From assembly GCA_000806115.1 (NCBI GenBank), contig JWKQ01000002.1, positions 320,815 through 384,814 of the forward strand: a DNA stretch of 64,000 nucleotides, written 5' to 3'. The position numbers were made by a program, and so were the translations under genes. Numbering within the stretch: the first letter of the stretch is position 1; each line of letters begins with the position of its first letter. Under the pieces are notes generated by a model, which was not told the DNA's origin, searched no databases, and saw only the letters and a program-made list of their open reading frames with translations. Positions 1-64,000 of this stretch are shown piece by piece. This DNA comes from an archaeon GW2011_AR5. Lineage in GTDB: Archaea; Aenigmatarchaeota; Aenigmatarchaeia; GW2011-AR5.

Positions 1-1
1 A

Positions 2-94
2 GGCAGAGTGGTATGCGCAGGCGCGAAGAGTCTGGACAGCGTGAAGAAAGCTGTCGCAAAGCTCGAGGCGCAGCTCAAGGCTTTGAAAAGCTGA
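2..94 (+). CDS. tbp: TATA-box-binding protein, C-terminal fragment
   Basis: Only the last 30 codons are in the window; the gene begins upstream. The frame reads GRVVCAGAKSLDSVKKAV followed by a lysine-rich helix and TGA. VVC(x)GAKS plus an amphipathic helix is the signature of the second repeat of archaeal/eukaryotic TBP, the saddle-shaped factor that binds promoter TATA boxes and recruits TFB. A TBP agrees with the TATA-like promoters seen across the window. The next gene starts 4 bases after the stop, so the two are probably co-transcribed. Identification rests on a short C-terminal motif only. Confidence 0.8.
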   Translation, partial: GRVVCAGAKSLDSVKKAVAKLEAQLKALKS

Positions 95-98
95 AATA

Positions 99-350
99 AT
101 GACGAAAATTCTAAGACCAAATAGGTATTCAATCATTCTTACGGTTGTTGTTTTCTTTGTTATTTTGTATTTGCCAGTTAGCAAAGGGACTGTCTACCCT
201 TGTCAAATACCGCCGTGTCCTGTTGCAGGAACAACAATACTATCAAGCCTGATGGTTGCAATCGGAGCACTGCCGGGTTTGATAATTGGCATAATTATTT
301 CCTATTTCCTGGCAAGTGCCATGACATTTCCTCTTAAAAAACGAAAATAA
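99..350 (+). CDS. small two-helix membrane protein, unknown function
   Basis: 83 residues with two strongly hydrophobic segments (about 12-27 and 45-72) separated by a loop with a CQIPPCP motif, and a basic C-terminal tail (KKRK). This suggests two membrane passes with both ends inside and a short external loop holding two cysteines that could form a disulphide. It follows the tbp stop by 4 bases. No family recognised. Confidence 0.55.
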   Translation: MTKILRPNRYSIILTVVVFFVILYLPVSKGTVYPCQIPPCPVAGTTILSSLMVAIGALPGLIIGIIISYFLASAMTFPLKKRK

Positions 351-435
351 GTTGTCACTAGTAATGCGTTCTTCCACATGAAGCGTAGGAAATGTACGGC
401 AAAGCGTTCAAATATGTTAATGCGATAGTAGCCGT

Positions 436-2418
436 ATGGATCTCCAGGAAAAACTTGAGAAATTTCTGCGCGAATATTACGATTCCGAGCTGCGAAAAGC
501 CGTGAACGATGAGAAAGCGCTGGTTGTTGATTTCTCCGTCCTTGACAGGTTCGATCCGCTCACGGCTGACGAGCTTCTTGAGCAGCCCGAGAGGGTGCTT
601 GCCATATTCAACGCCGCAGCCGCGTCCGTGGTGAACGCCGACGAACGCGTGAACGTGAGGGTGCGAAACCTCCCGGAGAGCAGGAACATAAGAATCCGCA
701 ATCTTCGGGCTGTCCACCTGAACAGGCTCTGGACGATAAGCGCGACAATAAGGGGCGCGAGCGAGGTCAAGCCCCAGATCTATGAGGCGGTTTTCGAATG
801 CCCGGACTGCAAGGCAAAAATATCAGTGCAGCAGTCAGGCAAGATAGTCCAGAAGCCGTCCATGTGCGAGTGCGGGCGCCGCGGCGATTTCAGCCTTGTC
901 GAGAAGAAGATGTTCGACGTCCGCTGGCTGAAGGCGCAGGAGCCGTTCGAGGTAACCAGCGGCGAGCAGCCCGGCGAGATAGGCGCCACGCTGAAGGAGG
1001 ACCTTACTACGCCCCGCATGCAAAAAAAAACCGACCCCGGCAGCAACCTTACCATAGTCGGGATACTGAAGGAGGTGCCGAAGCACATCAAGGGAAAGCT
1101 TGGCACTAACATGGACATGATACTCGAGGCTAACCATGTCGAGACAAGCCAGGTGGAATTTGAAGAGCTGGAGATAACGCCGGAGGACGAACAGCGCATC
1201 AAGGAAATGGCGTCAGACCCAAATATTTATGACATGCTGCGTGCATCCATCGCTCCCGGCATTTATGGTTTTGAAGAAATCAAGGATTCTGTCGTGCTGC
1301 AGCTGTTCGGCGGACAGGTGCATATCCTTCCCGACGGCTCGCGCGTCCGCGGGAATATTCATATTTTAATAACCGGCGACCCGGGCACGGGAAAGACGCA
1401 GATGCTTAAGCTGGTGTCTGCTGCAGTGCCCAGAGGTCGTTACGTTTCCGGCACAGGCGCAAGCGGCGCGGGATTGACAGCCACAGTCACAAAAAATGAG
1501 GCACTCGGAACATGGATGCTCGAGGCAGGCGCGCTCATACTCTGCAACAAGGGGCTAATCGCCATCGACGAGTTCGACAAGATGAACCGCGACGACCAGA
1601 TTGCGATGCACGAAGCCACTTCTGTGGAAACGGTTAGCATTGCAAAAGCGTCCATCGTGGCAACACTGCCCGCGCAAACTGCGGTGCTCGCAGGCGCAAA
1701 CCCGAAGCTCGGGCGCTTTGATCCGTTTCTTTCCATAGGTGAACAGATACAGATACCCGAAACGCTCCTGTCGCGTTTCGACCTGAAGTTCGCACTGAAG
1801 GACAGGCCGGACAGGGCCATAGACGAACAGCTCGCCTCGCATATTATCACTTCAAGGACCAACCCGCAGGCAATCGAGCCGGCAGTTAACATGCGCCTTC
1901 TGAGGAAATACATAGCGTACGCCAAGCAGATAAACAAGATGGAACTTTCCGACGAGGCTGCGCAGATGCTGAAGAATTTCTACGTCGACATGAGGAACCG
2001 CTATGCCACCGCAGAGAAAAGCGCAGTGAGCATAACTCTTCGTCAGTACGAGGCGCTGATACGGCTTGCGGAAGCGTCTTCACGCGTCCGGCTTGACACT
2101 GTGGTAAGAGTCCAGGACGCGGAGCGCGCCATCCGCCTGATGATGGCGTCGCTGATGCAGCTCGGCTATGATATGGAGACACAGACTTTCGACGTCGACA
2201 GGCTGGAGGGCGGGGTGACGTCCAACAAGAGAACAAGGATGAACAGGGTGCTGAAGATACTCGAGGATCTCCAGAAGGATTACAAGGAAGTTGCCATAGA
2301 CGACCTGAAGGCGGAGGCGGAGAACCAGGGAATAGAGGACGCGGACAGGATAATAGAGGAGCTCGACAAGCTCGGGCTGATAATGCATCCCAAGCCCGGC
2401 TTCATCAGGAAGATTTAA
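436..2418 (+). CDS. mcm: replicative DNA helicase MCM
   Basis: 660 residues, the usual length for archaeal MCM, the hexameric 3'-5' helicase that unwinds DNA at the replication fork. Order: N-terminal domain, zinc-binding cysteines (CPDC at about 119 and CEC at about 142), AAA+ core with Walker A GDPGTGKT (about 313), Walker B LIAIDEFD (about 375) and arginine-finger segment LLSRFD (about 444), then a C-terminal winged helix ending in KPGFIRKI. An AT-rich TATA-like stretch about 25 bases upstream suits a leaderless start. The RPA-like gene at 3065 has a similar C-terminal tail, suggesting that these replication genes once adjoined. Confidence 0.97.
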   Translation: MDLQEKLEKFLREYYDSELRKAVNDEKALVVDFSVLDRFDPLTADELLEQPERVLAIFNAAAASVVNADERVNVRVRNLPESRNIRIRNLRAVHLNRLWTISATIRGASEVKPQIYEAVFECPDCKAKISVQQSGKIVQKPSMCECGRRGDFSLVEKKMFDVRWLKAQEPFEVTSGEQPGEIGATLKEDLTTPRMQKKTDPGSNLTIVGILKEVPKHIKGKLGTNMDMILEANHVETSQVEFEELEITPEDEQRIKEMASDPNIYDMLRASIAPGIYGFEEIKDSVVLQLFGGQVHILPDGSRVRGNIHILITGDPGTGKTQMLKLVSAAVPRGRYVSGTGASGAGLTATVTKNEALGTWMLEAGALILCNKGLIAIDEFDKMNRDDQIAMHEATSVETVSIAKASIVATLPAQTAVLAGANPKLGRFDPFLSIGEQIQIPETLLSRFDLKFALKDRPDRAIDEQLASHIITSRTNPQAIEPAVNMRLLRKYIAYAKQINKMELSDEAAQMLKNFYVDMRNRYATAEKSAVSITLRQYEALIRLAEASSRVRLDTVVRVQDAERAIRLMMASLMQLGYDMETQTFDVDRLEGGVTSNKRTRMNRVLKILEDLQKDYKEVAIDDLKAEAENQGIEDADRIIEELDKLGLIMHPKPGFIRKI

Positions 2419-2448
2419 ACAAAAGAAGATTGGAGGGGTTGAATATTC

Positions 2449-3015
2449 ATGAAGAAAATTGCATTTTTTGACTTGGAAACCCAATATACATTTCAAGAAC
2501 TTGGTATGTTGGACTGGAAAAGTAGAGATCCTTCAAAACTAAAACTAGCAGTTGCAGGAATACTTTCAGATGGAAAAATTTCCTTTTTTCGTGAAAATCA
2601 AATAAATGAATTGATAGAATCCCTCAAAAAATCTGATATCATCATAGGTCATAATTTAATAAGGTTCGATTATTTAGTCCTTCTAAATTACATAGAACAA
2701 AATGCAATAGACACGCTAGGGAAAATAACATTTGATACTTGGGCAGATTTAGAGAGATTGACTAATAGTTGGGTGAGTCTTGATGATTTATGCAAAAGGA
2801 ATCTAGGAATCTCAAAAACATTTGACCCGCTTAAAATACCAAAAATGTGGAGAGATGGCATGCAAAATGAAGTAATAGATTATTTGGCTAACGATCTAAA
2901 AATGACCGAATCCATCTTTAATCATGGTAAGAACACAGGCAAGTTAAAATATGAACATAAGGATTATGGAAGAAGTTTAGGCGAAAAGGAAGTCAATGTC
3001 GATTGGAACATTTGA
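2449..3015 (+). CDS. RNase H-like DEDD-type exonuclease, putative
   Basis: 188 residues opening with the FFDLETQ motif, the first acidic pair (DxE) of DEDD 3'-5' exonucleases. IIIGHNLIRFDY (about 66-77) fits ExoII and YLANDLKMTES (about 146) fits ExoIII, which carries the last aspartate. It resembles the single-domain YprB-like RNase H group more than a polymerase proofreading domain; the substrate cannot be read from sequence. Codon use is far more A/T-rich than in mcm and the following gene, and it sits between two replication genes, so it looks like a transferred insertion. Confidence 0.65.
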   Translation: MKKIAFFDLETQYTFQELGMLDWKSRDPSKLKLAVAGILSDGKISFFRENQINELIESLKKSDIIIGHNLIRFDYLVLLNYIEQNAIDTLGKITFDTWADLERLTNSWVSLDDLCKRNLGISKTFDPLKIPKMWRDGMQNEVIDYLANDLKMTESIFNHGKNTGKLKYEHKDYGRSLGEKEVNVDWNI

Positions 3016-3032
3016 ACGGAGAATCAGGGAAG

Positions 3033-3042
3033 ATTTAAATAA
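3033..3042 (+). promoter_or_regulatory. TATA-like promoter of the RPA-like gene
   Basis: gatttaaata lies about 28-32 bases upstream of the TTG/GTG start at 3065/3068. That spacing puts transcription initiation at or very near the start codon (leaderless). Confidence 0.5.
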
Positions 3043-3064
3043 TTAGGATAGAACCTACGAATCA

Positions 3065-3802
3065 TTGGTGATAATCATCGAAAAGAAAAGAATTCACAGC
3101 GTAAAGACCAGGATAAAGGATATCACGGGCGGGCGCTATGTCGCCCAGGAGGGCTTCAATCCCAATTATGTTCTCACCAAGTATGGCTTGCGCCTTTCCC
3201 GTGTTCGTATTCTTGCAACTGTAGTGGACAAATTCATCTCGGAGGGCGGAAAGTTCGCCTCTGTCACGCTCGACGACGGAACGGACACCATAAGGGTGAA
3301 AGTGTTCAACGCCGTGTCAATGTACGACAACATCGGAGTTGGCAGCGAAGTGGACGTCATCGCGCGCGTGAAAGAATACCAGGGCGAGATTTACCTTGCT
3401 CCGGAAATAATCAACGTCGCGGACGACAGCAACATGCAGCTCCTGCGCGAGCTTGAGCTGAGACAGCAGGACAGGGAAGTCGAGGGCAAGAGGAAGATAA
3501 TACTTGAACACCAGAAGCAGACGTCAGACATGAGCGAGCTTGAGCGTCTCATGCACGAGCGCTATGGCATACAGCCGGAAGAGGTTGAGTCAATGCTCCA
3601 GGTTCACGAGGAGCCCCAGGATAACAGGAAGGAAGAGGTGCTGAAGCTCGTCGAGAAGCTGGACGACGGCAACGGCTGCGATTACGCCGATTTGATAAAG
3701 GCGTCAGGACTGCCGGAGGACGTCATTGATTCGATGGTCAACGAGCTCCTGGAGGAAGGCAGCTGCTTCGAGCCCAAGCCCGGGAAGATCAAGAAATTAT
3801 AG
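3065..3802 (+). CDS. RPA-like single-stranded-DNA-binding OB-fold protein
   Basis: 245 residues. Residues about 35-115 form one OB fold (RVRILATVVDKF, FASVTLDDGTDTIRVKVF, YQGEIYLAPEIINV), the pattern of archaeal RPA/RPA32-like proteins that coat single-stranded DNA. A charged linker follows (about 120-190), then a winged helix (about 190-245) ending in KPGKIKKL, much like the MCM tail. TTG 3065 and GTG 3068 are both possible starts; neither has a strong ribosome site and the upstream TATA box suggests a leaderless message. Confidence 0.8.
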   Translation: MVIIIEKKRIHSVKTRIKDITGGRYVAQEGFNPNYVLTKYGLRLSRVRILATVVDKFISEGGKFASVTLDDGTDTIRVKVFNAVSMYDNIGVGSEVDVIARVKEYQGEIYLAPEIINVADDSNMQLLRELELRQQDREVEGKRKIILEHQKQTSDMSELERLMHERYGIQPEEVESMLQVHEEPQDNRKEEVLKLVEKLDDGNGCDYADLIKASGLPEDVIDSMVNELLEEGSCFEPKPGKIKKL

Positions 3803-3816
3803 ACGGACTGTTTTTA

Positions 3817-4002
3817 TTAAAATCCGAATGGCGTGATGTTTCTCAGGAAGTAGAACCAGAACAGCCCCATCGCCACGAAGCCGGCTATGCCGAAGAGCAG
3901 CCTGTAGAACTTCTTGTCCATCTGCTGCCAGTCTTCCCTCATCATTGAGCCCATCGTCTTCATGATGCCTGCTGCGGTTCGAATTTTTCCCATTGGTATC
4001 AA
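3817..4002 (-). CDS. small single-span membrane protein, possibly Sec61-beta-like
   Basis: 61 residues: a polar N-terminal half (KIRTAAGIMKTMGSMMRED) and one hydrophobic helix near the C-terminus (LLFGIAGFVAMGLFWFYFL). A short tail-anchored protein with an AGxM...D..(D/K)K pattern before its membrane segment recalls archaeal Sec61-beta (SecG), but the match is weak and the terminal loop (RNITPFGF) is longer than usual. ATG at 3993 is an alternative start. It ends 14 bases from the convergent RPA-like gene. Confidence 0.5.
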   Translation of the reverse strand: MIPMGKIRTAAGIMKTMGSMMREDWQQMDKKFYRLLFGIAGFVAMGLFWFYFLRNITPFGF

Positions 4003-4032
4003 GAATGAATAGTTTACAAAGAATATTAAAAG

Positions 4033-4278
4033 TTATGCGGAAGTTTTGACGATTTCCAATTCCTCGAGTATTTCCATCCACGCCCAGGCCCAGACTATCG
4101 CCTCGAACGCGCGGATCATGTCCCCTTTCTTTGCGAAGTGTTTCGTGTCGGAGACGTAAGCGTCTATGTTTTTCAGCATTTCAGACTTTGACTTGTCAAT
4201 CAGCCTGACTTTCTTTCTTTTGGCTGCGGCTTTCTTCAGCCATTTCTCTGTCTCTCGTGCCAGGTCTTTCTCTATCAT
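4033..4278 (-). CDS. DUF357 family protein
   Basis: 81 residues, helical and charged. The stretch ending in KHFAKKGDMIRAFEAIVWAWAWMEILEEL matches the archaeal DUF357 pattern (YLxDAxxFxxKGDYVRAFxAIxYAxGWLD). The start overlaps the stop of dph5 by 4 bases (ATGA), so the ATG at 4278 is preferred over a longer frame that would run through dph5. Function unknown; translational coupling to dph5 is likely. Confidence 0.75.
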   Translation of the reverse strand: MIEKDLARETEKWLKKAAAKRKKVRLIDKSKSEMLKNIDAYVSDTKHFAKKGDMIRAFEAIVWAWAWMEILEELEIVKTSA

Positions 4279-5003
4279 TTCTCGTACATCCTCAGCGCTT
4301 CTTCTTCCTTGAAGTGCAGCCTGCCGGGTATTATTATCGCCGCAGGCGTCTCCGCCAACGAAGCGTCCTCCGAAAGCTCTTTCATGTTTCCATACCTGAT
4401 TTTCTGGCTCTCGCTTCCAAGCTGGCAGCACGCCACTATCTTTATGTCATCCATCCCGAGCTGGTTCAGCACGTATATTCCGTCTGCAATTGTCATATAG
4501 CGATTGTCTTCTTTGACGTCAAGCAGCACCAGCGTGTGCAGGCCCATTTTTCGATTCTCCATTATCATCTCATAGGGGCTTGACGGCTTGAATGATTTTT
4601 CTATGAACGCAAGCGTCGTCGCCCGCCCGAACTTGTACAACTGCAGCCCTGTTTCCGCGACGGCGGTATAGATGCTTGACGAGTGGATGACGTCGAATGC
4701 CGCACCTTTTGCTTTCGCGTCAATCATCAACTGGATGTGCGTTGTCGCCACAAGCGGGTCGCCAGGGATCAGCAGCGCGACGTCAGTTTCCTTCGCTATG
4801 TCTATCAGCATATCGCTTTCCACATGAATCCGTTTCAGGTGCTTGACTTCTTTGCCGATTATTTCCTCTAGATGCCTGACGCTACCGAGCCACTTGTTCG
4901 TGTACGTCTCGAGATACACCTCATCGCATTTCTTGAGTGCGTCAATGGCTCTCAGCGAGATGTCGCTTTCGTCCCACAATCCCAGTCCTATCAGGTATAA
5001 CAT
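4275..5003 (-). CDS. dph5: diphthine synthase
   Basis: 242 residues, within the family range (about 250-270). The start MLYLIGLGLWDESDIS and motifs ETYTNKW, LLIPGDPLVATTH and HSSSIYTAVAETGLQLYKFG are characteristic of Dph5, a class III (tetrapyrrole-methylase fold) S-adenosylmethionine methyltransferase. It trimethylates the aminocarboxypropyl group on the diphthamide histidine of elongation factor 2. It overlaps DUF357 downstream (ATGA) and touches the small membrane-protein gene upstream, so the three form a minus-strand operon. Confidence 0.95.
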   Translation of the reverse strand: MLYLIGLGLWDESDISLRAIDALKKCDEVYLETYTNKWLGSVRHLEEIIGKEVKHLKRIHVESDMLIDIAKETDVALLIPGDPLVATTHIQLMIDAKAKGAAFDVIHSSSIYTAVAETGLQLYKFGRATTLAFIEKSFKPSSPYEMIMENRKMGLHTLVLLDVKEDNRYMTIADGIYVLNQLGMDDIKIVACCQLGSESQKIRYGNMKELSEDASLAETPAAIIIPGRLHFKEEEALRMYEK

Positions 5004-5242
5004 TACATCTTTTTCTCCTGCGACCTTTTAGAAAGATAGTAAGGAATCAGAAGAACCGCCAGGACAATAAGCCCGTACATGGCAAGGTCCCCGAGCCCGA
5101 GGAACGCTGCAACAAGGCTCGAAAATGTTCCCGCGCCGCCCGCTGAGGAGATGTATCTTCCCGATATCATAGCGATGAGCTTTATTCCTATCGCGACTAT
5201 GAGCAGCGTGAGTATCAGGTTCCGTGCGTCTTTTGCCTTCAT
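5003..5242 (-). CDS. small membrane protein, unknown
   Basis: 79 residues with two hydrophobic helices (about 9-27 and 52-69), a glycine/serine-rich loop (SSAGGAGTFSS) and a basic tail (SKRSQEKKM). It overlaps the dph5 start, so it is probably co-transcribed with dph5. No family recognised. Confidence 0.5.
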   Translation of the reverse strand: MKAKDARNLILTLLIVAIGIKLIAMISGRYISSAGGAGTFSSLVAAFLGLGDLAMYGLIVLAVLLIPYYLSKRSQEKKM

Positions 5243-5305
5243 ATCTATGAGAATATGGAAAAATGTTCTTATACTTGATTCTATTTTTAAGAATTGAAAT
5301 CAGAT

Positions 5306-6655
5306 ATGATTATGAAATATGAGGAAAAACAGCCGGCTCCTGATGCATTTGAAAACATGATGGATTCTGATTTTGGCATGGCAGACCACCAGCCGAAGAA
5401 CCGCATTGCCAGCGTAAGCATAGGCGGCAGCATATTCTCGACGCCTTCCGTCTCAAAAGACCTCATTGTATTCGGCTGCAATGACACATTCGTATACGCT
5501 CTTGACCGCTGTGGTGAGAAGCAGTGGAGCCTAAAGACAGGCGACATGGCATTCTCGTCCCCGACTTTCTTTAGGGAATCCGTTATAATCGGCTCGAATG
5601 ACGGTTTCGTTTACAATATTGACAAATCCGGTGAGCTGAGATGGAAAGCTAACTTAGGCACGAAAGTTTACGGCACTCCGACGGTGATAGACGACGTGAT
5701 TTATGTCGGCTCGGAGAACGGAATTTTCCGGGCGATGTCGCTTGAAGACGGAAAGGAAATATGGAGGATAAATACTGGAGATGAAATATGGTTCTCGTCC
5801 GCCGCAGTGAACGGCTCAATTTTCATAGGAAATCATAGCGGATTGTTTAACTGCATATCCAAGGATGGCGAAGTTTTGTGGAAGTTCCATGCAGGCAACT
5901 GCACCGTTTCAAGTCCGCTTGTCGTGGATAAAATTGGCAACGAAGTCAGCAGCTTCAGAAACCGCTCCTTCCAGAGTTTTCCCCGGGCTGACGGATGCAG
6001 GGTCATCTTTGGCGCGGGTGACGGATATACCAGATGTTTTGATGCCGGGAGCGGACAGTTGCTGTGGAAAGTCTTTACCAACTGGATCGGCGGTTCCGCC
6101 TCTTTTTATGACAACAAGAGGTTCTTCCTGGGTTCTTACGACGGAAGGGTGTATTCCATCGACATGTCAGGCGCTGTAAAATGGAAGTTCCAGACCGGGA
6201 ACAAGATAGTTTCCAGCCCGTTTGTCTCCAATGGAATCGTATTTGCCGGCTCGTCTGACAGCAATGTTTATGCCCTGGATGCCGGGAGCGGCGACATGAT
6301 ATGGAGATTTCTTACTGACGGCGAGATAATATCATCTCCGGTCGCCGACGGCGGCGTGGTTTACTTCGCCTCCTGGGACGGGCATCTTTACGCCTTGTCA
6401 ATAAAAGATAAATCGGTTATGTGGAAATTCGCAACATCTGTTTCGTACCCCTCATTCATCACCAGGCCTCATACAGTGGATGTCAAGGTTCCGGCTCAGA
6501 GACCGGTTGAGTTCACGCCAACGGCCACGCTCAAAGGGTATCAAATAGAGGGCACTATTAACCAGTTCGGTGAAAGAACCAGCACGTTCTACGGCGCGCG
6601 GGGCCCCGCCTACAAGTCAGGCAGCTCTTATAAAACAAGAAAGGACAGGTATTAG
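5306..6655 (+). CDS. PQQ-like beta-propeller repeat protein
   Basis: About 449 residues of repeats of the form (I/V)(Y/F)xGSxDGxVYxxDxxGxxxWxxxTG, at least seven times between residues 35 and 385. This is the PQQ/quinoprotein (BamB-like) beta-propeller. No signal peptide is visible, so it is probably a cytoplasmic or peripheral scaffold rather than a quinoprotein dehydrogenase. The C-terminal 60 residues are basic and low in hydrophobics. A T-rich TATA-like stretch at 5282-5290 suits a leaderless start at ATG 5306 or 5312; a TTG at 5294 is also in frame. Divergent from the minus-strand gene at 5003. Confidence 0.8.
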   Translation: MIMKYEEKQPAPDAFENMMDSDFGMADHQPKNRIASVSIGGSIFSTPSVSKDLIVFGCNDTFVYALDRCGEKQWSLKTGDMAFSSPTFFRESVIIGSNDGFVYNIDKSGELRWKANLGTKVYGTPTVIDDVIYVGSENGIFRAMSLEDGKEIWRINTGDEIWFSSAAVNGSIFIGNHSGLFNCISKDGEVLWKFHAGNCTVSSPLVVDKIGNEVSSFRNRSFQSFPRADGCRVIFGAGDGYTRCFDAGSGQLLWKVFTNWIGGSASFYDNKRFFLGSYDGRVYSIDMSGAVKWKFQTGNKIVSSPFVSNGIVFAGSSDSNVYALDAGSGDMIWRFLTDGEIISSPVADGGVVYFASWDGHLYALSIKDKSVMWKFATSVSYPSFITRPHTVDVKVPAQRPVEFTPTATLKGYQIEGTINQFGERTSTFYGARGPAYKSGSSYKTRKDRY

Positions 6656-7317
6656 TCGTCCAGTATTGACTTCTCGTAGAGCTTTGAAAGGACAAGGCGA
6701 ATCCTCTTCGCCATTACGGGCCCGATGCCTTCCACGTTCATCAGCTCGTCCATGCCCGCCGCGAATACTTTCTCGGGAGAACCGAAATGTTTCAGGAGAC
6801 TTCGTGCGGTTGCCGTGTTTATCTGCGGCAGGCCTGCTATGAGGTATTCCTGCCTGTGATTCATCGATTTGGTTTTCTTGACTCCCCGGATATTGAAGCC
6901 TTTTGTCTTTTTGAACTGTTCGCGCTTCGCTATCGACAGGAGCATTTCCGCAGTGTCGAGGTTGCTTTCTGTCTTTATTATCGGGACGCCGTAGTCGAGG
7001 CTTATTGACGCGAGCGCGCCGCGTATGGCGTTTGGATGTATCTTCCGTTCGCCGCTGAAGAGCCCGTCCCCTTCTAGTATCATGAGGGGTTTCTTGAACG
7101 TGCATTTCAGCTCCTCGAGCTGCCTGAACAGGCGCCCGTCAATAATGCTCGAAAGGAAATCACCTGACGTTTTCCTTTCCACAGCCACTTGTTTGCTGAG
7201 CTGGTAGTCGGCGACGGCAAGCTGCTTCTCCCTCAGGTCGCACCTGTCTTTGAGTATGGCAAGTATTCTGCTGCCGGCCTCGCGCTTGTCCGCGTATATG
7301 ACTACTTTTTCTTCCAT
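6652..7317 (-). CDS. Hef/XPF-type ERCC4 nuclease with helix-hairpin-helix
   Basis: 221 residues. The ERCC4 nuclease fold opens the protein (YADKREAGSR near 9-18) and carries the catalytic VERKTSGDF motif (about 50) of XPF/Hef endonucleases. Residues about 155-215 form a tandem helix-hairpin-helix (LIAGLPQINTATARSLLKHFGS, LMNVEGIGPVMAKRI). Such proteins cut branched DNA at stalled forks and in excision repair. Length equals the C-terminal half of euryarchaeal Hef; the helicase half is a separate gene at 8748. The start overlaps the Nudix-HAD gene by 16 bases. Confidence 0.92.
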   Translation of the reverse strand: MEEKVVIYADKREAGSRILAILKDRCDLREKQLAVADYQLSKQVAVERKTSGDFLSSIIDGRLFRQLEELKCTFKKPLMILEGDGLFSGERKIHPNAIRGALASISLDYGVPIIKTESNLDTAEMLLSIAKREQFKKTKGFNIRGVKKTKSMNHRQEYLIAGLPQINTATARSLLKHFGSPEKVFAAGMDELMNVEGIGPVMAKRIRLVLSKLYEKSILDD

Positions 7318-8378
7318 TCAATCTTCTCCAGGATTTTTATTATGTCTTCCGGCTTGTCGGCTATGAAATCCGGTTTTTCTTTTTTCAGCCGGGATTTTTT
7401 GTGATAGCCCCACGTTACCGCAATTATCCTCAGGCCTGAATTTTTGCAGGCTGCTATGTCGGCTGCCGTGTCGCCGACGAACATTACTTCGTCCTTCTTT
7501 AACGAGAATTTTTTCAGGAACATTTTTATCTTCTCTTCCTTGTAGCGGTTCACGTCAGACGTCAGCACCATGTCGAAAAGGCGCCCTGTCCCGTATTTCT
7601 CGTTGAACTTTGCAACCACGCTGCTGTAATTGGAGGTTATCATCGCTATTGTGTATCTTTCATGCAGCTTCTCAAGAATCATTTTCACTCCGGGAAATAT
7701 CGGGGCTTTGTCAAGCCCTTTTATGAACAGTTCCTTGTAAACGCGGTCGCCGTCCTTGTGGAACTCTATGCCAAGCTCCGTGAGTTTGTCGAATATGTTG
7801 CCGTCGTAAAGCGTACGGTAGAATTTCATTGTTCCCGGAGTCTTGACCCTGGAGTTTTTCATTTCCTCCATGAAGATCGAATAGTCGAGCCGGAGCGAGT
7901 CGGTGATGACGCCGTTCCAGTCGAATATGACAGCCTTTATTTTTTCTTTTCTAAGGAATTTCTCGGCGCTTTCCAGTATGCTCTTCGAATTCCTGAAAGT
8001 GAGGCGGTTCATTGCCTGTTCGTATGTCAGCCATTCGCACCTGATGTGTTCATGCGACACTTTTGCCTTCTTGTTTGAGGTTTTGGCAAGGTAGAACACG
8101 ACTTCCTTGTTTATCAGTTTGCCCTTTGCTTTGAAAAAATATTTTATTTCATTCCTGAAGCCGTCGATGAACTCGACGTCTTTTATTCCTGTTTCCTCCT
8201 GTGTTTCGCGGAGCGCGGTTTGCAGCTCGTTCTCGCCGCTGTTGGGAGTCCCTTTCGGGAAATCCCAGAAAGTGTGACTGCCAAGCTTGTCGTTAATTCT
8301 CTGCGCCTCGAGGAGTAAGTAATATCTTTTATTTTTTTCCTGCCTGAACAGGACGCATCCTACTGATTTTGCTTTCAT
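7302..8378 (-). CDS. Nudix hydrolase - HAD phosphatase fusion
   Basis: 358 residues, two enzymes in one chain. Residues 1-145 are a Nudix domain with a complete Nudix box, from GTPNSGENELQTALRETQEE to TGI at about 43-65, closest to Ap4A/NTP pyrophosphatases. Residues about 148-350 are a HAD hydrolase: motif I FDWNGVITDS (the second aspartate is Asn, as in other FDWNG-type HADs), motif II MITSN, motif III Lys and motif IV MFVGDTAADI. The pair could hydrolyse a diphosphate and then dephosphorylate the product; the substrate is unknown. It lies between the split Hef genes and abuts the gene at 8378. Confidence 0.88.
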   Translation of the reverse strand: MKAKSVGCVLFRQEKNKRYYLLLEAQRINDKLGSHTFWDFPKGTPNSGENELQTALRETQEETGIKDVEFIDGFRNEIKYFFKAKGKLINKEVVFYLAKTSNKKAKVSHEHIRCEWLTYEQAMNRLTFRNSKSILESAEKFLRKEKIKAVIFDWNGVITDSLRLDYSIFMEEMKNSRVKTPGTMKFYRTLYDGNIFDKLTELGIEFHKDGDRVYKELFIKGLDKAPIFPGVKMILEKLHERYTIAMITSNYSSVVAKFNEKYGTGRLFDMVLTSDVNRYKEEKIKMFLKKFSLKKDEVMFVGDTAADIAACKNSGLRIIAVTWGYHKKSRLKKEKPDFIADKPEDIIKILEKIEWKKK

Positions 8379-8746
8379 TATTTGAAAAACTCCGTCCCCT
8401 TTCTCATTTCGTTTTTGCTTATGAGTTCCTGATATTTTGGATCGTATATTTTGATTATCTTGAATTTTCCTGACGTTGTATTTGTATCAGCATGTATTGT
8501 CTGCTCGATTATATTTGCATGTCCCCAGTAAAGCCACTTTCCGTTTATGTTATGAACAAGAAAAACCCTTACCGGAGCAGAATGGTATAGACGCATATTA
8601 GGCTTGTTCTTGAATCCAAATACGCGGTTCTTGAAATCCTTCGCAGTGAATGGGCTCTTCCTGTGTTTCTCCATGTCCAATTCTTTCGGAAATCCCTGGG
8701 CAGTTGTAAGCTGCAAAGTGTCGTTGAATTCTATAAAACTTCCCAT
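8378..8746 (-). CDS. conserved hypothetical protein
   Basis: 122 residues, soluble, mostly beta by appearance (PVRVFLVHNINGKWLYWGHANIIEQTIHAD). The stretch LQLTTAQGFPKELDMEKHRKSPFTAKDF looks like a conserved N-terminal block, but no named family is recognised. It fits between the Hef helicase (2-base gap) and the Nudix-HAD gene (touching), so it belongs to the same minus-strand operon and may take part in, or merely travel with, DNA repair. Confidence 0.6.
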   Translation of the reverse strand: MGSFIEFNDTLQLTTAQGFPKELDMEKHRKSPFTAKDFKNRVFGFKNKPNMRLYHSAPVRVFLVHNINGKWLYWGHANIIEQTIHADTNTTSGKFKIIKIYDPKYQELISKNEMRKGTEFFK

Positions 8747-8747
8747 G

Positions 8748-10277
8748 TCATCCCCTCTTGAATTCGCTCATAGTCTTCTGATTCATGCCTCTCTGCATGT
8801 CGTATAGCGTCTTCTTCATCTGCTTTTCCTTTCTGTGCGCGCTCCAGTGATAAGCCTCGTCGCGCGTGTCCTTCGTCATTAGTACTATTACCCTGCCTTC
8901 CTTCGTTCTTGCCGTCCTTCCGCTCCTCTGGATTTTCCTCACGGCTGAAGGCGTCGGCTCGTAGAAAACAACAACGTTCGTTTCCACCACGTCCAGTCCC
9001 TCCTCCGCCACCTGGCTTGCGCAGAGTATGTTGTAGAATCCCATCTGGAATTCGTTGAGTATCTGTATCTGTTCCTTCTGGCTCAGTCCTTTCCCTTTCT
9101 TCTTCGCCTGCCCGATGAACTCGACGGGAGCCGCGTCCTTTATCTCCGCAAGCGATTCAGCTATCCTGGAAATCGTGTCCCGAAATTGCGCAAATATTAT
9201 GATGCGCGCGTCCTTGTTCTTCAGCTCTTCTGTTATGAGTTCAGTCAGTTTTTCCAGCTTCGGATGTTCTTTTCCCTCGCTTAAAAGCTCGCCGGTGAGG
9301 CGCACCGCATTCTTCATGTTCTCCTCTGCCATGAGCCTCACAGAAGCCTTTGTCTCTTCTCCTGACAATTTTTCAAAATATTTCTGGAGCGCGTAGAGGC
9401 ATTGTGTCTCAAGAAGAAGCATCGCATGGTCCACCTTGATTACCTCCGCTATCAGCGACATGGCGCCGTATGCGCTTCCTGTTTTTTTTGCAGCCAGTGT
9501 TTCCTGCAGCTTCAGGAGCTGGCTCTTCGTTGTCTGGGGGCTGTTTATGACCCTCCAGCTGATGAGCTTCTTTATCCTTGCGTTCTTTATCGCGGAAAGA
9601 TAGCTGTGCACGGACTTGAACGGGATAGGCATGTCGACAGTTACCCATTCGCTGTTCACTGTCTGCACATAGGGCTTGACGTCCTCGTCCTCCCTCGTCT
9701 TTATCTCTACGTTCTTGATGAAGAGCTTGTCGCGCACTTCGTTTATCTTGTAGCGGTGTCCGCCGGGCGAAGCTGTCAGAGCCAGTATCAGAGGCTCCTT
9801 CGCGCGGTTCATGTAAACCTTGGCTATGTAGACGTATGAGTATTGTCCTATGCAGCGGTGCGCTTCGTCGAATACCACAAGCGAGAAGTCTGCGAGGTCA
9901 AGCAGTCCGTGCTTAATGTCGTTGCGTACGGTTTGCGGCGTTGCGAAGAATATGTCGCCATTTTTGTAGAGCTTGAACCGTTCCTCAGACTTCTGCTCGC
10001 CTGTTATGACGTGCATTTCCACTCCGAGCTTCATCATCCTTTCAAAGTTATTTTTGTGCTGGTTCACGAGGGGGCGTGTGGGTGCGAGAAAAAGCACCTT
10101 CCCTTTCATGTTTTGCATGCGCTCTGCGGCAACCAGCGCGGCTATGCTCGTCTTGCCCATGCCGGTCGGCAGCACGCAAAGGGTGTTTGCAGTGAGCGCA
10201 TTCTTCACGACGTTTTCCTGGTAGGCGCGGTTCTCGATTGTGCCCGGGTTTATCCATGGGTGCGTGACAAAATGCAT
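8748..10277 (-). CDS. hef: Hef/FANCM-type superfamily 2 DNA helicase (stand-alone)
   Basis: 509 residues. RecA-like domain 1: Q-motif region YQENVVKNAL, Walker A PTGMGKT (about 37), motif Ia APTRPLV, DEAH (about 137), motif III TASPGG. The central helical insert typical of Hef/FANCM/Mph1 follows, then domain 2 with IIFAQFRDT and motif VI QRSGRTAR (about 453). Family helicases remodel stalled forks and Holliday junctions. Euryarchaeal Hef normally continues into the ERCC4 nuclease; here the protein stops after the helicase and the nuclease is encoded 1.4 kb downstream in the same operon. Confidence 0.93.
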   Translation of the reverse strand: MHFVTHPWINPGTIENRAYQENVVKNALTANTLCVLPTGMGKTSIAALVAAERMQNMKGKVLFLAPTRPLVNQHKNNFERMMKLGVEMHVITGEQKSEERFKLYKNGDIFFATPQTVRNDIKHGLLDLADFSLVVFDEAHRCIGQYSYVYIAKVYMNRAKEPLILALTASPGGHRYKINEVRDKLFIKNVEIKTREDEDVKPYVQTVNSEWVTVDMPIPFKSVHSYLSAIKNARIKKLISWRVINSPQTTKSQLLKLQETLAAKKTGSAYGAMSLIAEVIKVDHAMLLLETQCLYALQKYFEKLSGEETKASVRLMAEENMKNAVRLTGELLSEGKEHPKLEKLTELITEELKNKDARIIIFAQFRDTISRIAESLAEIKDAAPVEFIGQAKKKGKGLSQKEQIQILNEFQMGFYNILCASQVAEEGLDVVETNVVVFYEPTPSAVRKIQRSGRTARTKEGRVIVLMTKDTRDEAYHWSAHRKEKQMKKTLYDMQRGMNQKTMSEFKRG

Positions 10278-10298
10278 ATGTAGAATTGTCGGGAAAGG

Positions 10299-10306
10299 GT
10301 TAAATC
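10299..10306 (+). promoter_or_regulatory. TATA-like promoter of cca
   Basis: gttaaatc centred about 21 bases before ATG 10323, in the 45-base gap between the divergent hef and cca genes. Suggests a leaderless or near-leaderless transcript. Confidence 0.45.
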
Positions 10307-10322
10307 TGAGTTAGGCGCTTTC

Positions 10323-11762
10323 ATGCCAATGAATCGCAAAGAACTATATATTCCGAAGCGACAAATAACATTCATGGACGTCAAGACCGAAGTGCTGAAG
10401 AAGATCAAGCCTTCCCACGAAGAGAGTGAAAAGGTCAAGCGCTTTGTCCAGCAGCTTCTCTCCGTGTCAAAAACCGTTTCCGGGCTGGACGGCGTCATCG
10501 TTGGCTCCATCGGCAAGTTCACATGGCTTGCAGGCGACCACGACATCGACCTGTTTCTGATGTTTGACGGCAGCGTTCCCCGCGAGGAGCTTGAAAGGCT
10601 CGGGCTGGAATATGGAAAACGCATAGTTCAGGAGCTCGGCGGAAAGTCAAGCGTCAAATATGCAGAACACCCGTATACCAGCGCAACAATCAGGGGATAC
10701 GACGTGGACATCGTGCCGTGCTACCGCATCAAATACGGCGAGAAAATCAAGTCGGCTGTCGACCGCAGCCCGCTGCATCTGAGGCACGTGCTTGACTACA
10801 TCAAGCCCGCCATGATAGACGAGGTGAGGCTTTTGAAGCAGTTTTGCAAGGGGATTGGGGCTTACGGGAGCGATGCCAAGAACCAGGGATTCTCAGGATA
10901 CATATGCGAGCTGCTTGTCCTTCAGTACGGCTCCTTTGACGCCGTGATAAGCGCCGCAGGCGTATGGAAGCCGCCCCACATCATCAATACGGAACGCCAT
11001 CTTGGCGTGCCGCTGCACCAGTTCAAGGACCAGCCGCTGGTTATCATCGACCCTGTGGATGCCGGAAGGAACGTCGCAGCCGTGGTGAACGGCGAGAACT
11101 TCATGAAATTTGTCACGGCGGCGAAAAACTATTCCGACAGACCTTCAGCCGGATTCTTCTTCCCCCGACCCAAGAAGCCGCTCAGCGCACTACAGTTTAA
11201 ATCATTGCAAAACCGCGGGACAAAGTTTATTGCCGTCCGGTTCAGTAAGCCCGACATAATTGACGACATACTCTACCCGCAGCTGAGGCGCACCATGAGC
11301 CGCCTGGTGCAGCTTCTCGAGCATCATGAGTTCCACGTGCTCCGCGCCTGCGAGTTTGCCGAGAACCAGCCGACGATAATCATCGAGCTCGAGGTGTGGT
11401 CGCTGCCCTCTGTCAAGAAAATGACCGGGCCGCCCATATTCAGCGAGAAGCACACGGAAGAGTTTCTTGCAAAATACTCGAAGGGCTCAGTCTATGTCCA
11501 CGACAACAGGTGGGTGGCTGAGGTGCAGCGAAAACATAAGACAGCTGTCTCGCTGGTCAACGATTTCCTGAACGCGCCGCCGCCTGTCCTGGCGGAGAGG
11601 GGCGTGCCTAAGTACCTGGCACCGCTGCTGACAAAGAAAAAAGCCATGGAGAAGGAGTTCTGGAAGCTGGTGAAGAAGGACAAGCCGCTCTCGGATTACA
11701 TGCGACAGAAGTATTTCTCCGGTGTTGTTTCAGAAAGCAAGGCGAAAGCCGGCAAGAATTAA
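10323..11762 (+). CDS. cca: CCA-adding tRNA nucleotidyltransferase, archaeal class I
   Basis: 479 residues, slightly longer than typical archaeal CCA enzymes (about 440-455). The nucleotidyltransferase signature GSIGKFTWLAGDHDIDLF (about 61-78) carries the two metal-binding aspartates, with a further aspartate in YDVDIVPCYRI (about 128). The central RLLKQFCKGIGAYGSDAKNQGFSGY block is typical of archaeal Cca. It adds or repairs the 3' CCA of tRNA, essential here because none of the three tRNA genes in the window encodes CCA. ATG 10323, 10329 and 10374 are in frame; the TATA spacing favours the first two. Confidence 0.96.
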   Translation: MPMNRKELYIPKRQITFMDVKTEVLKKIKPSHEESEKVKRFVQQLLSVSKTVSGLDGVIVGSIGKFTWLAGDHDIDLFLMFDGSVPREELERLGLEYGKRIVQELGGKSSVKYAEHPYTSATIRGYDVDIVPCYRIKYGEKIKSAVDRSPLHLRHVLDYIKPAMIDEVRLLKQFCKGIGAYGSDAKNQGFSGYICELLVLQYGSFDAVISAAGVWKPPHIINTERHLGVPLHQFKDQPLVIIDPVDAGRNVAAVVNGENFMKFVTAAKNYSDRPSAGFFFPRPKKPLSALQFKSLQNRGTKFIAVRFSKPDIIDDILYPQLRRTMSRLVQLLEHHEFHVLRACEFAENQPTIIIELEVWSLPSVKKMTGPPIFSEKHTEEFLAKYSKGSVYVHDNRWVAEVQRKHKTAVSLVNDFLNAPPPVLAERGVPKYLAPLLTKKKAMEKEFWKLVKKDKPLSDYMRQKYFSGVVSESKAKAGKN

Positions 11763-11782
11763 ATTTGGCAGGAAAAGAAAAA

Positions 11783-12124
11783 TCAGCTGGCCTGTTCCCT
11801 GTGAACCATTGCCGTGGACGGAGTCAGCACCAGCCAGTCCTCGCCCAAGCCGGCTATGTCCCCGTTTATCGCCAGGCACGTCTTTCTCAGCTTCTCAACC
11901 GATCTCTTCAGCTCTTCCATGTCCTTTGCCTTGAGGTCCCTGATTTTCACAAGAAGTATGTTGCCTTCGCGCACCTTTCTCTGGAGCCTGTCAGAGTCCG
12001 CATAGTTGTCCAGCCGCTCGACTTCGACAAGCATTCTCTTGTCAACCTGTGCTTCCTCACCCTCGAGCTCCATGTACTCGTCTTCGTTTCCCTTCATTTT
12101 TCCAACAAAATCTTTGATTGCCAT
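11783..12124 (-). CDS. sepF: SepF-like cell division protein
   Basis: 113 residues. The core VEVERLDNYADSDRLQRKVREGNILLVKIRDLKAKDMEELKRSVEKL...GDIAGLGEDWLVLTP is the SepF/DUF552 fold, which in archaea anchors FtsZ to the membrane. An N-terminal helix (MAIKDFVGKMKG) could serve as the membrane-targeting helix. ATG 12124 is chosen because GAGGTGG lies 4-10 bases upstream; a GTG at 12133 would put the ribosome site inside the gene. A double-hairpin element also found before eL43 sits directly upstream. Confidence 0.88.
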   Translation of the reverse strand: MAIKDFVGKMKGNEDEYMELEGEEAQVDKRMLVEVERLDNYADSDRLQRKVREGNILLVKIRDLKAKDMEELKRSVEKLRKTCLAINGDIAGLGEDWLVLTPSTAMVHREQAS

Positions 12125-12136
12125 TTTCTCCACCTC

Positions 12137-12238
12137 TTATAGCTCTACAAGGAAACAATCTGGATATATTTTACTTCCTTGTGAGCTATCTGTGAATCCA
12201 CAAACATGTCCAGATTCTTTTGTGGATTCACCATAACT
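12137..12238 (-). repeat. double-hairpin leader element, copy A (before sepF)
   Basis: Two consecutive inverted repeats. Hairpin 1 pairs ATAGCTC(T)ACAAGGAA with TTCCTTGTGAGCTAT (15 pairs, one bulged T). Hairpin 2 pairs GTGAATCCACAA with TTGTGGATTCAC (12 pairs). The element ends about 12 bases before the sepF start. A near-identical copy lies before eL43 at about 13719, with paired changes in hairpin 2. Confidence 0.75.
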
Positions 12239-12329
12239 ATTACTGAGAATAAGGGCTTTGGCACTATATAAATTTTTAGGTACGAGAGGCGTAGAATCCG
12301 GCACATTACGGGCGTAATTATAAGACTGT

Positions 12330-12521
12330 TCAGGCATGAGGCGTACGGTGCGGTTCATTGTTTTTGCCGGCATATTCATTTAGAAAGTCGATTGGCCATC
12401 TGAGGGTGTTTAATATCACGTAGGTTTCGGCAATACCCGGGACATTCATCTGGGGGTCGTACATACGTCCCCTGAATTTCTGCGTCGCTTCTTCTACCGC
12501 CCGGTTTATTTCGGAAAACAT
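12330..12521 (-). CDS. small hypothetical protein
   Basis: 63 residues (starting MFSEINRAVEEATQKF), mixed helical and soluble, no motif recognised. It fits tightly after UPF0147 (5-base gap) on the same strand and keeps a protein-like composition, but no clear ribosome site is visible. About 90 bases of non-coding sequence and the double-hairpin element separate it from sepF. Confidence 0.4.
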   Translation of the reverse strand: MFSEINRAVEEATQKFRGRMYDPQMNVPGIAETYVILNTLRWPIDFLNEYAGKNNEPHRTPHA

Positions 12522-12526
12522 AGCTA

Positions 12527-12799
12527 TTACACTTTCGCGCGCTCGTTCATCACTTCGAGCATCGAGACGATGTTCCAGATTTGCGTTCTTGAGTATATTG
12601 GTATGTTGGAGTCGTTGGAAACCTCGTCAAGTATGGATATTGCAGAGTTTATGCGGACAGGCAGTTCCTGCTTCCCGTTCAGGTTGTTTTTCGCTTCCTG
12701 CACCAGGTTTCTTATGTTTCTCGGCACGGTTCTGTCCTCGTTGATTTCGTCAAGAAGCCTGTTTATTTCATCCATTTCCATATTATTCACCAGCTGCAT
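12527..12799 (-). CDS. UPF0147 family protein
   Basis: About 90 residues. TVPRNIRNLVQEAKNNL followed by SAISILDEVSNDSNIPIYSRTQIWNIVSMLE is the defining pattern of archaeal UPF0147 (COG1698), a small helical protein of unknown function. ATG 12799 has GGAGGGG about 8 bases upstream; ATG 12805 is too close to that site, and ATG 12781 has a weaker GGTGA. It heads a short minus-strand unit. Confidence 0.88.
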   Translation of the reverse strand: MQLVNNMEMDEINRLLDEINEDRTVPRNIRNLVQEAKNNLNGKQELPVRINSAISILDEVSNDSNIPIYSRTQIWNIVSMLEVMNERAKV

Positions 12800-12805
12800 G
12801 CACAT

Positions 12806-13047
12806 CCCCTCCGGCTTTCTAAGCTTGTTTGGTTAAGTATAAAAATATTGCTTACAGCTCTGTCTTGTTTGTCGGAGTTCTTAAGCCTCGAAAACGCCGC
12901 CTTGTCTTATAAAGATGAGCATAATCCGGCTTCTGAAAAGTTATCCTGGCAGGCTCGGGAATAATGCAATAAATCCTGTTTTTGCCACAATTCAGAAATA
13001 GTTTTCGTTTTGCGAAATCTGAGAAATACAAGAAAAATATCGGTTGC
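12806..13047. other. intergenic region, no gene seen
   Basis: About 240 bases between UPF0147 and prefoldin beta. It holds TATA-like stretches on the minus strand (around 12835-12850 and 12908-12915) that could serve UPF0147. I see no convincing ORF, tRNA or strong hairpin. Confidence 0.4.
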
Positions 13048-13383
13048 TTAGCCGCCCTGGCCCTGCGGCATCATGCCCTGTATTTTTTCCTGGCTTTCCT
13101 TCAGCTTGTCGCGGAGCTTCTTCTCCTGGCTTTCTATTGTCTTCAGCTTGAGGTCCACCTCTTCCTTGTCGTCCTCAAGCTGTTTCTTGACTTCGCCGCC
13201 GGGAACCTTTACTAATATAGGACCGACTGTGCGGTAAACATCGTCGCTCGCCGTCTCGAGGTGTTCGAGCGCCTTTTCTATCTCCCTGCTTTGCATGCTC
13301 AACGCCTGCTTCTGCATGAGCACAGCCTGCAGCTGCTGGTTCTGCATCTGCAAATGCCCGATAAGATTTTCAAGTTCTCCCAT
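13048..13383 (-). CDS. pfdB: prefoldin subunit beta
   Basis: 111 residues: two long coiled-coil helices (about 5-45 and 70-105) joined by a beta-hairpin region DVYRTVGPILVKVPGGEVKKQLEDDKE, the standard prefoldin-beta layout. Four beta and two alpha subunits form the jellyfish-shaped chaperone that hands unfolded proteins to the thermosome. ATG 13383 is chosen because it is the natural prefoldin start and begins 3 bases after the rpoP stop; the longer frame would read through rpoP. The tail MMPQGQGG is glycine-rich. Confidence 0.93.
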   Translation of the reverse strand: MGELENLIGHLQMQNQQLQAVLMQKQALSMQSREIEKALEHLETASDDVYRTVGPILVKVPGGEVKKQLEDDKEEVDLKLKTIESQEKKLRDKLKESQEKIQGMMPQGQGG

Positions 13384-13385
13384 AG

Positions 13386-13511
13386 TTATCGTGCCACCAC
13401 ACGCTTTCTGAACGGAACACGCGCCTTGGCTATTATCCTGAAGCCGCAGTGCGGGCAGCGTATCCTGTCTTCCAGCTCGAATTCCTTTCTGCATTTCAGG
13501 CAAACGTACAT
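13386..13511 (-). CDS. rpoP: DNA-directed RNA polymerase subunit P (Rpb12-like)
   Basis: 41 residues: MYVCLKCRKEFELEDRIRCP, then HCGFRIIAKARVPFRKRVVAR. The CxxC...CPHCG zinc knot, the RII turn and the VVAR-type C-terminus are diagnostic of RpoP/Rpb12, a small core subunit of archaeal RNA polymerase. It lies between eL43 and prefoldin beta, a common archaeal arrangement, with gaps of only a few bases. It is easily missed by length filters. Confidence 0.92.
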   Translation of the reverse strand: MYVCLKCRKEFELEDRIRCPHCGFRIIAKARVPFRKRVVAR

Positions 13512-13519
13512 ATAATCAC

Positions 13520-13702
13520 CTACGACTTGAACTCAAAAGCGCCCGATGCGTACTTTGTGCCGCACTTCTTGCACGCCCACACGCCATTGGCAGTTCTTTT
13601 TACCTTTGTTCTTGAGCATGAAGGGCACTTGTAGCTCTTTTTGGCCTTTTTGTTGACTTCCCTTGTCTTGACCCTTAGTTTCTTTCCGTATCCCACTACC
13701 AT
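13520..13702 (-). CDS. rpl37ae: ribosomal protein eL43 (L37Ae)
   Basis: 60 residues with a four-cysteine zinc ribbon (YKCPSCSRTKVKRTANGVWACKKCGTKYASGAF), the eL43 signature of the large ribosomal subunit. ATG giving MVVGYGKKLRVKTR is preferred; a TTG further upstream would run into the double-hairpin element. First gene of the eL43-rpoP-pfdB unit, so the hairpins directly upstream are well placed to control the operon. Confidence 0.93.
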   Translation of the reverse strand: MVVGYGKKLRVKTREVNKKAKKSYKCPSCSRTKVKRTANGVWACKKCGTKYASGAFEFKS

Positions 13703-13716
13703 GATATCAACTTGAT

Positions 13717-13812
13717 TTATAGCTCTACAAGGAAACAAACAGGATATTACTTCCTTGTGAGCTATCTGTGAACCCAGGCATAAAAATTCTTTTCTGGGTT
13801 CACTATAATTGG
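13717..13812 (-). repeat. double-hairpin leader element, copy B (before eL43)
   Basis: Same two-hairpin layout as the copy before sepF. Hairpin 1 has identical arms to copy A. Hairpin 2 pairs GTGAACCCAG with CTGGGTTCAC; relative to copy A, two base pairs are changed on both arms (T-A to C-G and C-G to G-C), so pairing is kept while sequence differs. It ends about 15 bases before the eL43 start. Confidence 0.75.
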
Positions 13813-13833
13813 CGCAAAGTTTTAAAAAGACGG

Positions 13834-15693
13834 CTACCTCAGCCTTATAGTTTCAAGATTTCTGGGCGCCACGGACTCTATTCGGTAGAGCTTGTGGAGC
13901 GTTCTTGCCATGTCCACCGCAACCGCGCCGTCGCCGTGGTTCACTATGACTTTTCTGGGCTTGTTCCTGAAGTGCTGGAGATACTGCAGAATCTGGTTCT
14001 GGTCGCTGTGCCCGCCCAGCCCCGAAACTGTCGCGACTTCCAGCTTAAGCTCGAGCGTCTTCCCGTTGTCCATCTGGACTTCCTTCCAGCCCTTCTGGAT
14101 GCGGCGTCCCGGCGTGCCTTCCGCCTGGTAGCCTACGAAAAGTATCATGTTGCGTTCGTCGCCAGCCATTGCCTGCAGGTATTCTATTGCAGGCCCGCCC
14201 ATCAGCATGCCGGACGTGGATATGATTACGGCAGGCCCCGTGCTGTTGAGCGCAATCTCCCTCTCCTTCGACGAGCCGATGCCGTGCAGCCTCGGGTCTA
14301 TGAAGGGGTTCTTGGATTTGTGGAGTATGAGCGTCTGGATGTTCTTGGACATGTACTCAGGATATGCCGTGTGTATGGCGGTGGTGTCCCATATCATGCC
14401 GTCCAGGTATATCGGGACGTCTATGTCCGTTTCCGCGAGTATGGCTATTACGTCCTGGCTTCGTCCGACGGCGAAGCTGGGTATCAGCACGCGCCCGCCG
14501 CGTTCCAGCACTTTCTTGACGTTCTGCACCAGCGAGATTTCCCCGTCCCTGTGCGTGGGCTTTTTTCCCTCGCTCGCGCCATAAGTTGACTCGATTATGA
14601 TTGCCTCGGCGCGCGCGTAGTCCGTGAACGCCTTGTCGAACAGCTTTGTGTTCTCGTACTTGATGTCCCCGGAATATACGATGTTGTACAAGCCGTCCCC
14701 GATGTGCAGGTGCACGCTTGAGCTTCCCAGCAGGTGGCCGGCGTTCTGGAGTGTTATTCGCATGTCAGGCGCGATGTCCGTGACTTCGCCGTATTCGAGC
14801 GTTATGCAGTGCCTGATGGCTTCCTCTATTCCCTTCGAGCTGTAGAAGGCTTTGCGGTTTTCCCGCTGGCATATCTGTATGTAGTCCAGCTGCATCAGCG
14901 CGGCTATGTCCCTGGTGGGCCTGGTGCAGTACACCGGACCCCTGTAGCCATATTCAAAAAGATAAGGCACCATGCCGACATGATCCATGTGGGCGTGCGA
15001 CAGTATTACGGCGTCCAAAGTTTGAATATTGAACTCGGAAACATCCAGGTAGGGGTACGGCTTCGATGCCGTGAGGCTCACAGCCATGCCGCAGTCCATC
15101 ATGACGCGGGTTTGCGGCGTCTGCAGCAGCATGCAGCTCCTGCCTATTTCCCTGAAAGAACCCAGCCCCGTCAGCCTTATCCACTCCACTTCCTTGCCTT
15201 CGGAGTAGATTTTCTCGCCTATCTTGTTCAGGAACTTCTTCCGGTAGCCCGCCTCCTTGTGGAGCATCTTCCTTATGGATTTTATCAGCTCCGAGTCTAT
15301 GACAGGCGCCCTGTGGATGTGCGGCGTCCAGAAGGTTTTTTCCTTTATAGAAAGCAGCGTTTCGCCGCTCTTTCCTATAACCAGCCCGGGCTTTTCGGCG
15401 TGTATCACAACTTTCGCGAATTCAGGCTCGAAGTATATGTCCTTCACGCCCGCCTCTTCCGGAATCAGCTTCTTGATGAGCGCGATTGTCTTTTCCTCAT
15501 CCATGACTATGGAGCGGTCGGCGCGAACCTCTATGCGCTTTTTTACCTTGTTGACGATCTTCTTTATCAAATCAGTTGATGAGTTGAAGAATTCCTTGTT
15601 CTTCGTGTAAAGTATTATCTCGCTGCCCTCGTAGCTTATGTCGGAAATCATCGCTGTCTTTGGCAGGTCTTCTTTTATCGCGTCTATTATCAT
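13834..15693 (-). CDS. fttA: KH-domain beta-CASP ribonuclease, transcription termination factor FttA/aCPSF1
   Basis: 619 residues, the expected length. The N-terminal region (1-about 150) holds the archaea-specific KH-like domains (VVIHAEKPGLVIGKSGETL). A metallo-beta-lactamase core with the zinc-binding HAHMDH motif follows (about 244), then the beta-CASP insert, IIESTYG and VGYQAEGTPGRRI, and the late histidine motifs SGLGGHSDQ and VNHGD. This 5'-3' exo/endonuclease cleaves nascent RNA and terminates transcription in archaea. It lies directly upstream of the eL43 operon on the same strand. Confidence 0.97.
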   Translation of the reverse strand: MIIDAIKEDLPKTAMISDISYEGSEIILYTKNKEFFNSSTDLIKKIVNKVKKRIEVRADRSIVMDEEKTIALIKKLIPEEAGVKDIYFEPEFAKVVIHAEKPGLVIGKSGETLLSIKEKTFWTPHIHRAPVIDSELIKSIRKMLHKEAGYRKKFLNKIGEKIYSEGKEVEWIRLTGLGSFREIGRSCMLLQTPQTRVMMDCGMAVSLTASKPYPYLDVSEFNIQTLDAVILSHAHMDHVGMVPYLFEYGYRGPVYCTRPTRDIAALMQLDYIQICQRENRKAFYSSKGIEEAIRHCITLEYGEVTDIAPDMRITLQNAGHLLGSSSVHLHIGDGLYNIVYSGDIKYENTKLFDKAFTDYARAEAIIIESTYGASEGKKPTHRDGEISLVQNVKKVLERGGRVLIPSFAVGRSQDVIAILAETDIDVPIYLDGMIWDTTAIHTAYPEYMSKNIQTLILHKSKNPFIDPRLHGIGSSKEREIALNSTGPAVIISTSGMLMGGPAIEYLQAMAGDERNMILFVGYQAEGTPGRRIQKGWKEVQMDNGKTLELKLEVATVSGLGGHSDQNQILQYLQHFRNKPRKVIVNHGDGAVAVDMARTLHKLYRIESVAPRNLETIRLR

Positions 15694-15780
15694 TTCATTT
15701 CACCAGAATTAGTCGGTGTTTTTTCATCCTTCAATTGGTCCGCAAACAAAAAATCCGTAGGAATCAAAAATAAGCATAAT

Positions 15781-16422
15781 CTACTTGACAAATTCCGCAA
15801 TCTTCTCTTCCTTTACCCATTCCAGGCCGTTCTTGTCGATAACCGCGACGTTTATCTTCTTGCCGCCGGAGAATACGTCTCTTTCACGGGCTGAACGCAC
15901 CGCGCGCACCGCGAGCCTTATGCCCTCGTCCCTTGTAAGTCCGTCCCTGTATCCGTCCTCCAGGACGCCGTAAGCAATCGGTGAGCCGGAACCTGTTGAG
16001 GTGAACTTGTCCTCCTCGGCGCCGCCTGCGGGGTCTATGCTGTATATGTGGTATCCATCCTTGTCAACGCCTCCGAGAATTGGCATGAACATATATGGGT
16101 ACCATCTTGACTGCGAAAGTATGTTTGAAAGAAGTGTCGATATCGCGCGCACAGTTATCTCGGTGTTCCTGGTGAGCTTGTAGATGTTGATTTCCGCACG
16201 AAGTATTCTTATCAGCGCCTGCGCGTCGCCTACCCCGCCTGATATAGTCAGGGCTACTTTGTCGTCAATCTGGTGGATTTTCTGCACTTCCTTGCCCGCG
16301 ATGAGCCAGCCCATTGTTGACTTGCTCTCCGCGCCCAGGACGATGCAATCCTTGCACACCATGCCGACGGTTGTCGTGCCTGTCTTTAGCTTCTGCTCTT
16401 GATGCATTTCCATAAGCTTCAC
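15781..16422 (-). CDS. psmB: proteasome beta subunit
   Basis: 213 residues. A 15-residue propeptide ends at KTG|TTTVG, so Thr16 becomes the N-terminal nucleophile of the mature subunit. Mature Lys33 is present (KEVQKI), Glu replaces the usual Asp17 (GAESKST), and the SGS box near Ser129 is kept (TSTGSGSPIAYGVLEDGY). Beta subunits form the inner rings of the 20S proteasome. AGGTGA lies just before the ATG. No alpha subunit is in this window. Confidence 0.95.
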   Translation of the reverse strand: MKLMEMHQEQKLKTGTTTVGMVCKDCIVLGAESKSTMGWLIAGKEVQKIHQIDDKVALTISGGVGDAQALIRILRAEINIYKLTRNTEITVRAISTLLSNILSQSRWYPYMFMPILGGVDKDGYHIYSIDPAGGAEEDKFTSTGSGSPIAYGVLEDGYRDGLTRDEGIRLAVRAVRSARERDVFSGGKKINVAVIDKNGLEWVKEEKIAEFVK

Positions 16423-16475
16423 CTAAACACTTAGAAGATGTAAAACAATAGAATACTAACAAATATCGCAGTGAA

Positions 16476-16483
16476 GTATTTAA
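16476..16483 (+). promoter_or_regulatory. TATA-like promoter of the ORF at 16506
   Basis: gtatttaag lies about 25 bases before ATG 16506, in the divergent gap with psmB. Confidence 0.45.
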
Positions 16484-16505
16484 GCTTAATTTCAATAATC
16501 CGAAT

Positions 16506-16721
16506 ATGCAAAAGTACAGAGTGCGCGATGACACCGGGGAAAACCCGCGTTCAGATGTCGTTTGGGCGGCGAATATCGTCTCCGACACGCTTGAGGCTTT
16601 GGGATATTCGGTAAAACACAGGCAAGACAGTACTACATTCTCGACGGACAGTCCTGTCAGCAAGCGTCATAAGGATTCCGTAAGATTTATCATCGAGCCC
16701 TATAGGATTTCAAAATCGTAG
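16506..16721 (+). CDS. small hypothetical protein
   Basis: 71 residues, hydrophilic (SDVVWAANIVSDTLEALGYSV and KRHKDSVRFIIEPY), no recognised family. Support comes from a TATA-like box at the leaderless distance and a protein-like composition. Divergent from the proteasome gene. Confidence 0.5.
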   Translation: MQKYRVRDDTGENPRSDVVWAANIVSDTLEALGYSVKHRQDSTTFSTDSPVSKRHKDSVRFIIEPYRISKS

Positions 16722-16747
16722 GCTCCCGAACAGCAAAAATTATAATA

Positions 16748-17023
16748 ATGCGTCCGCGTCATTATTCTGTTATGCGCAACAAATGCCCTTATCTTTCCAC
16801 GGCACTCGAATGCTTCGCGGGAAGCTTCGGCACGATCCACTGCCTGACGCACGACTTTCACAGCAGGTGCGGGTTCAAGGCCACCGCCGACAGTGGTGGA
16901 AGACGCAGGATTAATGACGCTTCCGGCGTTCGTCAGCCTTCGGTCAATTTTGGGAATCCTGATATAAAAATACTTGACAACAGGGAAGGCATCCTGGACA
17001 ATCTTGTTGCGATAAACTTCTAG
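16748..17023 (+). CDS. small hypothetical protein
   Basis: 91 residues, or 83 from an internal ATG at 16772 (MRNKCPYLSTALECFAGSF). It has four cysteines and several histidines in its first half (CPYL, LEC, IHCLTHDFH, RCGF), which could bind metal. No family recognised. It overlaps the minus-strand gene at 17020 by 4 bases. A minus-strand frame covers the same bases; the plus frame is preferred for its cysteine/histidine pattern, but this is a judgement. Confidence 0.4.
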   Translation: MRPRHYSVMRNKCPYLSTALECFAGSFGTIHCLTHDFHSRCGFKATADSGGRRRINDASGVRQPSVNFGNPDIKILDNREGILDNLVAINF

Positions 17024-17436
17024 CATCTGGGAGAACTAAGCTTGTAGAGGTATCCGGCGTCCGACAGCAAATAACCGTCGCCGTAGTTGAGCCGGTCTCC
17101 GTTTCTGTACGGCGCGTCGAAGACGAAGCCCCTGATGGTTGTCTGCTGGTTATCGAGCCATGCCTTTATTTCCATGCTTTGCACGCGCGACTCGTTGAAC
17201 TGCATCAATGATATCGGCGGGCTGTTGTTCCTTTCCAGGCCGCCTGCATAAACAGCCAGCTTGTTGAGGGCCTGCTCATTGTCGGCAGCCTGTCCTGTAT
17301 ACGTTGCGCCGTTGAGCCTGCAGAGGAACGCGCCGTTCTGGTACGCGTAGCCGAGACTAATTATCACTATGACGACTATGGCAACGCCGGCGATGTACAC
17401 CTTCTGCTTTTTGTTGAACGACTTCGGAAGCTTCAT
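17020..17436 (-). CDS. membrane-anchored extracytoplasmic protein, unknown
   Basis: 138 residues: basic N-terminus (KLPKSFNKKQK), one transmembrane helix (about 14-31, VYIAGVAIVVIVIISLGYAY), then a soluble outside domain with two cysteines (LCRLN near 39 and the C-terminal SPRC). The YRNGDRLNYGDGYLLSDAGYLYKL end looks beta-rich. Probably a membrane-tethered surface protein; no family recognised. Confidence 0.6.
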   Translation of the reverse strand: MKLPKSFNKKQKVYIAGVAIVVIVIISLGYAYQNGAFLCRLNGATYTGQAADNEQALNKLAVYAGGLERNNSPPISLMQFNESRVQSMEIKAWLDNQQTTIRGFVFDAPYRNGDRLNYGDGYLLSDAGYLYKLSSPRC

Positions 17437-17491
17437 AATTATACTTGGAGATTTTCAGTATTAATATGACTCAGTACGCCTTTGCAATTCT

Positions 17492-17537
17492 CGAATAGCG
17501 CAGCTATTCGGAATCCCGAAAGCCTAGTAGGCTTTCG
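17492..17537 (-). terminator. paired hairpins at the 3' end of proS
   Basis: Two perfect inverted repeats in tandem: CGAATAGC-gca-GCTATTCG (17492-17510) and CGAAAGCC-TAGTA-GGCTTTCG (17517-17537). The second overlaps the proS stop codon. They could mark the transcript end or stabilise the 3' end; there is no long T run. Confidence 0.4.
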
Positions 17538-18951
17538 CGATATATACGACATGCTTAGCAGGCTTGCCGCACCACAGGCAGTTTGCAAAGCATTTCTCTT
17601 CTTTGTCGTAAAGCGTCCCCCGTATTTCAAACCCCGACTCCGCCTTGATGCTCGCCTCGCATTCTCCCGAAGAACACCAGTTGCCGCGCAGGAATCCCCC
17701 TTCCGCAGCCTTGAGCTGGTCCATGCTGTGGACGTCATTGATGCTGTCGGCGAGGAATTTACGGGATTTTGTAGCCATCTCTTCCTGTATATTGTCAAGT
17801 AGCCCCTTGATTTCATCCAGCTCGGTCATCTTGACTTTTGTTTTCTCGCCCACTCTCGACACGGCCGTTACTTCGCCGGCTGCGATGTCCTTCGGCCCGA
17901 TCTCAACACGCAGCGGCACGCCCTTCAGTTCCCACTCGTTGAACTTGAATCCTGCAGAGTGTTCGCGGCTGTCAAGGCGCGCGCGGATGCCAAGCTGATG
18001 CAGCTGTTCTTTTACCGACCCCGCTTTCTCCAGAACGTCAGCTTCTTTTCCCTTGAATAGTATAGGCACTATGACGACCTGCACTGGCGCGACCTCTGGA
18101 GGCAAAACCGCGCCCTTGTCGTCGCCGTGGTGGGCTATGAGTATCCCGATTTGCCTTGTCGTTATGCCCCAGCTGGTCTGCCAGACGTATTTTTCCTTTC
18201 CGTCTTCGTCCAGGAACTTTATGTCAAACGGCTTGGAGAAATGCTGGCCAAGAAGGTGGCTGCCCGGCCCCTGCACGACCTTGCCATCCTGCACAAGCGT
18301 ATCGAAAACTATTGAGTAATCCGCGCCGGCGAAAGTGTCGGATTTCGGCCTTACAAGTATCAGCGGCTCTATCGCGAGCATTTTGTAGACTTCGTTATAC
18401 ATTTTGACTACTGTCGTGAGCCATTTGTCTGCATCCTCGCGGGTCGCGTGTGCAGTATGGCCTTCCTGCCAGAGGAACTCGCGGCCGCGGAGGAAAGGCT
18501 TTGTGCCCTTTGTGTCAAATCTCACTACGTTGCACCACTGGTTGATAAGAAGCGGAAGGTCCTTGTAGCTCCGTATCCACATCGCGAACATGTGGTACAT
18601 TATTGTCTCAGACGTGGGACGGACGAACAATTTTTCTTCAAGCTTCTCGCCCCCTGCTTCTGTGATTGCAAAAGCTTCGGCCTTGAAGCCCTTGAAGTGC
18701 TCCTCCTCCTTCTTTATCAGGCTTTCCGGTATGACAAGCGGGAAGTAGGCGTTCTGCACGCCGTGCTCCTTTATTTCACGGTCAAAGCAATCTTGTATTC
18801 TTTCCCAGATGGCGTAGCCCCACGGAAGAATGACGTCAAATCCCTTGATGGGGCTCCGCTGGTCTATGAAGCCGCCCTTTCTCACAGCTTCGAGGTACCA
18901 TTTGCTGAAATCCTCTGACTGTTTTACGGAAATTCCCTGTTCCTCAGACAT
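17524..18951 (-). CDS. proS: prolyl-tRNA synthetase, archaeal/eukaryotic type
   Basis: 475 residues, the length of the short archaeal type without the bacterial editing insert. Class II motifs are present: motif 2 RFDTKGTKPFLRGREFLWQE and motif 3 GITTRQIGILIAHHGDD. The anticodon-binding domain (VQVVIVPILFKG) is followed by the C-terminal zinc-binding extension with cysteines in WCSSGECE and CFANCLWCG, ending in a tyrosine (IAKAY). It charges tRNA-Pro; two tRNA-Pro genes lie 0.7-1 kb upstream on the same strand. Confidence 0.97.
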   Translation of the reverse strand: MSEEQGISVKQSEDFSKWYLEAVRKGGFIDQRSPIKGFDVILPWGYAIWERIQDCFDREIKEHGVQNAYFPLVIPESLIKKEEEHFKGFKAEAFAITEAGGEKLEEKLFVRPTSETIMYHMFAMWIRSYKDLPLLINQWCNVVRFDTKGTKPFLRGREFLWQEGHTAHATREDADKWLTTVVKMYNEVYKMLAIEPLILVRPKSDTFAGADYSIVFDTLVQDGKVVQGPGSHLLGQHFSKPFDIKFLDEDGKEKYVWQTSWGITTRQIGILIAHHGDDKGAVLPPEVAPVQVVIVPILFKGKEADVLEKAGSVKEQLHQLGIRARLDSREHSAGFKFNEWELKGVPLRVEIGPKDIAAGEVTAVSRVGEKTKVKMTELDEIKGLLDNIQEEMATKSRKFLADSINDVHSMDQLKAAEGGFLRGNWCSSGECEASIKAESGFEIRGTLYDKEEKCFANCLWCGKPAKHVVYIAKAY

Positions 18952-19092
18952 GGCTATACCTCTTTTCTAATTGGTGATTTTCTATAAATAAGGAGAAATA
19001 AGAGACGCAGCTAAGCAGAATATTTACATCGTATCGGAAGTCGTCCACCAGTCACATGACTCACGATAACTATTTGCGGGGAGTCTTTTAAT

Positions 19093-19542
19093 TCACAGGA
19101 ATTTTCCCATCTGGATTATGTCTATGCCTTTCCTGTAGTGTTCCCTGAAGTACCCTTCCTTCTCGAAGCCGGCTTTCTCGAACAGCCTTATCACCTCGGT
19201 GTTGTCCGCTTTCGAGCGCGCGGCTACCTTCCTCATTTTCTTTTCCCTGAGTAATTTCAGCGCTTCCTGCAGCAGTTCCGTAGCAAGACCTTTCTTCCTG
19301 TACCCTTCATCAACGCAAAGGGTCCTTATCTCCGCAAGGTCCAAATCCACTATGGATGCGCGGATGCATCCTACGATTTTATCACTGTCCTCAGCCACGA
19401 AAAAGAAATTGTTCTTCTTCATCTTGTCCTTGATGTAGGTATCGTTGAACGTTGCATAACCCATGTAGTCGTCCTGCGCGTGCCGCTTGATTATTGCAGC
19501 TACTTCTTCCGAGTCCTTTGCCGTGGCGAGCCTTGTTTTCAT
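19093..19542 (-). CDS. GNAT-family N-acetyltransferase
   Basis: 149 residues. The acetyl-CoA-binding motif A is clear (IRTLCVDEGYRKKGLATELLQEAL; R/QxxGxG/A type), followed by NTEVIRLFEKAGFEKEG (motif B). The LAEIRTLCV arrangement resembles ArgA/NAT-like archaeal acetyltransferases, but the acceptor substrate cannot be told. Stand-alone on the minus strand. Confidence 0.85.
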   Translation of the reverse strand: MKTRLATAKDSEEVAAIIKRHAQDDYMGYATFNDTYIKDKMKKNNFFFVAEDSDKIVGCIRASIVDLDLAEIRTLCVDEGYRKKGLATELLQEALKLLREKKMRKVAARSKADNTEVIRLFEKAGFEKEGYFREHYRKGIDIIQMGKFL

Positions 19543-19632
19543 GATAGTAGTAGAAGGCGCAAATTAGATAAAACTATTTTAAAAATAGAGTTGCTGTGAT
19601 TGCTGCGAAGACCAGTTCAAATCACTGTGTGA

Positions 19633-19705
19633 TGGGCCCGCTGTGATTTGAACACAGGCCACTACCACCCCAAGGTAGGATCCTACCAAGCTAGACTACG
19701 GGCCC
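19633..19705 (-). tRNA. tRNA-Pro (anticodon GGG)
   Basis: 73 bases. Acceptor GGGCCCG pairs with CGGGCCC and the discriminator is A. D-arm GTCT-AGCTTGGTA-GGAT. Anticodon stem CTACC/GGTAG encloses loop TTGGGGT, so the anticodon is GGG. T-arm CTGTG-TTCAAAT-CACAG is perfect. No 3' CCA is encoded and no intron is present. It is adjacent to a second, interrupted tRNA-Pro. Confidence 0.92.
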
Positions 19706-19796
19706 AAATTGAAAGACGAAAGTGGATGACGCTAAGCGTCCGTCTAATTTCGTCATGCTTCTAATCAGATTAACAGAAGCAATTAAAAAAGAATTA

Positions 19797-19931
19797 TGGG
19801 CTCACCAGGATTTGAACCTGGGCCCCAAGGTCCCAAACCTCGAATCATAGCCGACGGACGCAAAATTGCATGACGTTCGGAGAACGTCTTTCGCATTGCG
19901 TCAATCTCTAACCAAGCTAGACTATGAGCCC
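19797..19931 (-). tRNA. tRNA-Pro (anticodon TGG) with an intron in the D-arm
   Basis: 135 bases. Acceptor GGGCTCA/TGAGCCC, discriminator A, anticodon stem-loop CGAGG-TTTGGGA-CCTTG (anticodon TGG) and T-arm CCAGG-TTCAAAT-CCTGG are all complete. Between the D-loop GG (about 19912) and the end of the D-arm lie about 60 extra bases. Removing about 19851-19911 restores a D-arm with a conserved A21. The extra piece folds on itself (GACGCAA/TTGCGTC and GACGTT/GAACGTC). The exact splice sites are ambiguous because short repeats flank the insert. Confidence 0.8.
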
Positions 19932-19960
19932 ATAAAATAAGAAATATAGAGGTTGCAAAC

Positions 19961-20206
19961 TTAAAAGCCCTGTTTGATGGCAAAAATTTTTGCCTTCCGC
20001 GGAAGCGACTTGAACTTTATCTCATGCCTCATTGCTTCGGACTTCGTATGGAACGGCCATTTTGCAACAAGTTCGACTGGGCGTCTGCTTCTCGTATATT
20101 TGGAAGCTTTGCCGTTATTGTGCATTTCTAGCCTTTTCCTGACGTCGTTCGTGTACCCTGTGTAGAACGAGCCGTCCCTGCATCTCAGGACATAGACGTA
20201 GAACAT
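19961..20206 (-). CDS. GIY-YIG nuclease-domain protein (UPF0213-like)
   Basis: 81 residues, a complete minimal GIY-YIG domain: YVYVLRCRDGSFYTGYTNDVRKRLEMHN carries the two motif tyrosines and the catalytic Arg (RKRL), and the late catalytic Glu falls in AMRHEIKFKSL. Small single-domain members (YhbQ/UPF0213 group) are found across bacteria and archaea; their role is uncertain, with DNA repair suggested for some. Confidence 0.92.
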   Translation of the reverse strand: MFYVYVLRCRDGSFYTGYTNDVRKRLEMHNNGKASKYTRSRRPVELVAKWPFHTKSEAMRHEIKFKSLPRKAKIFAIKQGF

Positions 20207-20232
20207 ATTTTCTTATTGCGCGGTTGTAATTA

Positions 20233-20808
20233 TTACCTTATCCTTCTGCTGACTTCGACTCCGTCAGCGCCGAAATCGCGGAGTTCGCTCCTGTAATTTC
20301 CGCTGTTTCTGACGTAATCAAGGAAATCTTTCATGTCGTTTGCGAATCTCTTGGCGTTGTCTGCCACGACCGTAGCGTTCTTCGTCGTCTTCGGCTCCGC
20401 AGCTTTCAGGTACTTGAAATAATCCTTTTTCTCAGCGTCTATGAATACCATATCGAATTCATCCTCGAGGTTTGGCACGATCTTGAGTGCGTCGCCGTTC
20501 ATAACTTCTATTTTATCCCTGAATCCCGCGCGCTCGATGTTCAGCTTCGCCGCCTCAAAGTTCCTACTGTTGAATTCAATGGTGACGATCTTCCCTTTTT
20601 TCATGTTCTTTGCCATCAGTATCGCAGAATAGCCGACAAGGGTGCCGATTTCCAGCACGGCATCAGGCTTGGCTTCTTTTATTATGTTTTCCAGTACCGT
20701 GCCCTTCTCGCGCCCTATGATAGGCAGTGCCACGTTGCCCGGCTTGTTCTGCGCCTCGGCAGCCTTTTCTATTTCCCTCAGTACCTTGTCCGCCTTGTTG
20801 AATATCAT
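20233..20808 (-). CDS. class I SAM-dependent O-methyltransferase (COG4122-like)
   Basis: 191 residues. Rossmann methyltransferase motif I is VLEIGTLVGYSAILMA, the motif II acidic residue follows in KIVTIEFNSRN, and FDMVFIDAEKKDYFKYL holds the metal-binding aspartate typical of the catechol-O-methyltransferase-like group. Start ATG 20808 overlaps the stop of the upstream UPF0200 kinase by 4 bases (ATGA); the longer frame is rejected. The small-molecule substrate is unknown. Confidence 0.88.
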   Translation of the reverse strand: MIFNKADKVLREIEKAAEAQNKPGNVALPIIGREKGTVLENIIKEAKPDAVLEIGTLVGYSAILMAKNMKKGKIVTIEFNSRNFEAAKLNIERAGFRDKIEVMNGDALKIVPNLEDEFDMVFIDAEKKDYFKYLKAAEPKTTKNATVVADNAKRFANDMKDFLDYVRNSGNYRSELRDFGADGVEVSRRIR

Positions 20809-21374
20809 CCGACCATCTTCAATATCTCTTCTATTGTTTTCTGCAAATCCCGCAGGGAACATTCGTTGACAATGGTGAAGTCTGCCATCGCGATTGGCGG
20901 GCCTGAATGGAGGTTCTCCAGCTGCGCTCTGTCGCGGGATGCCGCCTCTTCCTTGGTGTATGAACGGTTTTTCATCTTCGGGTCCTTTTTCTTGTCCCAT
21001 TGCCTGTTTCCGAGCCTTTCATAGCGCGTCTTCGGAGAAGCGTAAATTGCTACGACAGTTATGCCGGGATATTTTTTCTTGAACGCGAGATATTCTTCCC
21101 AGCTGTACAGGCCGTCAATCACGACATCTCCTTTTTTGATAAGCTTGTCTATCTTCGGAAAATTCAGCGTGGCGAAAGCGTCCATGCCGTGCTCTCTGCG
21201 TATAGATTCGCGTATCGGCCTTTCGTTCTCTTCCGTCGGCTTCAGTCCGCGTTTCTTAACTTCGTCCAGCGTGAGCTGCCCGAGCCTTATGAACTGAAAG
21301 CCCTTTTTCACGAGAAATTCCGAAGCTTCCGTTTTTCCTGCTCCGGGCATCCCGACTATAGCAATCAGCCGCAT
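20805..21374 (-). CDS. UPF0200 P-loop nucleotide kinase-like protein
   Basis: 189 residues from ATG 21374 (MRLIAIVGMPGAGKTEASEF). Walker A is GMPGAGKT. GFQFIRLGQLTLDEVKKRGL and RREHGMDAFATLNFPKI, followed by VVIDGLYSWEEYLAF, match archaeal UPF0200, a family related to dephospho-CoA and adenylate kinases. The phosphate acceptor is unproven. Longer upstream starts would cross the divergent trm5 promoter. Coupled by ATGA overlap to the O-methyltransferase. Confidence 0.88.
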   Translation of the reverse strand: MRLIAIVGMPGAGKTEASEFLVKKGFQFIRLGQLTLDEVKKRGLKPTEENERPIRESIRREHGMDAFATLNFPKIDKLIKKGDVVIDGLYSWEEYLAFKKKYPGITVVAIYASPKTRYERLGNRQWDKKKDPKMKNRSYTKEEAASRDRAQLENLHSGPPIAMADFTIVNECSLRDLQKTIEEILKMVG

Positions 21375-21395
21375 AGTTTCATTTTTAATATAAGG

Positions 21396-21405
21396 ACATT
21401 TAAAT
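21396..21405 (+). promoter_or_regulatory. TATA-like promoter of trm5
   Basis: acatttaaat lies 15-20 bases before the candidate starts ATG 21414 and ATG 21420, in the divergent gap with the UPF0200 gene. Confidence 0.45.
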
Positions 21406-21413
21406 CTAATCAG

Positions 21414-22253
21414 ATGGCTATGACAATCAGGGAACTTCTCAGGAAAAAACTTACCCAAGAAGAGCTCTCATTAGTTCCGACTTCTTTCGACATAATGGGC
21501 AGCAAGGAGAAGGCTGTGGCAATAATAGAAATACCGAAAGAGCTTGAGAAAAAGCAAGGCATCATAGCAAGAGCGATAATGAAAAAGCACAGGAATGTGA
21601 AGGGCGTTTTGCGCAAGAGTTCGCCTATCAAGGGCGTGCATCGCGTCCGCGACTACGAGCTCATAGGCGGAAACAAGAGCACGGAGATAGTGCACGCCGA
21701 GAACAACTGCCGCTTTCTGCTCGACCCCCGGACCGTCTACTTCTCCCCGCGCGAATCCACCGAACGACTGCGCATCGCAGAACAGGTAAGGGACAATGAC
21801 ATGGTAATGGTTTTCTTTGCAGGCGTGGGGCCGTTTCCCATTGTAATCGGAAAAAAATCAAACCCGTCAAGGATTATCGCGGTGGAAATCAACCCGACAG
21901 CCGTAGGCTATTTATGGAAGAACATCAGGCTGAACAAGTCGGAAAAAATAGAGGTTATAATGGGTGACGTATCGGGCAGCGTAAGCGGGTTTTATGGGCA
22001 GTGCGACAGGGTGCTGATGCCACTGCCTGAAAAATCTTCGGAATATCTCGGCGAGGCAATCAAATGCCTCAAGCCCGGGGGAGTTTGCTATTTCTATTGT
22101 TTTTCCGGCGACGACCTGGACGGAAAGAAGGAGAATATACTATTTATAGCGAAATCGCTCAAGAAGAAAATAAGGTTCATCGGGTCGCAGAAGGTGCTGC
22201 CTTACGGTCCGCGCATCTGGAAATACAGGATTGATTTCGAGCTGGTTTTATGA
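21414..22253 (+). CDS. trm5: tRNA (guanine37-N1)-methyltransferase Trm5
   Basis: 279 residues. The Trm5 motif I FFAGVGPFPIVIGK (about 134-147), acidic AVEINPTAV, and DRVLMPLPEKSSEYLGEAIKCLKPGGV in the catalytic loop region identify the archaeal class I Trm5/Met-10 family. It methylates G37 next to the anticodon, the first step towards wyosine in tRNA-Phe. The N-terminal D1 domain is short. ATG 21414 and ATG 21420 are both plausible. It overlaps the following acetyltransferase by 4 bases. Confidence 0.9.
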   Translation: MAMTIRELLRKKLTQEELSLVPTSFDIMGSKEKAVAIIEIPKELEKKQGIIARAIMKKHRNVKGVLRKSSPIKGVHRVRDYELIGGNKSTEIVHAENNCRFLLDPRTVYFSPRESTERLRIAEQVRDNDMVMVFFAGVGPFPIVIGKKSNPSRIIAVEINPTAVGYLWKNIRLNKSEKIEVIMGDVSGSVSGFYGQCDRVLMPLPEKSSEYLGEAIKCLKPGGVCYFYCFSGDDLDGKKENILFIAKSLKKKIRFIGSQKVLPYGPRIWKYRIDFELVL

Positions 22254-22687
22254 ATATGAGGATTGTAAGAACGGCAAAAGCGCATGTAAATGATATTGTT
22301 AGAATTGGTAAAAGTCACTGGTTCTATGAAGAATGGATTACAAAAAAATACATTGAGAATACGTTGAATAATAGAGGATTCCATTTCACTGCTTTTGTAG
22401 ATGGGAAGATAGCTGGAAGCATAATGGTAGTCGAGGAAGATATACCGAAATTTTGGATATTTTATTTCATAGTTGATAAGAATTACAGGAGGACGGGAAT
22501 CGGGACGGCCCTTCTGAAGAGGGTTACTGAAAAAATGAAGAAAGATGAATTTCTTTTTGTTGATCTGGCTTATACGGACAGAACAGGAATGAATTTTTAC
22601 AAAAATAATAATTTCAAGGTTATGGGGAAAGTCAATAACTGGTTTGAAAAAGGTAAATCAGCAGTGATAATGGCGAAGAAGATATGA
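22250..22687 (+). CDS. GNAT-family N-acetyltransferase
   Basis: 145 residues with motif A FYFIVDKNYRRTGIGTALLKRV and a C-terminal TGMNFYKNNNFKVMGK block, standard GNAT. The start overlaps trm5 (ATGA) and the stop overlaps the enolase start, so it sits in a trm5-GNAT-eno operon. Base composition is more A/T-rich than both neighbours, hinting at later acquisition. Substrate unknown. Confidence 0.85.
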   Translation: MNMRIVRTAKAHVNDIVRIGKSHWFYEEWITKKYIENTLNNRGFHFTAFVDGKIAGSIMVVEEDIPKFWIFYFIVDKNYRRTGIGTALLKRVTEKMKKDEFLFVDLAYTDRTGMNFYKNNNFKVMGKVNNWFEKGKSAVIMAKKI

Positions 22688-23880
22688 AAAAAATAAAATC
22701 CCTGCATGCGAGAGAAGTGCTGAACAGCCGAGGCATGCCGGCGGTTGAGGCTGAGCTGAACAATGGAACTTCCAGTTTTCGCGCTATCTCGCCGGAAGGC
22801 GCAAGCAAGGGAAAGTACGAGGCTGTGGAAATAAAAGACGGCGGGCATCGCTATCATGGCATGGGCGTGAAGCGCGCAGTAGAGAACATAAACAAAATAA
22901 TTTCTGGAAAACTTGCCGGCGCCGAGCTTGACCAGCGGAAGATTGACAAAATGCTTTGTGCTTTGGCAGGCGACAGGAAGTGGAAGCTTGGCGGAAACGC
23001 GACCACTGCCGTTTCGATGGCTGCCTGGAAGGCGGACTCCCCCAAATACAAGTCAATCCCGGTGCCTTTCTCCCTCATTGTGGAAGGGGGTGCGCATGCA
23101 GGTAATGACTTGGCTGTCCAGGAATTCATGATAACGCCGCTGAAAACCGGCACGTTCGCGGAAGGCATGCGCGCAGTCTCTGAGATTTATTACACTCTTG
23201 AAAAAACCGTCGTTAAGAAGTACGGCAAATCCGCTTCCAATGTCGGTTACGAAGGCGGCTTTGCCCTGCAACTGAACGATACAAAGACTGTGCTGTCGCT
23301 GATGACGGATGCAATCGATGAAGCCGGATACCAGAAGGAAGTAAAAATCGCAATAGACGCGGCGGCAACGCAATTCTTCAACGGAAACTACAGCATAGAC
23401 GGAAAAATCTTCACCGCTAGCGGGCTTTGCGATTACTATCTTGATCTCGTCAAAATTTTTCCTGTATTTTCAATAGAAGACCCTTTTCATGAAGAAGACT
23501 TCGCTTCGTTCGCCATGCTCAAAAAGAGGGCGAAGCGCCTGATGGTCGTAGGTGATGACTTGACCGTAACCAATGTGCAACGGATAAAGAAAGCAACCGA
23601 CAGCTGCAACGCCCTCATTGTCAAGGTAAACCAGGTAGGCACTGTGACTGAAGCGCTTGAAGCTGTGGAACTTGCAAGGAAGGATGGATGGGAGATAATC
23701 GTCTCGCATCGCGGCGGCGACTCGGAAGACACGTTCATTTCTGATTTCTCCGCGAACATCGGCGCTTTTGGCGCAAAGTTCGGCGCTCCGATGAGGGGCG
23801 AAAGGACGGCGAAATACAACCAGCTGCTGAGGCTTGAGGAAAACGGTTTGCCTTACGCCGGTAAGAAGTTCAAACTGTGA
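22684..23880 (+). CDS. eno: enolase, divergent
   Basis: 398 residues, shorter than typical enolase (about 420-430). Catalytic elements are kept: QEFMITP (Glu168 equivalent), GYEGGFAL (Glu211), metal ligands in IDAAATQFF, IEDPFHEED and VGDDLTVTN, and the catalytic Lys in NALIVKVNQVGT. The usual SHRSGETEDTFIADL segment reads SHRGGDSEDTFISDF. The first 60 residues are compact. It interconverts 2-phosphoglycerate and phosphoenolpyruvate, downstream of the 3-phosphoglycerate made by RuBisCO. The last 11 bases overlap convergent taw2. Confidence 0.88.
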   Translation: MKKIKSLHAREVLNSRGMPAVEAELNNGTSSFRAISPEGASKGKYEAVEIKDGGHRYHGMGVKRAVENINKIISGKLAGAELDQRKIDKMLCALAGDRKWKLGGNATTAVSMAAWKADSPKYKSIPVPFSLIVEGGAHAGNDLAVQEFMITPLKTGTFAEGMRAVSEIYYTLEKTVVKKYGKSASNVGYEGGFALQLNDTKTVLSLMTDAIDEAGYQKEVKIAIDAAATQFFNGNYSIDGKIFTASGLCDYYLDLVKIFPVFSIEDPFHEEDFASFAMLKKRAKRLMVVGDDLTVTNVQRIKKATDSCNALIVKVNQVGTVTEALEAVELARKDGWEIIVSHRGGDSEDTFISDFSANIGAFGAKFGAPMRGERTAKYNQLLRLEENGLPYAGKKFKL

Positions 23881-24682
23881 AGTCAACGACGACATGCCAC
23901 TTTTTTGGCGAAAAAGATTTCACTTTTTTCTTGCCCTCTATGTGATATTCCTTCCCGAACGCCTTGCAAAGCTCTTCTATCTCGCTTAATGGCTTCTTCC
24001 AGAGCTCTTTTTCGCTGTAGACGTTGTGATAGTGCACGACACAGCCGGACTTTGACATCCAGAGAGCGGCTCCCAGGAATTTTTCCGTTCCGGGAAAATA
24101 GCCCATCAGGACGCGATCCGCCTTTGAATGGAACGAGCGCGCGGCTGTTATGCAGTCGCCCTGTATGGCTATTACATTGCCGAGCTTGTTCAGGGCTATG
24201 TTATCAGTAAGGAAATTGTACGCCGTCGCGTTCTTTTCTATTGATATGACTTCTTTTGCCTTGGTGAACTTGGCAATCGGCAGCGAGAAATAGCCGATGC
24301 CTGCAAACATGTCTATCACCGTTTCGCCGTCTTTTATCTTGTCGAGAAGCCGTTTTCTCTCGCTGAGGTTTCCCTTGGAGAACATGACCTTTGACACGTC
24401 CATTTTGTACAGCACGCCATTTTCCCTGTGCACAGTCGTTGTTCCATTGCCGGCTATTACGCTTACTACCGGCTCGCGCAGCTCTCCTGAAATCTCCCTC
24501 ATCTCGCAGACGGTCCTGATGTAAGGGAGCATCCCAAGTATTGCCCGGCCGATTTTCTGCTTCTGACTTGCCGTAAGTTTTGGAAGTTTTATGAGAAGTA
24601 TGTCGCCCAGGACCTGGTAGCTAGAAGGCAGCTTTGTCGCAGGAATTCCTGTTGCCTTTGCCAGTTTTTGCTTGAATGCCAT
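23870..24682 (-). CDS. taw2: tRNA-yW aminocarboxypropyltransferase Taw2 (Trm5-like)
   Basis: 270 residues. Motif I DMFAGIGYFSLPIAKF (about 145-160) and DRVLMGYFPGTEKFLGAAL are the Taw2 versions of the Trm5 motifs; the Trm5 N1-methylation loop is absent. Taw2 transfers the 3-amino-3-carboxypropyl group of S-adenosylmethionine to the 4-demethylwyosine base at position 37 of tRNA-Phe. With trm5 (21414) and taw1 (24727) on either side, the wyosine pathway is clustered here. Confidence 0.9.
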   Translation of the reverse strand: MAFKQKLAKATGIPATKLPSSYQVLGDILLIKLPKLTASQKQKIGRAILGMLPYIRTVCEMREISGELREPVVSVIAGNGTTTVHRENGVLYKMDVSKVMFSKGNLSERKRLLDKIKDGETVIDMFAGIGYFSLPIAKFTKAKEVISIEKNATAYNFLTDNIALNKLGNVIAIQGDCITAARSFHSKADRVLMGYFPGTEKFLGAALWMSKSGCVVHYHNVYSEKELWKKPLSEIEELCKAFGKEYHIEGKKKVKSFSPKKWHVVVDFTV

Positions 24683-24693
24683 GAATTTGATTT

Positions 24694-24704
24694 GGTATTT
24701 AAAA
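24694..24704 (+). promoter_or_regulatory. TATA-like promoter of taw1
   Basis: ggtatttaaaa about 25-35 bases before the GTG 24727 / ATG 24736 starts, in the 44-base divergent gap with taw2. Confidence 0.45.
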
Positions 24705-24726
24705 GTTTTAATCCGAACTAGGCAAA

Positions 24727-25794
24727 GTGAGTTATATGCAAATACCGATTATCAACAACGCAATGGATGAAAATAAGAGCGCCTGCCAGTCGGGGTGCAA
24801 TGCCATTCCTGAAGGTTTTGTGGACGTGCCTGCGGAGTTGAATAGCCAGATTGATAAAAAATTCGAATTTATGCGCCAGAAAACCACGCAGATGGGGTAT
24901 CGTTTCGTGGGTAAGCACAGTGCAATAAAAGTTTGCCACTGGACTAAGGAAAGTATACGCGGGAAAAATGCCTGCTACAAGAATAAATTCTATGGCATAG
25001 GGTCAAACCAGTGTGTCCAGATGTCTCCGGCGATGCTGACATGTACTTTCAATTGCAGGTTTTGCTGGCGTAACTTTGACTATATTCTTCCAAGGGAAAA
25101 AGAAGAATGGGATAATCCAAGGCAGATACTCGATGGCTGCATAGACGCGCAAGTGGAAATTTTGCAGGGATTCTATGGAAATCCAAATGCCGATCGCGAT
25201 AAGCTCGACAAGGCAATGATTCCGCAGCACGTCGCTATCTCATTGTCCGGGGAGCCTACTCTCTACCCTCATCTGCCTGAATTCATAGATGAAATAATGG
25301 GTAGAAAAATGACTTCCTTTTTGGTTAGCAATGGTACGAGGCCCCAGATGGTCGAAAAATTGCTGCAGCATCAACCAACAAATCTCTATATTTCATTCTA
25401 TGGGACAAATCCGGAGATGTACAGGAAGGCGGCAGTTCCAATGGAAAATAACTTCTGGGAAAACGTAAACCAGTCTTTGAAAATGCTTGGCAAGTTTGAT
25501 TGCAGCACTGTCGTTCGTCTTACATTAGCCAAAGGCCTGAATTTCACAGACCCGAAAGGCTACGCCCAAATAATAGACGGTACAGGAGCCAAATTTATCG
25601 AAGTTAAGGGTTACATGGCAGTAGGCGGGTCAAGGAAATCGATGAAATACGAGGATATGCCTCTGCACTCGGAAATCCGGGAGTTCGCGGCGAAGATAGA
25701 GAGCAACTCGGGATACAGGATAATAAGCGAGAAGCCCGACTCGCGGGTTGTCCTGCTTTCCAGAGAAGGCAAGAATTTTGTCGGGATTGATTAG
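24727..25794 (+). CDS. taw1: tRNA 4-demethylwyosine synthase Taw1 (radical SAM)
   Basis: 355 residues. The radical-SAM cluster motif is CTFNCRFCW (about 99-107). The second iron-sulphur cluster of Taw1 is indicated by CHWTKESIRGKNACYKNKFYG and by the GIGSNQCVQMSP block. It condenses N1-methylguanosine-37 with pyruvate carbons to make the tricyclic 4-demethylwyosine, between the Trm5 and Taw2 steps. GTG 24727 lies at leaderless distance from the TATA box; ATG 24736 is an alternative. Confidence 0.95.
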   Translation: MSYMQIPIINNAMDENKSACQSGCNAIPEGFVDVPAELNSQIDKKFEFMRQKTTQMGYRFVGKHSAIKVCHWTKESIRGKNACYKNKFYGIGSNQCVQMSPAMLTCTFNCRFCWRNFDYILPREKEEWDNPRQILDGCIDAQVEILQGFYGNPNADRDKLDKAMIPQHVAISLSGEPTLYPHLPEFIDEIMGRKMTSFLVSNGTRPQMVEKLLQHQPTNLYISFYGTNPEMYRKAAVPMENNFWENVNQSLKMLGKFDCSTVVRLTLAKGLNFTDPKGYAQIIDGTGAKFIEVKGYMAVGGSRKSMKYEDMPLHSEIREFAAKIESNSGYRIISEKPDSRVVLLSREGKNFVGID

Positions 25795-26312
25795 TTTTCT
25801 TCGACCTTTTTGCCGCGTTCCTGTGGCACGACTCGGATTTTCGCTCTGCTGAATTTCTTTTCCAGTTCCTTTCCGTCAAAATATTCGTGCAGAAAAATAG
25901 CCAGCGCAGCAACTTCGCTGTGCGGCTGGCTGGTTACCGCAATATTGGCGTCTGCCAGCGCATAAATTTCAGGCGGCACCTTCTCCCCGCCTATGACGAC
26001 CAGCACGTTCGTCTTTTTCCGCAGAGCCTTGATTTTGCTCTGCACAAGCTCGCCGTACATAGTAAGATGCACTATAGAGAATTTCTTCTGCTTATAATCC
26101 TTTATGACTTTCTTCCAGTCTTTCTCGTAGCTTGCAGCGAAGCCGCCGCCCCATTTCGCCGCGACCTCTTCTATACTCTTGATGACTTCCGTGTCCTGCT
26201 CGCCTGTGTATATTATTCTGTCGGCGCCCAGCGCGCGCGAGACGAGCCCGCAGTGCGTCGATATGCGCTGGTCTCTTCCCAGGCGATGGCCCAAACGGAG
26301 TACTGCTAGCAT
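25791..26312 (-). CDS. tRNA (cytidine56-2'-O)-methyltransferase aTrm56
   Basis: 173 residues. VLRLGHRLGRDQRISTHCGLVSRALGAD opens the protein, the hallmark of archaeal Trm56 (SPOUT/trefoil-knot fold, COG1303). LVVIGGEKVPPEIYALADANIAVTSQPHSEVAALAIFLHEYF forms the knotted SAM-binding end. It methylates the ribose of C56 in the T-loop of most archaeal tRNAs. The stop overlaps convergent taw1 by 4 bases. Confidence 0.95.
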   Translation of the reverse strand: MLAVLRLGHRLGRDQRISTHCGLVSRALGADRIIYTGEQDTEVIKSIEEVAAKWGGGFAASYEKDWKKVIKDYKQKKFSIVHLTMYGELVQSKIKALRKKTNVLVVIGGEKVPPEIYALADANIAVTSQPHSEVAALAIFLHEYFDGKELEKKFSRAKIRVVPQERGKKVEEN

Positions 26313-26375
26313 ATAAGACTTATGGTTCTTCCGGCTTAAAAATCGATTTTTATATCTTGCATATAATTTCTCATA

Positions 26376-27809
26376 GTGTGTGGCATAGCGGCTGTTTATA
26401 ATCCGGCTAATCCTATTGTTCGAGAACTTTACGAATTAGGCATGGCTCTGCAGCACCGCGGCGAGGAATCTGCCGGAATAGCTGTTTCCATGGACGGCGA
26501 TCTTTTCGTTTACAAGGACCGCGGGCACGTGGACGACGTTTTTCACGGGCTTGGAAAGGCGAGCTTCAACAGCTATGCAGGAATTGTGCATACACGCTAC
26601 TCAACGACGGGATTATCCGGCAGGAAGAATGCCCAGCCGATAAGGGTTGGAAAAGTCGCGCTGGGACATAACGGAAATCTTGTCAATACAGATGAATTGC
26701 GCCAGATGTTTGGAGAACGGTACGATTTCGACACTACAACGGACTCTGAACTGATTGCGTGCATTTTTGACGAAGCCCCTGATATGCCGACAGGCGCCGA
26801 AACAGCAAGCCGGTTATGCAAAGGTTCTTACAATCTTGTATTGCTGAATAACCGCGGCGAACTCGGGGTTTTCAGGGACCCGTCAGGGAATCATCCGATT
26901 TCCGTGGGCTTCAAGGGCGGTGCACTTTATGCGGCTTCCGAGGACTTCGCTTTCCAGCACCTTGATCTTGACGGATATAGGGAAATGGAGCCTGGCGAGC
27001 TGATTGTTTTTTCAAAAGGCATGAACAGCGAGGCTGTAGTAATGGAACCTCCCGGAATTGTTATTGGCAGAGACTTGCCGAAAAGAATCTGCGCGTTCGA
27101 AGGAAAATATTTTATGATGCCGGGTTCTACCCTGAACGGCAAAAATGTTTATGAAGTGAGAAGGGAAGTTGGCAGGCAGCTTGCAAAACGCTTTCCGGTT
27201 GACGCGGATATAGTAGTGCCCATCCCGGACTCCGGCATACCTTATGGACTCGGTTACAGCGAGCAGTCTGGCATACCATTCGAGCCCGGCGGGCTGATTA
27301 AAAACAGGTATGTCAGGAGAACCTATACGTCTCCGGAAGGGAAGGATATGGACACGCCAAGAATAATTCAGCTTACGCGCCGCGAACTTTCGAAATTGAA
27401 ACTTTCCGCCACGCGATATTATGTTGAGGGCAAGCGCGTAGTTCTGACTGAAGATTCCATTGTCCGCGGAAATGTCAGTCCTATAACAATCCAGATCCTG
27501 AGGGATGCTGGCGCACGCGAGGTTCATATGCGTATCGGGTTCCCGCCTGTTAGGTTCCCGTGTTTTACCGGACTGGATCACGCCGAGAGAAGAAAACTGA
27601 TAGCTGCGCCGTTTGATGACCCCATAGAAGCCGGTGATTATGTCGCGAAAAAAATAGGCGCCGACAGCGTCAGGTACATACCGCAGCAGACTTCCCGCGA
27701 AATATTGAGCGATAGTGATAATTTGTGTTTTGCATGTGTTGACGGGGATTATTGGACCGAAATACCCGATACGGAACAGTTTAGGAACGCGCTCAAGATT
27801 GGTGTTTAA
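26376..27809 (+). CDS. purF: amidophosphoribosyltransferase PurF
   Basis: 477 residues starting from GTG (V/M-CGIAAVYNP), so the nucleophile Cys is exposed after Met removal. The N-terminal class II glutaminase has LQHRGEESAGI, HTRYSTTG and HNGNLVN. The C-terminal phosphoribosyltransferase carries the PRPP loop VLTEDSIVRGN (usually VDDSIVRG; Glu-Asp here). It makes 5-phosphoribosylamine, the first step of purine synthesis. Cysteines near the end (LCFACVDG) match the family. A TATA-like atttttatat stretch precedes the start. Its end overlaps the convergent aminotransferase by 17 bases. Confidence 0.94.
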   Translation: MCGIAAVYNPANPIVRELYELGMALQHRGEESAGIAVSMDGDLFVYKDRGHVDDVFHGLGKASFNSYAGIVHTRYSTTGLSGRKNAQPIRVGKVALGHNGNLVNTDELRQMFGERYDFDTTTDSELIACIFDEAPDMPTGAETASRLCKGSYNLVLLNNRGELGVFRDPSGNHPISVGFKGGALYAASEDFAFQHLDLDGYREMEPGELIVFSKGMNSEAVVMEPPGIVIGRDLPKRICAFEGKYFMMPGSTLNGKNVYEVRREVGRQLAKRFPVDADIVVPIPDSGIPYGLGYSEQSGIPFEPGGLIKNRYVRRTYTSPEGKDMDTPRIIQLTRRELSKLKLSATRYYVEGKRVVLTEDSIVRGNVSPITIQILRDAGAREVHMRIGFPPVRFPCFTGLDHAERRKLIAAPFDDPIEAGDYVAKKIGADSVRYIPQQTSREILSDSDNLCFACVDGDYWTEIPDTEQFRNALKIGV

Positions 27810-28971
27810 CCCGTTTTACGAAGCTCTCGATCTTGTCGAGCGCCTCATTCAGCACAGGCTCGCTAGGCAGATATACCAGCCGGAAATGCTTGTCCATGTC
27901 AAAGCCGCTGCCATAAACGGTCGCGACACCTTCCTCTTCCAGCAGCTTCGTGCAGAATTGTTTGTCTTCCATGTTCAGGCTGATTTTCGGGAACGCGTAG
28001 AATGCGGCCGCAGGCTTGGCTAAGCTGAGCCCTTCCATCTCATTGATTCGTCTGAATGTTATGTCTCTTCTTGTTTTCAGTTTCTTGACTGCTTCTTTCA
28101 CATGTTTCCTGTTGCCTTCGAGCGCGGCTTTGATTGCGTACTGCTGCGGCGTCGATGCGCATAGGCGTGCGCGAGCCAGCTGGAACAGCGCGTCCCTTGC
28201 TGATTTAATTTCACCAGATACATCCTTTATCGCCACCCATCCGGTGCGCCAGCCCGGAGCCAGAAAATTCTTTGCCAGTCCGTTGAATGTTATCACGGGC
28301 ACTTCCTTGGACAGCGCAGCCGTGTGGTACATCTTCCCTTCGAGTATCAGTTCGTCGTAAATCTCGTCGGAGAATATAGCAAGATTATGCTGACCGGCTA
28401 AGTTGATCAGGTCCTTGAGGGTTTGCTTGTCGTAAACGCCGCCTGTGGGGTTGTTCGGGTTTATCACCACGATTGCCTTTGTATTGCTGTCAATGTTCTT
28501 CTCAATGTCGCTTATGTCCAGGTTCCAGTTTGCCTCTTCATTGAGCGTGTAGAATTTCTGGTTCACGCCGTAGAGGTTCATGTAGGCGCTGTAAACGGGA
28601 TAAGACGGCCTGGGGATGAGCACGTTGTCGCCGGGATTAAAGAAAGCCGCGATGCACATGCCTATGGCTTCGGACACACCAAAGCTTATGAGTATGTCGC
28701 TATTGAGCACGTTCACGTCCTTCGAGCGGTAGAAGTCGGCTATCGCATCCACCGCCTCTTCCTCTCCCGCGCTGTCCGCATAATAATTCTTGTTCTGTTT
28801 CATCGCTTTTGTCACGGCAGAAATGAGGTGCGGAGGCGTCCTGAAGTCAAACTTGTTCGGGTCGCCGATATTAAGAGAAATAACTTTCTTTTTTTTGGCT
28901 ATCTGCTTAGCCAGGACAGCTATGTCACGTATCGCATACCTGACGTTCTTCGTCCTTTCTGCAGCTTCCAT
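27793..28971 (-). CDS. class I/II PLP-dependent aminotransferase (alanine/aspartate type)
   Basis: 392 residues. The PLP lysine lies in TFNGLAKNFLAPGWRTGW, preceded by the NPNNPTGGVYDKQTL substrate/PLP motif and the SDEIYDELI aspartate. The N-terminus VISLNIGDPNKFDFRTPPHL is typical of archaeal alanine/aspartate aminotransferases of the AlaT/AspC group. Exact amino-acid specificity is not readable. Monocistronic on the minus strand. Confidence 0.93.
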   Translation of the reverse strand: MEAAERTKNVRYAIRDIAVLAKQIAKKKKVISLNIGDPNKFDFRTPPHLISAVTKAMKQNKNYYADSAGEEEAVDAIADFYRSKDVNVLNSDILISFGVSEAIGMCIAAFFNPGDNVLIPRPSYPVYSAYMNLYGVNQKFYTLNEEANWNLDISDIEKNIDSNTKAIVVINPNNPTGGVYDKQTLKDLINLAGQHNLAIFSDEIYDELILEGKMYHTAALSKEVPVITFNGLAKNFLAPGWRTGWVAIKDVSGEIKSARDALFQLARARLCASTPQQYAIKAALEGNRKHVKEAVKKLKTRRDITFRRINEMEGLSLAKPAAAFYAFPKISLNMEDKQFCTKLLEEEGVATVYGSGFDMDKHFRLVYLPSEPVLNEALDKIESFVKRVKHQS

Positions 28972-29011
28972 GATTATAGTTGATATAGGAATAATTTAAA
29001 AAGAAGAAAAA

Positions 29012-29115
29012 TAGCCCTGAGCAGATTCGAATCCAGCAGTTCCAACCTTCCGATTGCAACTTCTGCTGTCAACGGGTTCAAAGCCCGCTATGCTTGACCG
29101 CTACACCACAGGGCT
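29012..29115 (-). tRNA. tRNA-Gln (anticodon TTG) with an intron in the T-arm
   Basis: 104 bases. Acceptor AGCCCTG/CAGGGCT with discriminator A and 8-9 TG match archaeal tRNA-Gln. D-arm GTGT-AGCGGTCAA-GCAT. Anticodon stem-loop GCGGG-CTTTGAA-CCCGT gives anticodon TTG. The T-stem arms AGCAG and CTGCT are separated by 31 extra bases plus a normal TTCGAAT loop; removing about 29032-29062 leaves a 73-base standard tRNA with the junction at the T-stem/T-loop border (53/54). The intron contains CTGCTG, able to pair with the CAGCAG exon arm. Confidence 0.82.
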
Positions 29116-29174
29116 ATGGGCTGATTATCTAAATTTCCCCCCAAACTTAAATACCGTGTTCCAATAAAGGATTT

Positions 29175-29876
29175 ATGAATAAGGAATTGGACTGGAGAAA
29201 GATTGATACAGTGCTTCTTGACATGGACGGGACGCTCATCGACCAGCATCATGAAGACGTCTTCTGGGAAGATATCCTGCCGGAAGCCTATGCAAAGAAG
29301 AACAAAATGACGCTTGAAGAAGCCAGGAAGTTTCTTTTCAGGCTTTATGAAACAAAAGGACCCAAAAACATTGAATGGGGAAGCTCCCGGATGTGGGAAA
29401 AGGAGCTGAATGTGGGATTCCGCACGCTGAGGAGAAGGATGAAGCCGTACATTAAGCTCCACCCGCACACGCTAAAGTTCCTCAGGTTTCTCAATGATAA
29501 CGGGAAGAAAGTATATCTGGTGTCGGCTGCCGACCGCTTGGATGTGGACATAGAGGTGGCGCACACAAAAATCGGCAGGTATATTGATTCCATATTCACG
29601 ACATTCGACTTCGGAGCCACCAAGCATTATGCGATTTTCTGGAAACGCTTGCGTAGGAAAATAAGGTTCAACCCGGAAAGGACTATGCTCGCGGAAGACA
29701 ATGAAAATATAGCAAGGGTTGCGACGAAATTCGGCATAAAATACGTGGTTTTCAAGTCCATAGCAAGCTCGAAGAAGCCGCCTCATGCGCCGGAAGGGCT
29801 TTTTTGCGTGCGCCATTTTGACGAGCTATTGCCTGCAAACCGGGACACCAAGCTTAAAAGCAGACGTGCCAAGTAG
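29175..29876 (+). CDS. HAD-superfamily hydrolase
   Basis: 233 residues with HAD motif I LLDMDGTLID, motif II VYLVSAAD, a motif III lysine (GATKHYAIFWKRL) and motif IV MLAEDNENIARVA. The helical cap is in the C1 position (IEWGSSRMWEKELNVGF). The pattern resembles YrfG-type GMP/IMP 5'-nucleotidases, which would suit a purine context, but this is only a resemblance. The basic C-terminus (KLKSRRAK) is unusual. The tRNA-Gln lies divergently upstream. Confidence 0.85.
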   Translation: MNKELDWRKIDTVLLDMDGTLIDQHHEDVFWEDILPEAYAKKNKMTLEEARKFLFRLYETKGPKNIEWGSSRMWEKELNVGFRTLRRRMKPYIKLHPHTLKFLRFLNDNGKKVYLVSAADRLDVDIEVAHTKIGRYIDSIFTTFDFGATKHYAIFWKRLRRKIRFNPERTMLAEDNENIARVATKFGIKYVVFKSIASSKKPPHAPEGLFCVRHFDELLPANRDTKLKSRRAK

Positions 29877-29879
29877 ATT

Positions 29880-30050
29880 TGTGGTAACCATGCCAGGGGA
29901 ACGACTTACAGTCCGGAAGACTAACGCGCCAGCGTTTTTCGGTTAGTGAAAAGCATCGGTTAGCGATAGAGCTGTTTTTTAGGGGATATTCAATCAGGAT
30001 GATATCGTCCGAGATCGGAGTCCCAAGAAGTTCTGTTCACAGGTTTCTAA
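29880..30050. other. intergenic region with possible structured RNA
   Basis: About 170 non-coding bases before thrS. On the plus strand ACTAAC at about 29920 can pair with either of two GTTAG copies (about 29941 and 29963), and AGTC-cggaa-GACT, ATCG-gttag-CGAT and CCGA-ga-TCGG form short hairpins. No known RNA family is recognised. thrS itself seems to start leaderless from a TATA box at about 30055, so this is not its leader. Confidence 0.3.
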
Positions 30051-30051
30051 A

Positions 30052-30062
30052 ACATTTAAAAT
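30052..30062 (+). promoter_or_regulatory. TATA-like promoter of thrS
   Basis: acatttaaaat about 25 bases before ATG 30083: a clear example of the leaderless promoter spacing in this window. Confidence 0.5.
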
Positions 30063-30082
30063 CAGATAGGTAGGTAGAGAAT

Positions 30083-31768
30083 ATGAAAATATTGCTGACC
30101 CATGTCGACTACATTGAATACGAGGCGAAAAAGAAGGCAATCGAGGCAGCCGAGAATATCGAGCACGAAAAGGAGCGCGTGGAGGAATGTCTTGTCGCTT
30201 TCTGCTCCTCTGAGGAAGGGGATGACGAGTCAGTCATACAGAAGACTGCCGACGAGATAAGCAAGGTAGCCAGGCAGGTGAATACCAAAACCGTTGTGGT
30301 TTATCCATTCGTGCATCTTACTTCCAAGCCGGCGAAGCCGCAGGCTGCGCTCGACACCGTGAAGAAGATAGAGGAAATTCTGAAAAAAGATTACGAAACC
30401 CACCGCGCGCCCTTCGGCTGGTACAAGTCGTTTGAGCTGAAGTCAAAAGGGCATCCGCTTTCCGAGCTGTCGCGGGAAATAGTGCCCGGAAAGCAGGCGG
30501 AAATCAAGAAGGTCCAGCAGAAGATTGGGAAGCCTACGTTGCGCAGCGAAGCTCAGGTTGAGGAGTATTCAGAGCACGACCATCGCCGCATAGGCAAAGA
30601 CCTCGAGCTTTTCATGTTCCACGAAACCGCTCCCGGCATCCCCTACTGGCTGCCGAACGGGCTGATTGTGCTGAACAAGCTCATCGACTTCTGGAGGGAG
30701 GAGCACGCGAAGCGCGGCTACAAGGAGATTGCAGCGCCTCTAGTGAACAAGAGCGACTTATGGGTAACTTCAGGCCACTGGGACCATTACAAGGAGAACA
30801 TGTTCATCGCAGACATGGGGGACAACGAGATTTATGGCGTTAAGGCAATGAACTGCCCGAACGCGATGATAGTCTTCGGCTCCAAGACGCGAAGCTACAA
30901 GGATTTGCCGCTGAGGCTTTCTGACACCGATGTGCTTCACCGCTACGAGCTGTCCGGGACTCTTTCCGGTTTGCTCCGGGTGCGCGCTTTCAGGCAGGAC
31001 GATTCGCATAATTTCATCACGGAAGACCAGATAGAGGATGAGTATGAAAGGATACTGGAGATAGTCGAGCTGTTCTACGGTATATTTGGGATGTCTTACA
31101 AGTTCCGCCTCGGCACCAGGCCCGATTCGTTCATGGGCGACATAGAGACCTGGAACAAGGCGGAGGCGTCGCTCAGGAAAATCCTTGACGCAAAAGTGGG
31201 CAGTGGCAAGTATCTTGTCGCCGAAAAGGACGGGGCCTTCTACGGCCCGAAGATTGACATACTGATGAACGATGCGCTCGGCAGGGAATGGCAGATGGGC
31301 ACCATCCAGCTTGATTTCCAGATCCCCAAAAAATTCAACCTGAAGTATGTCGACAGCAGCGGCGAAGAGCGCACTCCGGTGGTCATACACCGCGTAATAT
31401 ACGGCGCGCTCGAGAGGTTCATCGGCATATTGCTGGAAAACTGCAAAGGGAATTTGCCTCTGTGGCTGTCCCCGGTGCAGGTGAAGGTATTGACGCTGAC
31501 CGACAGGAATATTGATGCGGCTGAGAAAATTCATAAGCAGCTCCTGAAGAACGGGATACGCAGCGAGCTCGATTCGAGGAACAACACCATACAGTACAAG
31601 ATTCGAGACGGCGAGCTTTGCAAGATTCCATACCTGCTGGTTATAGGCGACAAGGAAGAAGAAAGCAATACGCTGGCTGTGCGCCCGCGGGGAGCGAAGC
31701 CCCAGTTCGGCGTTAATCCCGAAGAGTTCCTTGCCAAGCTGCTGAAGGATATAGAAGCAAAGAAATAG
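30083..31768 (+). CDS. thrS: threonyl-tRNA synthetase, archaeal type
   Basis: 561 residues. Residues 1-about 140 are the archaea-specific D-aminoacyl-deacylase-like editing domain (MKILLTHVDYIEYE and VVVYPFVHLTSKPAKPQAAL), which removes mischarged serine. The class II core follows: ELFMFHETAPGIPYWLPNGL, motif 2 RYELSGTLSGLLRVRAFRQDD, motif 3 HRVIYGALERFIGILLE. The anticodon-binding domain is WLSPVQVKVLTLTD. Total length is below the usual 610-630, mainly from compact linkers. Confidence 0.97.
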   Translation: MKILLTHVDYIEYEAKKKAIEAAENIEHEKERVEECLVAFCSSEEGDDESVIQKTADEISKVARQVNTKTVVVYPFVHLTSKPAKPQAALDTVKKIEEILKKDYETHRAPFGWYKSFELKSKGHPLSELSREIVPGKQAEIKKVQQKIGKPTLRSEAQVEEYSEHDHRRIGKDLELFMFHETAPGIPYWLPNGLIVLNKLIDFWREEHAKRGYKEIAAPLVNKSDLWVTSGHWDHYKENMFIADMGDNEIYGVKAMNCPNAMIVFGSKTRSYKDLPLRLSDTDVLHRYELSGTLSGLLRVRAFRQDDSHNFITEDQIEDEYERILEIVELFYGIFGMSYKFRLGTRPDSFMGDIETWNKAEASLRKILDAKVGSGKYLVAEKDGAFYGPKIDILMNDALGREWQMGTIQLDFQIPKKFNLKYVDSSGEERTPVVIHRVIYGALERFIGILLENCKGNLPLWLSPVQVKVLTLTDRNIDAAEKIHKQLLKNGIRSELDSRNNTIQYKIRDGELCKIPYLLVIGDKEEESNTLAVRPRGAKPQFGVNPEEFLAKLLKDIEAKK

Positions 31769-31809
31769 CATTTTCTATAATATTTTAACCTGCTTGTCCA
31801 ATTCTATTC

Positions 31810-32541
31810 ATGGTATTCTCGGAGATGCTGGACGGCGTGGTGCAGTGGATTCTGGTGATGATCCAGGCGTACGGTCCTTACAGCGTTTTTGTCGCTGTGA
31901 TTCTTGAAGAAATTCTGATACCCATCCCGTCGCCTCTTGTCATAATGGGCGCCGGCTTTATCCTTATCCCCGCGCAGCTCGCTTTCTGGGACGCGATGCG
32001 CGAAATCTTTTTCATAATAGTAATTCCAGCGTCGATTGCCTCGACGATCGGCTCTTTTTTTACTTACGGCATCGGCTACTACGGAGGTAGACCGCTGATA
32101 ACCAAATTCCAGAGGTTTCTCGGGGTTAATTGGGTCGACATAGAAAAGCGCGAGAAACAGTTCGAGAAGGGCAGGAAAGTGTGGATCAGCATAGCAATCC
32201 TTCGTGCGATACCATTCTTTCCGATTGCCATCGTCTCCCTGACATCCGGTGTGCTGCGCCTGTCGTGGAAGAAGTACGCGCTTGCAACGTTCATAGGTTC
32301 CATACCGAGGACTTTCATCCTTGCGTTTGTCGGCTGGCGTCTGGGCTCGGCTTATATAACGTTTGCGAGCAGGCTGAGCGAGCTGGAGACGTTGATAGCG
32401 GTCGTAGTCATAGCGGCGATTGCTTATGCGCTGTACAGGTACCGCAACAGGTACATGCACCACGCGAAGCGGATATTGAAAACAGTAGAGGACAGATCCA
32501 AGATACAGTCCAGGATTGTACAAAATAAAAGGAAGAAATAA
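31810..32541 (+). CDS. DedA/SNARE-associated family membrane protein
   Basis: 243 residues with about five hydrophobic helices. The DedA elements are present: an early acidic re-entrant segment (AVILEEILIPIPSPLVIM), TYGIGYYGGRP, and the basic motif ...RAIPFFPIAIVSLTSGVLRLSWKKYALATFIGSIPRTF with conserved R, P and G. DedA proteins act as membrane transporters or phospholipid flippases, with undecaprenyl or polyprenyl phosphate suggested in bacteria; the archaeal role is open. Basic cytoplasmic tail. Confidence 0.85.
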   Translation: MVFSEMLDGVVQWILVMIQAYGPYSVFVAVILEEILIPIPSPLVIMGAGFILIPAQLAFWDAMREIFFIIVIPASIASTIGSFFTYGIGYYGGRPLITKFQRFLGVNWVDIEKREKQFEKGRKVWISIAILRAIPFFPIAIVSLTSGVLRLSWKKYALATFIGSIPRTFILAFVGWRLGSAYITFASRLSELETLIAVVVIAAIAYALYRYRNRYMHHAKRILKTVEDRSKIQSRIVQNKRKK

Positions 32542-32781
32542 TCAAAGCCGGGCTTTCTGCTTTCCCTTCATGGCATCCTGAAGCAGCCGTTCTGTTTCTG
32601 CATCAATGTAAGACGTGCTATCGAAACTGTCTTTCAGCGCCTTCAGGTCGTGCTCCTTCTTTTCGCGCACAGTCAGCAGGTTGAATATCTTGTCGTGAAG
32701 CTTCTTCAGTTGGGCATCTATTTGTTTTAGCTCGCTGTCCAGCCTCGCAGCCTCATGATGCATTTCATCTTCGAGAGACAT
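32542..32781 (-). CDS. small coiled-coil protein
   Basis: About 79 residues from ATG 32781 (a TTG at 32793 is also in frame; GGTG about 8 bases before the ATG favours the ATG). Almost all helical with heptads (LDSELKQIDAQLKKLHDKIFNLL) and a charged tail. It resembles prefoldin-like or structural coiled coils, but no family can be named. Confidence 0.5.
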   Translation of the reverse strand: MSLEDEMHHEAARLDSELKQIDAQLKKLHDKIFNLLTVREKKEHDLKALKDSFDSTSYIDAETERLLQDAMKGKQKARL

Positions 32782-32870
32782 TATAACACCCAAGCATGAT
32801 TGGTGTCAAGAAATAATACGGCTTTCTGTCATCCACGTACTAGATATATGGTTCGTTAGAATTCTTAAAA

Positions 32871-33686
32871 TTATCTGGTCATGTGTTCTGCTATTGCCTT
32901 TATCCATTCCGCCTGTAGCGCGGTTTCTGCGGATGTCTCGACTTTTATGTCGGCTCCGAAAGAGTTTCCGTCAAAATAAGGCAGGACAATGACGTAACGA
33001 CCCTCTTCGAGGACAATTTGGGGGTGTTTGTTGCGCACCGCTTCCGGCGGCCTCTTTACCCAGTGAACTCTGGATGCATACTCAACGCCGCTCAGTGCTT
33101 CAAGCTGTTTTCTGAATTCGTATGGCGTCTTGTGGTGACCGCCGAATACCTTTGCCCTGGCATTCCTTTTTCGCGGCATGACAGATTTAAGGAATCCCGG
33201 CAGCGCAGCTTTTTCGTGCGGGCTCATGTTCTTTATCGCCGAATAGCCGTTCGGTTCTCTATAACCTGATGCCTGCACCTCGAGAGTGGTTATTCTGTCA
33301 GCGGCACGCGACAATTCGCTCCTGGCACACTTGTTCTCCCTGTCAAGAGATATGTTTGCGCGTTCCATATCACAAAACGCAAGCCCTGTTTCTTGGATGT
33401 CGTTAATCGCCTGCATTCTTTCATCGTCAATGCGCTCCGACAGTTCGAATAATGAAGCGTACTGTTCATGGAGGGAGGCGTTTTGTTGCCTTTCATATTC
33501 CAGGATATTTCTGAAGCGCCGCCGCGCTGTATTGATTGCAGAAGCGTATCTTGACCTTTCCATCACCAGGGACTCATATCTGGCTTTTGTAAAATAATTT
33601 GTTCCGTCGCGCGTCCGCACTTCCCACGGAGAGAGAGGATGCCCTCGCAATGCCGCCTTGAAATAACCCACGAAACGGGATCTCAT
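32871..33686 (-). CDS. hypothetical coiled-coil protein
   Basis: 271 residues. N-terminal 35 residues are basic (RSRFVGYFKAALRGHPLSPWEVRTRDG), residues about 40-150 form a long coiled coil (ERQQNASLHEQYASLFELSERIDDERM), then a basic linker (PRKRNARAKVFGGHHKTPYEF) and a small mixed C-terminal domain ending in IKAIAEHMTR. No recognised catalytic motif. Minus strand, 11 bases downstream of elp3, so possibly in its operon. Confidence 0.6.
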   Translation of the reverse strand: MRSRFVGYFKAALRGHPLSPWEVRTRDGTNYFTKARYESLVMERSRYASAINTARRRFRNILEYERQQNASLHEQYASLFELSERIDDERMQAINDIQETGLAFCDMERANISLDRENKCARSELSRAADRITTLEVQASGYREPNGYSAIKNMSPHEKAALPGFLKSVMPRKRNARAKVFGGHHKTPYEFRKQLEALSGVEYASRVHWVKRPPEAVRNKHPQIVLEEGRYVIVLPYFDGNSFGADIKVETSAETALQAEWIKAIAEHMTR

Positions 33687-33697
33687 CTGAAAACGAT

Positions 33698-35239
33698 TTA
33701 CTCAATCTTTTTAACCATGTAGGGCGCCTCGAAAGAATAGCCGAGGTTCTCGTAATAGCGGCGGACTCCGATGCCGCTGGTGACTGTTATCTCTTTGGCG
33801 CCGTTTTCCCTTGCTATCTGCTCCGCCTCCTCCATGAGCTTCCTGCCGAAGCCCGTGTGCTGTGAATCCGTTTCGGATTTTTTGGCTATGGGAACCATGC
33901 TGCCGTACACGTGCAGCTCCCTGATCCGCGCCGTTTCTCCCGGGCGAAGCCGAAGGAATGCGAACAGCGCATTGTCGCTTTCATAGCTCAGGAAAATCTC
34001 GCGCCCGCCGGACGCCCTGTAATCCAGCCTGCTGAGTTCCGGCTCCCCCTCTATTTTTCCCACATGTCCGGCTTCCCTGCACCTTATGCAGCCGCACTTT
34101 GCGCCGCGCATTGACGCCAGCTGGCGCAGGTTCGTGGTTTTTGCCCCGGCTTCCGCCTTGTGTTCGGATATGTCCCTCATCACCCTTTTGATGCGCACGA
34201 ATTTCGGCACGAGTTTCTTGAATTCAATCAGCAGATTTATCATCTGTTCTTCCGAAAGCGGGGCATATTTTCCCTCCTTCCACATTTCATGCAGCCCGGT
34301 GCCCGGTATAACAAGCGTGGGATATATTTTGAGTTCGTCCGGCATGTAGTCTTCAGTGAAGAGCTTCGAGAACATCTCTGCTTCCCTCTTTTCATCTATG
34401 CCGCCGTTCAGCCCTGTCAGCCCCGGCATCCAGTGAACGCATACCTTCATCCCGTTTTCTTTAAGCCTCCTGATTGCATCGACGTTCGCCTTCGCGCCGT
34501 GCCCCCTTTTTGTCATTTCAAGGATTTCGTCATCAACGCCCTGCACGCCGATTTCCACGCGCGTGCAGCCGAGCGCAAGCATCTGCTCTATCTGCTGCCG
34601 GCTGCAGTAATCTGCGCGGGTCTCAATTGTCAGCCCTACGCACCTGTTGGGCGCGGTTTCGTTTGTTTTCTGCGCTTCTTCAAGGCTGCCTGATTCGCAG
34701 CCGTTGAAAGCGTCTAGGCAGCGTTTCACGAATTCTTCCCGGAAGCTTTTCGGCGCAGCCATGAACGTTCCGCCCATTATTATCAGCTCGCACTTGTCGG
34801 TGGGGTGCCCTATGAGATTCAGTTGCTTTATGCGGTTGTTCACCTGCAGGAAGGGGTCGTAATTGTTCCTGATAGCCCTCAGAGTTGTCGGCTCGACTCC
34901 CGTGTAGCTCTTCGGCGCTATGGCATGCAAGCCATCGGGACCTTGCTCTGATCCTTGCGGGCAGTATATGCAATGGAACGGGCAGCTGTTTTCATGTTTC
35001 TCGTAAAGCCACATGACCGCTATGTTCGCAACCCCGCTCGCTGTGCGTATGTTTTTTATCTTGAGGAATCTGTTGAGCCTTTGGTAGTCGCTGTCCGACG
35101 GAGAAACCAGTTCTGATATCTGCGAATTCTTCACAAGGGATGCGCCTCCGGCAAATTTTACCTTGGCAAGCTCCAGCTGTTCCTGGCTGCTTATGCGTCC
35201 GCTTCGTATTTCTTCCAGTATTCTTTTGGCAGCTTCCAT
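33698..35239 (-). CDS. elp3: tRNA uridine(34) acetyltransferase Elp3
   Basis: 513 residues. Radical-SAM motif CPFHCIYCPQG (about 87-97) and the following Elp3 core (GLTIETRADYC, RVEIGVQGVDD, HWMPGLTGL) precede the C-terminal GNAT domain (TGFGRKLMEEAEQIARENGAKEITVTSGIGVRRYYENLGYSF). Elp3 adds a carboxymethyl group from acetyl-CoA to U34 of tRNAs; archaea have the catalytic subunit alone. Cysteines CGCIRCREAGH fit the accessory zinc-binding segment. Confidence 0.97.
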   Translation of the reverse strand: MEAAKRILEEIRSGRISSQEQLELAKVKFAGGASLVKNSQISELVSPSDSDYQRLNRFLKIKNIRTASGVANIAVMWLYEKHENSCPFHCIYCPQGSEQGPDGLHAIAPKSYTGVEPTTLRAIRNNYDPFLQVNNRIKQLNLIGHPTDKCELIIMGGTFMAAPKSFREEFVKRCLDAFNGCESGSLEEAQKTNETAPNRCVGLTIETRADYCSRQQIEQMLALGCTRVEIGVQGVDDEILEMTKRGHGAKANVDAIRRLKENGMKVCVHWMPGLTGLNGGIDEKREAEMFSKLFTEDYMPDELKIYPTLVIPGTGLHEMWKEGKYAPLSEEQMINLLIEFKKLVPKFVRIKRVMRDISEHKAEAGAKTTNLRQLASMRGAKCGCIRCREAGHVGKIEGEPELSRLDYRASGGREIFLSYESDNALFAFLRLRPGETARIRELHVYGSMVPIAKKSETDSQHTGFGRKLMEEAEQIARENGAKEITVTSGIGVRRYYENLGYSFEAPYMVKKIE

Positions 35240-35290
35240 GCTAGAAATAACCAGCGAAAGGTTTTAACCATAGGAAATAAAATCAAAACT

Positions 35291-35875
35291 ATGAGAATTT
35301 TCCTGATACGTCACGGGGAGTCGGCAAGCGACATTGAAGGCCGTTATGGCGGGCACTACGACGACCATCTTACAAGCCGTGGAAGTAAGCAGGCTGCAAA
35401 ACTGGCGAAAGAGCTTTCGGGCCGGGGGATAGAAATTATTTTTAGCAGTCCTTTCCACCGTGCAAAGGAGACGGCACAGATTCTTTCCAAGGAATGCAAA
35501 TGTCCGGTCAAGATAGTGGAAGGCATCAAGGAGCGCGACCGCTACGCGCACCTTACCGGGATGAAGAAGTCGCACGCGGCAAAGCGCCACGCGCATCATG
35601 TTGCGCGGCTGAAAAATTACCAGGATTCTGTAGAAGGCGGCGAGGATTACGAGCCTTTCAGGAAGCGCATAGTTGATGTCTTCAACGAGCTCGCATCATC
35701 GCCGCATAATGTTGCCGCAATAGTCTGCCACGGCGGGCCGATAGGCTGCATATTGCGGGAACTGCTCGGCAAAGAGACAAAATACATAGGAAAATGCGCA
35801 TATTTCGAGCTTGAAAGCAGCAACGGAACGCTAAGTCTTGTCGGGATGAAGAATGCAGAATTGAACAAGAAATAA
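35291..35875 (+). CDS. histidine phosphatase (phosphoglycerate mutase-like) family protein
   Basis: 194 residues beginning MRIFLIRHGES, the catalytic RHG motif, with the second arginine in FSSPFHRAKETAQIL and the late histidine in IVCHGGPIG. Cofactor-dependent phosphoglycerate-mutase superfamily. It could be a phosphoglycerate mutase or one of many small-molecule phosphatases; the NYQDSVEGGEDYEPFRKRI segment fits a general phosphatase. Divergent from elp3 with a 51-base gap. Confidence 0.9.
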   Translation: MRIFLIRHGESASDIEGRYGGHYDDHLTSRGSKQAAKLAKELSGRGIEIIFSSPFHRAKETAQILSKECKCPVKIVEGIKERDRYAHLTGMKKSHAAKRHAHHVARLKNYQDSVEGGEDYEPFRKRIVDVFNELASSPHNVAAIVCHGGPIGCILRELLGKETKYIGKCAYFELESSNGTLSLVGMKNAELNKK

Positions 35876-35944
35876 GCGTTGACGTGTGCAGCGCAATGAT
35901 AAGCTACCAAAACAAGTCCGGGAACATGTTCAATTAGAATATTT

Positions 35945-36769
35945 TTATTTAACCGGCTTGGCATTGCTCCAAACGTGCTCGAACATGGGCTCGAAGACGT
36001 TTGCAGTGGCGTGCGAGCTTTGCGTCCACAGTGCAACGTCCTGCGTCGGGTGCACTTTCTCGTCATCGGTCAGGCCAAGGACAAATTCTTCGCCGTCAAC
36101 CACGCACATTCTGCCAAGGAACTTCTGGATGTTTTCCGCGCCTTCCAAGTTCCTCACCTGCGCGTACTTGCCCAGCGCCTTTGCGTGCTCCGCAGTGTTC
36201 TTGGTCACGGGAGCCGCAATCTGTATCTTCACTCCCGATTCGGACGCCTTTTTCAAAACATTAGAATGATTTTCTGCAAGCTCGGTCAGCCCGTTTTCAG
36301 TCGTCATGAGCTTTATTGTCTTCTTGGCGTTCTTCATCATTGTTTCGAGCTGCTGCAGCATCGCATACCTTCCTTTTAACGCGCCTGTCAGGTCTTCCGG
36401 CTTGACAGTCTTGATGTTGTCCTTGTGGATGCGCTCAAGCTCCTTGATGTGCTCGCTCTTGACGAGCCTGTCCACCTTGTCGCTTGTCTCCACCGCCTCT
36501 TGATGAACCTTTTTCTTCAGCCGCTCAAGCGCCTCGCGCGGCTGGACAGCCACATATTTCATGGGCTTGCCCGGCTGGACGATGACGAAACCGCGGTCCG
36601 CAAGCGATTCAAGAACGTCGTAGCATCTTGAACGCGGGACGTTAGAAATATCAGAAAGTTCGCCTGCCGTTGATGAACCGCGGGACAGCAGCGCCACCCA
36701 TAGGTTCCTCTCGTATTTGTTCAATCCAATCGTCCTGAGCGCGTCTAGCGTTTTTGAACTAGCGACCAT
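35945..36769 (-). CDS. TrmB-family transcriptional regulator
   Basis: 274 residues. N-terminal winged helix (LNKYERNLWVALLSRGSSTAGELSDISNVPRSRCYDVLESLADRGFV, about 15-62) is the TrmB type, followed by a dimerising coiled coil and a C-terminal phospholipase-D-like domain (KTIKLMTTENGLTEL, FLGRMCVVDGEEFVLGLTDD). TrmB proteins commonly control sugar or other metabolic genes; the ligand is unknown. GAGGGG lies just before the ATG, and a strong TATA element upstream suggests a leadered, self-standing transcript. Confidence 0.88.
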   Translation of the reverse strand: MVASSKTLDALRTIGLNKYERNLWVALLSRGSSTAGELSDISNVPRSRCYDVLESLADRGFVIVQPGKPMKYVAVQPREALERLKKKVHQEAVETSDKVDRLVKSEHIKELERIHKDNIKTVKPEDLTGALKGRYAMLQQLETMMKNAKKTIKLMTTENGLTELAENHSNVLKKASESGVKIQIAAPVTKNTAEHAKALGKYAQVRNLEGAENIQKFLGRMCVVDGEEFVLGLTDDEKVHPTQDVALWTQSSHATANVFEPMFEHVWSNAKPVK

Positions 36770-36802
36770 TTTTACCCCTCTCTAGTCATTCCTCTCTGGA
36801 AT

Positions 36803-36818
36803 AAACTATATAAATATA
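36803..36818 (-). promoter_or_regulatory. TATA element upstream of the TrmB gene
   Basis: On the minus strand tatatttatatag lies about 35-48 bases before the ATG, leaving room for a short leader carrying the GAGGGG ribosome site. Confidence 0.45.
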
Positions 36819-36945
36819 TCTCTTGACCAGTAACAAATCCCGCTGCATTTGAGGTACTTAAAATGAATTGTAAATCACGGAAAGGGTACGGAGAAATTAC
36901 GAAAGCTGAAAATTTTACAGGCAAAAATATGCGCAGTGACAGGTT

Positions 36946-38106
36946 CTAGAACCAGCCGCCCTTCTTCTGCTTCTCTTCCTCTGCTTTTCGCTTTTTGTCG
37001 AGCATTTCCACGACTTCTTTCACTTTTTCGACTTCTTTCCTGTTGTTTCCGATGCCTGAAGAGTTGCCCACGCCTATGATTATTACCTTGTCTGATTTTT
37101 TGGTGCGCCTTACTGCCCGCTTCACAAACTCATGGACTTTTGGAACTGATTCGTAAACCTCTTTCGGCATCGGTATTATTGCCTCTGCCATGCCAACCTT
37201 GACCACGATGCTGTCTATCGGCATCTTCTTCGACATGAGGAAGCTCTCTATCATCTCGCGCTGTCCCCAGCCGCCCATGGCGAATCCGACGCCTTCGGCT
37301 ACGCTGCCTGATTTTTCGCCTTCCAGCTTCTGCGCAGCGTCTATAGTTATGACTCTTGCTATCTTGTTCTTGGACATGATTTTTTGTATGGCCTCGTCGT
37401 CCCTGCCAAGATGAGGGCTTGGGCCTCGCGCTTTCATTATGAAGCATTTTCTGCCTTCGATTGTGGCGGTGCCTGCCATTATGTCTTCGGCAATCTCTTT
37501 GCTGTCTTCCATAAGCGTTGCCGCAGCCAGCGGGCCTATTGAGTCGCCGATCGGCCAGCCGTTTATGAATGCCTCCGTGCCCTTGATTTCCGATTCTGCA
37601 AGCTTTTCTATTATCGGGAGCTGCATCTGAAGTATCATTGCAATCTGCAGGTTCTTGAACTTCTTCGCCATCTCGACATAGTGGCGGACTATCTTGGATA
37701 TCTGGCGCAGCCCTATCGTGGCGCGTATCCCGTAGTTGATTTCCTGCTTCTCGTTGTAGTTCCTGTCGCCGGCTATCTCCTCGACAAACTCGTCAAACCG
37801 CGTTTCCATTCCCCTGATGGTGTGGTCTATCTTCTTCACCAGCCCGTACGGGTCGATCGAGGACGGCTCAACCACGAAGAAGTCGCTGTACTGCTCTATC
37901 TTGCCTTTCAGTTCCTTGGGCGAGTTCTTGTCGACTTTTCTCGCGATCATCTTCATCGAACTCTGCGACATGTTCTCTATTTTCACGGCAGACTGCTCGA
38001 TTTTGTAAATTAGCTGCGAAAGCATGATTCTCGGGTAGAGAAATATGAGCACGAAGAACAGGACGAACCATACTACAGTTCCAAGAATATCGGTTTGGAA
38101 TAACAT
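36946..38106 (-). CDS. DUF1512 family membrane-anchored protein
   Basis: 386 residues. One N-terminal transmembrane helix (TVVWFVLFFVLIFLYPRIML), then a large cytoplasmic domain with conserved blocks NYGIRATIGLRQISKIVRHYVE, EAFINGWPIGDSIGPLAAATL, MKARGPSPHLGRDDEAI and VIIIGVGNSSGIGNNRKEVE, the pattern I associate with archaeal DUF1512. Function unknown. ATG 38106 and an upstream GTG 38115 are both possible. The C-terminus is very charged and ends KKGGWF. Confidence 0.72.
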   Translation of the reverse strand: MLFQTDILGTVVWFVLFFVLIFLYPRIMLSQLIYKIEQSAVKIENMSQSSMKMIARKVDKNSPKELKGKIEQYSDFFVVEPSSIDPYGLVKKIDHTIRGMETRFDEFVEEIAGDRNYNEKQEINYGIRATIGLRQISKIVRHYVEMAKKFKNLQIAMILQMQLPIIEKLAESEIKGTEAFINGWPIGDSIGPLAAATLMEDSKEIAEDIMAGTATIEGRKCFIMKARGPSPHLGRDDEAIQKIMSKNKIARVITIDAAQKLEGEKSGSVAEGVGFAMGGWGQREMIESFLMSKKMPIDSIVVKVGMAEAIIPMPKEVYESVPKVHEFVKRAVRRTKKSDKVIIIGVGNSSGIGNNRKEVEKVKEVVEMLDKKRKAEEEKQKKGGWF

Positions 38107-38225
38107 GATGACCACGCTTGCAAATTAGCCGTACTGAAATCATATGGCGTAATGCTTAAATATGATTGAGCAAGCTTCGGGACGACTTTGCTAAATTTAA
38201 TAAGCAGGGAAGCGCAAGTAGAATC

Positions 38226-38843
38226 ATGTTTGAATGGAAAATAATCATAACGGTTCTCGTCACTCTCGGACTTGTTCTCACGTATGTCGGCACGAATCCC
38301 ACGGTTTCCGGATTTTTTGACTCGGTAAGCGGGCGGTTTGGCTCGATTATGGGGGAGAGCCAGCGGAACGTTGAGTTCTCCCTGGACGTGGACAAGTACG
38401 GCGATTTCGATTTTTCAGCCAAAGAGCCCGTTGATTTCCTCGTTACAGGCTATACGGAAGCGACTCTCAAGACTGGCAACCTGAAAACTAACAAGACCGT
38501 GGGCATTTACGGGTTCAGGGGAACCGGCTCTGTTGAGGGAAATGTGCTGGCTCTTGACGGCAAGATGGCGAAAGTGGAACTGCCGGAAATAACAGTATCG
38601 GTGCAGGAAACGGTGAAATCAGCCTCGACTTTCACGGAGCTGACAGCGAAGAACCTGGCTGTGAAGGAAATCAGGCTGACGGGCGTCACGGGAACGCTCA
38701 CCTCGCGCGGAAGCACGACGCAGTTCAGCGGAGACCTGACAATAGCCTCGCCGATGGGAGACTTTGATTTCGGGAACGGCTTGCGAATCAACGGCAGCGC
38801 GACGGGCATCTCAATACCAAGCGCCGGAATCTCGATAAGGTAA
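38226..38843 (+). CDS. membrane-anchored beta-rich extracytoplasmic protein, unknown
   Basis: 205 residues from ATG 38226 (MFEWKIIITVLVTLGLVLTY), chosen because taaatttaata lies about 28 bases upstream; a TTG at 38166 would add 20 polar residues. One N-terminal transmembrane anchor and a long beta-type domain rich in Thr/Ser/Gly repeats (LTGVTGTLTSRGSTTQFSGDLTIASP). Probably faces outside. No family recognised. Convergent and contiguous with the HD gene. Confidence 0.6.
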   Translation: MFEWKIIITVLVTLGLVLTYVGTNPTVSGFFDSVSGRFGSIMGESQRNVEFSLDVDKYGDFDFSAKEPVDFLVTGYTEATLKTGNLKTNKTVGIYGFRGTGSVEGNVLALDGKMAKVELPEITVSVQETVKSASTFTELTAKNLAVKEIRLTGVTGTLTSRGSTTQFSGDLTIASPMGDFDFGNGLRINGSATGISIPSAGISIR

Positions 38844-39473
38844 TCATTTCTTTCCTTCCCATTCCATCTTGAACCTTCTGAGAAATTCCAGCATGAAATC
38901 GTGCCTTTCCTGCGCGAGTTTTTTCGCATATGGCGTGTTCATGTTTTTCTTGAGATGCACGAGCTTTGTGTAAAAATGCTGGATTGCAGGCGTTATCTGA
39001 CCTATGTGATATTTCTTTTCCAGCGGGCGCATTTCTTCGGGCGTTCCGAACGGATAGCCGAGGAGTGCTGTCGTATAGAAGCATCTCGCAATGCCTATGG
39101 CGCCGATTGCATCGAGCCTGTCGGCATCCTGCAAAATCAGGCATTCCTTGCTTAATTTCCTGCCAGAATAGTCTTCGTGGTGCCTTATTGCTTCGATGAC
39201 GGCTTCTATTTTGTCTTCCGGGAATCCGAACCCTGTCAGCTCTTTCCTTATCTCACGGAGTGCAGGCTCGCTCACATGGTAAACGCGCCCTTTGTGGCTC
39301 AGCCAGTCGTGCATCAGGCAGGCGGCGGATATGACAGCCCAGTCGCCGCCTTCCCTTTTCCATATCTCACGCGCAAGGTTTTCCACGCGCAGCGCGTGCC
39401 TGTAGCCGTGCGCATTGTCGTTCCTATCAAGTTCCTTTTTTGCCTTCCTCTTGATCTTGTCTAGTGGAGTCAT
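38844..39473 (-). CDS. HD-domain phosphohydrolase
   Basis: 209 residues. Metal-binding HD signature: HGYRHALRVENLA (first His), CLMHDWL (HD pair), AIRHHEDY and DADRLDAIGAIGIAR (last Asp). This is the small uncharacterised HD-hydrolase group (COG1418-like), which hydrolyses phosphate esters such as nucleotides. The start overlaps the upstream membrane-protein gene by 4 bases (ATGA), so they are translationally coupled. Confidence 0.9.
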   Translation of the reverse strand: MTPLDKIKRKAKKELDRNDNAHGYRHALRVENLAREIWKREGGDWAVISAACLMHDWLSHKGRVYHVSEPALREIRKELTGFGFPEDKIEAVIEAIRHHEDYSGRKLSKECLILQDADRLDAIGAIGIARCFYTTALLGYPFGTPEEMRPLEKKYHIGQITPAIQHFYTKLVHLKKNMNTPYAKKLAQERHDFMLEFLRRFKMEWEGKK

Positions 39474-40072
39474 TTCTTTCCCTTTTTCTTCTTGCGTTTA
39501 TGTTCAATGACCGGAAGCGGCTCGATTATTGCGGGGCGGGTTTTGACTTCCTTTTTAGGATGTTTTGCTTCTTCCAATGACGCGTATTCCTTTGTCCAGT
39601 CGCTTCGTTTTTTTTCTTTCTGGAGCTTTGACTTCCATTGTATTTCATGCTCCTTTTTCGCAAGTTCCTTTTCGCGCTCTTTAAGCTCCTTTTCCATTTC
39701 TTTGTATTTTTTGTTGTCTGCTTTTTCTTCCGGCTCCCTCTCGGGTTCTTCCTTCTTGCCCTTTGGCATGTATTTCTTGCCGGCCCTTTCCGCCATTCCC
39801 AGCACCTTGTAAAGGGATTTCGCGACCAGATACACGAAGTAAACTCCTATGCCAAGCAGCACGAACGATATGAGGGAATCCGAGTCTATGGGTATGTCGA
39901 AGCCGAAAAACCTGTTCATCACCACCGGGAAAAGCAGCGAGACGGCGCCGATGACAACCAGGTTCATCAGCACCGAGAACACCTTCTTCATGGAGAATAC
40001 GAACAGTATGAAGATTACCAGCAGCAGGAAAGCCGTCATCGTGTCCAAGCTTGAGAGAAACTCGAAAGCCAT
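39470..40072 (-). CDS. membrane protein with charged coiled-coil tail
   Basis: 200 residues: three hydrophobic segments (about 12-30, 33-50 and 63-85), then a long Lys/Glu-rich helix (EEPEREPEEKADNKKYKEMEKELKEREKEL) and a terminal lysine run (HKRKKKKGKK). No recognised domain. The basic end could contact nucleic acid or the ribosome, but that is speculation. ATGA overlap with the HD phosphohydrolase. Confidence 0.55.
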   Translation of the reverse strand: MAFEFLSSLDTMTAFLLLVIFILFVFSMKKVFSVLMNLVVIGAVSLLFPVVMNRFFGFDIPIDSDSLISFVLLGIGVYFVYLVAKSLYKVLGMAERAGKKYMPKGKKEEPEREPEEKADNKKYKEMEKELKEREKELAKKEHEIQWKSKLQKEKKRSDWTKEYASLEEAKHPKKEVKTRPAIIEPLPVIEHKRKKKKGKK

Positions 40073-40152
40073 AATTCTAATTATTCAACTTGTATTAATA
40101 CGATTCCGTGCGATGTCCATGTTTTTATAAGAATTCGCTTTATGGTAATTCC

Positions 40153-40335
40153 ATGGAGAAAATAGCATACATATGGATTTCTGGCAGCCATGTCCACTGC
40201 CGCGCATACGTTGACGGAAGACCTGACAGTTCGCTGTCTCTGCCTCAAAAAGATTTGTGGGATTTCCCGAATCTTCTGAGAGGACTTGGAGAACACAATT
40301 TCGCGGTCAAGTATTCAAGCCCGCCAGGGGATTAA
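40153..40335 (+). CDS. small hypothetical protein
   Basis: 60 residues from ATG 40153 (MEKIAYIWISGSHVHCRAYV), no family recognised. A TATA-like tttttataag about 28 bases upstream supports a leaderless gene. The stop overlaps that of a convergent small membrane-protein gene. Confidence 0.45.
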   Translation: MEKIAYIWISGSHVHCRAYVDGRPDSSLSLPQKDLWDFPNLLRGLGEHNFAVKYSSPPGD

Positions 40336-40490
40336 ACGCGCTTGACGACGTAAAGCAGTGCGAGGAGCAGGAATGCCGCGGCGAGTCCGATGGTGCTGGT
40401 CTGGAGCTGTCCGCCGCCAAGCCATACGCGCACCACGTCTATTGAAAGAAGTATGCCGATGATGTACCTGAACCAGCTGCCTGCCGCCAT
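40332..40490 (-). CDS. very small membrane protein
   Basis: 52 residues: MAAGSWFRYIIGILLSIDVV, then RVWLGGGQLQTSTIGLAAAFLLLALLYVVKRV. Two hydrophobic helices separated by a glycine-rich turn and a basic end. Too short for a standard ORF scan, but the composition is clearly membrane-protein-like. ATG 40490. No family recognised. Confidence 0.5.
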   Translation of the reverse strand: MAAGSWFRYIIGILLSIDVVRVWLGGGQLQTSTIGLAAAFLLLALLYVVKRV

Positions 40491-40532
40491 TACCTTCTTT
40501 TATAGCGGAATAATTAAATAGTGAATTATCTT

Positions 40533-40608
40533 AGATTCATTGATGCGGAAAGCGGATCTTTTCCTGCACAGGATTTCTGAAGAAATCCTTGTGAAACACA
40601 ATGAATCT
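40533..40608. repeat. long nested hairpin
   Basis: Outer arms AGATTCATTG (40533) and CAATGAATCT (40599) pair over 10 bases. Inside, CACAGGATTTCT and AGAAATCCTTGTG pair over 12 bases with one bulged A and a GA loop. It lies in the non-coding stretch between the GTPase 3' end and the small membrane gene, both on the minus strand. Confidence 0.45.
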
Positions 40609-40716
40609 GGGATTCCATCTTCCAGCAACATTCTTTAGTCGTGGGATATAGGGAAGATATGATGAAGTCTGTTTTGAAGATACTGATTTTGTCCTCGTTT
40701 GTGATGGAAAGCAAAT

Positions 40717-41508
40717 CTACGACTTCATGTGCAGCTCGACGATGTCGCCGTCCCTCAGGACATAGCTGAGTCCCGCCTGTATTATCCTGCCGCCCCTGAC
40801 TATACGCGCGAAGCGTAAATTCGAGATGAAATCCTTGTGTATGCGGAGCGCGAAAGCCTTCACTGTTGCGCCGTCCGGCAGCGCCATCGGGGAAAGACGC
40901 TTGTCTTTCGCTTTTGTGTAAACTACCATGAGCCCGAGCATGCCCCAGAGCTTTTCTTTCACGTCCTCGCCCTGCTTCACCACCGCGCTCTTTTGCCGTA
41001 TGTAGTTGTTCCTGAGGACGCTCTCTATGATATCCCTTTCCTTTTCTGTGTTAGCCACCACGGCTATCGCGTCGCATCCGCGCGCGATGCTCATGTACTC
41101 GGGATCGAACGTCGACGGTATCTCCACGAGCTGCACCTTTATGCCCTTGTAGTCCATCATCCCTATTTCCGGCTTCGTGGTCGTGTAGGGCATTGCGGAG
41201 ATTTTCGGCTTCGCCTCGGTCAGCCGTGACAGAAGCGTCGACTTGCCTGCGTTGGCAAGCCCGAGTATGCATATCTGCGCATCCCCTTCTTTTTTGACGC
41301 CGGCCTTGTGTCCGCCGCCCTTCTTCTCGCTTTCCTTCCTGAGTTTTGCCAGCCGCGATTTCAGCTGGGCGTGCGCATTCTCGCTTCCGTGATGCCGGGG
41401 AAGAAGTCGTATCATTTCTTCAAGTGCAGCTATTTTTTCATCCTTGTTCTTCGCCGACTTGAATTTCCCTTCTGCCTTGAAATATTCCGCCGGGGCGTTT
41501 ACTGGCAT
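40717..41508 (-). CDS. Obg/DRG-like GTPase with TGS domain, short form
   Basis: 263 residues, short for DRG (about 370). G1 GLANAGKST (about 84), switch I/G2 region MPYTTTKPEIGMM, and G3 VEIPSTF (DxxG replaced by ExPS), then a G4-like VVYTKAKDKR and a C-terminal TGS domain ending GLSYVLRDGDIVELHMKS. The N-terminal 60 residues are a coiled coil (HGSENAHAQLKSRLAKLRKESEKK). Family members bind ribosomes or translation factors. The altered G3 aspartate deserves attention. Confidence 0.85.
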   Translation of the reverse strand: MPVNAPAEYFKAEGKFKSAKNKDEKIAALEEMIRLLPRHHGSENAHAQLKSRLAKLRKESEKKGGGHKAGVKKEGDAQICILGLANAGKSTLLSRLTEAKPKISAMPYTTTKPEIGMMDYKGIKVQLVEIPSTFDPEYMSIARGCDAIAVVANTEKERDIIESVLRNNYIRQKSAVVKQGEDVKEKLWGMLGLMVVYTKAKDKRLSPMALPDGATVKAFALRIHKDFISNLRFARIVRGGRIIQAGLSYVLRDGDIVELHMKS

Positions 41509-41534
41509 AAATAGATTTAGGTGTATAAAAAAGC

Positions 41535-41563
41535 TTTATATATAAGGAAATACTATATAGTAT
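41535..41563. promoter_or_regulatory. divergent TATA elements
   Basis: tttatatataa (41536-41546) lies about 27-30 bases before the minus-strand GTPase start (41508). The palindromic tactatatagta (41551-41562) lies about 25 bases before ATG 41582 of the receiver gene. Both genes therefore have leaderless-type spacing from one short divergent region. Confidence 0.45.
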
Positions 41564-41581
41564 AATTGTTACTGTAAAGTG

Positions 41582-41971
41582 ATGAAAATGACTGACAAAA
41601 AACGAATTATGCTGGTTGACGACGAGGACGGAATAAGAAGAGTTGCTGCGTCCGTTTTGGCTAGGCATGGCTATGAGACCATGGATTTTAACAACGCTCA
41701 GGATGCCCTAGGCGCATGGCACGGATATAAGCCGGATGTCGTTTTGACAGATTTTAGGATGCCGGATATGGACGGATATCAGCTTTCAGAGCGTCTTATT
41801 TTTGACGGCTACAGAGGAAAAAAGGTTTTGATGTCAGGCAACCCCGGAGAATTATATGAAAGGCATCCTGAGGTTCGAGGTTTATTTGACGCGTATTTTG
41901 ACGGTTTCATACAGAAACCTTTCGCGTCAAATGCGCTTCTTGCGGAGCTTGAGCGCGTGCTTTCGCTATAG
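41582..41971 (+). CDS. stand-alone response-regulator receiver domain
   Basis: 129 residues, a single CheY-like receiver: acidic pocket LVDDEDG, phospho-acceptor Asp in VVLTDFRMPDMDGYQL, Ser in VLMSGNPGEL at the Thr/Ser switch position and Lys in FIQKPFAS. No output domain and no histidine kinase nearby, so it must be phosphorylated by a kinase elsewhere or act as a phosphate sink. ATG 41582 (or 41588) fits the upstream TATA element; a GTG at 41579 is also in frame. Confidence 0.93.
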   Translation: MKMTDKKRIMLVDDEDGIRRVAASVLARHGYETMDFNNAQDALGAWHGYKPDVVLTDFRMPDMDGYQLSERLIFDGYRGKKVLMSGNPGELYERHPEVRGLFDAYFDGFIQKPFASNALLAELERVLSL

Positions 41972-42547
41972 ATGGGCCCCGATCACTATCAGCTCTTCCC
42001 ATGGAACCTTTTCCCTTTCTACTGCAACAGCTTTCATTCCGTGCTCCCTGAATAATTCTATCACTTCTTTTTCGCCTGTAAGGGACGAGATTAGGAGAAG
42101 TACGCCGCCTCCGGGATTCATGCGGCTTTTCACCCGGCTGATAAATCTGTCTATCGTGTCGCGCCCGCTTTGTCCGCCTGCATATGCCGCGTCTGTTTCC
42201 CCTTCCTCAACGGGCAGATAGGGCGGGTTGAACACAATAAGGTCGAATTTGCCTTTTACTTCGGAAAAAATGTTCGAGACGAAGCAGTTTATGCTGGCAT
42301 TGTTCTTCTCCGCATTGAATTTTGAAATTTTCACAGCTTCGAGATTTATGTCCACTGAAGTGACGGCGGCTTTTTTCTTTGCAGCCAGTATCGAAAGGAA
42401 GCCCGATCCGCAGCCCACTTCCAGGACGGTTTTCCCTTTTAGTTTCAGCCTTTCCAGCGCCTTCGCCAGCAGCAGGCTGTCTTCGCGCGGCTCGTAGACG
42501 CTTTCCGGAATTTCGAGCTCCATTTTTCCATGATAAAATTTTGGCAT
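41966..42547 (-). CDS. HemK-family (PrmC/Mtq2-like) methyltransferase
   Basis: 193 residues from ATG 42547. Motif I VLEVGCGSGFLSILAA, then acidic SVDINLEAV and the substrate-binding NPPY motif in LIVFNPPYLPVEEG. The N-terminal YEPREDSLLLAKAL box is the one found in eukaryotic/archaeal HemK2 (Mtq2), which methylates the GGQ glutamine of release factor 1. acatataaag about 25 bases upstream supports this start; longer frames would cross it. It overlaps the receiver gene by 6 bases. Confidence 0.9.
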   Translation of the reverse strand: MPKFYHGKMELEIPESVYEPREDSLLLAKALERLKLKGKTVLEVGCGSGFLSILAAKKKAAVTSVDINLEAVKISKFNAEKNNASINCFVSNIFSEVKGKFDLIVFNPPYLPVEEGETDAAYAGGQSGRDTIDRFISRVKSRMNPGGGVLLLISSLTGEKEVIELFREHGMKAVAVEREKVPWEELIVIGAHL

Positions 42548-42636
42548 TAAGACGAATTCCCGTTTATCTTTATATGTTCTCGGCAACAATATAGTCAATA
42601 AATAGAATAGACGTATGACTGGAAAGGTGTTGGTTC

Positions 42637-44274
42637 TTGGACGATTTGGTCAAGAAATATACTCTGATAAACGCGATCGAACACGAGGGAATTGCCCAGG
42701 CGAAAAGCGTCCTCGGAAAGCTGCTCTCTGAAAATCCCGATTTACGTAGCCGTGTCCAGCAGCTCACAGGCGAAATAGAGGCTGCTTGCCGCGAGATTAA
42801 CAGGCTGACGCCCGCCCAGCAACGGGGCGAGCTCGACAGGCTTGGCGGCTACACTCCGGTCAAGCGCGCCGAGCGCAAGGGCTTGCCGGACCTTGAACTG
42901 GGGCGCGAGAAGTTCGTGGTGCGCTTCGCGCCGAATCCCGACGGCGCCTTGCACGTTGGCAATTCGCGGCCGGCGCTGCTTTGCGACGAGTATGCAAAGA
43001 AATATCACGGGAAATTCATTCTTAGATTTGACGATACCGACCCCAAGATAAAAGTGCCGGAAAAGAAGTTCTACAAGTGGATACGCGAGGACCTCAGGTG
43101 GCTGAAAATCAAGGTAAACCAGGAGGTTGTAGCCTCAAGGCGCCTTAGCATATATTACAAGCACGCGGAGGACCTCATAAAACTCAACGCAGCCTATGTA
43201 TGCACTTGCGGCGAATCCTGGAAAAAACTGAAGAACAACAGCCGGGCGTGCCCTTGCCGCTCCAATGATTCCAAGACCAACATGCGCAAGTGGAAGAAGA
43301 TGCTGTCGCACAGCTTCAAGGAAGGGCAGGCGGTGCTGCGCATCAAGACGGACCTCGACGCGAAGAATCCCGCGGTGCGCGAATGGCCGGCGTTCAGGAT
43401 TGTCGACAAGCCCAAGCATCCGCTTGTCAAGAGGCACGTCTGGCCGTTGTACAACTTCGCTTCTGCCATTGACGATCATCTGCTGAACGTGACGCACATA
43501 ATGCGGGGACAGGAACACAGCACCAACGAAGTGAAGCAAAGGTACCTCTACCAGCACATGGGATGGAATTATCCCGTTGTTGTGACGCTGGGGCGGCTGT
43601 CCATGAACGACATGGTGCTGAGCAAGAGCCAGATCCGCGAAGGGATAGCAAGAAGAAAGTTCTCCGGATGGGACGACCCGAAACTGGGCTCGCTTCAGGC
43701 GCTCAGGCGCCGGGGCTTTCAGCCGGATTCGCTGAGGCAGATTATTATTGATATAGGACCGAAGCCTTCGGACATAACCATATCATTCGAGAACCTTTCC
43801 GCCTACAACAGGAAGCTTGTGGACAAAACGGCGGACAGGTTCTTCTTCATCCCGAACCCGAAGCGCATAACTGTGAAGAATTTCAAGCTCAAGAAGGCGA
43901 GCATACCGCTGCACCCTGACGAGAAGCATGGCTATCGCCAGTTCAGCCTTTCAAACACGTTCTTCGTGGACAACAAGGACTTTGATGCGTACAAGGGGCT
44001 GGAAGTAAGACTGAAAGATCTCTGTAATATAAAGCTCGGCAACATCTCGGATTTCACCGGAACAGAACTAAAAGCGGTGCCGAAAATCCAGTGGGTTCCC
44101 GCCAAGCACCTGTCCGTGCGAGTCATAATGGCGAGAGGCGAGATAAAGGGCTACGCGGAAACCAATCTTTCAAAGGTGAAGCCCGGCACGGTGGTGCAGT
44201 TTGAGCGGTTCGGATTCGTCCGCATCGAGAAAACCGGCAAGACAAATATTATTGCCGTTTTTGGGCACGAATAG
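42637..44274 (+). CDS. gltX: glutamyl-tRNA synthetase, archaeal type
   Basis: 545 residues. Class I catalytic motif FAPNPDGALHVGNSRP (HIGH equivalent), DTDPKIKVP, and KMSKS-type VLSKSQIREGIARRKFSGWDDP. The beta-barrel anticodon domain (HPDEKHGYRQFSLSNTFFV) is the archaeal/GlnRS-like form. In organisms without GlnRS it charges both tRNA-Glu and tRNA-Gln, followed by GatDE amidation; no GlnRS is in this window. A cysteine knot CTCGESW...CPCRS (about 188-208) may bind zinc. Start is TTG with AAAGGTG upstream. Confidence 0.96.
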   Translation: MDDLVKKYTLINAIEHEGIAQAKSVLGKLLSENPDLRSRVQQLTGEIEAACREINRLTPAQQRGELDRLGGYTPVKRAERKGLPDLELGREKFVVRFAPNPDGALHVGNSRPALLCDEYAKKYHGKFILRFDDTDPKIKVPEKKFYKWIREDLRWLKIKVNQEVVASRRLSIYYKHAEDLIKLNAAYVCTCGESWKKLKNNSRACPCRSNDSKTNMRKWKKMLSHSFKEGQAVLRIKTDLDAKNPAVREWPAFRIVDKPKHPLVKRHVWPLYNFASAIDDHLLNVTHIMRGQEHSTNEVKQRYLYQHMGWNYPVVVTLGRLSMNDMVLSKSQIREGIARRKFSGWDDPKLGSLQALRRRGFQPDSLRQIIIDIGPKPSDITISFENLSAYNRKLVDKTADRFFFIPNPKRITVKNFKLKKASIPLHPDEKHGYRQFSLSNTFFVDNKDFDAYKGLEVRLKDLCNIKLGNISDFTGTELKAVPKIQWVPAKHLSVRVIMARGEIKGYAETNLSKVKPGTVVQFERFGFVRIEKTGKTNIIAVFGHE

Positions 44275-44306
44275 CTCTTTTTAAAATCACTCTTTATAGT
44301 ATCCCC

Positions 44307-44657
44307 ATGGAACTTAGAGAAAGGCAGCTTGGCGGCTCTGTACCGATGGCGTATCGGGGAATCAAAACCGTATTTCCAAAAGCAAGACCCGTGGCTGATG
44401 GCGGGAAAAGATATCGCAGGGTTGGACTGAGGTATGCCTGTCAGATTCCGGAAATGACACCAGACGGCAGACTGGGTCCTATGCGTGGAACCTTTTATCT
44501 TTACGGTGATGTCCCGTCAGACCTGCTCGAATTTGTTCCCGGCAGGAAATTTGGCTTGAAAGAATTTTACAGAGGCTCGGAGCCGGTACCGGTAAGCCAG
44601 CAGTTCTGGTCGAGTCAAGAAAACGGTCCTGTTAAGGAATACGCTTTTACGAAATAA
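44307..44657 (+). CDS. hypothetical protein
   Basis: 116 residues, basic and soluble (RGIKTVFPKARPVADGGKRYRR, GPMRGTFYLYGDVPSDLLEFV), no recognised family. It lies between gltX and RuBisCO on the same strand; a ttataaa/tata-like run precedes the start at a leaderless-type distance. Composition is close to its neighbours. Confidence 0.5.
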   Translation: MELRERQLGGSVPMAYRGIKTVFPKARPVADGGKRYRRVGLRYACQIPEMTPDGRLGPMRGTFYLYGDVPSDLLEFVPGRKFGLKEFYRGSEPVPVSQQFWSSQENGPVKEYAFTK

Positions 44658-44696
44658 TAAAAAACTTATTATACATCCTTTGAACATATTTCTTAA

Positions 44697-46025
44697 ATGT
44701 CATTCGAGTGGTACACCGATTTTGTAAACGAATCGTACAAACCGAAAAGCAGCGATATTATCTGTCTGTTCTATTTCGAGCCTGCAAAAGGAATTTCGGT
44801 TAAGGAAGCGGCCGGTCGGATTGCTTCCGAGTCAAGCGCGGGCACCTGGACGACTCTTGCAAGAATGCCCAAACGCCTGAAGGGGACGATGGCAACAGCT
44901 TTTGAGATAGAAAAATCAGGAAACGGGCACTACGTAAAAGTCGCTTATCCTCTTGACTTGTGGGATCCGGGAAACGTGCCGCAGCTGCTTTCTGGAATAG
45001 CAGGAAACATCTTCGGCATGAAGGCTCTGGATAATTTGCGACTGGTTGATGTTTCCCTTCCGCCGGCTTACATAAAGAATTTTCGCGGCCCGCAGTTCGG
45101 CATAGACGGCTTGCGAAAAATGCTGAAGGTTAAAAAACGCCCGATAACCGGAGCCGTACCCAAGCCGAAAATAGGATTTTCAGCCCGCGAACACGCGGAG
45201 GTCGGTTATGAAACCTGGATGGGCGGATTCGAGCTGCTGAAAGACGACGAGAACCTGACAACAACCTCGTTCAACAGGTTCGAAGAACGCATCAGACTTT
45301 GCGCCAAGATGCGCGACAAGGCAGAGAAAGAAACGGGAGAAAGGAAGTCAGCCCTGCTCAATATTACAGGACCGACTCACGTTATGGCGAAGCGCGCCAA
45401 GATGCTTCATGACCTCGGATGGGAGTACGCGATGATAGACGTAGTGACAGCCGGCGCGGCAGGGGTGCAAACCCTTCGCGAAATCTGCAACGATTATCAT
45501 CTGGCTATTCATGCCCACCGCGCCATGCATGCCTCCTTTGACAGGAACCCAAGACACGGCATGAGCATGTTGTTCCTCGCAAAGATGATGAGGCTTATCG
45601 GGGTTGACCAGATACATGTCGGCACGGTAGTCGGCAAGCTTGTGGGAACGAAGGGCGAGGTTATGGATATTGAGAGAGAAATCACATCGAAAATACTAAG
45701 GGATGAAAATTATGATAAAAAATCCGGGCATCCTTTTCCTGTCCTCCGCCAGAACTGGGGACACATAAAGCCGGTGCTTCCTGTCTCGTCGGGCGGAGTG
45801 CATCCGGGGCTGGTTCCAGACATTCTTGACATACTGGGCACGGACATCTGCCTGCTGGTTTCAGGCGGCATACACGGACATCCGAACGGCACAAGAGCCG
45901 GGGCGAAAGCGGCGATGCAGGCTATAGAGGCGCATATGAACGGCATCAGCTTGGAAGAGCAGGCAAAGAGGCACAAGGAACTCGCGGCTGCGCTGCAGAA
46001 GTGGGGGCATTCCAGGCCTCGATGA
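44697..46025 (+). CDS. rbcL: ribulose-bisphosphate carboxylase large subunit, archaeal form III type
   Basis: 442 residues. Active-site residues are in place: catalytic Lys in GAVPKPKIGF, carbamylated Lys and metal ligands in GGFELLKDDEN, HAHRAMHASFDR (His294 equivalent), loop-6 Lys in GTVVGKLVG, and phosphate-binding SGGIHGHPNGTRAGAKA. No small subunit or phosphoribulokinase is seen. Form III enzymes work in AMP/nucleoside ribose salvage (AMP phosphorylase, ribose-1,5-bisphosphate isomerase, RuBisCO), giving two 3-phosphoglycerates. Those partner genes are not in the window. Confidence 0.95.
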   Translation: MSFEWYTDFVNESYKPKSSDIICLFYFEPAKGISVKEAAGRIASESSAGTWTTLARMPKRLKGTMATAFEIEKSGNGHYVKVAYPLDLWDPGNVPQLLSGIAGNIFGMKALDNLRLVDVSLPPAYIKNFRGPQFGIDGLRKMLKVKKRPITGAVPKPKIGFSAREHAEVGYETWMGGFELLKDDENLTTTSFNRFEERIRLCAKMRDKAEKETGERKSALLNITGPTHVMAKRAKMLHDLGWEYAMIDVVTAGAAGVQTLREICNDYHLAIHAHRAMHASFDRNPRHGMSMLFLAKMMRLIGVDQIHVGTVVGKLVGTKGEVMDIEREITSKILRDENYDKKSGHPFPVLRQNWGHIKPVLPVSSGGVHPGLVPDILDILGTDICLLVSGGIHGHPNGTRAGAKAAMQAIEAHMNGISLEEQAKRHKELAAALQKWGHSRPR

Positions 46026-46030
46026 ATGTA

Positions 46031-46132
46031 CTACTTTATTTTTCTTATTTTGCCGTTTTTAATATTGTTTAGGCTTTCAATGAGTTGATGCAATAAGTCT
46101 TCGTCAAATTCTTCCGAATCCTCATTTTTCAT
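46031..46132 (-). CDS. tiny acidic-basic protein, possibly antitoxin-like
   Basis: 33 residues: MKNEDSEEFDEDLLHQLIES followed by LNNIKNGKIRKIK. An acidic start and an SLxxIKxGKIRK(I/V) end resemble the C-terminal tail of small archaeal antitoxins (RelB-like), but no toxin gene is adjacent. Low-GC compared with its neighbours. Weak evidence. Confidence 0.3.
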   Translation of the reverse strand: MKNEDSEEFDEDLLHQLIESLNNIKNGKIRKIK

Positions 46133-46166
46133 ACTTTATAATTCTCACAGAAGAAATAAACTGATT

Positions 46167-46541
46167 ATGAAAACTGTCCTGACAGGCGGGAAGTTCAACA
46201 AGATACACCCCGGGCACGTATGGCTGCTCAAAAAAGCAAAGAGCCTCGGGTATCTTATTGTTGTTCTTGCCCACGAAAAGCACAACCGCCGGAGCTACGC
46301 AGTGCCTGCGGCGAGGCGGAAGAAAGCTTTGAAGGATTTGGGCATAGCCGACAAGGTAGTCGTGGGCTCGTCCAAAAGCTTCGTGGGCGTCGTGAAGAAG
46401 CACAAGCCGGACATAATCGTTCTTGGCTACGACCAGAAGCTTCCGGACATCGAGACAGGCGACTACATACGCGAAAAGAAGATAATCGTCATAAAGATGA
46501 AAAAGCACGGAACGCATTCAACCAGAGCTATGAAGAAATAG
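46167..46541 (+). CDS. cytidylyltransferase-fold protein (RibL/FAD synthetase-like)
   Basis: 124 residues. LTGGKFNKIHPGHVWLLKKAKSLG is the nucleotidyltransferase HxGH motif (HPGH), VVLAHEKHNRRSY the following loop, and the C-terminal GTHSTRAMKK carries the HSTR (ISSTxI/R) motif. Archaeal RibL makes FAD from FMN; glycerol-3-phosphate cytidylyltransferases share the fold, so the substrate is uncertain. TATA ctttataatt is about 27 bases upstream. It overlaps convergent sua5 by 14 bases. Confidence 0.85.
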   Translation: MKTVLTGGKFNKIHPGHVWLLKKAKSLGYLIVVLAHEKHNRRSYAVPAARRKKALKDLGIADKVVVGSSKSFVGVVKKHKPDIIVLGYDQKLPDIETGDYIREKKIIVIKMKKHGTHSTRAMKK

Positions 46542-47145
46542 TTTTCAGCGCGGCGAGTATCTGTTTTTCGCTTATCGGTCCCGGTCTCACCACTTTCATG
46601 TCAATCGTGTCGAACACGGTTGACGGCTTCCGCTTCGGTATATTTCCCGCGTCTATTATCAAATCAACACGCCCGTCGAATGTCTTGATTATGTCGCTGA
46701 TTTTGTAGAGGTTCTCGCCGCCTGAGATGTTAGCTGACGTAGTCGTTATCGGTTTGCCGAGTTTCCTTATCGCCGACAGAACGAACTTGTTGTCGGGTAT
46801 CCTGAAGCGGATTTTTTTTCGAACCGCATTACGCGCCGGTTCTTTGCTTTCCAGTATGAGCGTGAGGGGCCCGGGCATGAAGGCTTTCGCCAGCAGCTCA
46901 ACTTTCTTGGTGATTATGGCGTATTTCCTTGCCATCTTTATGTCCGAGACGGCTACGATTATGTGCTTGGCAGGGCTCCGCTTCTTCACGGCTATGACCT
47001 TCTTCACGGCTTTGTCGCTCGTTGCATCGGCGCCGATCCCGTAAACGGTTTCCGTCGGGTATATTATGAGTCCGCCGTCCGCTAGCACCTCTGTTGAGCG
47101 GGCCGCCGCTTTCCTGTCGGTTACCCTGAGGATTTCTGTTTTCAT
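46528..47145 (-). CDS. tsaC: threonylcarbamoyl-AMP synthase (Sua5/YrdC)
   Basis: 205 residues of YrdC domain: IIYPTETVYGIGADATSDKAVKKVIAVKKRS, FMPGPLTLIL, IRFRIPD, and PITTTSANISGGEN are all diagnostic. It makes threonylcarbamoyl-AMP for the t6A37 modification, completed by Kae1/KEOPS encoded just upstream (47322) on the same strand. The Sua5 C-terminal domain is absent (short TsaC form). Confidence 0.95.
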   Translation of the reverse strand: MKTEILRVTDRKAAARSTEVLADGGLIIYPTETVYGIGADATSDKAVKKVIAVKKRSPAKHIIVAVSDIKMARKYAIITKKVELLAKAFMPGPLTLILESKEPARNAVRKKIRFRIPDNKFVLSAIRKLGKPITTTSANISGGENLYKISDIIKTFDGRVDLIIDAGNIPKRKPSTVFDTIDMKVVRPGPISEKQILAALKTISS

Positions 47146-47242
47146 ACAAATCCTTTTCTAAAGAAAAGTCTTTGTGAACCCAAAAGAATGGCGTTCCTGA
47201 GACTTTATCTTCATTATTATTGCAATGAATGCAGTCAATACT

Positions 47243-47257
47243 ACGACCTTAGGTCGT
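47243..47257. repeat. palindrome between sua5 and kae1
   Basis: ACGACCTTAGGTCGT is a perfect 7+1+7 palindrome in a 176-base gap that holds at least three other inverted repeats. Role unknown; it could be a protein-binding site or part of a decayed repeat. Confidence 0.35.
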
Positions 47258-47269
47258 TCATATTACGGC

Positions 47270-47304
47270 ATTCTTGCAAAAATACTGCGGGCTTTAGCCC
47301 GCAG
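47270..47304 (-). terminator. intrinsic-type terminator after kae1
   Basis: CTGCGGGC-TTTA-GCCCGCAG forms a perfect 8-bp GC-rich stem with a 4-base loop. On the minus strand it is followed by TATTTTTG, and it lies 18 bases after the kae1 stop. This is the most terminator-like hairpin in the window. Confidence 0.55.
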
Positions 47305-47321
47305 ATATTTATTCTATAAAT

Positions 47322-48341
47322 TTATTTCATCCATGGCACTTCAGTCTGGTCTACTCGCCAGAGGGGATTGAAGTCGGTGTCGGCTTTTTTTTGTCCGTGA
47401 TTGCATCCAAGCAATCCCGTCCAGCTAATCATGACTCCTTGGTCGCCTGAATACTCGCGCGGCACCACGAAGCTCTGCGCGCCGCGTTCGCAGCACATTA
47501 TATCTATCATTTCCCTGAAGCGAGGTGAAGCTGCAACGCCGCCAACCAGCAGCACCTCGTTCTTTCCTGTATGCGCGAGAGCGCGTTCCGTTACTTCGGT
47601 GAGCATCGCGAAGCATGTCTCCTCAAATGAGAAGCACAAGTCGCGCATAAGCTGCTCTTTTTCCTGCCCGTTCTTGCCTTTTGACTCCTTGTTGTATTTC
47701 TGTATGGCAGAGGTCATTATTCCCGAGAACGAAAGGTCCATGCCCTTCACGACATAAGGGAGCTCCGTGTAGCGCCCGCCTTCCGCAAGCCTGTCCATCA
47801 CCGGGCCGCCGAAGCTCTCCGCTTTCCTGTTTTTTCCGTAGGTTTCCCTTATGAAGACGTCAATTGCGTTTCCTATGGGAATATCCTGCGTTTCGCCGAA
47901 AACGCGGTAGCGGTGCGAAGCATAGCCTATGATTTGGGTGTTGCCGCCTGAGACGTAAACGGCAATGGGATCCGTACATTTGCAGAGCAGCTTGCCGATT
48001 TCTATGTGCGCTACCCCGTGATTCACGGCGATTACAGGTTTATCCCGCGCGATTTGCCGCGCGAATTGTGCGCCTGTCTTGAGGCACGGCGGGAGCCCGG
48101 GTCCCGCTGCGTAGGCAACAAGATCAATGTTGTCCATGCTCAGGTTCGCCTGTTCCAGCGCCGCAGCCAGCACCTGTTCCTTTACCTTCTCATGGTGCAG
48201 CTTCGCATCGAGGGGGTTTATCCCACCGGTGGGCGGCACGAACATGTCCCTTGCATTGGCAAGCACTTTTTCATCATTCATTATTCCGATGCCGAACGTG
48301 TGCGCCGTGCTTTCTATCCCCAGACATATCATATTTCTCAC
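47322..48341 (-). CDS. kae1: tRNA threonylcarbamoyladenosine transferase Kae1 (KEOPS)
   Basis: 339 residues. ASKHA-fold motifs: LGIESTAHTFGIGI, AYAAGPGLPPCLKTGA, metal-binding NHGVAHIEIG (HxxxH), YVSGGNTQII, FGGPVMDRLA and the late VPREYSGDQGVMISWTG. It transfers threonylcarbamoyl to A37 of ANN-decoding tRNAs. No Bud32 kinase domain is fused, unlike many euryarchaeal homologues. Same strand as sua5, separated by a terminator-like hairpin. Confidence 0.96.
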   Translation of the reverse strand: MRNMICLGIESTAHTFGIGIMNDEKVLANARDMFVPPTGGINPLDAKLHHEKVKEQVLAAALEQANLSMDNIDLVAYAAGPGLPPCLKTGAQFARQIARDKPVIAVNHGVAHIEIGKLLCKCTDPIAVYVSGGNTQIIGYASHRYRVFGETQDIPIGNAIDVFIRETYGKNRKAESFGGPVMDRLAEGGRYTELPYVVKGMDLSFSGIMTSAIQKYNKESKGKNGQEKEQLMRDLCFSFEETCFAMLTEVTERALAHTGKNEVLLVGGVAASPRFREMIDIMCCERGAQSFVVPREYSGDQGVMISWTGLLGCNHGQKKADTDFNPLWRVDQTEVPWMK

Positions 48342-48387
48342 TTTTCAGAATAAGGCTTAAGAAGACTTCACTCAAATTAGCAAACGT

Positions 48388-48723
48388 ATGTACCACGTTG
48401 GAAGGGTAATAGAGATATTTTCAGGCGACGACAAGAGCGTAATCGCCTTTGACAACTCAGCTCAGGCACTGCTCGACATGTGGGACGAGAACATGATTAC
48501 TGTTGCAATTGATTCTCATTTGTCCAAGTCGATCAAGAAGGACGACATTGTCCTGGTCGACTACACCGCCACGCAGACCGGTCCCAGAATGGTGGTAATC
48601 AAGATACTCAGGGGAGAAGTCGCAAAGCGCACGTGGAAGAACTACAAGGACAACTTCGAGAAGCTGAGAGCCAAGGGACAGATAAAATCCGTCGCTTCAA
48701 ACAAGCAGTCATACGTTGGATGA
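48388..48723 (+). CDS. conserved-looking hypothetical protein
   Basis: 111 residues: a small beta-barrel-like N-terminal part (MYHVGRVIEIFSGDDKSVIA, DDIVLVDYTATQTGPRMVVIKIL) and a basic helix (KRTWKNYKDNFEKLRAKGQ). The barrel plus basic helix could bind nucleic acid; no family is recognised. Divergent from kae1 with a 46-base gap containing a TATA-like ggcttaagaag. Confidence 0.6.
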   Translation: MYHVGRVIEIFSGDDKSVIAFDNSAQALLDMWDENMITVAIDSHLSKSIKKDDIVLVDYTATQTGPRMVVIKILRGEVAKRTWKNYKDNFEKLRAKGQIKSVASNKQSYVG

Positions 48724-48991
48724 TTGCATGAAACCTAAAATTCTAACATATGCTAGTACTGGTTTTCAGTACGCAATGGCAGGTGGTATTGCTGCTGTTG
48801 TTGGACCTATGCAATGGTTTTATCAGATGGGGAGCTACAACAGGGCAATAAGTAGGACGAGACGATCCCTTATAAAAGAGAAAGAGCCTGCTGTGAGAGA
48901 ACAATTGCAGCGTCAACTGAAAACTTACCATGATGAAATGCCCACACCGTGGGACTGCACATACGGAATTTACGAAGCCCTCAAACCCTGA
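48716..48991 (+). CDS. small hypothetical protein with hydrophobic segment
   Basis: 91 residues, or 87 from the internal ATG at 48728. One weakly hydrophobic segment (FQYAMAGGIAAVVGPMQWFY, about 16-35), then a basic helix (SRTRRSLIKEKEPAVREQLQRQL). It overlaps the preceding stop by 8 bases, so it is coupled to the upstream gene. More A/T-rich than its neighbours. No family recognised. Confidence 0.5.
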   Translation: MDDCMKPKILTYASTGFQYAMAGGIAAVVGPMQWFYQMGSYNRAISRTRRSLIKEKEPAVREQLQRQLKTYHDEMPTPWDCTYGIYEALKP

Positions 48992-48993
48992 GC

Positions 48994-49686
48994 TCATTCC
49001 CTGCTTGGGATGAAATCCATCACACATCTGAGGTCTTTTCCTTCCGCCAGAAACAGCCTTCCTGAATTCTCCTTCTTCTTGAGAATTTTGTCGGAATAGA
49101 TTTCCATTTTTGTGAGCGCGTTCGGGTTGAAAAGTATGCCCTTTCCTACTTTTTTCATTATCGGCAGGTCCGTCAGGCCGTCGCCGATGTATGTGATGTC
49201 GCCTCGCCTGATTTTGTATTTCTTTTCAAGAACGCCGATGATGCCTGTCTTCTCCGTCTTAATGACATCGCCGTATATCTTCCCGGTCATGAGTCCGTTC
49301 TTCAGCCCGAATTTCGCCGCGTAGATGTGCGAGATGTACTGCATCAGGCTGTGTTTCTCGAGGAAGCGGCGGATGAACGTCTCGTCATTGGTGCTGACAA
49401 TGACTATTTTGTACCCGTCTTCCCTGAGCCGCTTCAGCAGCTCGCGCGTTCCCTTCTGAAGCCTCATGTGAAGGAGCAGCCTCATTACCGTATCAATGTG
49501 CACGCCCTGCAGCTGCTTAAGCACCTCGCCCATGAACCTGTTGAAGCTTTTCGGGTCAAGGTTTCCCTCGAGATACTGGGCTCCCAGTTCAAAGGTTTTC
49601 AGCTTGTGCCCGATAATGGGTATCTTGAAGACGAACTTGTTGTTGACGATAACGTCGTCAAAATCGAAGCAGATTAGCTTGTGCAT
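48994..49686 (-). CDS. HAD-superfamily phosphatase (SerB-like)
   Basis: 230 residues. Motif I CFDFDDVIVNN, motif II KIVIVSTND, Lys in TGKIYGDVIKTEKTGII and motif IV ITYIGDGLTDLPIMKKVGKGILFNP. The DGxTDxPM-type motif IV and the overall spacing resemble phosphoserine phosphatase, but motif I lacks the following Thr (DFDDV). Stand-alone, downstream of the eS31 operon on the same strand. Confidence 0.87.
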   Translation of the reverse strand: MHKLICFDFDDVIVNNKFVFKIPIIGHKLKTFELGAQYLEGNLDPKSFNRFMGEVLKQLQGVHIDTVMRLLLHMRLQKGTRELLKRLREDGYKIVIVSTNDETFIRRFLEKHSLMQYISHIYAAKFGLKNGLMTGKIYGDVIKTEKTGIIGVLEKKYKIRRGDITYIGDGLTDLPIMKKVGKGILFNPNALTKMEIYSDKILKKKENSGRLFLAEGKDLRCVMDFIPSRE

Positions 49687-49751
49687 GATTTTATTTCAAA
49701 TTGCTTCTATAAATTGATTAGAAATAATTTCTATTCGCTCTTGCTGATCTA

Positions 49752-49775
49752 AGAATGATTCTAAGGAATCATTCT
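49752..49775 (-). terminator. hairpin after the eS31 operon
   Basis: AGAATGATTC-taag-GAATCATTCT forms a perfect 10-bp stem 15 bases after the eS31 stop on the minus strand. No T run follows, so it may act in 3'-end stability or FttA-type termination rather than as an intrinsic terminator. Confidence 0.4.
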
Positions 49776-49790
49776 GGATCCCGTCTTCCA

Positions 49791-50069
49791 CTATTCTGCA
49801 GATTTGGAAGACGAGATCTGCGACCATCCGCACTTGCCGCAGTATTTGCGCGTCTTGTACTTTGCGAGGAAAGTTCCCTGTCCGCATCTCGGACACGGCT
49901 CGTTCTTTCTTGTCAGTGTGCTGCCCTTCACGTCGTAGAGCTTCCAGATTTTCACTTTGGTGTGCTTCTTCTTCGAGTGAGGGCGCTCTTTCTGCGACTT
50001 CTTCTCTTTCTTCTCCTTCTTCACTTCCGCCGGGGCTGCCGCCGGTGCCGCTTCTTCTTTTTTTGCCAT
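49791..50069 (-). CDS. rps27ae: ribosomal protein eS31 (S27Ae) with Lys/Glu-Ala N-terminal extension
   Basis: 92 residues. The C-terminal zinc finger (LYDVKGSTLTRKNEPCPRCGQ, then FLAKYKTRKYCGKCGW) is eS31, a small-subunit protein. The first 35 residues (KKEEAAPAAAPAEVKKEKKEK) are a low-complexity extension not seen in most archaeal homologues and similar in character to the tail of the adjacent eS24. Last gene of rpoE-spt4-eS24-eS31. Confidence 0.93.
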   Translation of the reverse strand: MAKKEEAAPAAAPAEVKKEKKEKKSQKERPHSKKKHTKVKIWKLYDVKGSTLTRKNEPCPRCGQGTFLAKYKTRKYCGKCGWSQISSSKSAE

Positions 50070-50075
50070 TTATTA

Positions 50076-50375
50076 TCACTCTGCCGGTTGTGGAGGTGCG
50101 GGCTCAGCCGCTGCCGGTGCTTCCTCTTTCTTTGACAAATCTTTCACGGTCTTCTCGTCCCACACGAACACGAGTCCTTTTGACGTTGCCGCGCCCAGCG
50201 CGGAGAAGATTTCCTTTATTTCCGTCTTGTCTGCCGGAGCGCCCGTCTGCTTTGCTACAACCTGCTGCAAAGCCGCCGTGGAAGGCGTCGCCTCTTCGGG
50301 GTGTTCTATAGTGACTTCAAGCTCCTTTCTTTTCAGGAACTTGTTGTAGTTTTCGCTCTTGATGTCGACTTTCAT
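50076..50375 (-). CDS. rps24e: ribosomal protein eS24
   Basis: 99 residues from ATG 50375 (MKVDIKSENYNKFLKRKELE). LKRKELEVTIEHPEEATPSTAALQQVVAKQ and IKEIFSALGAATSKGLVFVWD are the eS24 signature of the small ribosomal subunit. It ends in a low-complexity acidic Ala/Pro tail (SKKEEAPAAAEPAPPQPAE). Upstream GTG 50384 is possible but less likely. It sits 6 bases before eS31. Confidence 0.94.
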   Translation of the reverse strand: MKVDIKSENYNKFLKRKELEVTIEHPEEATPSTAALQQVVAKQTGAPADKTEIKEIFSALGAATSKGLVFVWDEKTVKDLSKKEEAPAAAEPAPPQPAE

Positions 50376-50406
50376 TATTATCACTTGTTTTTCTTGTTGG
50401 AAAGGT

Positions 50407-50595
50407 TTAAACCTTGATCGCGTACTTGCCGGGCGCGGTTACCCCGAGCTTTTTCGCGACATCCGAATTGACGTCGAATATTACGATAGTTCCCTGGAAG
50501 CTCGTCGTTATGTTGCTCGTCTTGCATACCGGGCACGTTGTCCCTTTCAGAATCCTCTTGCACTGCCTGCAGGCTCTCTTTACGATATTTCTCAC
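50407..50595 (-). CDS. spt4: transcription elongation factor Spt4 (RNA polymerase subunit E'')
   Basis: 62 residues: zinc-binding ACRQCKRIL and CPVCKTSNITTSFQG, then IVIFDVNSDVAKKLGVTAPGKYAIKV. This is the complete archaeal Spt4/RpoE2, partner of Spt5 in elongation. It lies between rpoE and eS24 as in many archaea. Confidence 0.95.
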   Translation of the reverse strand: MRNIVKRACRQCKRILKGTTCPVCKTSNITTSFQGTIVIFDVNSDVAKKLGVTAPGKYAIKV

Positions 50596-50604
50596 CTTTT
50601 ATGA

Positions 50605-51159
50605 CTATTTTTCTTTTTTCTTCATTCTCTTGTCTTTCTCTATCCAGTCCATCGCGCCGAGATGCGGCTGGCGCATGGTAAGCGAGATTTTGCTCCTTCC
50701 CTTTCCGAGCGACACGCCGACTATCCTCGCGCGGATAAGGTCGCCTTCCCTCAGCTTGATGCCCGTCTTCTTCCCGGTGAACGTCGCGTTCTTCGCATCG
50801 TAGGAAATCTTGTCGTCCATTATCTGGCTGACGTGAACCAGCGCGTCCAGCGGGCCTATCCTGGTAAACGCGCCGAACTCCGTCACGTCAACAACTTCTC
50901 CGGTGACTATCTCGTTCAGTTCCGGCTTGTAAATCAGGATTTTGAATTCAACAGGATAATAAATAGCCCCGTCTTCGGGTATGATTTTTCCGTCGCCGAC
51001 GCTGAGTATGTCAGTCACGACCAGAAACACGCCTATGTCTGCGTTGATTTTCCCCTCTATCTGGTCCTGAAGGCTTTCCTTCACCGCGTTGTCGAGTTCC
51101 AGATCGAACTTGACAGGCGGCACCCTTACCTCGTCCTTCACTGTAAGTATTTTGAACAT
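50605..51159 (-). CDS. rpoE: RNA polymerase subunit E' (Rpb7-like)
   Basis: 184 residues. N-terminal RNP-like domain (MFKILTVKDEVRVPPVKF, VFLVVTDILSVGDGKIIPEDG) and C-terminal S1/OB domain (VDVTEFGAFTRIGPLDALVHVSQIMDD). RpoE forms the polymerase stalk with RpoF and binds exiting RNA. First gene of rpoE-spt4-eS24-eS31; AGAAAGGAC lies upstream of the ATG. Confidence 0.96.
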   Translation of the reverse strand: MFKILTVKDEVRVPPVKFDLELDNAVKESLQDQIEGKINADIGVFLVVTDILSVGDGKIIPEDGAIYYPVEFKILIYKPELNEIVTGEVVDVTEFGAFTRIGPLDALVHVSQIMDDKISYDAKNATFTGKKTGIKLREGDLIRARIVGVSLGKGRSKISLTMRQPHLGAMDWIEKDKRMKKKEK

Positions 51160-51348
51160 TTTCTATCGTCCTTTCTTCTTGTACCGCTTCATCACTGTGC
51201 GGGCGGTTGCATATTCCTAAACCTAAATTAAAATTTTAAAGCAAAAATTGTCCTTCGTTTTTGGGCCTCGAACTGCGCGCAGCTCACAAGCCCTGAAGAA
51301 CATTTAATTCTTTGAAGTATATCTTTTAAAGCTTGATTCCCGTCTTGG

Positions 51349-53313
51349 CTAGGCGGAAATCGCGATGAACGCCGCGATGATGAGCGATATGGTGCTCATT
51401 ACCTTGATGAGCGAGTTTATTGACGGCCCGCTGACATCCTTGCACGGATCGCCAACAGTGTCGCCGGTAACCGCAGCCTTGTGCGCGTCGCTGCCCTTGC
51501 CGCCAAGCTTGCCTGTTTCTATGTATTTCTTCGCGTTATCCCATGCGCCGCCCGCATTCGAAAGCATCAGTGCAAGCACCACGCCCGATACGATTGAACC
51601 TGCCAGCAGTCCTGCGAGCGCAGCCGGTCCGAGCAGGATGCCTACCACGACCGGCGCGAGCACCGCGAGCAGTGCGGGCGCTATTAGTTCTTTCAGCGCA
51701 GCCTTCGCCGCTATGTCGACGCATTTGCCGTAATCGGGCTTCTGCTTTCCGGACATTATTCCCTTCATCGTCCTGAACTGCCTTCTGACCTCGATAACTA
51801 TCGAATAAGCCGCGCGTCCCACCGCTTTCATCGTGAATGCCGAAAACAGGAACGGTATTGCGCCGCCGATGAGCATGCCCACCAGCACCTTCACGTCAAG
51901 TATGTCGATGACCGCTATTCCGCTTGCCTCTGCGAATGCGACGAACAGGGCGAGCGCAGAAAGCGCCGCTGATGCGATTGCAACGCCTTTTGTGGTTGCC
52001 TTGGTTGTGTTGCCGACCGCGTCAAGAGCGTCGGTCACTTTCCTTACTTTCGGGTTCAGTCCCGACATCTCCGCTATGCCGCCGGCGTTGTCCGAAATTG
52101 GCCCGTAGCTGTCAATTGCCATTATCATTCCTGTGATGGAAAGCAGTCCAAGTGCTGCGAGCCCGATTCCGTATATGCCCGCGACGTAGAACGCGCCGAG
52201 CGTCGCTAACGCGATTATTATAACCGGGATGAATGTGCTCTGGAAGCCGACCGCAAGTCCGTAGATAATGTTGGTTCCTGCACCCGTTTCCGACGCCTTT
52301 GCTATTTCCTGCACAGGTTTCTTGTTCATCGACGTGTAGTAGTCCGTGACGAATGAAATTATCACTGACGTCACTATTCCTGCTGTTGTTGCAAGGAACA
52401 GGTTGAAGCCGTTCGGAAGCGACATTGTTACTGCATATGTGCCGATGATTGCAAGCACCGCCGACACCAGTATTCCCTTGTTGAATGCGGTCCATATCTG
52501 TTTTTCCGTCGATGCACGCACGAAGAATACGCCGATAATCGAGGCGATTATCCCGACTCCGGCAATGGTCAGCGGCAGTATGATGCCGTTTATCGTTGTC
52601 AAAGCCGCGCCAAGAATCATTACGGCAAGAAGTGTTACGACATAACTTTCGAAGAGGTCCGCGCCCATTCCGGCGCAGTCGCCGACGTTGTCCCCGACGT
52701 TATCGGCGATAACTGCGGGGTTTCTCGGGTCGTCTTCCGGTATGCCCTTTTCGACTTTTCCTACGAGGTCCGCGCCGACATCAGCCGCCTTGGTGTATAT
52801 GCCGCCTCCCACTCTTGCGAAGAGCGAGACAAGCGACGCGCCGAACGCGAAGCCTATCACGGCGTTGATGTCGCCGTAGAACCAGTATAGAATTCCTATT
52901 CCGAGCAGGCCAAGGCCGACTACGGAAAATCCAGTGACTGCGCCGCCCCGGAAAGCCGTTGAAAGCGCGTGGCTTATCCCCTTTTCCGCAGCCTTCGCCG
53001 TTCTCACGTTGGCGCGTATCGAGATGTTCATGCCGATGAATCCCGCAAGCGCGGAAAGGATGGCGCCCGCGACGAACGATGCCGCCGTGTTGATGCCCAG
53101 CAGCACGCCGAGTATGATTGCAATTACTATGGTGAAAATGGCTATGGTCCTGTACTGCCTCTTCAGGAACGCGCTGGCGCCCTCGTGGATGGCTTTCGAG
53201 ATTTCAATCATCTTGGGAGAGCCCTTGTCCTGCCGCAGCACGTAGACTGCGGATATGAATGCAAACAGGAGTGCAAGAACACCGGAACCGAGCGCGAATT
53301 CGAACGTCACCAC
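51349..53313 (-). CDS. hppA: membrane-bound H+-translocating pyrophosphatase, K+-independent type
   Basis: 654 residues, about 15-16 transmembrane helices. Pyrophosphate-binding motifs DVGADLVGKVEKGIPEDDPRNPAVIADNVGDNVGDCAGM and the late GSDAHKAAVTGDTVGDPCKDVSGPS are complete. The diagnostic GNTTKATTKG has Lys where K+-dependent enzymes have Ala, so it is predicted K+-independent and proton-pumping. It couples PPi hydrolysis to ion export, recycling PPi from biosynthesis and tRNA charging. Single gene between rpoE and the PIN gene. Confidence 0.96.
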   Translation of the reverse strand: MVTFEFALGSGVLALLFAFISAVYVLRQDKGSPKMIEISKAIHEGASAFLKRQYRTIAIFTIVIAIILGVLLGINTAASFVAGAILSALAGFIGMNISIRANVRTAKAAEKGISHALSTAFRGGAVTGFSVVGLGLLGIGILYWFYGDINAVIGFAFGASLVSLFARVGGGIYTKAADVGADLVGKVEKGIPEDDPRNPAVIADNVGDNVGDCAGMGADLFESYVVTLLAVMILGAALTTINGIILPLTIAGVGIIASIIGVFFVRASTEKQIWTAFNKGILVSAVLAIIGTYAVTMSLPNGFNLFLATTAGIVTSVIISFVTDYYTSMNKKPVQEIAKASETGAGTNIIYGLAVGFQSTFIPVIIIALATLGAFYVAGIYGIGLAALGLLSITGMIMAIDSYGPISDNAGGIAEMSGLNPKVRKVTDALDAVGNTTKATTKGVAIASAALSALALFVAFAEASGIAVIDILDVKVLVGMLIGGAIPFLFSAFTMKAVGRAAYSIVIEVRRQFRTMKGIMSGKQKPDYGKCVDIAAKAALKELIAPALLAVLAPVVVGILLGPAALAGLLAGSIVSGVVLALMLSNAGGAWDNAKKYIETGKLGGKGSDAHKAAVTGDTVGDPCKDVSGPSINSLIKVMSTISLIIAAFIAISA

Positions 53314-53374
53314 ATATTCCCCTTTTATAATGTTTTCTTTTGGCTTAAGGATTTTTTACAAATAAAGGTCTCAA

Positions 53375-53734
53375 TCATTCTTCAGCAAGATATTTCTTCT
53401 GCTTCAGCCGTATAATTTTGACGTGATTCGTTTTTAAAGCTTCTATGAGCCCCTTGTCATTCGTGGCAACGGCGCATTTCTCGCGCACCGCGTAATTTAA
53501 TATTGACTTGTCGCCCTTCTCCTTTGTCTTTGCAGTTTTGACGCGGTTTTCCTTCAGGAGTTTCAGCCCTACGCGCGCAGCGAGCCCCTCGTCGCCGCGC
53601 TTCTTCGAGAGCTTCCTGAGTTCCTCCATGCACGATGAGAGCGTTATAATCTCGTACTCCCTGAGGAACTCGAATATGTCAACCCCGAACTGGTGTGGCA
53701 CCAGCATCATGTTCGTGTCCAGGAGTATTTTCAT
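53375..53734 (-). CDS. PIN-domain nuclease (Fcf1/COG1412-like)
   Basis: 119 residues from ATG 53734 (MKILLDTNMMLVPHQFGVDI). Acidic PIN residues: Asp in LLDTN, Glu in SSCMEELRKL, Asp in EKGDKSILNYA and Asp in VATNDKGLIEAL. The QFGVDIF element is typical of the archaeal Fcf1/Utp24 group, implicated in pre-rRNA processing, rather than VapC toxins; no antitoxin is adjacent. A 21-base longer frame is possible but lacks a good start context. Confidence 0.88.
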   Translation of the reverse strand: MKILLDTNMMLVPHQFGVDIFEFLREYEIITLSSCMEELRKLSKKRGDEGLAARVGLKLLKENRVKTAKTKEKGDKSILNYAVREKCAVATNDKGLIEALKTNHVKIIRLKQKKYLAEE

Positions 53735-53801
53735 GAAAATTAATTGTAAACCCAAGAATTAAAGCAAAATTAAAATGGAAAAAAGAAAAAATTTGAGCGG
53801 A

Positions 53802-54227
53802 TTACTCCGACTCTTCTGATTCGCTGGACGACTCGTCAGTGGATTCCTCGTCAGAAGATTCCATCGAAGACTCGCCTTCATCAGATTCCGAAGATTCTGA
53901 TCCGCCCTTTGCCGGGCCGACTTTCTCGCCAATCGCAAAGCGGCTTGCAACTTCCTTTATTCGGATTCTGCATTCCTCGCCTTTCTTTGCACCGGCTACG
54001 AAGACGATGAAGTTCTCGATTTTCGTGATTCCATCGCCTTTTGCGCCGACGTCAGTTATCTTGACATCGTGCTCTTCGCCGATTTTTATTGGCTTGGGCT
54101 TGTCGTCATTTTCCCTGAAGCGTCCGCCGCCGCCGAAGCCGCCGCCTCCGCGTCCGCCGCCGCCTCTTCCGAAGCCGCCGCCTCCGCGTCCGCCGCCGTC
54201 TCTGTCTCTACGTTCGTACATTCTCAT
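53802..54227 (-). CDS. TRAM-domain RNA-binding protein with RGG and acidic tails
   Basis: 141 residues in three parts. 1-40: RGG/GGGF low-complexity (GGGRGGGGFGRGGGGRGGGG). 41-105: a TRAM domain (IKIGEEHDVKITDVGAKGDG, FIVFVAGAKKGEECRIRI) as in archaeal RNA-chaperone TRAM proteins. 106-141: Ser/Glu/Asp tail (SSESDEGESSMESSDEEST). The TRAM part probably binds structured RNA; the tails look disordered. catatattcc before the start looks like its TATA region. Confidence 0.9.
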   Translation of the reverse strand: MRMYERRDRDGGGRGGGGFGRGGGGRGGGGFGGGGRFRENDDKPKPIKIGEEHDVKITDVGAKGDGITKIENFIVFVAGAKKGEECRIRIKEVASRFAIGEKVGPAKGGSESSESDEGESSMESSDEESTDESSSESEESE

Positions 54228-54434
54228 GCACCTGTTTTTCTAAGGAATATATGTAGGTCTGTTGTTTTGTTATTGTTGGAGTCGACCGTTATTCACATTA
54301 CCCCTTATTTTATTACTGTTAGAAAATAGGCCATCAATGCCGGTACGCCAAATGCGTCTTTACCTTCCATTTACCTTCCTACCCTAACTGTATGATTACT
54401 AAGAAGGAATAAGTATTTAAGCGGTCCGAAAGGA
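54228..54434. other. intergenic region flanking the mobile element
   Basis: 207 bases between the TRAM gene and the element. They include a TATA-like agtatttaagc (54412-54422) followed by AAAGGA at the insertion point. Rejoined to the right flank this gives AAAGGAGG-caaa-ATG, so a promoter plus ribosome site once led into sequence now beyond 58385. Nothing else is recognised. Confidence 0.4.
54427..54434 (+). repeat. target-site duplication, left copy
   Basis: CGAAAGGA directly outside the left terminal repeat; the right copy at 58385-58392 reads CAAAAGGA (7 of 8 identical). An 8-bp duplication is characteristic of IS6-family insertion. Confidence 0.65.
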
Positions 54435-54458
54435 GGCTCTGTTGCGTTGAGTGTTGAT
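54435..54458 (+). repeat. left terminal inverted repeat (outer box)
   Basis: GGCTCTGTTGCG followed by TTGAGTGTTGAT. The core box TTGCGTTGAGTGTTGAT recurs in inverted form at the right end. Confidence 0.8.
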
Positions 54459-54479
54459 TTGTTCGGTTTAAAAGTCATC

Positions 54480-54496
54480 GTTGCGTATGTGTTGAT
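54480..54496 (+). repeat. left subterminal box
   Basis: GTTGCGTATGTGTTGAT, direct repeat of the outer box about 40 bases further in. It differs by one base over 16 from the right inner box (inverted). Likely transposase-binding site. Confidence 0.7.
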
Positions 54497-54631
54497 ATGG
54501 TTGGGATTGGCGAATATTTCAAGGAACGCAAAATGGAGACAATAGGCATCACATTAGCTCTTATATCACTTCTTATCTCGTGCCGAACTCCCTTCGTATT
54601 GCCTTTGGATATGAAGCCAATCCGTCCGTGA
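54497..54631 (+). pseudogene. truncated membrane-protein ORF inside the transposon left end
   Basis: 44 codons opening MVGIGEYFKERKMETIGITL and continuing with a hydrophobic segment ALISLLIS; the frame then runs antisense through the transposase end. A ggtttaaaag box lies about 25 bases before the ATG. The membrane-like start fused to transposase-antisense sequence at about 54573 suggests a gene that lost its 3' part in the same deletion that removed the transposase C-terminus. Confidence 0.35.
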
Positions 54632-55450
54632 TAATTACACTTGGTTTGACCTTTGTTACTTCCTTCACTTTCTGGAATAGTCTTCGTGCATCTCCTATTT
54701 CTCTGCCTTCGCTGATTAGGCTTGCTAAAAGAAATCTGCTGTCAGAATCTATAGCATTCCAGCAATAGACGTATTTGCCTTTCGCTTTGACCATCTGTTC
54801 GTCCACTTCCACATGCCAGAACCTTTCGGCGTGAACTGCTCGGCATAGTTGTTTATCATGCCTGTAAAATGGACTATCCAACGATAGACGCTTGAATGGT
54901 CAATTTCAAAATTATAGAATTGTTTTAAGTGGTTCTTTATCTTCCGTAGGCTTACGCCCTTGAAATACAGGTCTATAGCCAGCGTGATAATTTTGCCTGA
55001 TGCCTTATATTTTCTAAAGTCTTTTTCTGCTACGAATGTCCTTCCGCAAGACCTACAAAGTAGCCTCTGTTTATTCCTTGCCTTTCCATTCTTGACAATT
55101 TTAACAGAAGCGCAGTAAAGGCATTTCTGCGCCTTTGATGGTTCTTCTATTTCAATCGTGTATTGGTGGGCAAGTTGATACTTTAGCTTTAGCCAAAAAC
55201 GAATCGCAAAAATATGCTTACAAGATATACCTCTCTTTTGAAAATCGGGACAAGAGCAAGAGGCTTCTTCCTTCTTTTGCTTTCTCACTATCTTGATGGT
55301 GTATTTTCCATTACAGCTCTGCGAAGGAATAACGAATGTTTCGTTGTCTATTATCTCTGGTTGGTCGCCCTTGCTGATTATGGCGTAACCTCTAATCTGG
55401 CGACCTTCTACATCTTCGGCATCTTTATTGTTTTGGGTTTCTTCTTGCAT
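54573..55450 (-). pseudogene. IS6-like DDE transposase, frameshifted and truncated
   Basis: N-terminal frame (54749-55450): SWIM-type zinc motif (CSCPDFQKRGISCKHI), a four-cysteine zinc ribbon (CLYCASVK...LLCRSCGRTF), and a helix-turn-helix (YFKGVSLRKIKNHL, HSSVYRWIVHF). The DDE domain follows in another frame (54573-54881): first Asp in FWHVEVDEQMVKAKGKYVY, second in VIITDGLASYPKAIRREFG. A one-base shift near 54830 joins them (AEQFT|ERFWHVEVDE). The protein stops just after the second Asp, so the catalytic Glu and C-terminus are missing and it should be inactive. Confidence 0.85.
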
Positions 55451-55509
55451 TTCTTATCACCTTACTTTGTTAGTAATATACTATATAGTAATATACAAAC
55501 AAATACTTA

Positions 55510-55548
55510 AAGCTTACTCACCTAATATATGAGTATAAAAGTAAGCTT
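55510..55548. promoter_or_regulatory. inverted repeat between transposase and zinc-ribbon genes
   Basis: AAGCTTACT (55510) and AGTAAGCTT (55540) are perfect 9-base arms; nested inside are CTCA and TGAG. It lies 9 bases before the ATG at 55558 and overlaps the divergent promoter region of the transposase (two GTAATATAC direct repeats around TATATA at about 55471-55494). A probable operator. Confidence 0.45.
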
Positions 55549-55557
55549 GTGATTTGC

Positions 55558-55734
55558 ATGGACAAGGTAAAAATTACTCTTGAGGGTTACAGATGCGCCC
55601 GTTGTAAATATGAATGGGTGCCAAGGCTTGAGGCATACCCGAAAGTCTGCCCACACTGCAAATCACCTTATTGGGACAAGCCACGCAAAAAGGCTAAAGA
55701 CAGCGGCACAAAGACATTAAAGGATTCAAAATAA
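55558..55734 (+). CDS. small zinc-ribbon protein (rubredoxin-like knuckles)
   Basis: 58 residues from ATG 55558 (MDKVKITLEGYRCARCKYEW). Two zinc knuckles CARCKYEWVPR and CPHCKSPYWDKPRK, then a basic tail. Such CxxCxxxWxPR...CPxCxSPYWdxPRk proteins are common small proteins of archaeal and bacterial mobile or toxin-antitoxin-rich regions; the role is unknown, possibly DNA/RNA binding. The upstream inverted repeat suggests regulation. Confidence 0.75.
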   Translation: MDKVKITLEGYRCARCKYEWVPRLEAYPKVCPHCKSPYWDKPRKKAKDSGTKTLKDSK

Positions 55735-55753
55735 AGAACATATAATTGTAATT

Positions 55754-55852
55754 GGCAGAGGATTAGTGTCCATCCGCTTGCAGTTCCTACGACAAACTTG
55801 CCGACTGCAAGAATAACATCCTCCCTATCGGGTGGCACGGGCGACCTCTGCC
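55754..55852 (+). ncRNA. candidate structured RNA inside the transposon
   Basis: A 99-base segment folds into three nested helices: P1 GGCAGAGG/CCTCTGCC (8 bp); P2 GTG(T)CCATCCG/CGGGTGGCAC (10 bp, one bulged T, one wobble); P3 CTTGCAGT/ACTGCAAG (8 bp) closing a 19-base loop. A 17-base unpaired strand lies between P3 and P2. No coding frame on the plus strand covers it. The strand of transcription and the function are unknown; it matches no RNA family I recognise. Confidence 0.5.
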
Positions 55853-55940
55853 ACTTATTTCTATCTCTACAAAAGCTTATAAAATGATATAAAATGATAT
55901 TTAATCTGAAAACTACGCTTCTCGTCACGCATAAACACTA

Positions 55941-56006
55941 AACGATATAACGATAAATTATATTCCATTTCTCGTTTCACTTTTTGACATAACGATAAAA
56001 CGATAA
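55941..56006 (+). promoter_or_regulatory. tandem AACGATAW repeats (two pairs)
   Basis: AACGATAT-AACGATAA at 55941 and AACGATAA-AACGATAA at 55991: four copies of an octamer, each pair spaced by exactly 8 bases and the pairs 50 bases apart. They end about 32 bases before the start of the winged-helix gene. This looks like an operator, most simply for the winged-helix protein itself. Confidence 0.55.
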
Positions 56007-56037
56007 CCTTAAGAAGTATTCTAAATATGATTTAACT

Positions 56038-56799
56038 ATGCCACGAACAAAAGGCAGTAAGAGCAAATCTGGGGTGCCAATGAAGGGACTCCAAGAAGCT
56101 GTAGTATTGACTAAGATGGCTTACGATAAGCATGGAGACAAATCTATGTCTTTCAGTGAGATAGCCGAATCAATGAAACTACCAAAGGGAATAAGCACGC
56201 CTATTATGGGTGCATTAAGTGAGTATGGATTAGTTGAAAAATCAGATTTAGGATGGCGAATAAGCGCAGAAGGGAAAAATGCAATTTTTGGGGATATTGA
56301 CGCTACCAGAAAATGCTTTACAAAGATTTCATTATTTGCTGATTTATACCATAGATTTGGCAGTAAGGCAGTGACATCTGGAATAATAGAGACTTATCTC
56401 AGAGGCAAATATAGGAAAGGTGAAAATGTAGCACTTATTATCAAACGCTTTTCAGAGGGTTTAGACTACGTTAAAGGTCTTGAAAGCGGACACACAATTT
56501 CAGGTAATGTAGTAATTGGTACAGAACTTAACTATTCTCGTGATATTGCACTGCTTAAACTGAAATACGCTTTAGACCCGCCTACCAGAGATGAAATTCA
56601 TAAATTAATTGATATTGTAGAACACGAACTAAAGAATGAGGATTCGTCTATAGTAAAATTAATTAAAAGCATCAAAGAAAATAAAGATAAAAAAGAAGTT
56701 GCAAAGGTTTTGTTTGATAATTTAATTTCAATTCTTGGTGACAAATATCCTTTCCTAATAACAGAGACAAATACAGCAAAAAATGAAGATGAGGGTTAG
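56038..56799 (+). CDS. winged-helix protein of the restriction-modification module
   Basis: 253 residues. A basic start (PRTKGSKSKSG) is followed by a winged helix (about 20-75: KSMSFSEIAESMKLPKGISTPIMGALSEYGLVEKSDLGWRISAEGK) and a helical C-terminal region with no recognised domain. It precedes the methyltransferase by 3 bases, so the two form an operon. A control (C-protein-like) role is likely: tandem octamers sit right upstream. An alternative is a specificity or partner subunit. No family name can be given. Confidence 0.65.
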   Translation: MPRTKGSKSKSGVPMKGLQEAVVLTKMAYDKHGDKSMSFSEIAESMKLPKGISTPIMGALSEYGLVEKSDLGWRISAEGKNAIFGDIDATRKCFTKISLFADLYHRFGSKAVTSGIIETYLRGKYRKGENVALIIKRFSEGLDYVKGLESGHTISGNVVIGTELNYSRDIALLKLKYALDPPTRDEIHKLIDIVEHELKNEDSSIVKLIKSIKENKDKKEVAKVLFDNLISILGDKYPFLITETNTAKNEDEG

Positions 56800-56802
56800 T
56801 AA

Positions 56803-57723
56803 ATGAAAACAGAACAAAAACGTAAGTCAGAAGGGACACAAACAAGTTCGTTTGGCGTAGGTGGCAGATTCAACCACGACTCATCAAAATTCTATTCAAG
56901 TAAAATGTATTCCAAAATTGATAGTTCCGTTATGATTGCAGAAAAAGAAAATGCAATAGATTCTGCTATTCTTGACAAAATACTTTGTAAATCAAGTAAT
57001 AACATGAAAGAATTGCCTGATAACAGCATTCATTTGATGGTCACTTCACCTCCTTACAATGTAGGAAAAGAATATGACAAAGACTTGTCATTGGATGAAT
57101 ATAGAGAATTGTTAAAGTCGGTATTCAAGGAAGTATATCGTGTCTTAGCGATTGGCGGCAGGGCTTGTATTAATGTTGCTAACCTTGGCAGAAAACCTTA
57201 CATTCCATTACATAGCTTCATAATCGAAGATATGACAAAAATTGGCTTCTTTATGCGTGGCGAAATAATTTGGAATAAGGGCTCAAGTGCAAGTCCTTCA
57301 ACCGCGTGGGGTAGTTGGATGTCAGCAAAGAACCCTACACTTCGTGATGTACACGAATATATATTGGTATTCTCAAAGGGAAACAACGGACGATTTAATT
57401 CGGATACAAAAGAAAGTACAATAACAAAGGATGAGTTTATGGAGCTTACAAAAAGTGTCTGGCATTTTCAAGCGGTTCAGGCACGTTCTATTGGACATCC
57501 CGCACCATTTCCATTAGAACTACCACTAAGACTAATCAAACTATACACATTCAAAGGGGATGTTGTGTTAGACCCCTTTATGGGAAGTGGACAAACTGCA
57601 ATAGCCGCCAAGAAATTAGGACGTAGGTATATAGGCTACGATATAAGTAAAGAATATTGTAAACTTGCGGAAGATAGAATCAAAAATGAATTTGCTCAAA
57701 AAACCCTCAAGAATGCTACATGA
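56803..57723 (+). CDS. type II DNA methyltransferase, beta class (N4-cytosine or N6-adenine)
   Basis: 306 residues. Motif IV TSPPYNVGKEY (about 82-92) comes before the SAM-binding motif I DPFMGSGQTAIAAKKLG (about 252-268), so it is a beta-class amino-methyltransferase. TSPPY rather than DPPY favours N4-methylcytosine. WNKGSSASPSTAWGSWMSA and RSIGHPAPFPLELP are typical of the type II group. It protects DNA against the endonuclease encoded convergently, with 8 bases of overlap at the 3' ends. About 60 N-terminal residues are extra and low-complexity. Confidence 0.93.
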   Translation: MKTEQKRKSEGTQTSSFGVGGRFNHDSSKFYSSKMYSKIDSSVMIAEKENAIDSAILDKILCKSSNNMKELPDNSIHLMVTSPPYNVGKEYDKDLSLDEYRELLKSVFKEVYRVLAIGGRACINVANLGRKPYIPLHSFIIEDMTKIGFFMRGEIIWNKGSSASPSTAWGSWMSAKNPTLRDVHEYILVFSKGNNGRFNSDTKESTITKDEFMELTKSVWHFQAVQARSIGHPAPFPLELPLRLIKLYTFKGDVVLDPFMGSGQTAIAAKKLGRRYIGYDISKEYCKLAEDRIKNEFAQKTLKNAT

Positions 57724-58303
57724 GTGGTTTTACTTTATTTAGAAATTCCTGTAATTCTTTTGGATTTGTAATGTCTATAAACTTATCAACAATATCACCT
57801 TCTGCCAAATTCATCATACATTCAGCATTTCCATTTTTGGGTTTGACATTTGTTACTATGTAAAATGGTGTTTTTGGAAAAACACGTTTGAATTGGTATG
57901 CTTGTGAAATAGCCTTTTTCATGGTATCCGTTCTCTTTAACGCTGGTCTGGGAAGGCGGATTCCATCAACTACTTCCGCAGAACCTTTAGCCTCTATGCC
58001 ACACAAAAGTTTTCCATTCTTCATAATGCCAAAATCAAGAGCCCCGCTTCCAAGCATGCAAGCCTTCTTGATTGGAACACATTTAGAAAATTTAACTTTG
58101 TATTTGTGTTCCATCAGGTAATCAAAAAGAAGCTCAAACATATCACCCGTCTTTTTGGCTCTTGACTGGAATCCGAGATTTTTGCCCAATTTGACAAGAA
58201 GGTCTGAAAAACACTTTTCTACAAACGCTTTAACATCAGAATCACTTTTTACAAGTCCAATATTTGATTCAAGAATAGACTTATAGGGTTCTGGAATTGG
58301 CAT
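57716..58303 (-). CDS. type II restriction endonuclease, PD-(D/E)XK fold
   Basis: 195 residues. The catalytic core is GALDFGIMKNGKLLCGIEAKGSAEV (about 89-113): the Asp in ALDFG and the ExK motif in GIEAKG form a PD-(D/E)XK site, preceded by a helical bundle containing FELLFDYLMEHKYKVKF. YIVTNVKPKNG is a plausible following strand. Its small size and position next to a methyltransferase make it the likely cognate restriction enzyme. The recognition sequence cannot be read; the genes being convergent implies separate promoters. Confidence 0.85.
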   Translation of the reverse strand: MPIPEPYKSILESNIGLVKSDSDVKAFVEKCFSDLLVKLGKNLGFQSRAKKTGDMFELLFDYLMEHKYKVKFSKCVPIKKACMLGSGALDFGIMKNGKLLCGIEAKGSAEVVDGIRLPRPALKRTDTMKKAISQAYQFKRVFPKTPFYIVTNVKPKNGNAECMMNLAEGDIVDKFIDITNPKELQEFLNKVKPLM

Positions 58304-58334
58304 TAAATAACATTGATTTTAGCCCTTTTAAACC

Positions 58335-58353
58335 ATCAACACTTACGCAACAA
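58335..58353 (-). repeat. right subterminal box
   Basis: Reverse complement reads TTGTTGCGTAAGTGTTGAT, the inner copy at the right end, matching the left inner box with one mismatch over 16. Confidence 0.7.
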
Positions 58354-58360
58354 TTATTTT

Positions 58361-58384
58361 ATCAACACTTCATGCAACAAAGCC
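58361..58384 (-). repeat. right terminal inverted repeat (outer box)
   Basis: Reverse complement starts GGCTTTGTTGCA and continues TGAAGTGTTGAT; 20 of 24 bases match the left end. Confidence 0.8.
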
Positions 58385-58392
58385 CAAAAGGA
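58385..58392 (+). repeat. target-site duplication, right copy
   Basis: CAAAAGGA against CGAAAGGA on the left. It is part of AAAAGGAGG, a Shine-Dalgarno-like sequence 4 bases before an ATG (58399). Confidence 0.6.
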
Positions 58393-58447
58393 GGCAAAAT
58401 GGCAGAATCGAGGGTAGTGACATGATTCTTCTATGTCAAAAAATACC

Positions 58448-59077
58448 TCATTTGAATATCTCGCCTGTCTCTTCCGACCACCACACCAGGTCAAGGTGCG
58501 CCATTGGTATCCCGGCTTGCGAGGCAAAGCGTTTCATTTTCTCTTCTATCTCAAGATATTTCTTCTCTGTCAGGGATTTGGGCGTCTCGGGAATCACTTC
58601 ATTGCGGACTAAATGCTTGAGGATGTGCCTGTCTAGAATTGCTATATCATCGCCGAATCCTATGTTTCTCAGGAAATGCGAAGCTTCTTTCAGCCCGAAG
58701 CCTTTCACGTTCTTTACGAGCCAATCGCGCATTTCTGTGGGATTGCCGGATTCTTCCAGCCTTTTTTTCACGCTAAGTCCGCCTTCCCCATTCGTGAAGA
58801 GTTTTCTCGCTTCCACGATGTACTGCGACTTGTTGTTGTTGAAGCGGATTGACGCCATCCACGGCTTCAGCTGTTCCGCGCTTCCCGTGAGGAGCAGGTT
58901 CTTTTCTTTCAGTTTGTCGATGACTTTCGCCGCGCTCTTCGCCTTGGTTTGCGGCGTCATCAGGCAGAAGCAGAGTTCCTCGAATATCTTCTCGTCGCTT
59001 TCGCCGTACACGTTTTTGAAATCCCGGAGCCGCTGTTCTATCGCCGGACGTTTTGCTTCGTAAGCTTCAATCATCAT
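58448..59077 (-). CDS. ogg: N-glycosylase/DNA lyase (8-oxoguanine DNA glycosylase, Ogg2 type)
   Basis: 209 residues from ATG 59077 (MMIEAYEAKRPAIEQRLRDF). Helix-hairpin-helix-GPD fold: LCFCLMTPQTKAKSAAKVIDKL, hairpin with catalytic lysine VKGFGLKEASHFLRNIG and the aspartate in IAILDRHILKHLV. The size and LVWWSEETGEIFK end fit archaeal Ogg2, which excises 8-oxoguanine and cuts the AP site. A TATA-like atttaaat about 20 bases upstream supports this start; longer frames overlap purA. Confidence 0.93.
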   Translation of the reverse strand: MMIEAYEAKRPAIEQRLRDFKNVYGESDEKIFEELCFCLMTPQTKAKSAAKVIDKLKEKNLLLTGSAEQLKPWMASIRFNNNKSQYIVEARKLFTNGEGGLSVKKRLEESGNPTEMRDWLVKNVKGFGLKEASHFLRNIGFGDDIAILDRHILKHLVRNEVIPETPKSLTEKKYLEIEEKMKRFASQAGIPMAHLDLVWWSEETGEIFK

Positions 59078-59093
59078 GAGAATTTGGACGGAA

Positions 59094-59102
59094 AATTTAA
59101 AT
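59094..59102 (-). promoter_or_regulatory. TATA-like promoter of ogg
   Basis: On the minus strand gatttaaat about 20-25 bases before ATG 59077, giving near-leaderless spacing. Confidence 0.45.
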
Positions 59103-59147
59103 CTAAGAATTCCGCTGTTTTTAGGCAGTGGTTCTTCACAAGACAAT

Positions 59148-60515
59148 CTACTCTGAGAAAGGTTGCATGAAAATCGTTTCATGGCTTTCCGGGCCTGTTG
59201 AAACTATCCCGACCGGAACTACGTCGTTCCAGACGTTCACGATTTCCTTTGCGCTTTCCGACAGGTCTGCATAGTTTTGGACGCCTCTGGTGGTTTTCAT
59301 GGAACCCCTTACCCTTCTTCCAAAAACCGGCGTGTAATTTCCGTAATCCACGCCCCTGAATTCTTCTACGTCGCGCCCGTCCATTTCGTAGCCTGTTATG
59401 AATGGAATCTCGGGAACAAAATCAGAGACGTCTATCTTGGTGAGTGCCAGCCAGTCGATGCCGTTTACCATCGAGGCGTATTTTATCAGCGGGACGTCGG
59501 GCCATGCGACCCTTCGGGGTCTCCCCGTTGACGCCCCGAATTCATCGCCCTCGTCGCGGTGGTATTTTCCCACTTCAGCATCGTTTGCATTTCCTGACAT
59601 GACTTTCTCCCTGAGACGCTCGAACTCCGCCGGCGTGAGGCGCTTGTCGCCTTTGATCGACTGTTCCGTTCCAAGTTCTCCCAGAAGAGGGCCTCCGCCG
59701 ACGCGCGTCAGGTATCCCGCTTTCATCACGCCTACCACTTCATTGACTGCGGAAGAAGGTATCCCCAAGCCGGTTGCAACGCCGCCCGAGATGGTTCGCG
59801 AGGATGTTACATAGGGGCGCGTTCCCAGATCAAGGTCGAGAAAAGTGCCCTGCGCGCCTTCAAACAGCATCGGCGACCTTCCCAGTTCCCTGTTAAGATA
59901 ATGGACGGTGTCTCGTACATGAGGGTTGAGTTCCCTGAACAGAGCCGCATAGTCTTCGGCAACTTTTGCGGAATCTATCGGAGGTTCGCCCGCCCTTTCC
60001 AGTCTTTCTGAAACCATGAACTCCTCGTCAAGGTTTTTCAGGAGCCTCTGAATATCTCCGGCCGGCCTGTAGAAATCCGATACGAACACTCCGACGCGCG
60101 CCGCATTTGTCATGTAAGCGGGCCCGATTCCCCTGCCGGTTGTTCCTATTTCTCTTGCCGCGGGACTCAGCCTTTCCATGGCTTTCTCGTAAGGCGTGAT
60201 TACTTTCGCGCTGTCCGAGATGACCAGCCTGTCTGTGCCTATCCCGGCGCTTCTTACGTGCGAAATCTCATCGAGCAGAAGCGAAGGGTCTATAACGACG
60301 CCGTTCCCGATTACGCACGTGACGCCCCGATGGCTTATTGCGGACGGGATGACGTGAAGTATGAGTTTCTTTCCATGATAGTAAGTCGTGTGGCCGGCGT
60401 TGGGGCCGCCGTTGTACCTTGCAACTATTTTGTAGCCGTGGTCGACAAAGTAGTCTATGATTTTCCCTTTTCCCTCGTCGCCCCACTGGGCTCCTATTAC
60501 TGCAACGTTTTTCAT
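59148..60515 (-). CDS. purA: adenylosuccinate synthetase
   Basis: 455 residues, full length like bacterial enzymes and longer than the compact archaeal form (about 340). VAVIGAQWGDEGKGKIIDYF is the GTP/IMP-binding start, with GPNAGHTTYYHGKKLILHVIPS, TTGRGIGPAYMTNAARVGV, LFEGAQGTFLDLDLGTRPYVT and the late arginine loop GSMKTTRGVQNYADL. It forms adenylosuccinate from IMP on the way to AMP. It follows guaB by 6 bases, so both IMP branch enzymes are in one operon. Confidence 0.96.
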   Translation of the reverse strand: MKNVAVIGAQWGDEGKGKIIDYFVDHGYKIVARYNGGPNAGHTTYYHGKKLILHVIPSAISHRGVTCVIGNGVVIDPSLLLDEISHVRSAGIGTDRLVISDSAKVITPYEKAMERLSPAAREIGTTGRGIGPAYMTNAARVGVFVSDFYRPAGDIQRLLKNLDEEFMVSERLERAGEPPIDSAKVAEDYAALFRELNPHVRDTVHYLNRELGRSPMLFEGAQGTFLDLDLGTRPYVTSSRTISGGVATGLGIPSSAVNEVVGVMKAGYLTRVGGGPLLGELGTEQSIKGDKRLTPAEFERLREKVMSGNANDAEVGKYHRDEGDEFGASTGRPRRVAWPDVPLIKYASMVNGIDWLALTKIDVSDFVPEIPFITGYEMDGRDVEEFRGVDYGNYTPVFGRRVRGSMKTTRGVQNYADLSESAKEIVNVWNDVVPVGIVSTGPESHETIFMQPFSE

Positions 60516-60521
60516 TTTTTA

Positions 60522-62096
60522 TCACTGAATCCTGTACGGCGCCCAGAAACCCTCCGGCATTATAATGTTGTGCGGCATTCCCTGTGCCTTGGAACTTGCC
60601 GACTGCAGCTTAAGGTTGGCTGTCTGCAGCGCGAACAAATCCCGGTATCCGCATTTCTGCATCAGAATCCTGAGATGGTTGGCAGTCCTTGGGAAGTTGT
60701 GCGGTTCCGAAAGATGGCCTACGTAGGGAACGACGCCCTCTATTCCTTCCGACTCCTCCGCCTGGTGATATCTTCCCTCGCGCCACGCCTTTGCCCTTGG
60801 CGAGCCTTCGCCCCAGTATGATTTCACCCTTGCAAAAAACGGAAGGCCCCTGATGTTTTCCTTCCAGTCGGTCACGGGCGCCGGGCTTTCATGGAACTGG
60901 GCGTAAAATCTTCCTCCCATTGTCGCGTCGCTCAGCGTCAGCGCGACGGAGAAATCGGCGTTGTCAACTATGCCGCCGTCTGCGATTATCGGGATATAAA
61001 TGCCCGTTTCCGCAAAATATTTGTTCCTTGCGTCCTGCACTTCCTTGAGCGCGTCCATCATCGGCATTCCTATCCTGAACTTGTGCTGCGTTGTGCATAT
61101 CGAACCCGGGCCCATGCCTATTTTCACGACATCGGCGCCGCTTTTCGCGAGATATTTGAAGCCGTCCGCCGTTACTATGTTCCCGCCTATAACTGGCATT
61201 CCCGGGAAAGCCCTCTTGAGGTACAGTATTGCATCCCTTTGATATTCCGAATAGCCCTGAGAAGAATCAACAACTATGAAATCCGCGCCCGCTTCGATTA
61301 CCGCCTGCGCGCGTTCCTCGAAGTCCCTTGTGTTCACCGCGGCGCCAACCACGTATCTTTTTTTGCCGTCAACCAGAGCCATCGGGTTGTCTTTGTGCTG
61401 TTCTATGTCCTTCCTGAACACCATGTAGTGCAGGTTGCCGTCGCGGTCTATTATCGGCATCGCGCCATGGTGGCTGTCGAGCAGCATCATGTTCGCGGAC
61501 TTTAGGTCGTCTCCGAGTTCCTCGAATCTTCCGAAAGTAAACTCCCGGTTTGGATCGGACATTGAAACCATCCTGTCTTCCACTTTCAGGCTTGCGTGGA
61601 GCTGTCCGCTGTAGTCCTTCCTTGTTATAATACCCATCAATCTTCCGTGCGGATCTCCGCCTTCTGTCACGGGAAAAGTGTCATATCCCTTCCTCTTTGT
61701 CAGGGCTTCAAGTTCCGGTATCGGCATTCCCGGCGAGACTACGTCGGGCTCGACAAATCCGGCTTTTTTCCTTTTTGTTCTCCTTACCATGTCCGCCTCG
61801 GACTCGATTGGCTGGCTGGAGTTTGCAACTCCCGCGCCGCCGTTCTTGGCTATTTCTGCAAAAAGTTCCGGGCTTGCAACTGCCTGCATCGGCGCGGTGA
61901 GAAAAGGGGCATTGAGAGAAAAAAGTTCTTCAGGAAGTTCCGACGCGCGAAGGTCTTTCAGCGGTACGCCGGGTTTGTAAGACGTAAGCGGCGTCCTTAG
62001 GTTCACGTCTTCGGCTTCCACTGACTTCCTCGTCAGGTCAGGACGAATGAGCCAATCCTGGTAAGTGGTTCCGGGCTGGCGGTCGAGCTCTGCCAT
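60522..62096 (-). CDS. guaB: IMP dehydrogenase
   Basis: 524 residues. TIM barrel interrupted by two CBS domains (about 115-240; ...GYDTFPVTEGGDPHGRLMGIITRKDY). Catalytic Cys lies in KIGMGPGSICTTQHKFRIGMP, after VIGGNIVTADGFKYL; IIADGGIVDNADFSVALTLSDATMGG follows. It oxidises IMP to XMP, the first step to GMP. The flap and C-terminal regions (SYWGEGSPRAKAWREGRY, ending WAPYRIQ) differ from common archaeal forms. Upstream gene of the guaB-purA pair. Confidence 0.94.
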   Translation of the reverse strand: MAELDRQPGTTYQDWLIRPDLTRKSVEAEDVNLRTPLTSYKPGVPLKDLRASELPEELFSLNAPFLTAPMQAVASPELFAEIAKNGGAGVANSSQPIESEADMVRRTKRKKAGFVEPDVVSPGMPIPELEALTKRKGYDTFPVTEGGDPHGRLMGIITRKDYSGQLHASLKVEDRMVSMSDPNREFTFGRFEELGDDLKSANMMLLDSHHGAMPIIDRDGNLHYMVFRKDIEQHKDNPMALVDGKKRYVVGAAVNTRDFEERAQAVIEAGADFIVVDSSQGYSEYQRDAILYLKRAFPGMPVIGGNIVTADGFKYLAKSGADVVKIGMGPGSICTTQHKFRIGMPMMDALKEVQDARNKYFAETGIYIPIIADGGIVDNADFSVALTLSDATMGGRFYAQFHESPAPVTDWKENIRGLPFFARVKSYWGEGSPRAKAWREGRYHQAEESEGIEGVVPYVGHLSEPHNFPRTANHLRILMQKCGYRDLFALQTANLKLQSASSKAQGMPHNIIMPEGFWAPYRIQ

Positions 62097-62154
62097 AATG
62101 CTTTTACTGGCTAAAACCGATTTAAAGCCCGATTAAAATCACGAAGAAATTACG

Positions 62155-62427
62155 TCACCAGTGCTCGGCGATGTCGTTCCACTCGGGATGCTTCCGAAGG
62201 AAAGTGTCCTTCACATAGGGACAGGTAGGTATTATCTTCAATCCGTTGCTTTTGGCATGCTCGAAAGCCGCGATGCACAGCTTCTCCGCAAGTCCCTGTC
62301 CTCTGAGTTCCGGGTCGGTGAACGTGTGGAAGATGTCCATCTTTTTGCCGCTTACGGTATAGTCAAGCAGCGCTTTCTTTCCGTCAACAACAATAAAGAA
62401 TTCGCCCTCTTTGTGCTGGACTTCCAT
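62155..62427 (-). CDS. minimal GNAT acetyltransferase (YidJ/COG2388 type)
   Basis: 90 residues: DIFHTFTDPELRGQGLAEKLCIAAFEHAKSNGLKIIPTCPYVKDTFLRKHPEW. The short GNAT with RGQGLA and the CPYVKxxFxxHPE(W/Y) end defines COG2388. Substrate unknown. Confidence 0.93.
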   Translation of the reverse strand: MEVQHKEGEFFIVVDGKKALLDYTVSGKKMDIFHTFTDPELRGQGLAEKLCIAAFEHAKSNGLKIIPTCPYVKDTFLRKHPEWNDIAEHW

Positions 62428-62475
62428 GCCGATAATATGACGTCAAAATTTAAATTAAGATAAACAAATTACATC

Positions 62476-62835
62476 ATGAAAAAGCACGTCATTGTTTCGC
62501 TTATTATCATAGCGCTTGCAGCCCTCACGGTTGCATGGGCTGTTTATGAAAGCTGGCCTCCGTGGAAGCATATCAGGGAACAAAGCGTTCCGTGCGGGCC
62601 GACGAACTGCCACGGCTTCGACGTCCAGTGCGGGCAGCCTGCCGGTTGCGAACTGGTCTACCAATACGGCGACAACTGCCGCCGCTTCGTGAAATGTTCA
62701 GTGATAAACGGCACGTGCCAGAGAACCGTCGAGGACAGGTTTGAGGAGTGCAAGTCCTGCGTAGCGGGATGCTTCCCCATGCTCGAGACGGATTACCTCA
62801 AAGCCATGGAGTGCGAATACACTTGCACTCTCTAG
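62476..62835 (+). CDS. exported or membrane-anchored cysteine-rich protein
   Basis: 119 residues. Signal/anchor helix (HVIVSLIIIALAALTVAWAV, about 4-23), then an extracytoplasmic domain with 13 cysteines (PCGPTNC, VQCGQPAGC, NCRRFVKC, GTCQR, ECKSCVAGC, ECEYTC), suggesting a compact disulphide-bonded fold. No family recognised. No peptidase or partner gene adjacent; an aaatttaaattaag promoter-like box is about 22-26 bases upstream. Confidence 0.65.
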   Translation: MKKHVIVSLIIIALAALTVAWAVYESWPPWKHIREQSVPCGPTNCHGFDVQCGQPAGCELVYQYGDNCRRFVKCSVINGTCQRTVEDRFEECKSCVAGCFPMLETDYLKAMECEYTCTL

Positions 62836-62910
62836 CGAACGCCAGTGAGCCATGTTGGTAATATGTTCTTTTTGACTGGAAGCTACTTTTTCTTTCCAAG
62901 AAAAAGGAGT

Positions 62911-63444
62911 TTACCATTTCGTCTCGTCGACGCCCTGATTTTCATTGGTTTGGCGCGCGAGCAGGAAGAACAAATAAGAAAGGCGGTTCAGGTAGCGGAC
63001 GATGTCCTCGTTTATTATTCTCTCTTTCTTTAGCGCAACCACGCGCCGTTCGGCTCTTCGCGATACCGAGCGGCAGACGTGCAGGAGCGACGCAGCCTCG
63101 CTTCCGCCGGGAAGTATGAAATTCTGCAGCGGCGGCAAATCATTATCTAGCTTGAATATCTCGTCCTCCAGTCTTACGACATGGCTCGGCTCAAGCTGAG
63201 TGTTCTTGTCATCTCTGCGCCGCGAGCCGGCAAGCTCGGCGCCTATGGTGAACAAATCTTTCTGGATGTCATGAAGAAGCTCTAGCACGGCTCTGTCTTC
63301 TATCTTTACCGCGGCCAGTCCGACGAAAGAATTTAGCTCGTCCACGCTTCCGGTGGCGTCAACCGACAGCGAGTCCTTGTCTATCTCTGCGCTGCCCAGC
63401 ATCCTCGTCTTTCCCGTGTCGCCGGGCCATTTCTTGGGCTGCAT
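62911..63444 (-). CDS. cob(I)alamin adenosyltransferase, PduO/MMAB type
   Basis: 177 residues. N-terminal GDTGKTRMLGSAEIDKDSLSVDATGSVDELNSFVGLA matches the ATP-binding start (usually GDxGxTxLxxG, GxVDELNS), and the HVCRSVSRRAERRVVAL and YLNRLSYLFFLLARQTNEN helices carry the ATP-binding Arg/Asn residues. It adenosylates cobalamin to coenzyme B12. Arg replaces Thr after GKT, mildly unusual. No other B12 genes in the window. Confidence 0.93.
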   Translation of the reverse strand: MQPKKWPGDTGKTRMLGSAEIDKDSLSVDATGSVDELNSFVGLAAVKIEDRAVLELLHDIQKDLFTIGAELAGSRRRDDKNTQLEPSHVVRLEDEIFKLDNDLPPLQNFILPGGSEAASLLHVCRSVSRRAERRVVALKKERIINEDIVRYLNRLSYLFFLLARQTNENQGVDETKW

Positions 63445-63540
63445 GAAAACCCCTTCTTAGTAGAAAATTTAAGCCTTGAAAACTGGAAAAATTTTCCGAT
63501 GAATTCTTTTTCTAATAGGTTTTCCCTGTATAGGATTTCC

Positions 63541-64000
63541 ATGAAAGCCGCCCTGCTTGTTTTGGTTGTGCTGGCTGCCGGCTGCATTCAGAACGGCGCT
63601 TCGGCACCCGGAACTTCATTTTCCCTGTATGAGGGGAACTTCTCCCTTCAATACCCCTCGGGCTGGGCTCATAATATTACAAGCGCGGACAATTTCTTCA
63701 CAGGCGGCGGGGAATTTCCGCCTACCATGCGCGTTTCGGAATTTGGCGGAACGATTGAAGAGGCGGCTGAGCGTTCCAAGACGCTGCAGTCAAGGCTGAA
63801 GGATTATAAAATCATGGCTGAAGAAAGCCTGACAATAAACGGAAGGAACGCTTTCCGGCGCGTCTACAGCTGGACGGACGCCGCGCACAACATAAGCTTC
63901 ACGCAGGTGCAGACGTGGACTGAAAACTACCTGCTGACAGCCACTTCACTTACTGGGGATTATGTCAGATATGAATCCGTTTTCATGCGGATGATTGAGT
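63541..64000 (+). CDS. lipoprotein, partial (runs off the window)
   Basis: The frame is open from ATG 63541 to the end (153 codons, no stop). MKAALLVLVVLAAGCIQNGA is a signal peptide with lipobox LAAGC, so Cys15 is probably lipidated. The rest (SLYEGNFSLQYPSGWAHNIT, YVRYESVFMRMI) has the look of a PsbP/DUF1795-like beta-sandwich domain. An in-frame ATG at 63500 exists but the signal peptide argues for 63541. Confidence 0.7.
   Translation, partial: MKAALLVLVVLAAGCIQNGASAPGTSFSLYEGNFSLQYPSGWAHNITSADNFFTGGGEFPPTMRVSEFGGTIEEAAERSKTLQSRLKDYKIMAEESLTINGRNAFRRVYSWTDAAHNISFTQVQTWTENYLLTATSLTGDYVRYESVFMRMIE

Follow-up and report, generated by a model that had tools for sequence, protein, structure and literature searches.

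A decayed archaeal IS6-like unit transposon with a probable type II restriction-modification passenger cassette

IS6 elements owe their prominence mainly to pseudo-compound transposons that disseminate antibiotic resistance. Most IS6 elements are 700 to 890 bp long, although members of up to 1.76 kb are known, and their cargo is classically found in pseudo-compound transposons, which contain two directly repeated IS copies (PMC7986276). The same review described one carrier of passenger genes, ISDsp3, which has a single hypothetical gene (PMC7986276). A strict definition of the IS6/IS26 family leaves out archaeal elements and long elements (PMC6807381). Several modes of transfer are known for restriction-modification (R-M) systems (PMC3031569). 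The jumps of type II R-M systems between genomes have so far been deduced largely from plasmids, long duplications, and composites. In the IS-linked cases (Takahashi et al. 2011; the R-M system within Tn1999.7), the mobile element and the R-M system collaborate in their spread, retention is by post-segregational killing, and the arrangements are composites, IS-copy cointegrates, or an insertion into a composite transposon.

The window analyzed here was a 64,000-nucleotide stretch of contig JWKQ01000002.1 of archaeon GW2011_AR5, whose small genome and gene content suggest a DPANN-like archaeon. We put the probability at about 0.87 that positions 54435-58384 of the window are a decayed archaeal IS6-like unit transposon that delivered a probable type II R-M passenger cassette. 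The element was 3,950 bp in length and contained four passenger genes. Its G+C content was 37.2%, compared to 50.0% for the window, and no other sampled 3,950-bp stretch was below 46%.

The left terminal inverted repeat (54435..54458, plus strand; GGCTCTGTTGCGTTGAGTGTTGAT) and the right terminal inverted repeat (58361..58384, minus strand; GGCTTTGTTGCATGAAGTGTTGAT when read inward) matched at 20 of 24 positions in inverted orientation, just as the earlier note had reported. Both repeats (GGCTCTGTTGC and GGCTTTGTTGC) started with GG and contained a cTGTt motif, as do the ends of IS6 elements in the broad sense. The pattern GGCxCTGTTGC, which had been assigned to both ends, was exact at the left end and had one mismatch at the right end. 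Just inside the terminal pair, we found an inner inverted pair with 22 of 26 matching positions (54471..54496, plus strand, AAAGTCATCGTTGCGTATGTGTTGAT; 58335..58360, minus strand), and a TTGCGTANGTGTTGAT motif was common to both pairs. The left inner repeat resembles a second transposase-binding site. The terminal and inner pairs accounted for all four inverted hits of at least 20/24 in the window. The proposed 8-bp target duplication was present as CGAAAGGA (54427..54434) and CAAAAGGA (58385..58392), which matched at seven of eight positions. A blind scan for ends plus a duplication returned exactly 54435-58384 (20/24 plus 7/8), and the next best candidate had ends that matched at 12/24. In the 858-kb assembly, there were only two such ends, and they were inverted.

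A 20/24 inverted pair by itself is not beyond chance in a whole-window search, as three of eight simulated windows held at least one such pair. We considered the ends to be real because of the inner pair, the 7/8 flanks together with the blind scan, the uniqueness of the ends in the genome, the low G+C content, and the presence of near-identical ends with exact 8-bp duplications around other elements in family members (G017 and G006).

The transposase pseudogene (54573..55450, minus strand) encoded a SWIM domain, an IS1/IS1595-type zinc ribbon, and an IS6/IS240 DDE domain. A frameshift near 54.815 kb divided it into two open reading frames (55450-54749 and 54881-54573). Compared with the intact G114 protein, it lacked about 76 residues at the C terminus and, with them, the third catalytic residue. 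The transposase had been described as degraded; with the frameshift and the loss of the catalytic residue, its sequence is that of a dead enzyme. The best matches of the DDE part were NF033587 (8e-20) and PF13610 (8e-16), which are of the IS6/IS240 type. The fragments were under the whole-protein IS6 equivalog cut-off of 125 bits because the transposase is broken. Four intact relatives cleared this cut-off (131.4, 136.8, 125.9, and 125.2 bits), and the transposases of the G021 element and the G020 element on C48 scored 112.6 and 71.9 bits, respectively. In the case of E-DH---K, the catalytic-region signature of the bacterial members of the strict IS6/IS26 family, the segment was absent in the window and the relatives had ERYHGTxRER. 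The IS6 label is valid in the broad ISfinder sense, and this group would fall outside the stricter definition in the literature.

The element resembled the archaeal IS6-like group (clade h, with a zinc finger) in its IS240/IS6 DDE domain, its GG...TGTTGC ends, and its 8-bp duplication, and it resembled the longer IS6 family members in its extra N-terminal zinc module. It differed from usual IS6 elements in its 3.95-kb length, passenger genes, two repeats per end, SWIM domain, and dead transposase; the short (700- to 890-bp) single-gene form that it lacked is the usual form of IS6 and not an absolute requirement. As in a transporter IS (tIS), a single IS end pair surrounded a transposase gene and genes with no role in transposition. 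Unlike tIS, the transposase was IS6-like, the cargo repeatedly consisted of methyltransferase or restriction genes, and cassettes were exchanged between near-identical chassis.

Related genomes contained sibling elements. A survey of the class, covering 156 genomes, identified 23 loci with an IS6-like transposase, and 6 of the 23 had a strong DNA methyltransferase match within 3 kb, compared to roughly 0.1 expected from genome density; the association is partly expected because methyltransferases and transposases both collect in variable islands. All six loci were bounded by matching ends, and three had exact 8-bp duplications. These three were the elements in G021 (L063:263-4111; ends 24/24, duplication GGTGTGAA, intact 315-aa transposase), G006 (L050:7435-10960; ends 22/24, duplication TAATATTT, intact 300-aa transposase), and G026 (L132:3554-6847; ends 22/24, duplication AAAAAACC), and each had methyltransferase cargo. 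The G120 element (L048:5171-13465) had GGTTCTGTTAAG ends, a 9-bp duplication (ATCAAACCG), a methyltransferase, and a BglII-type endonuclease (PF09195, 8e-24). The G020 element on C48 (L054:2600-5239) had TGCATTGTTGC ends, a 9-bp duplication with 8/9 matches, an intact transposase, and a cargo of a zinc ribbon, a methyltransferase, and a PADLOC REase_II (9e-52). Hence the intact relatives for which the earlier note had suggested a search were found: the elements in G021, G006, G020 (C48), and G120 had an intact transposase, complete IS6-type ends, and a methyltransferase between them. Ends were not placed at many other transposase loci (e.g., those in G114, G040, G018, G062, G015, G025, and G008:C3), so the fraction of elements that carry R-M genes is a minimum estimate with an uncertain denominator.

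Two smaller elements had ends that were nearly identical to those in the window. One was a 960-bp element in G017 with an exact 8-bp duplication (GCATTCTG) and only an NYN-domain gene, and the other was a second element in G006, which was 1,177 bp long and had an 8/8 duplication (ATAATAGC). In the latter, the C terminus of an IS6-like transposase was located about 40 bp from the end, which ties the end sequence found in the window to this type of transposase. Together with the G021, G026, and larger G006 elements, five siblings had 8/8 duplications. The G021 and G026 elements had transposases that were 88% identical and ends that were alike at 22 to 24 of 24 positions, and their methyltransferases showed about 28% identity across half of their length. 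A near-identical chassis with unrelated methyltransferases indicates that the cassette was exchanged.

The cargo in the window began with a gene for a 61-aa zinc-ribbon protein (55549..55734, plus strand), which was omitted from the earlier gene list and recurred just upstream of methyltransferase genes. The remaining genes were the winged-helix, methyltransferase, and endonuclease set that had been listed. The 253-aa winged-helix-like protein (56038..56799, plus strand) was 33% identical to the product of a gene within the G021 transposon. The beta-class N4/N6 DNA methyltransferase (56803..57723, plus strand; TSPPY motif) matched PF01555 at 3e-52, as expected for a type II R-M methyltransferase. 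The last gene (57716..58303, minus strand), which was convergent to the methyltransferase gene, is an orphan whose 195-aa product is a probable restriction endonuclease based on motif and position. It contained the PD-(D/E)xK-type motif ALDF..(13 aa)..EAK, and the D-x13-E-A-K residues had beta-beta-alpha spacing in a low-confidence single-sequence AlphaFold2 model (pLDDT 48.6). A PDB fold search with this model yielded only noise, and the protein matched nothing in Pfam, NCBIfam, PADLOC, or the PDB. Searches of 156 genomes of the phylum and of plasmids, phages, and viral contigs found no homologues. Its nuclease activity is putative.

The nearest relatives of the methyltransferase, in G008 (76% identical) and G020 (72% identical), were both paired with ThaI, and both had an IS6-type end on one side; in searches for the left ends of these ThaI elements in G008 and G020:C13, only right ends were found. 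The cargo thus resembled ThaI-type R-M systems (PF15514, CGCG) in its methyltransferase and its convergent layout, and it differed from them in having an endonuclease gene unrelated in sequence to ThaI and an added winged-helix gene. CGCG is the predicted specificity of the methyltransferase in the window. We found no CGCG avoidance there (observed/expected, 1.09), so the system is young here or its specificity differs.

These data bear on an alternative in which the transposon is as described but its cargo is a solitary regulatory methyltransferase and an unrelated convergent gene. We consider this unlikely, at perhaps one chance in a handful. The orphan status of the 195-aa gene, the absence of CGCG avoidance, and the homologous methyltransferases in some genomes that had no adjacent recognizable endonuclease all favor it. 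Against it, the gene occupied the position of ThaI beside the closest methyltransferase relatives, its motif had the spacing noted above in the low-confidence model, and the recognized endonucleases of the G020 and G120 siblings were located in the same position.

The flanking host genes encoded a TRAM-domain protein (53802..54227, minus strand) and an Ogg/HhH 8-oxoguanine DNA glycosylase (58448..59182, minus strand), and we used both as markers of the empty site in relatives. The proposed empty site was found in G002, a genome of the same genus, which contained the TRAM and glycosylase genes and a homologous spacer without the element or the R-M genes. The spacer had diverged on the right, so the empty site was not alignable at base level there. 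Among 19 family genomes, none had a solo IS (ends within about 1.2 kb) or the R-M genes alone at this locus.

It is very improbable that the R-M genes came by another route and that a solo IS6-like insertion adjoined them, with a coincidental right end. R-M systems are known to use several routes (PMC3031569), and methyltransferases of this family, with their ThaI partner, were also found where there was no IS6 transposase (e.g., L079), but the R-M genes in the window were enclosed by matched terminal and inner repeats and one duplication, the empty site lacked both IS and R-M genes, and IS6-type ends bounded the two closest methyltransferase homologues. Just as improbable, and largely refuted already, is a history in which each end is left over from its own IS insertion, so that a collapsed composite or pseudo-compound IS6 transposon flanks an R-M locus by chance. 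The classical carriage of IS6 cargo between direct repeats (PMC7986276) and the near-chance 20/24 match would allow it. Against it, the genome had one inverted end pair instead of the four ends and direct repeats of classical compounds, one transposase remnant was present at one end only, a single duplication spanned the whole element, and the G021, G006, and G026 elements likewise combined a single pair of ends with exact duplications.

In the unit transposon that we favor, one end pair encloses everything, as had been proposed, and the R-M genes lie between a single element's own ends, unlike those in the Takahashi et al. (2011) and Tn1999.7 cases. The proposed link between IS6-type ends and an R-M system was supported by the empty site, the intact relatives, and the single-element ends. 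The element would have inserted between the glycosylase gene and the TRAM promoter, generating the 8-bp duplication. The DDE transposase presumably recognized the two repeats at each end and mobilized the whole segment that they enclose. If the process resembled that of IS26, a copy-in cointegrate would have formed first, and the two copies of the element would then have recombined. Later loss of the reading frame and the third catalytic residue would have ended transposition in cis, and the R-M genes may now be held by defense selection or post-segregational killing.

The element appears to belong to a group in the phylum whose members share a transposon chassis and differ in its interchangeable defense-type cargo, which usually consists of methyltransferase or R-M genes. 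In relatives, elements of this kind carried other restriction systems, which looks like a recurrent route of selfish defense-gene movement. We lean slightly toward a broader proposal: a distinct IS6-like lineage in the phylum may have an exchangeable R-M or selfish-defense cassette as its standard cargo, with chassis and cassette recombining freely and R-M addiction offsetting the single copy per genome, so that these elements would be dedicated vehicles for type II R-M systems. What is new is that IS6-type unit transposons repeatedly carry defense cassettes, which extends the range of IS6 to true passenger-carrying transposons in archaea. Near-identical chassis with different methyltransferase cassettes also make the link between transposase and addictive cassette directly testable.

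Two smaller features lie at the junction of transposase and cargo. We considered whether the zinc ribbon is related to the transposase, but it tracks methyltransferases better. The divergent intergenic region between the transposase and zinc-ribbon genes (55451..55548) was 75% identical in an element in G007.

The transposon that the earlier note placed at 54435-58384 was present there, and its outer ends were alike at 20 of 24 positions. This match was weak evidence on its own because an inverted pair of at least 20/24 at 1.5- to 6-kb spacing occurred in three of eight windows simulated with matched dinucleotide statistics. The case for the element came instead from other observations. A second inverted pair (54471-54496 and 58335-58360), which was 22/26 alike and carried the same TTGCGTANGTGTTGAT motif, lay directly inside the outer ends; the flanking 8 bases, which had been read as a duplication, matched at seven of eight positions; and a blind scan for inverted ends that start with GG and are flanked by duplications ranked 54435-58384 first by a wide margin. 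The genome assembly contained only one such pair of ends, the element's own, and the G+C content was 37.2%, compared to 50.0% in the rest of the window.

The element had one pair of ends, one duplication, and one dead transposase, with the cargo enclosed. The transposase pseudogene occupied the left part on the minus strand and encoded a SWIM domain at the N terminus as well as a zinc ribbon of the IS1/IS1595 type and a DDE domain of the IS6/IS240 type. As had been claimed, it was degraded: a frameshift split the gene near 54.815 kb, and relative to an intact 374-aa relative in comparison genome G114, about 76 C-terminal residues were missing, including the third catalytic residue. Divergent from it were genes for a 61-aa zinc ribbon (55549-55734), a winged-helix-like protein of 253 aa, and a DNA methyltransferase of the beta class (PF01555, 3e-52), in that order. 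Convergent to the methyltransferase gene was a 195-aa orphan, for which neither database searches nor a structure model gave anything reliable. The winged-helix and methyltransferase parts of the proposed restriction-modification (R-M) cargo were found, and the orphan was an unproven candidate PD-(D/E)xK nuclease by its motif (D-x13-E-A-K, typical of such nucleases) and position only. Taken as a whole, the finding was real and its interpretation was supported, with the provisos of a dead transposase and an unproven nuclease.

In at least six genomes, a zinc ribbon of 47 to 61 aa (CxxCxHxW..R..PxVCPxCKSPYW) lay directly upstream of a DNA methyltransferase, and these methyltransferases differed greatly from one another; the arrangement occurred both with and without a transposase (the window locus and L055:2100-2270, L054:3626-3769, L154:7892-8041, L155:7293-7436, and L153:7255-7404). 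The zinc ribbon is a candidate R-M-linked regulator.

The flanking genes, one for a TRAM-domain protein and the other for an Ogg-type HhH glycosylase, were adjacent and without the element in those family genomes that yielded both (G001, G002, G010, G012, and G017). In G002, which belongs to the same genus, the spacer was homologous on the TRAM side, and the IS and R-M genes were both absent, as expected of an empty site; the right side of the spacer had diverged, so the junction lacks base-by-base confirmation. The spacer (window 54228-54434; relatives L065, L067, and L068) was a variable gene-gain site: G001, G003, and G010 each carried a different single ORF, and G002 was empty. The TRAM leader was strongly conserved.

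A broader result, and one of greater interest than a single decayed copy, was a group of sister transposons among which methyltransferase or R-M cassettes had been exchanged. We searched 156 genomes of the class with the DDE piece and compared the positions of the resulting 23 loci with those of all PF01555 methyltransferases. Six loci had a strong methyltransferase no more than 3 kb away (about 0.1 expected, as estimated from average density), and matching ends bounded all six: the window, G021, G006, G026, G120, and G020:C48. These were the elements with METHYLTRANSFERASE cargo. Relatives with an intact transposase, which the earlier note had suggested looking for, were found in G021, G006, and G020:C48, each with a methyltransferase inside the matching ends. 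The G021 element had 24/24 ends, an 8/8 duplication (GGTGTGAA), and a winged-helix gene with 33% identity to that of the window, and the G006 element had 22/24 ends, an 8/8 duplication (TAATATTT), and a trypsin-like protease as extra cargo (L050:9948-10901). Both carried an unrecognized gene in the place equivalent to that of the window's candidate endonuclease. The G026 element had 22/24 ends and an 8/8 duplication (AAAAAACC), and a convincing endonuclease was not found in it. The G120 element (8.3 kb) had a 9-bp duplication (ATCAAACCG) and a BglII-type endonuclease, and G020:C48 had TGCATTGTTGC ends, an 8/9 duplication, a zinc ribbon, and a PADLOC REase_II.

Cargo exchange was seen between G021 and G026, whose transposases were 88% identical and whose ends matched. 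DNA similarity was limited to the transposase and ends, and the methyltransferases showed only about 28% identity over half their length; in other pairings, the methyltransferases of the elements were 20 to 34% identical. The window methyltransferase shared 76% identity with that of G008 and 72% with that of G020:C13, and each of these two was paired with a ThaI endonuclease (PF15514, 3e-67 and 5e-77) at a locus that kept an IS6-type right end. Locus L079 carried ThaI and a 68% identical methyltransferase with no IS6 transposase, which indicated that the cassette was older than, or independent of, the vehicle.

Modules were also common to different transposase families. An element in G007 (L059:6389-10274) had an IS5-type (DDE_Tnp_1) transposase between 18-bp ends (GGGCTTTGTTTAAGAAGT), and its SWIM head, divergent promoter region, and zinc ribbon were those of the window's IS6-type element; it additionally held a winged-helix gene and an unknown gene of 356 aa.

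The search with the end sequences, which had been proposed as a check, identified ends similar to the window element's right end in three other family genomes. A 960-bp element in G017 with an exact duplication (GCATTCTG) had an NYN-domain protein gene as its sole gene; lacking a transposase, it must have been mobilized in trans. A 1,177-bp element in G006 with an exact duplication (ATAATAGC) contained two small genes and, some 40 bp short of its right end, the C-terminus of an IS6-like transposase, which connects ends of the window type with both a transposase of this kind and 8-bp duplications. G002 had one such end, at a contig edge. Separately, a 2.9-kb element in G046 (L046:7913-10789) had an intact SWIM-IS6 transposase, an exact duplication (GAAAAACG), and a zinc-ribbon protein weakly like Lar restriction-alleviation proteins (PF14354, 4.6e-5, below the cut-off).

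By the broad ISfinder definition, the window element is an IS6-like IS with passenger genes, and four intact relatives were above NCBI's IS6 cut-off. In a stricter analysis (PMC6807381), archaeal and long members would fall outside IS6/IS26, and the signature of that narrower group was absent from the relatives here. The IS6 family review names only ISDsp3 as a carrier of a passenger gene (PMC7986276). The open-licence full texts searched described R-M systems in composites or tied to IS movement, and an IS6-type unit transposon with R-M cargo was not found in them, an absence that is not proof. By analogy with IS6 elements (PMC7986276), the DDE transposase would act on both ends, probably through copy-in cointegrate formation and then resolution by recombination. 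The R-M genes may be kept through defence and post-segregational killing, as in the R-M literature (including PMC3031569).

The ThaI-paired homologues predicted CGCG specificity for the window system. CGCG was not depleted in the window (ratio, 1.09), which argues for a recent or inactive system or for a different specificity. Across the whole window, GATC (0.34) and GGCC (0.36) were strongly depleted relative to second-order expectation, which suggests a history of other restriction activities.
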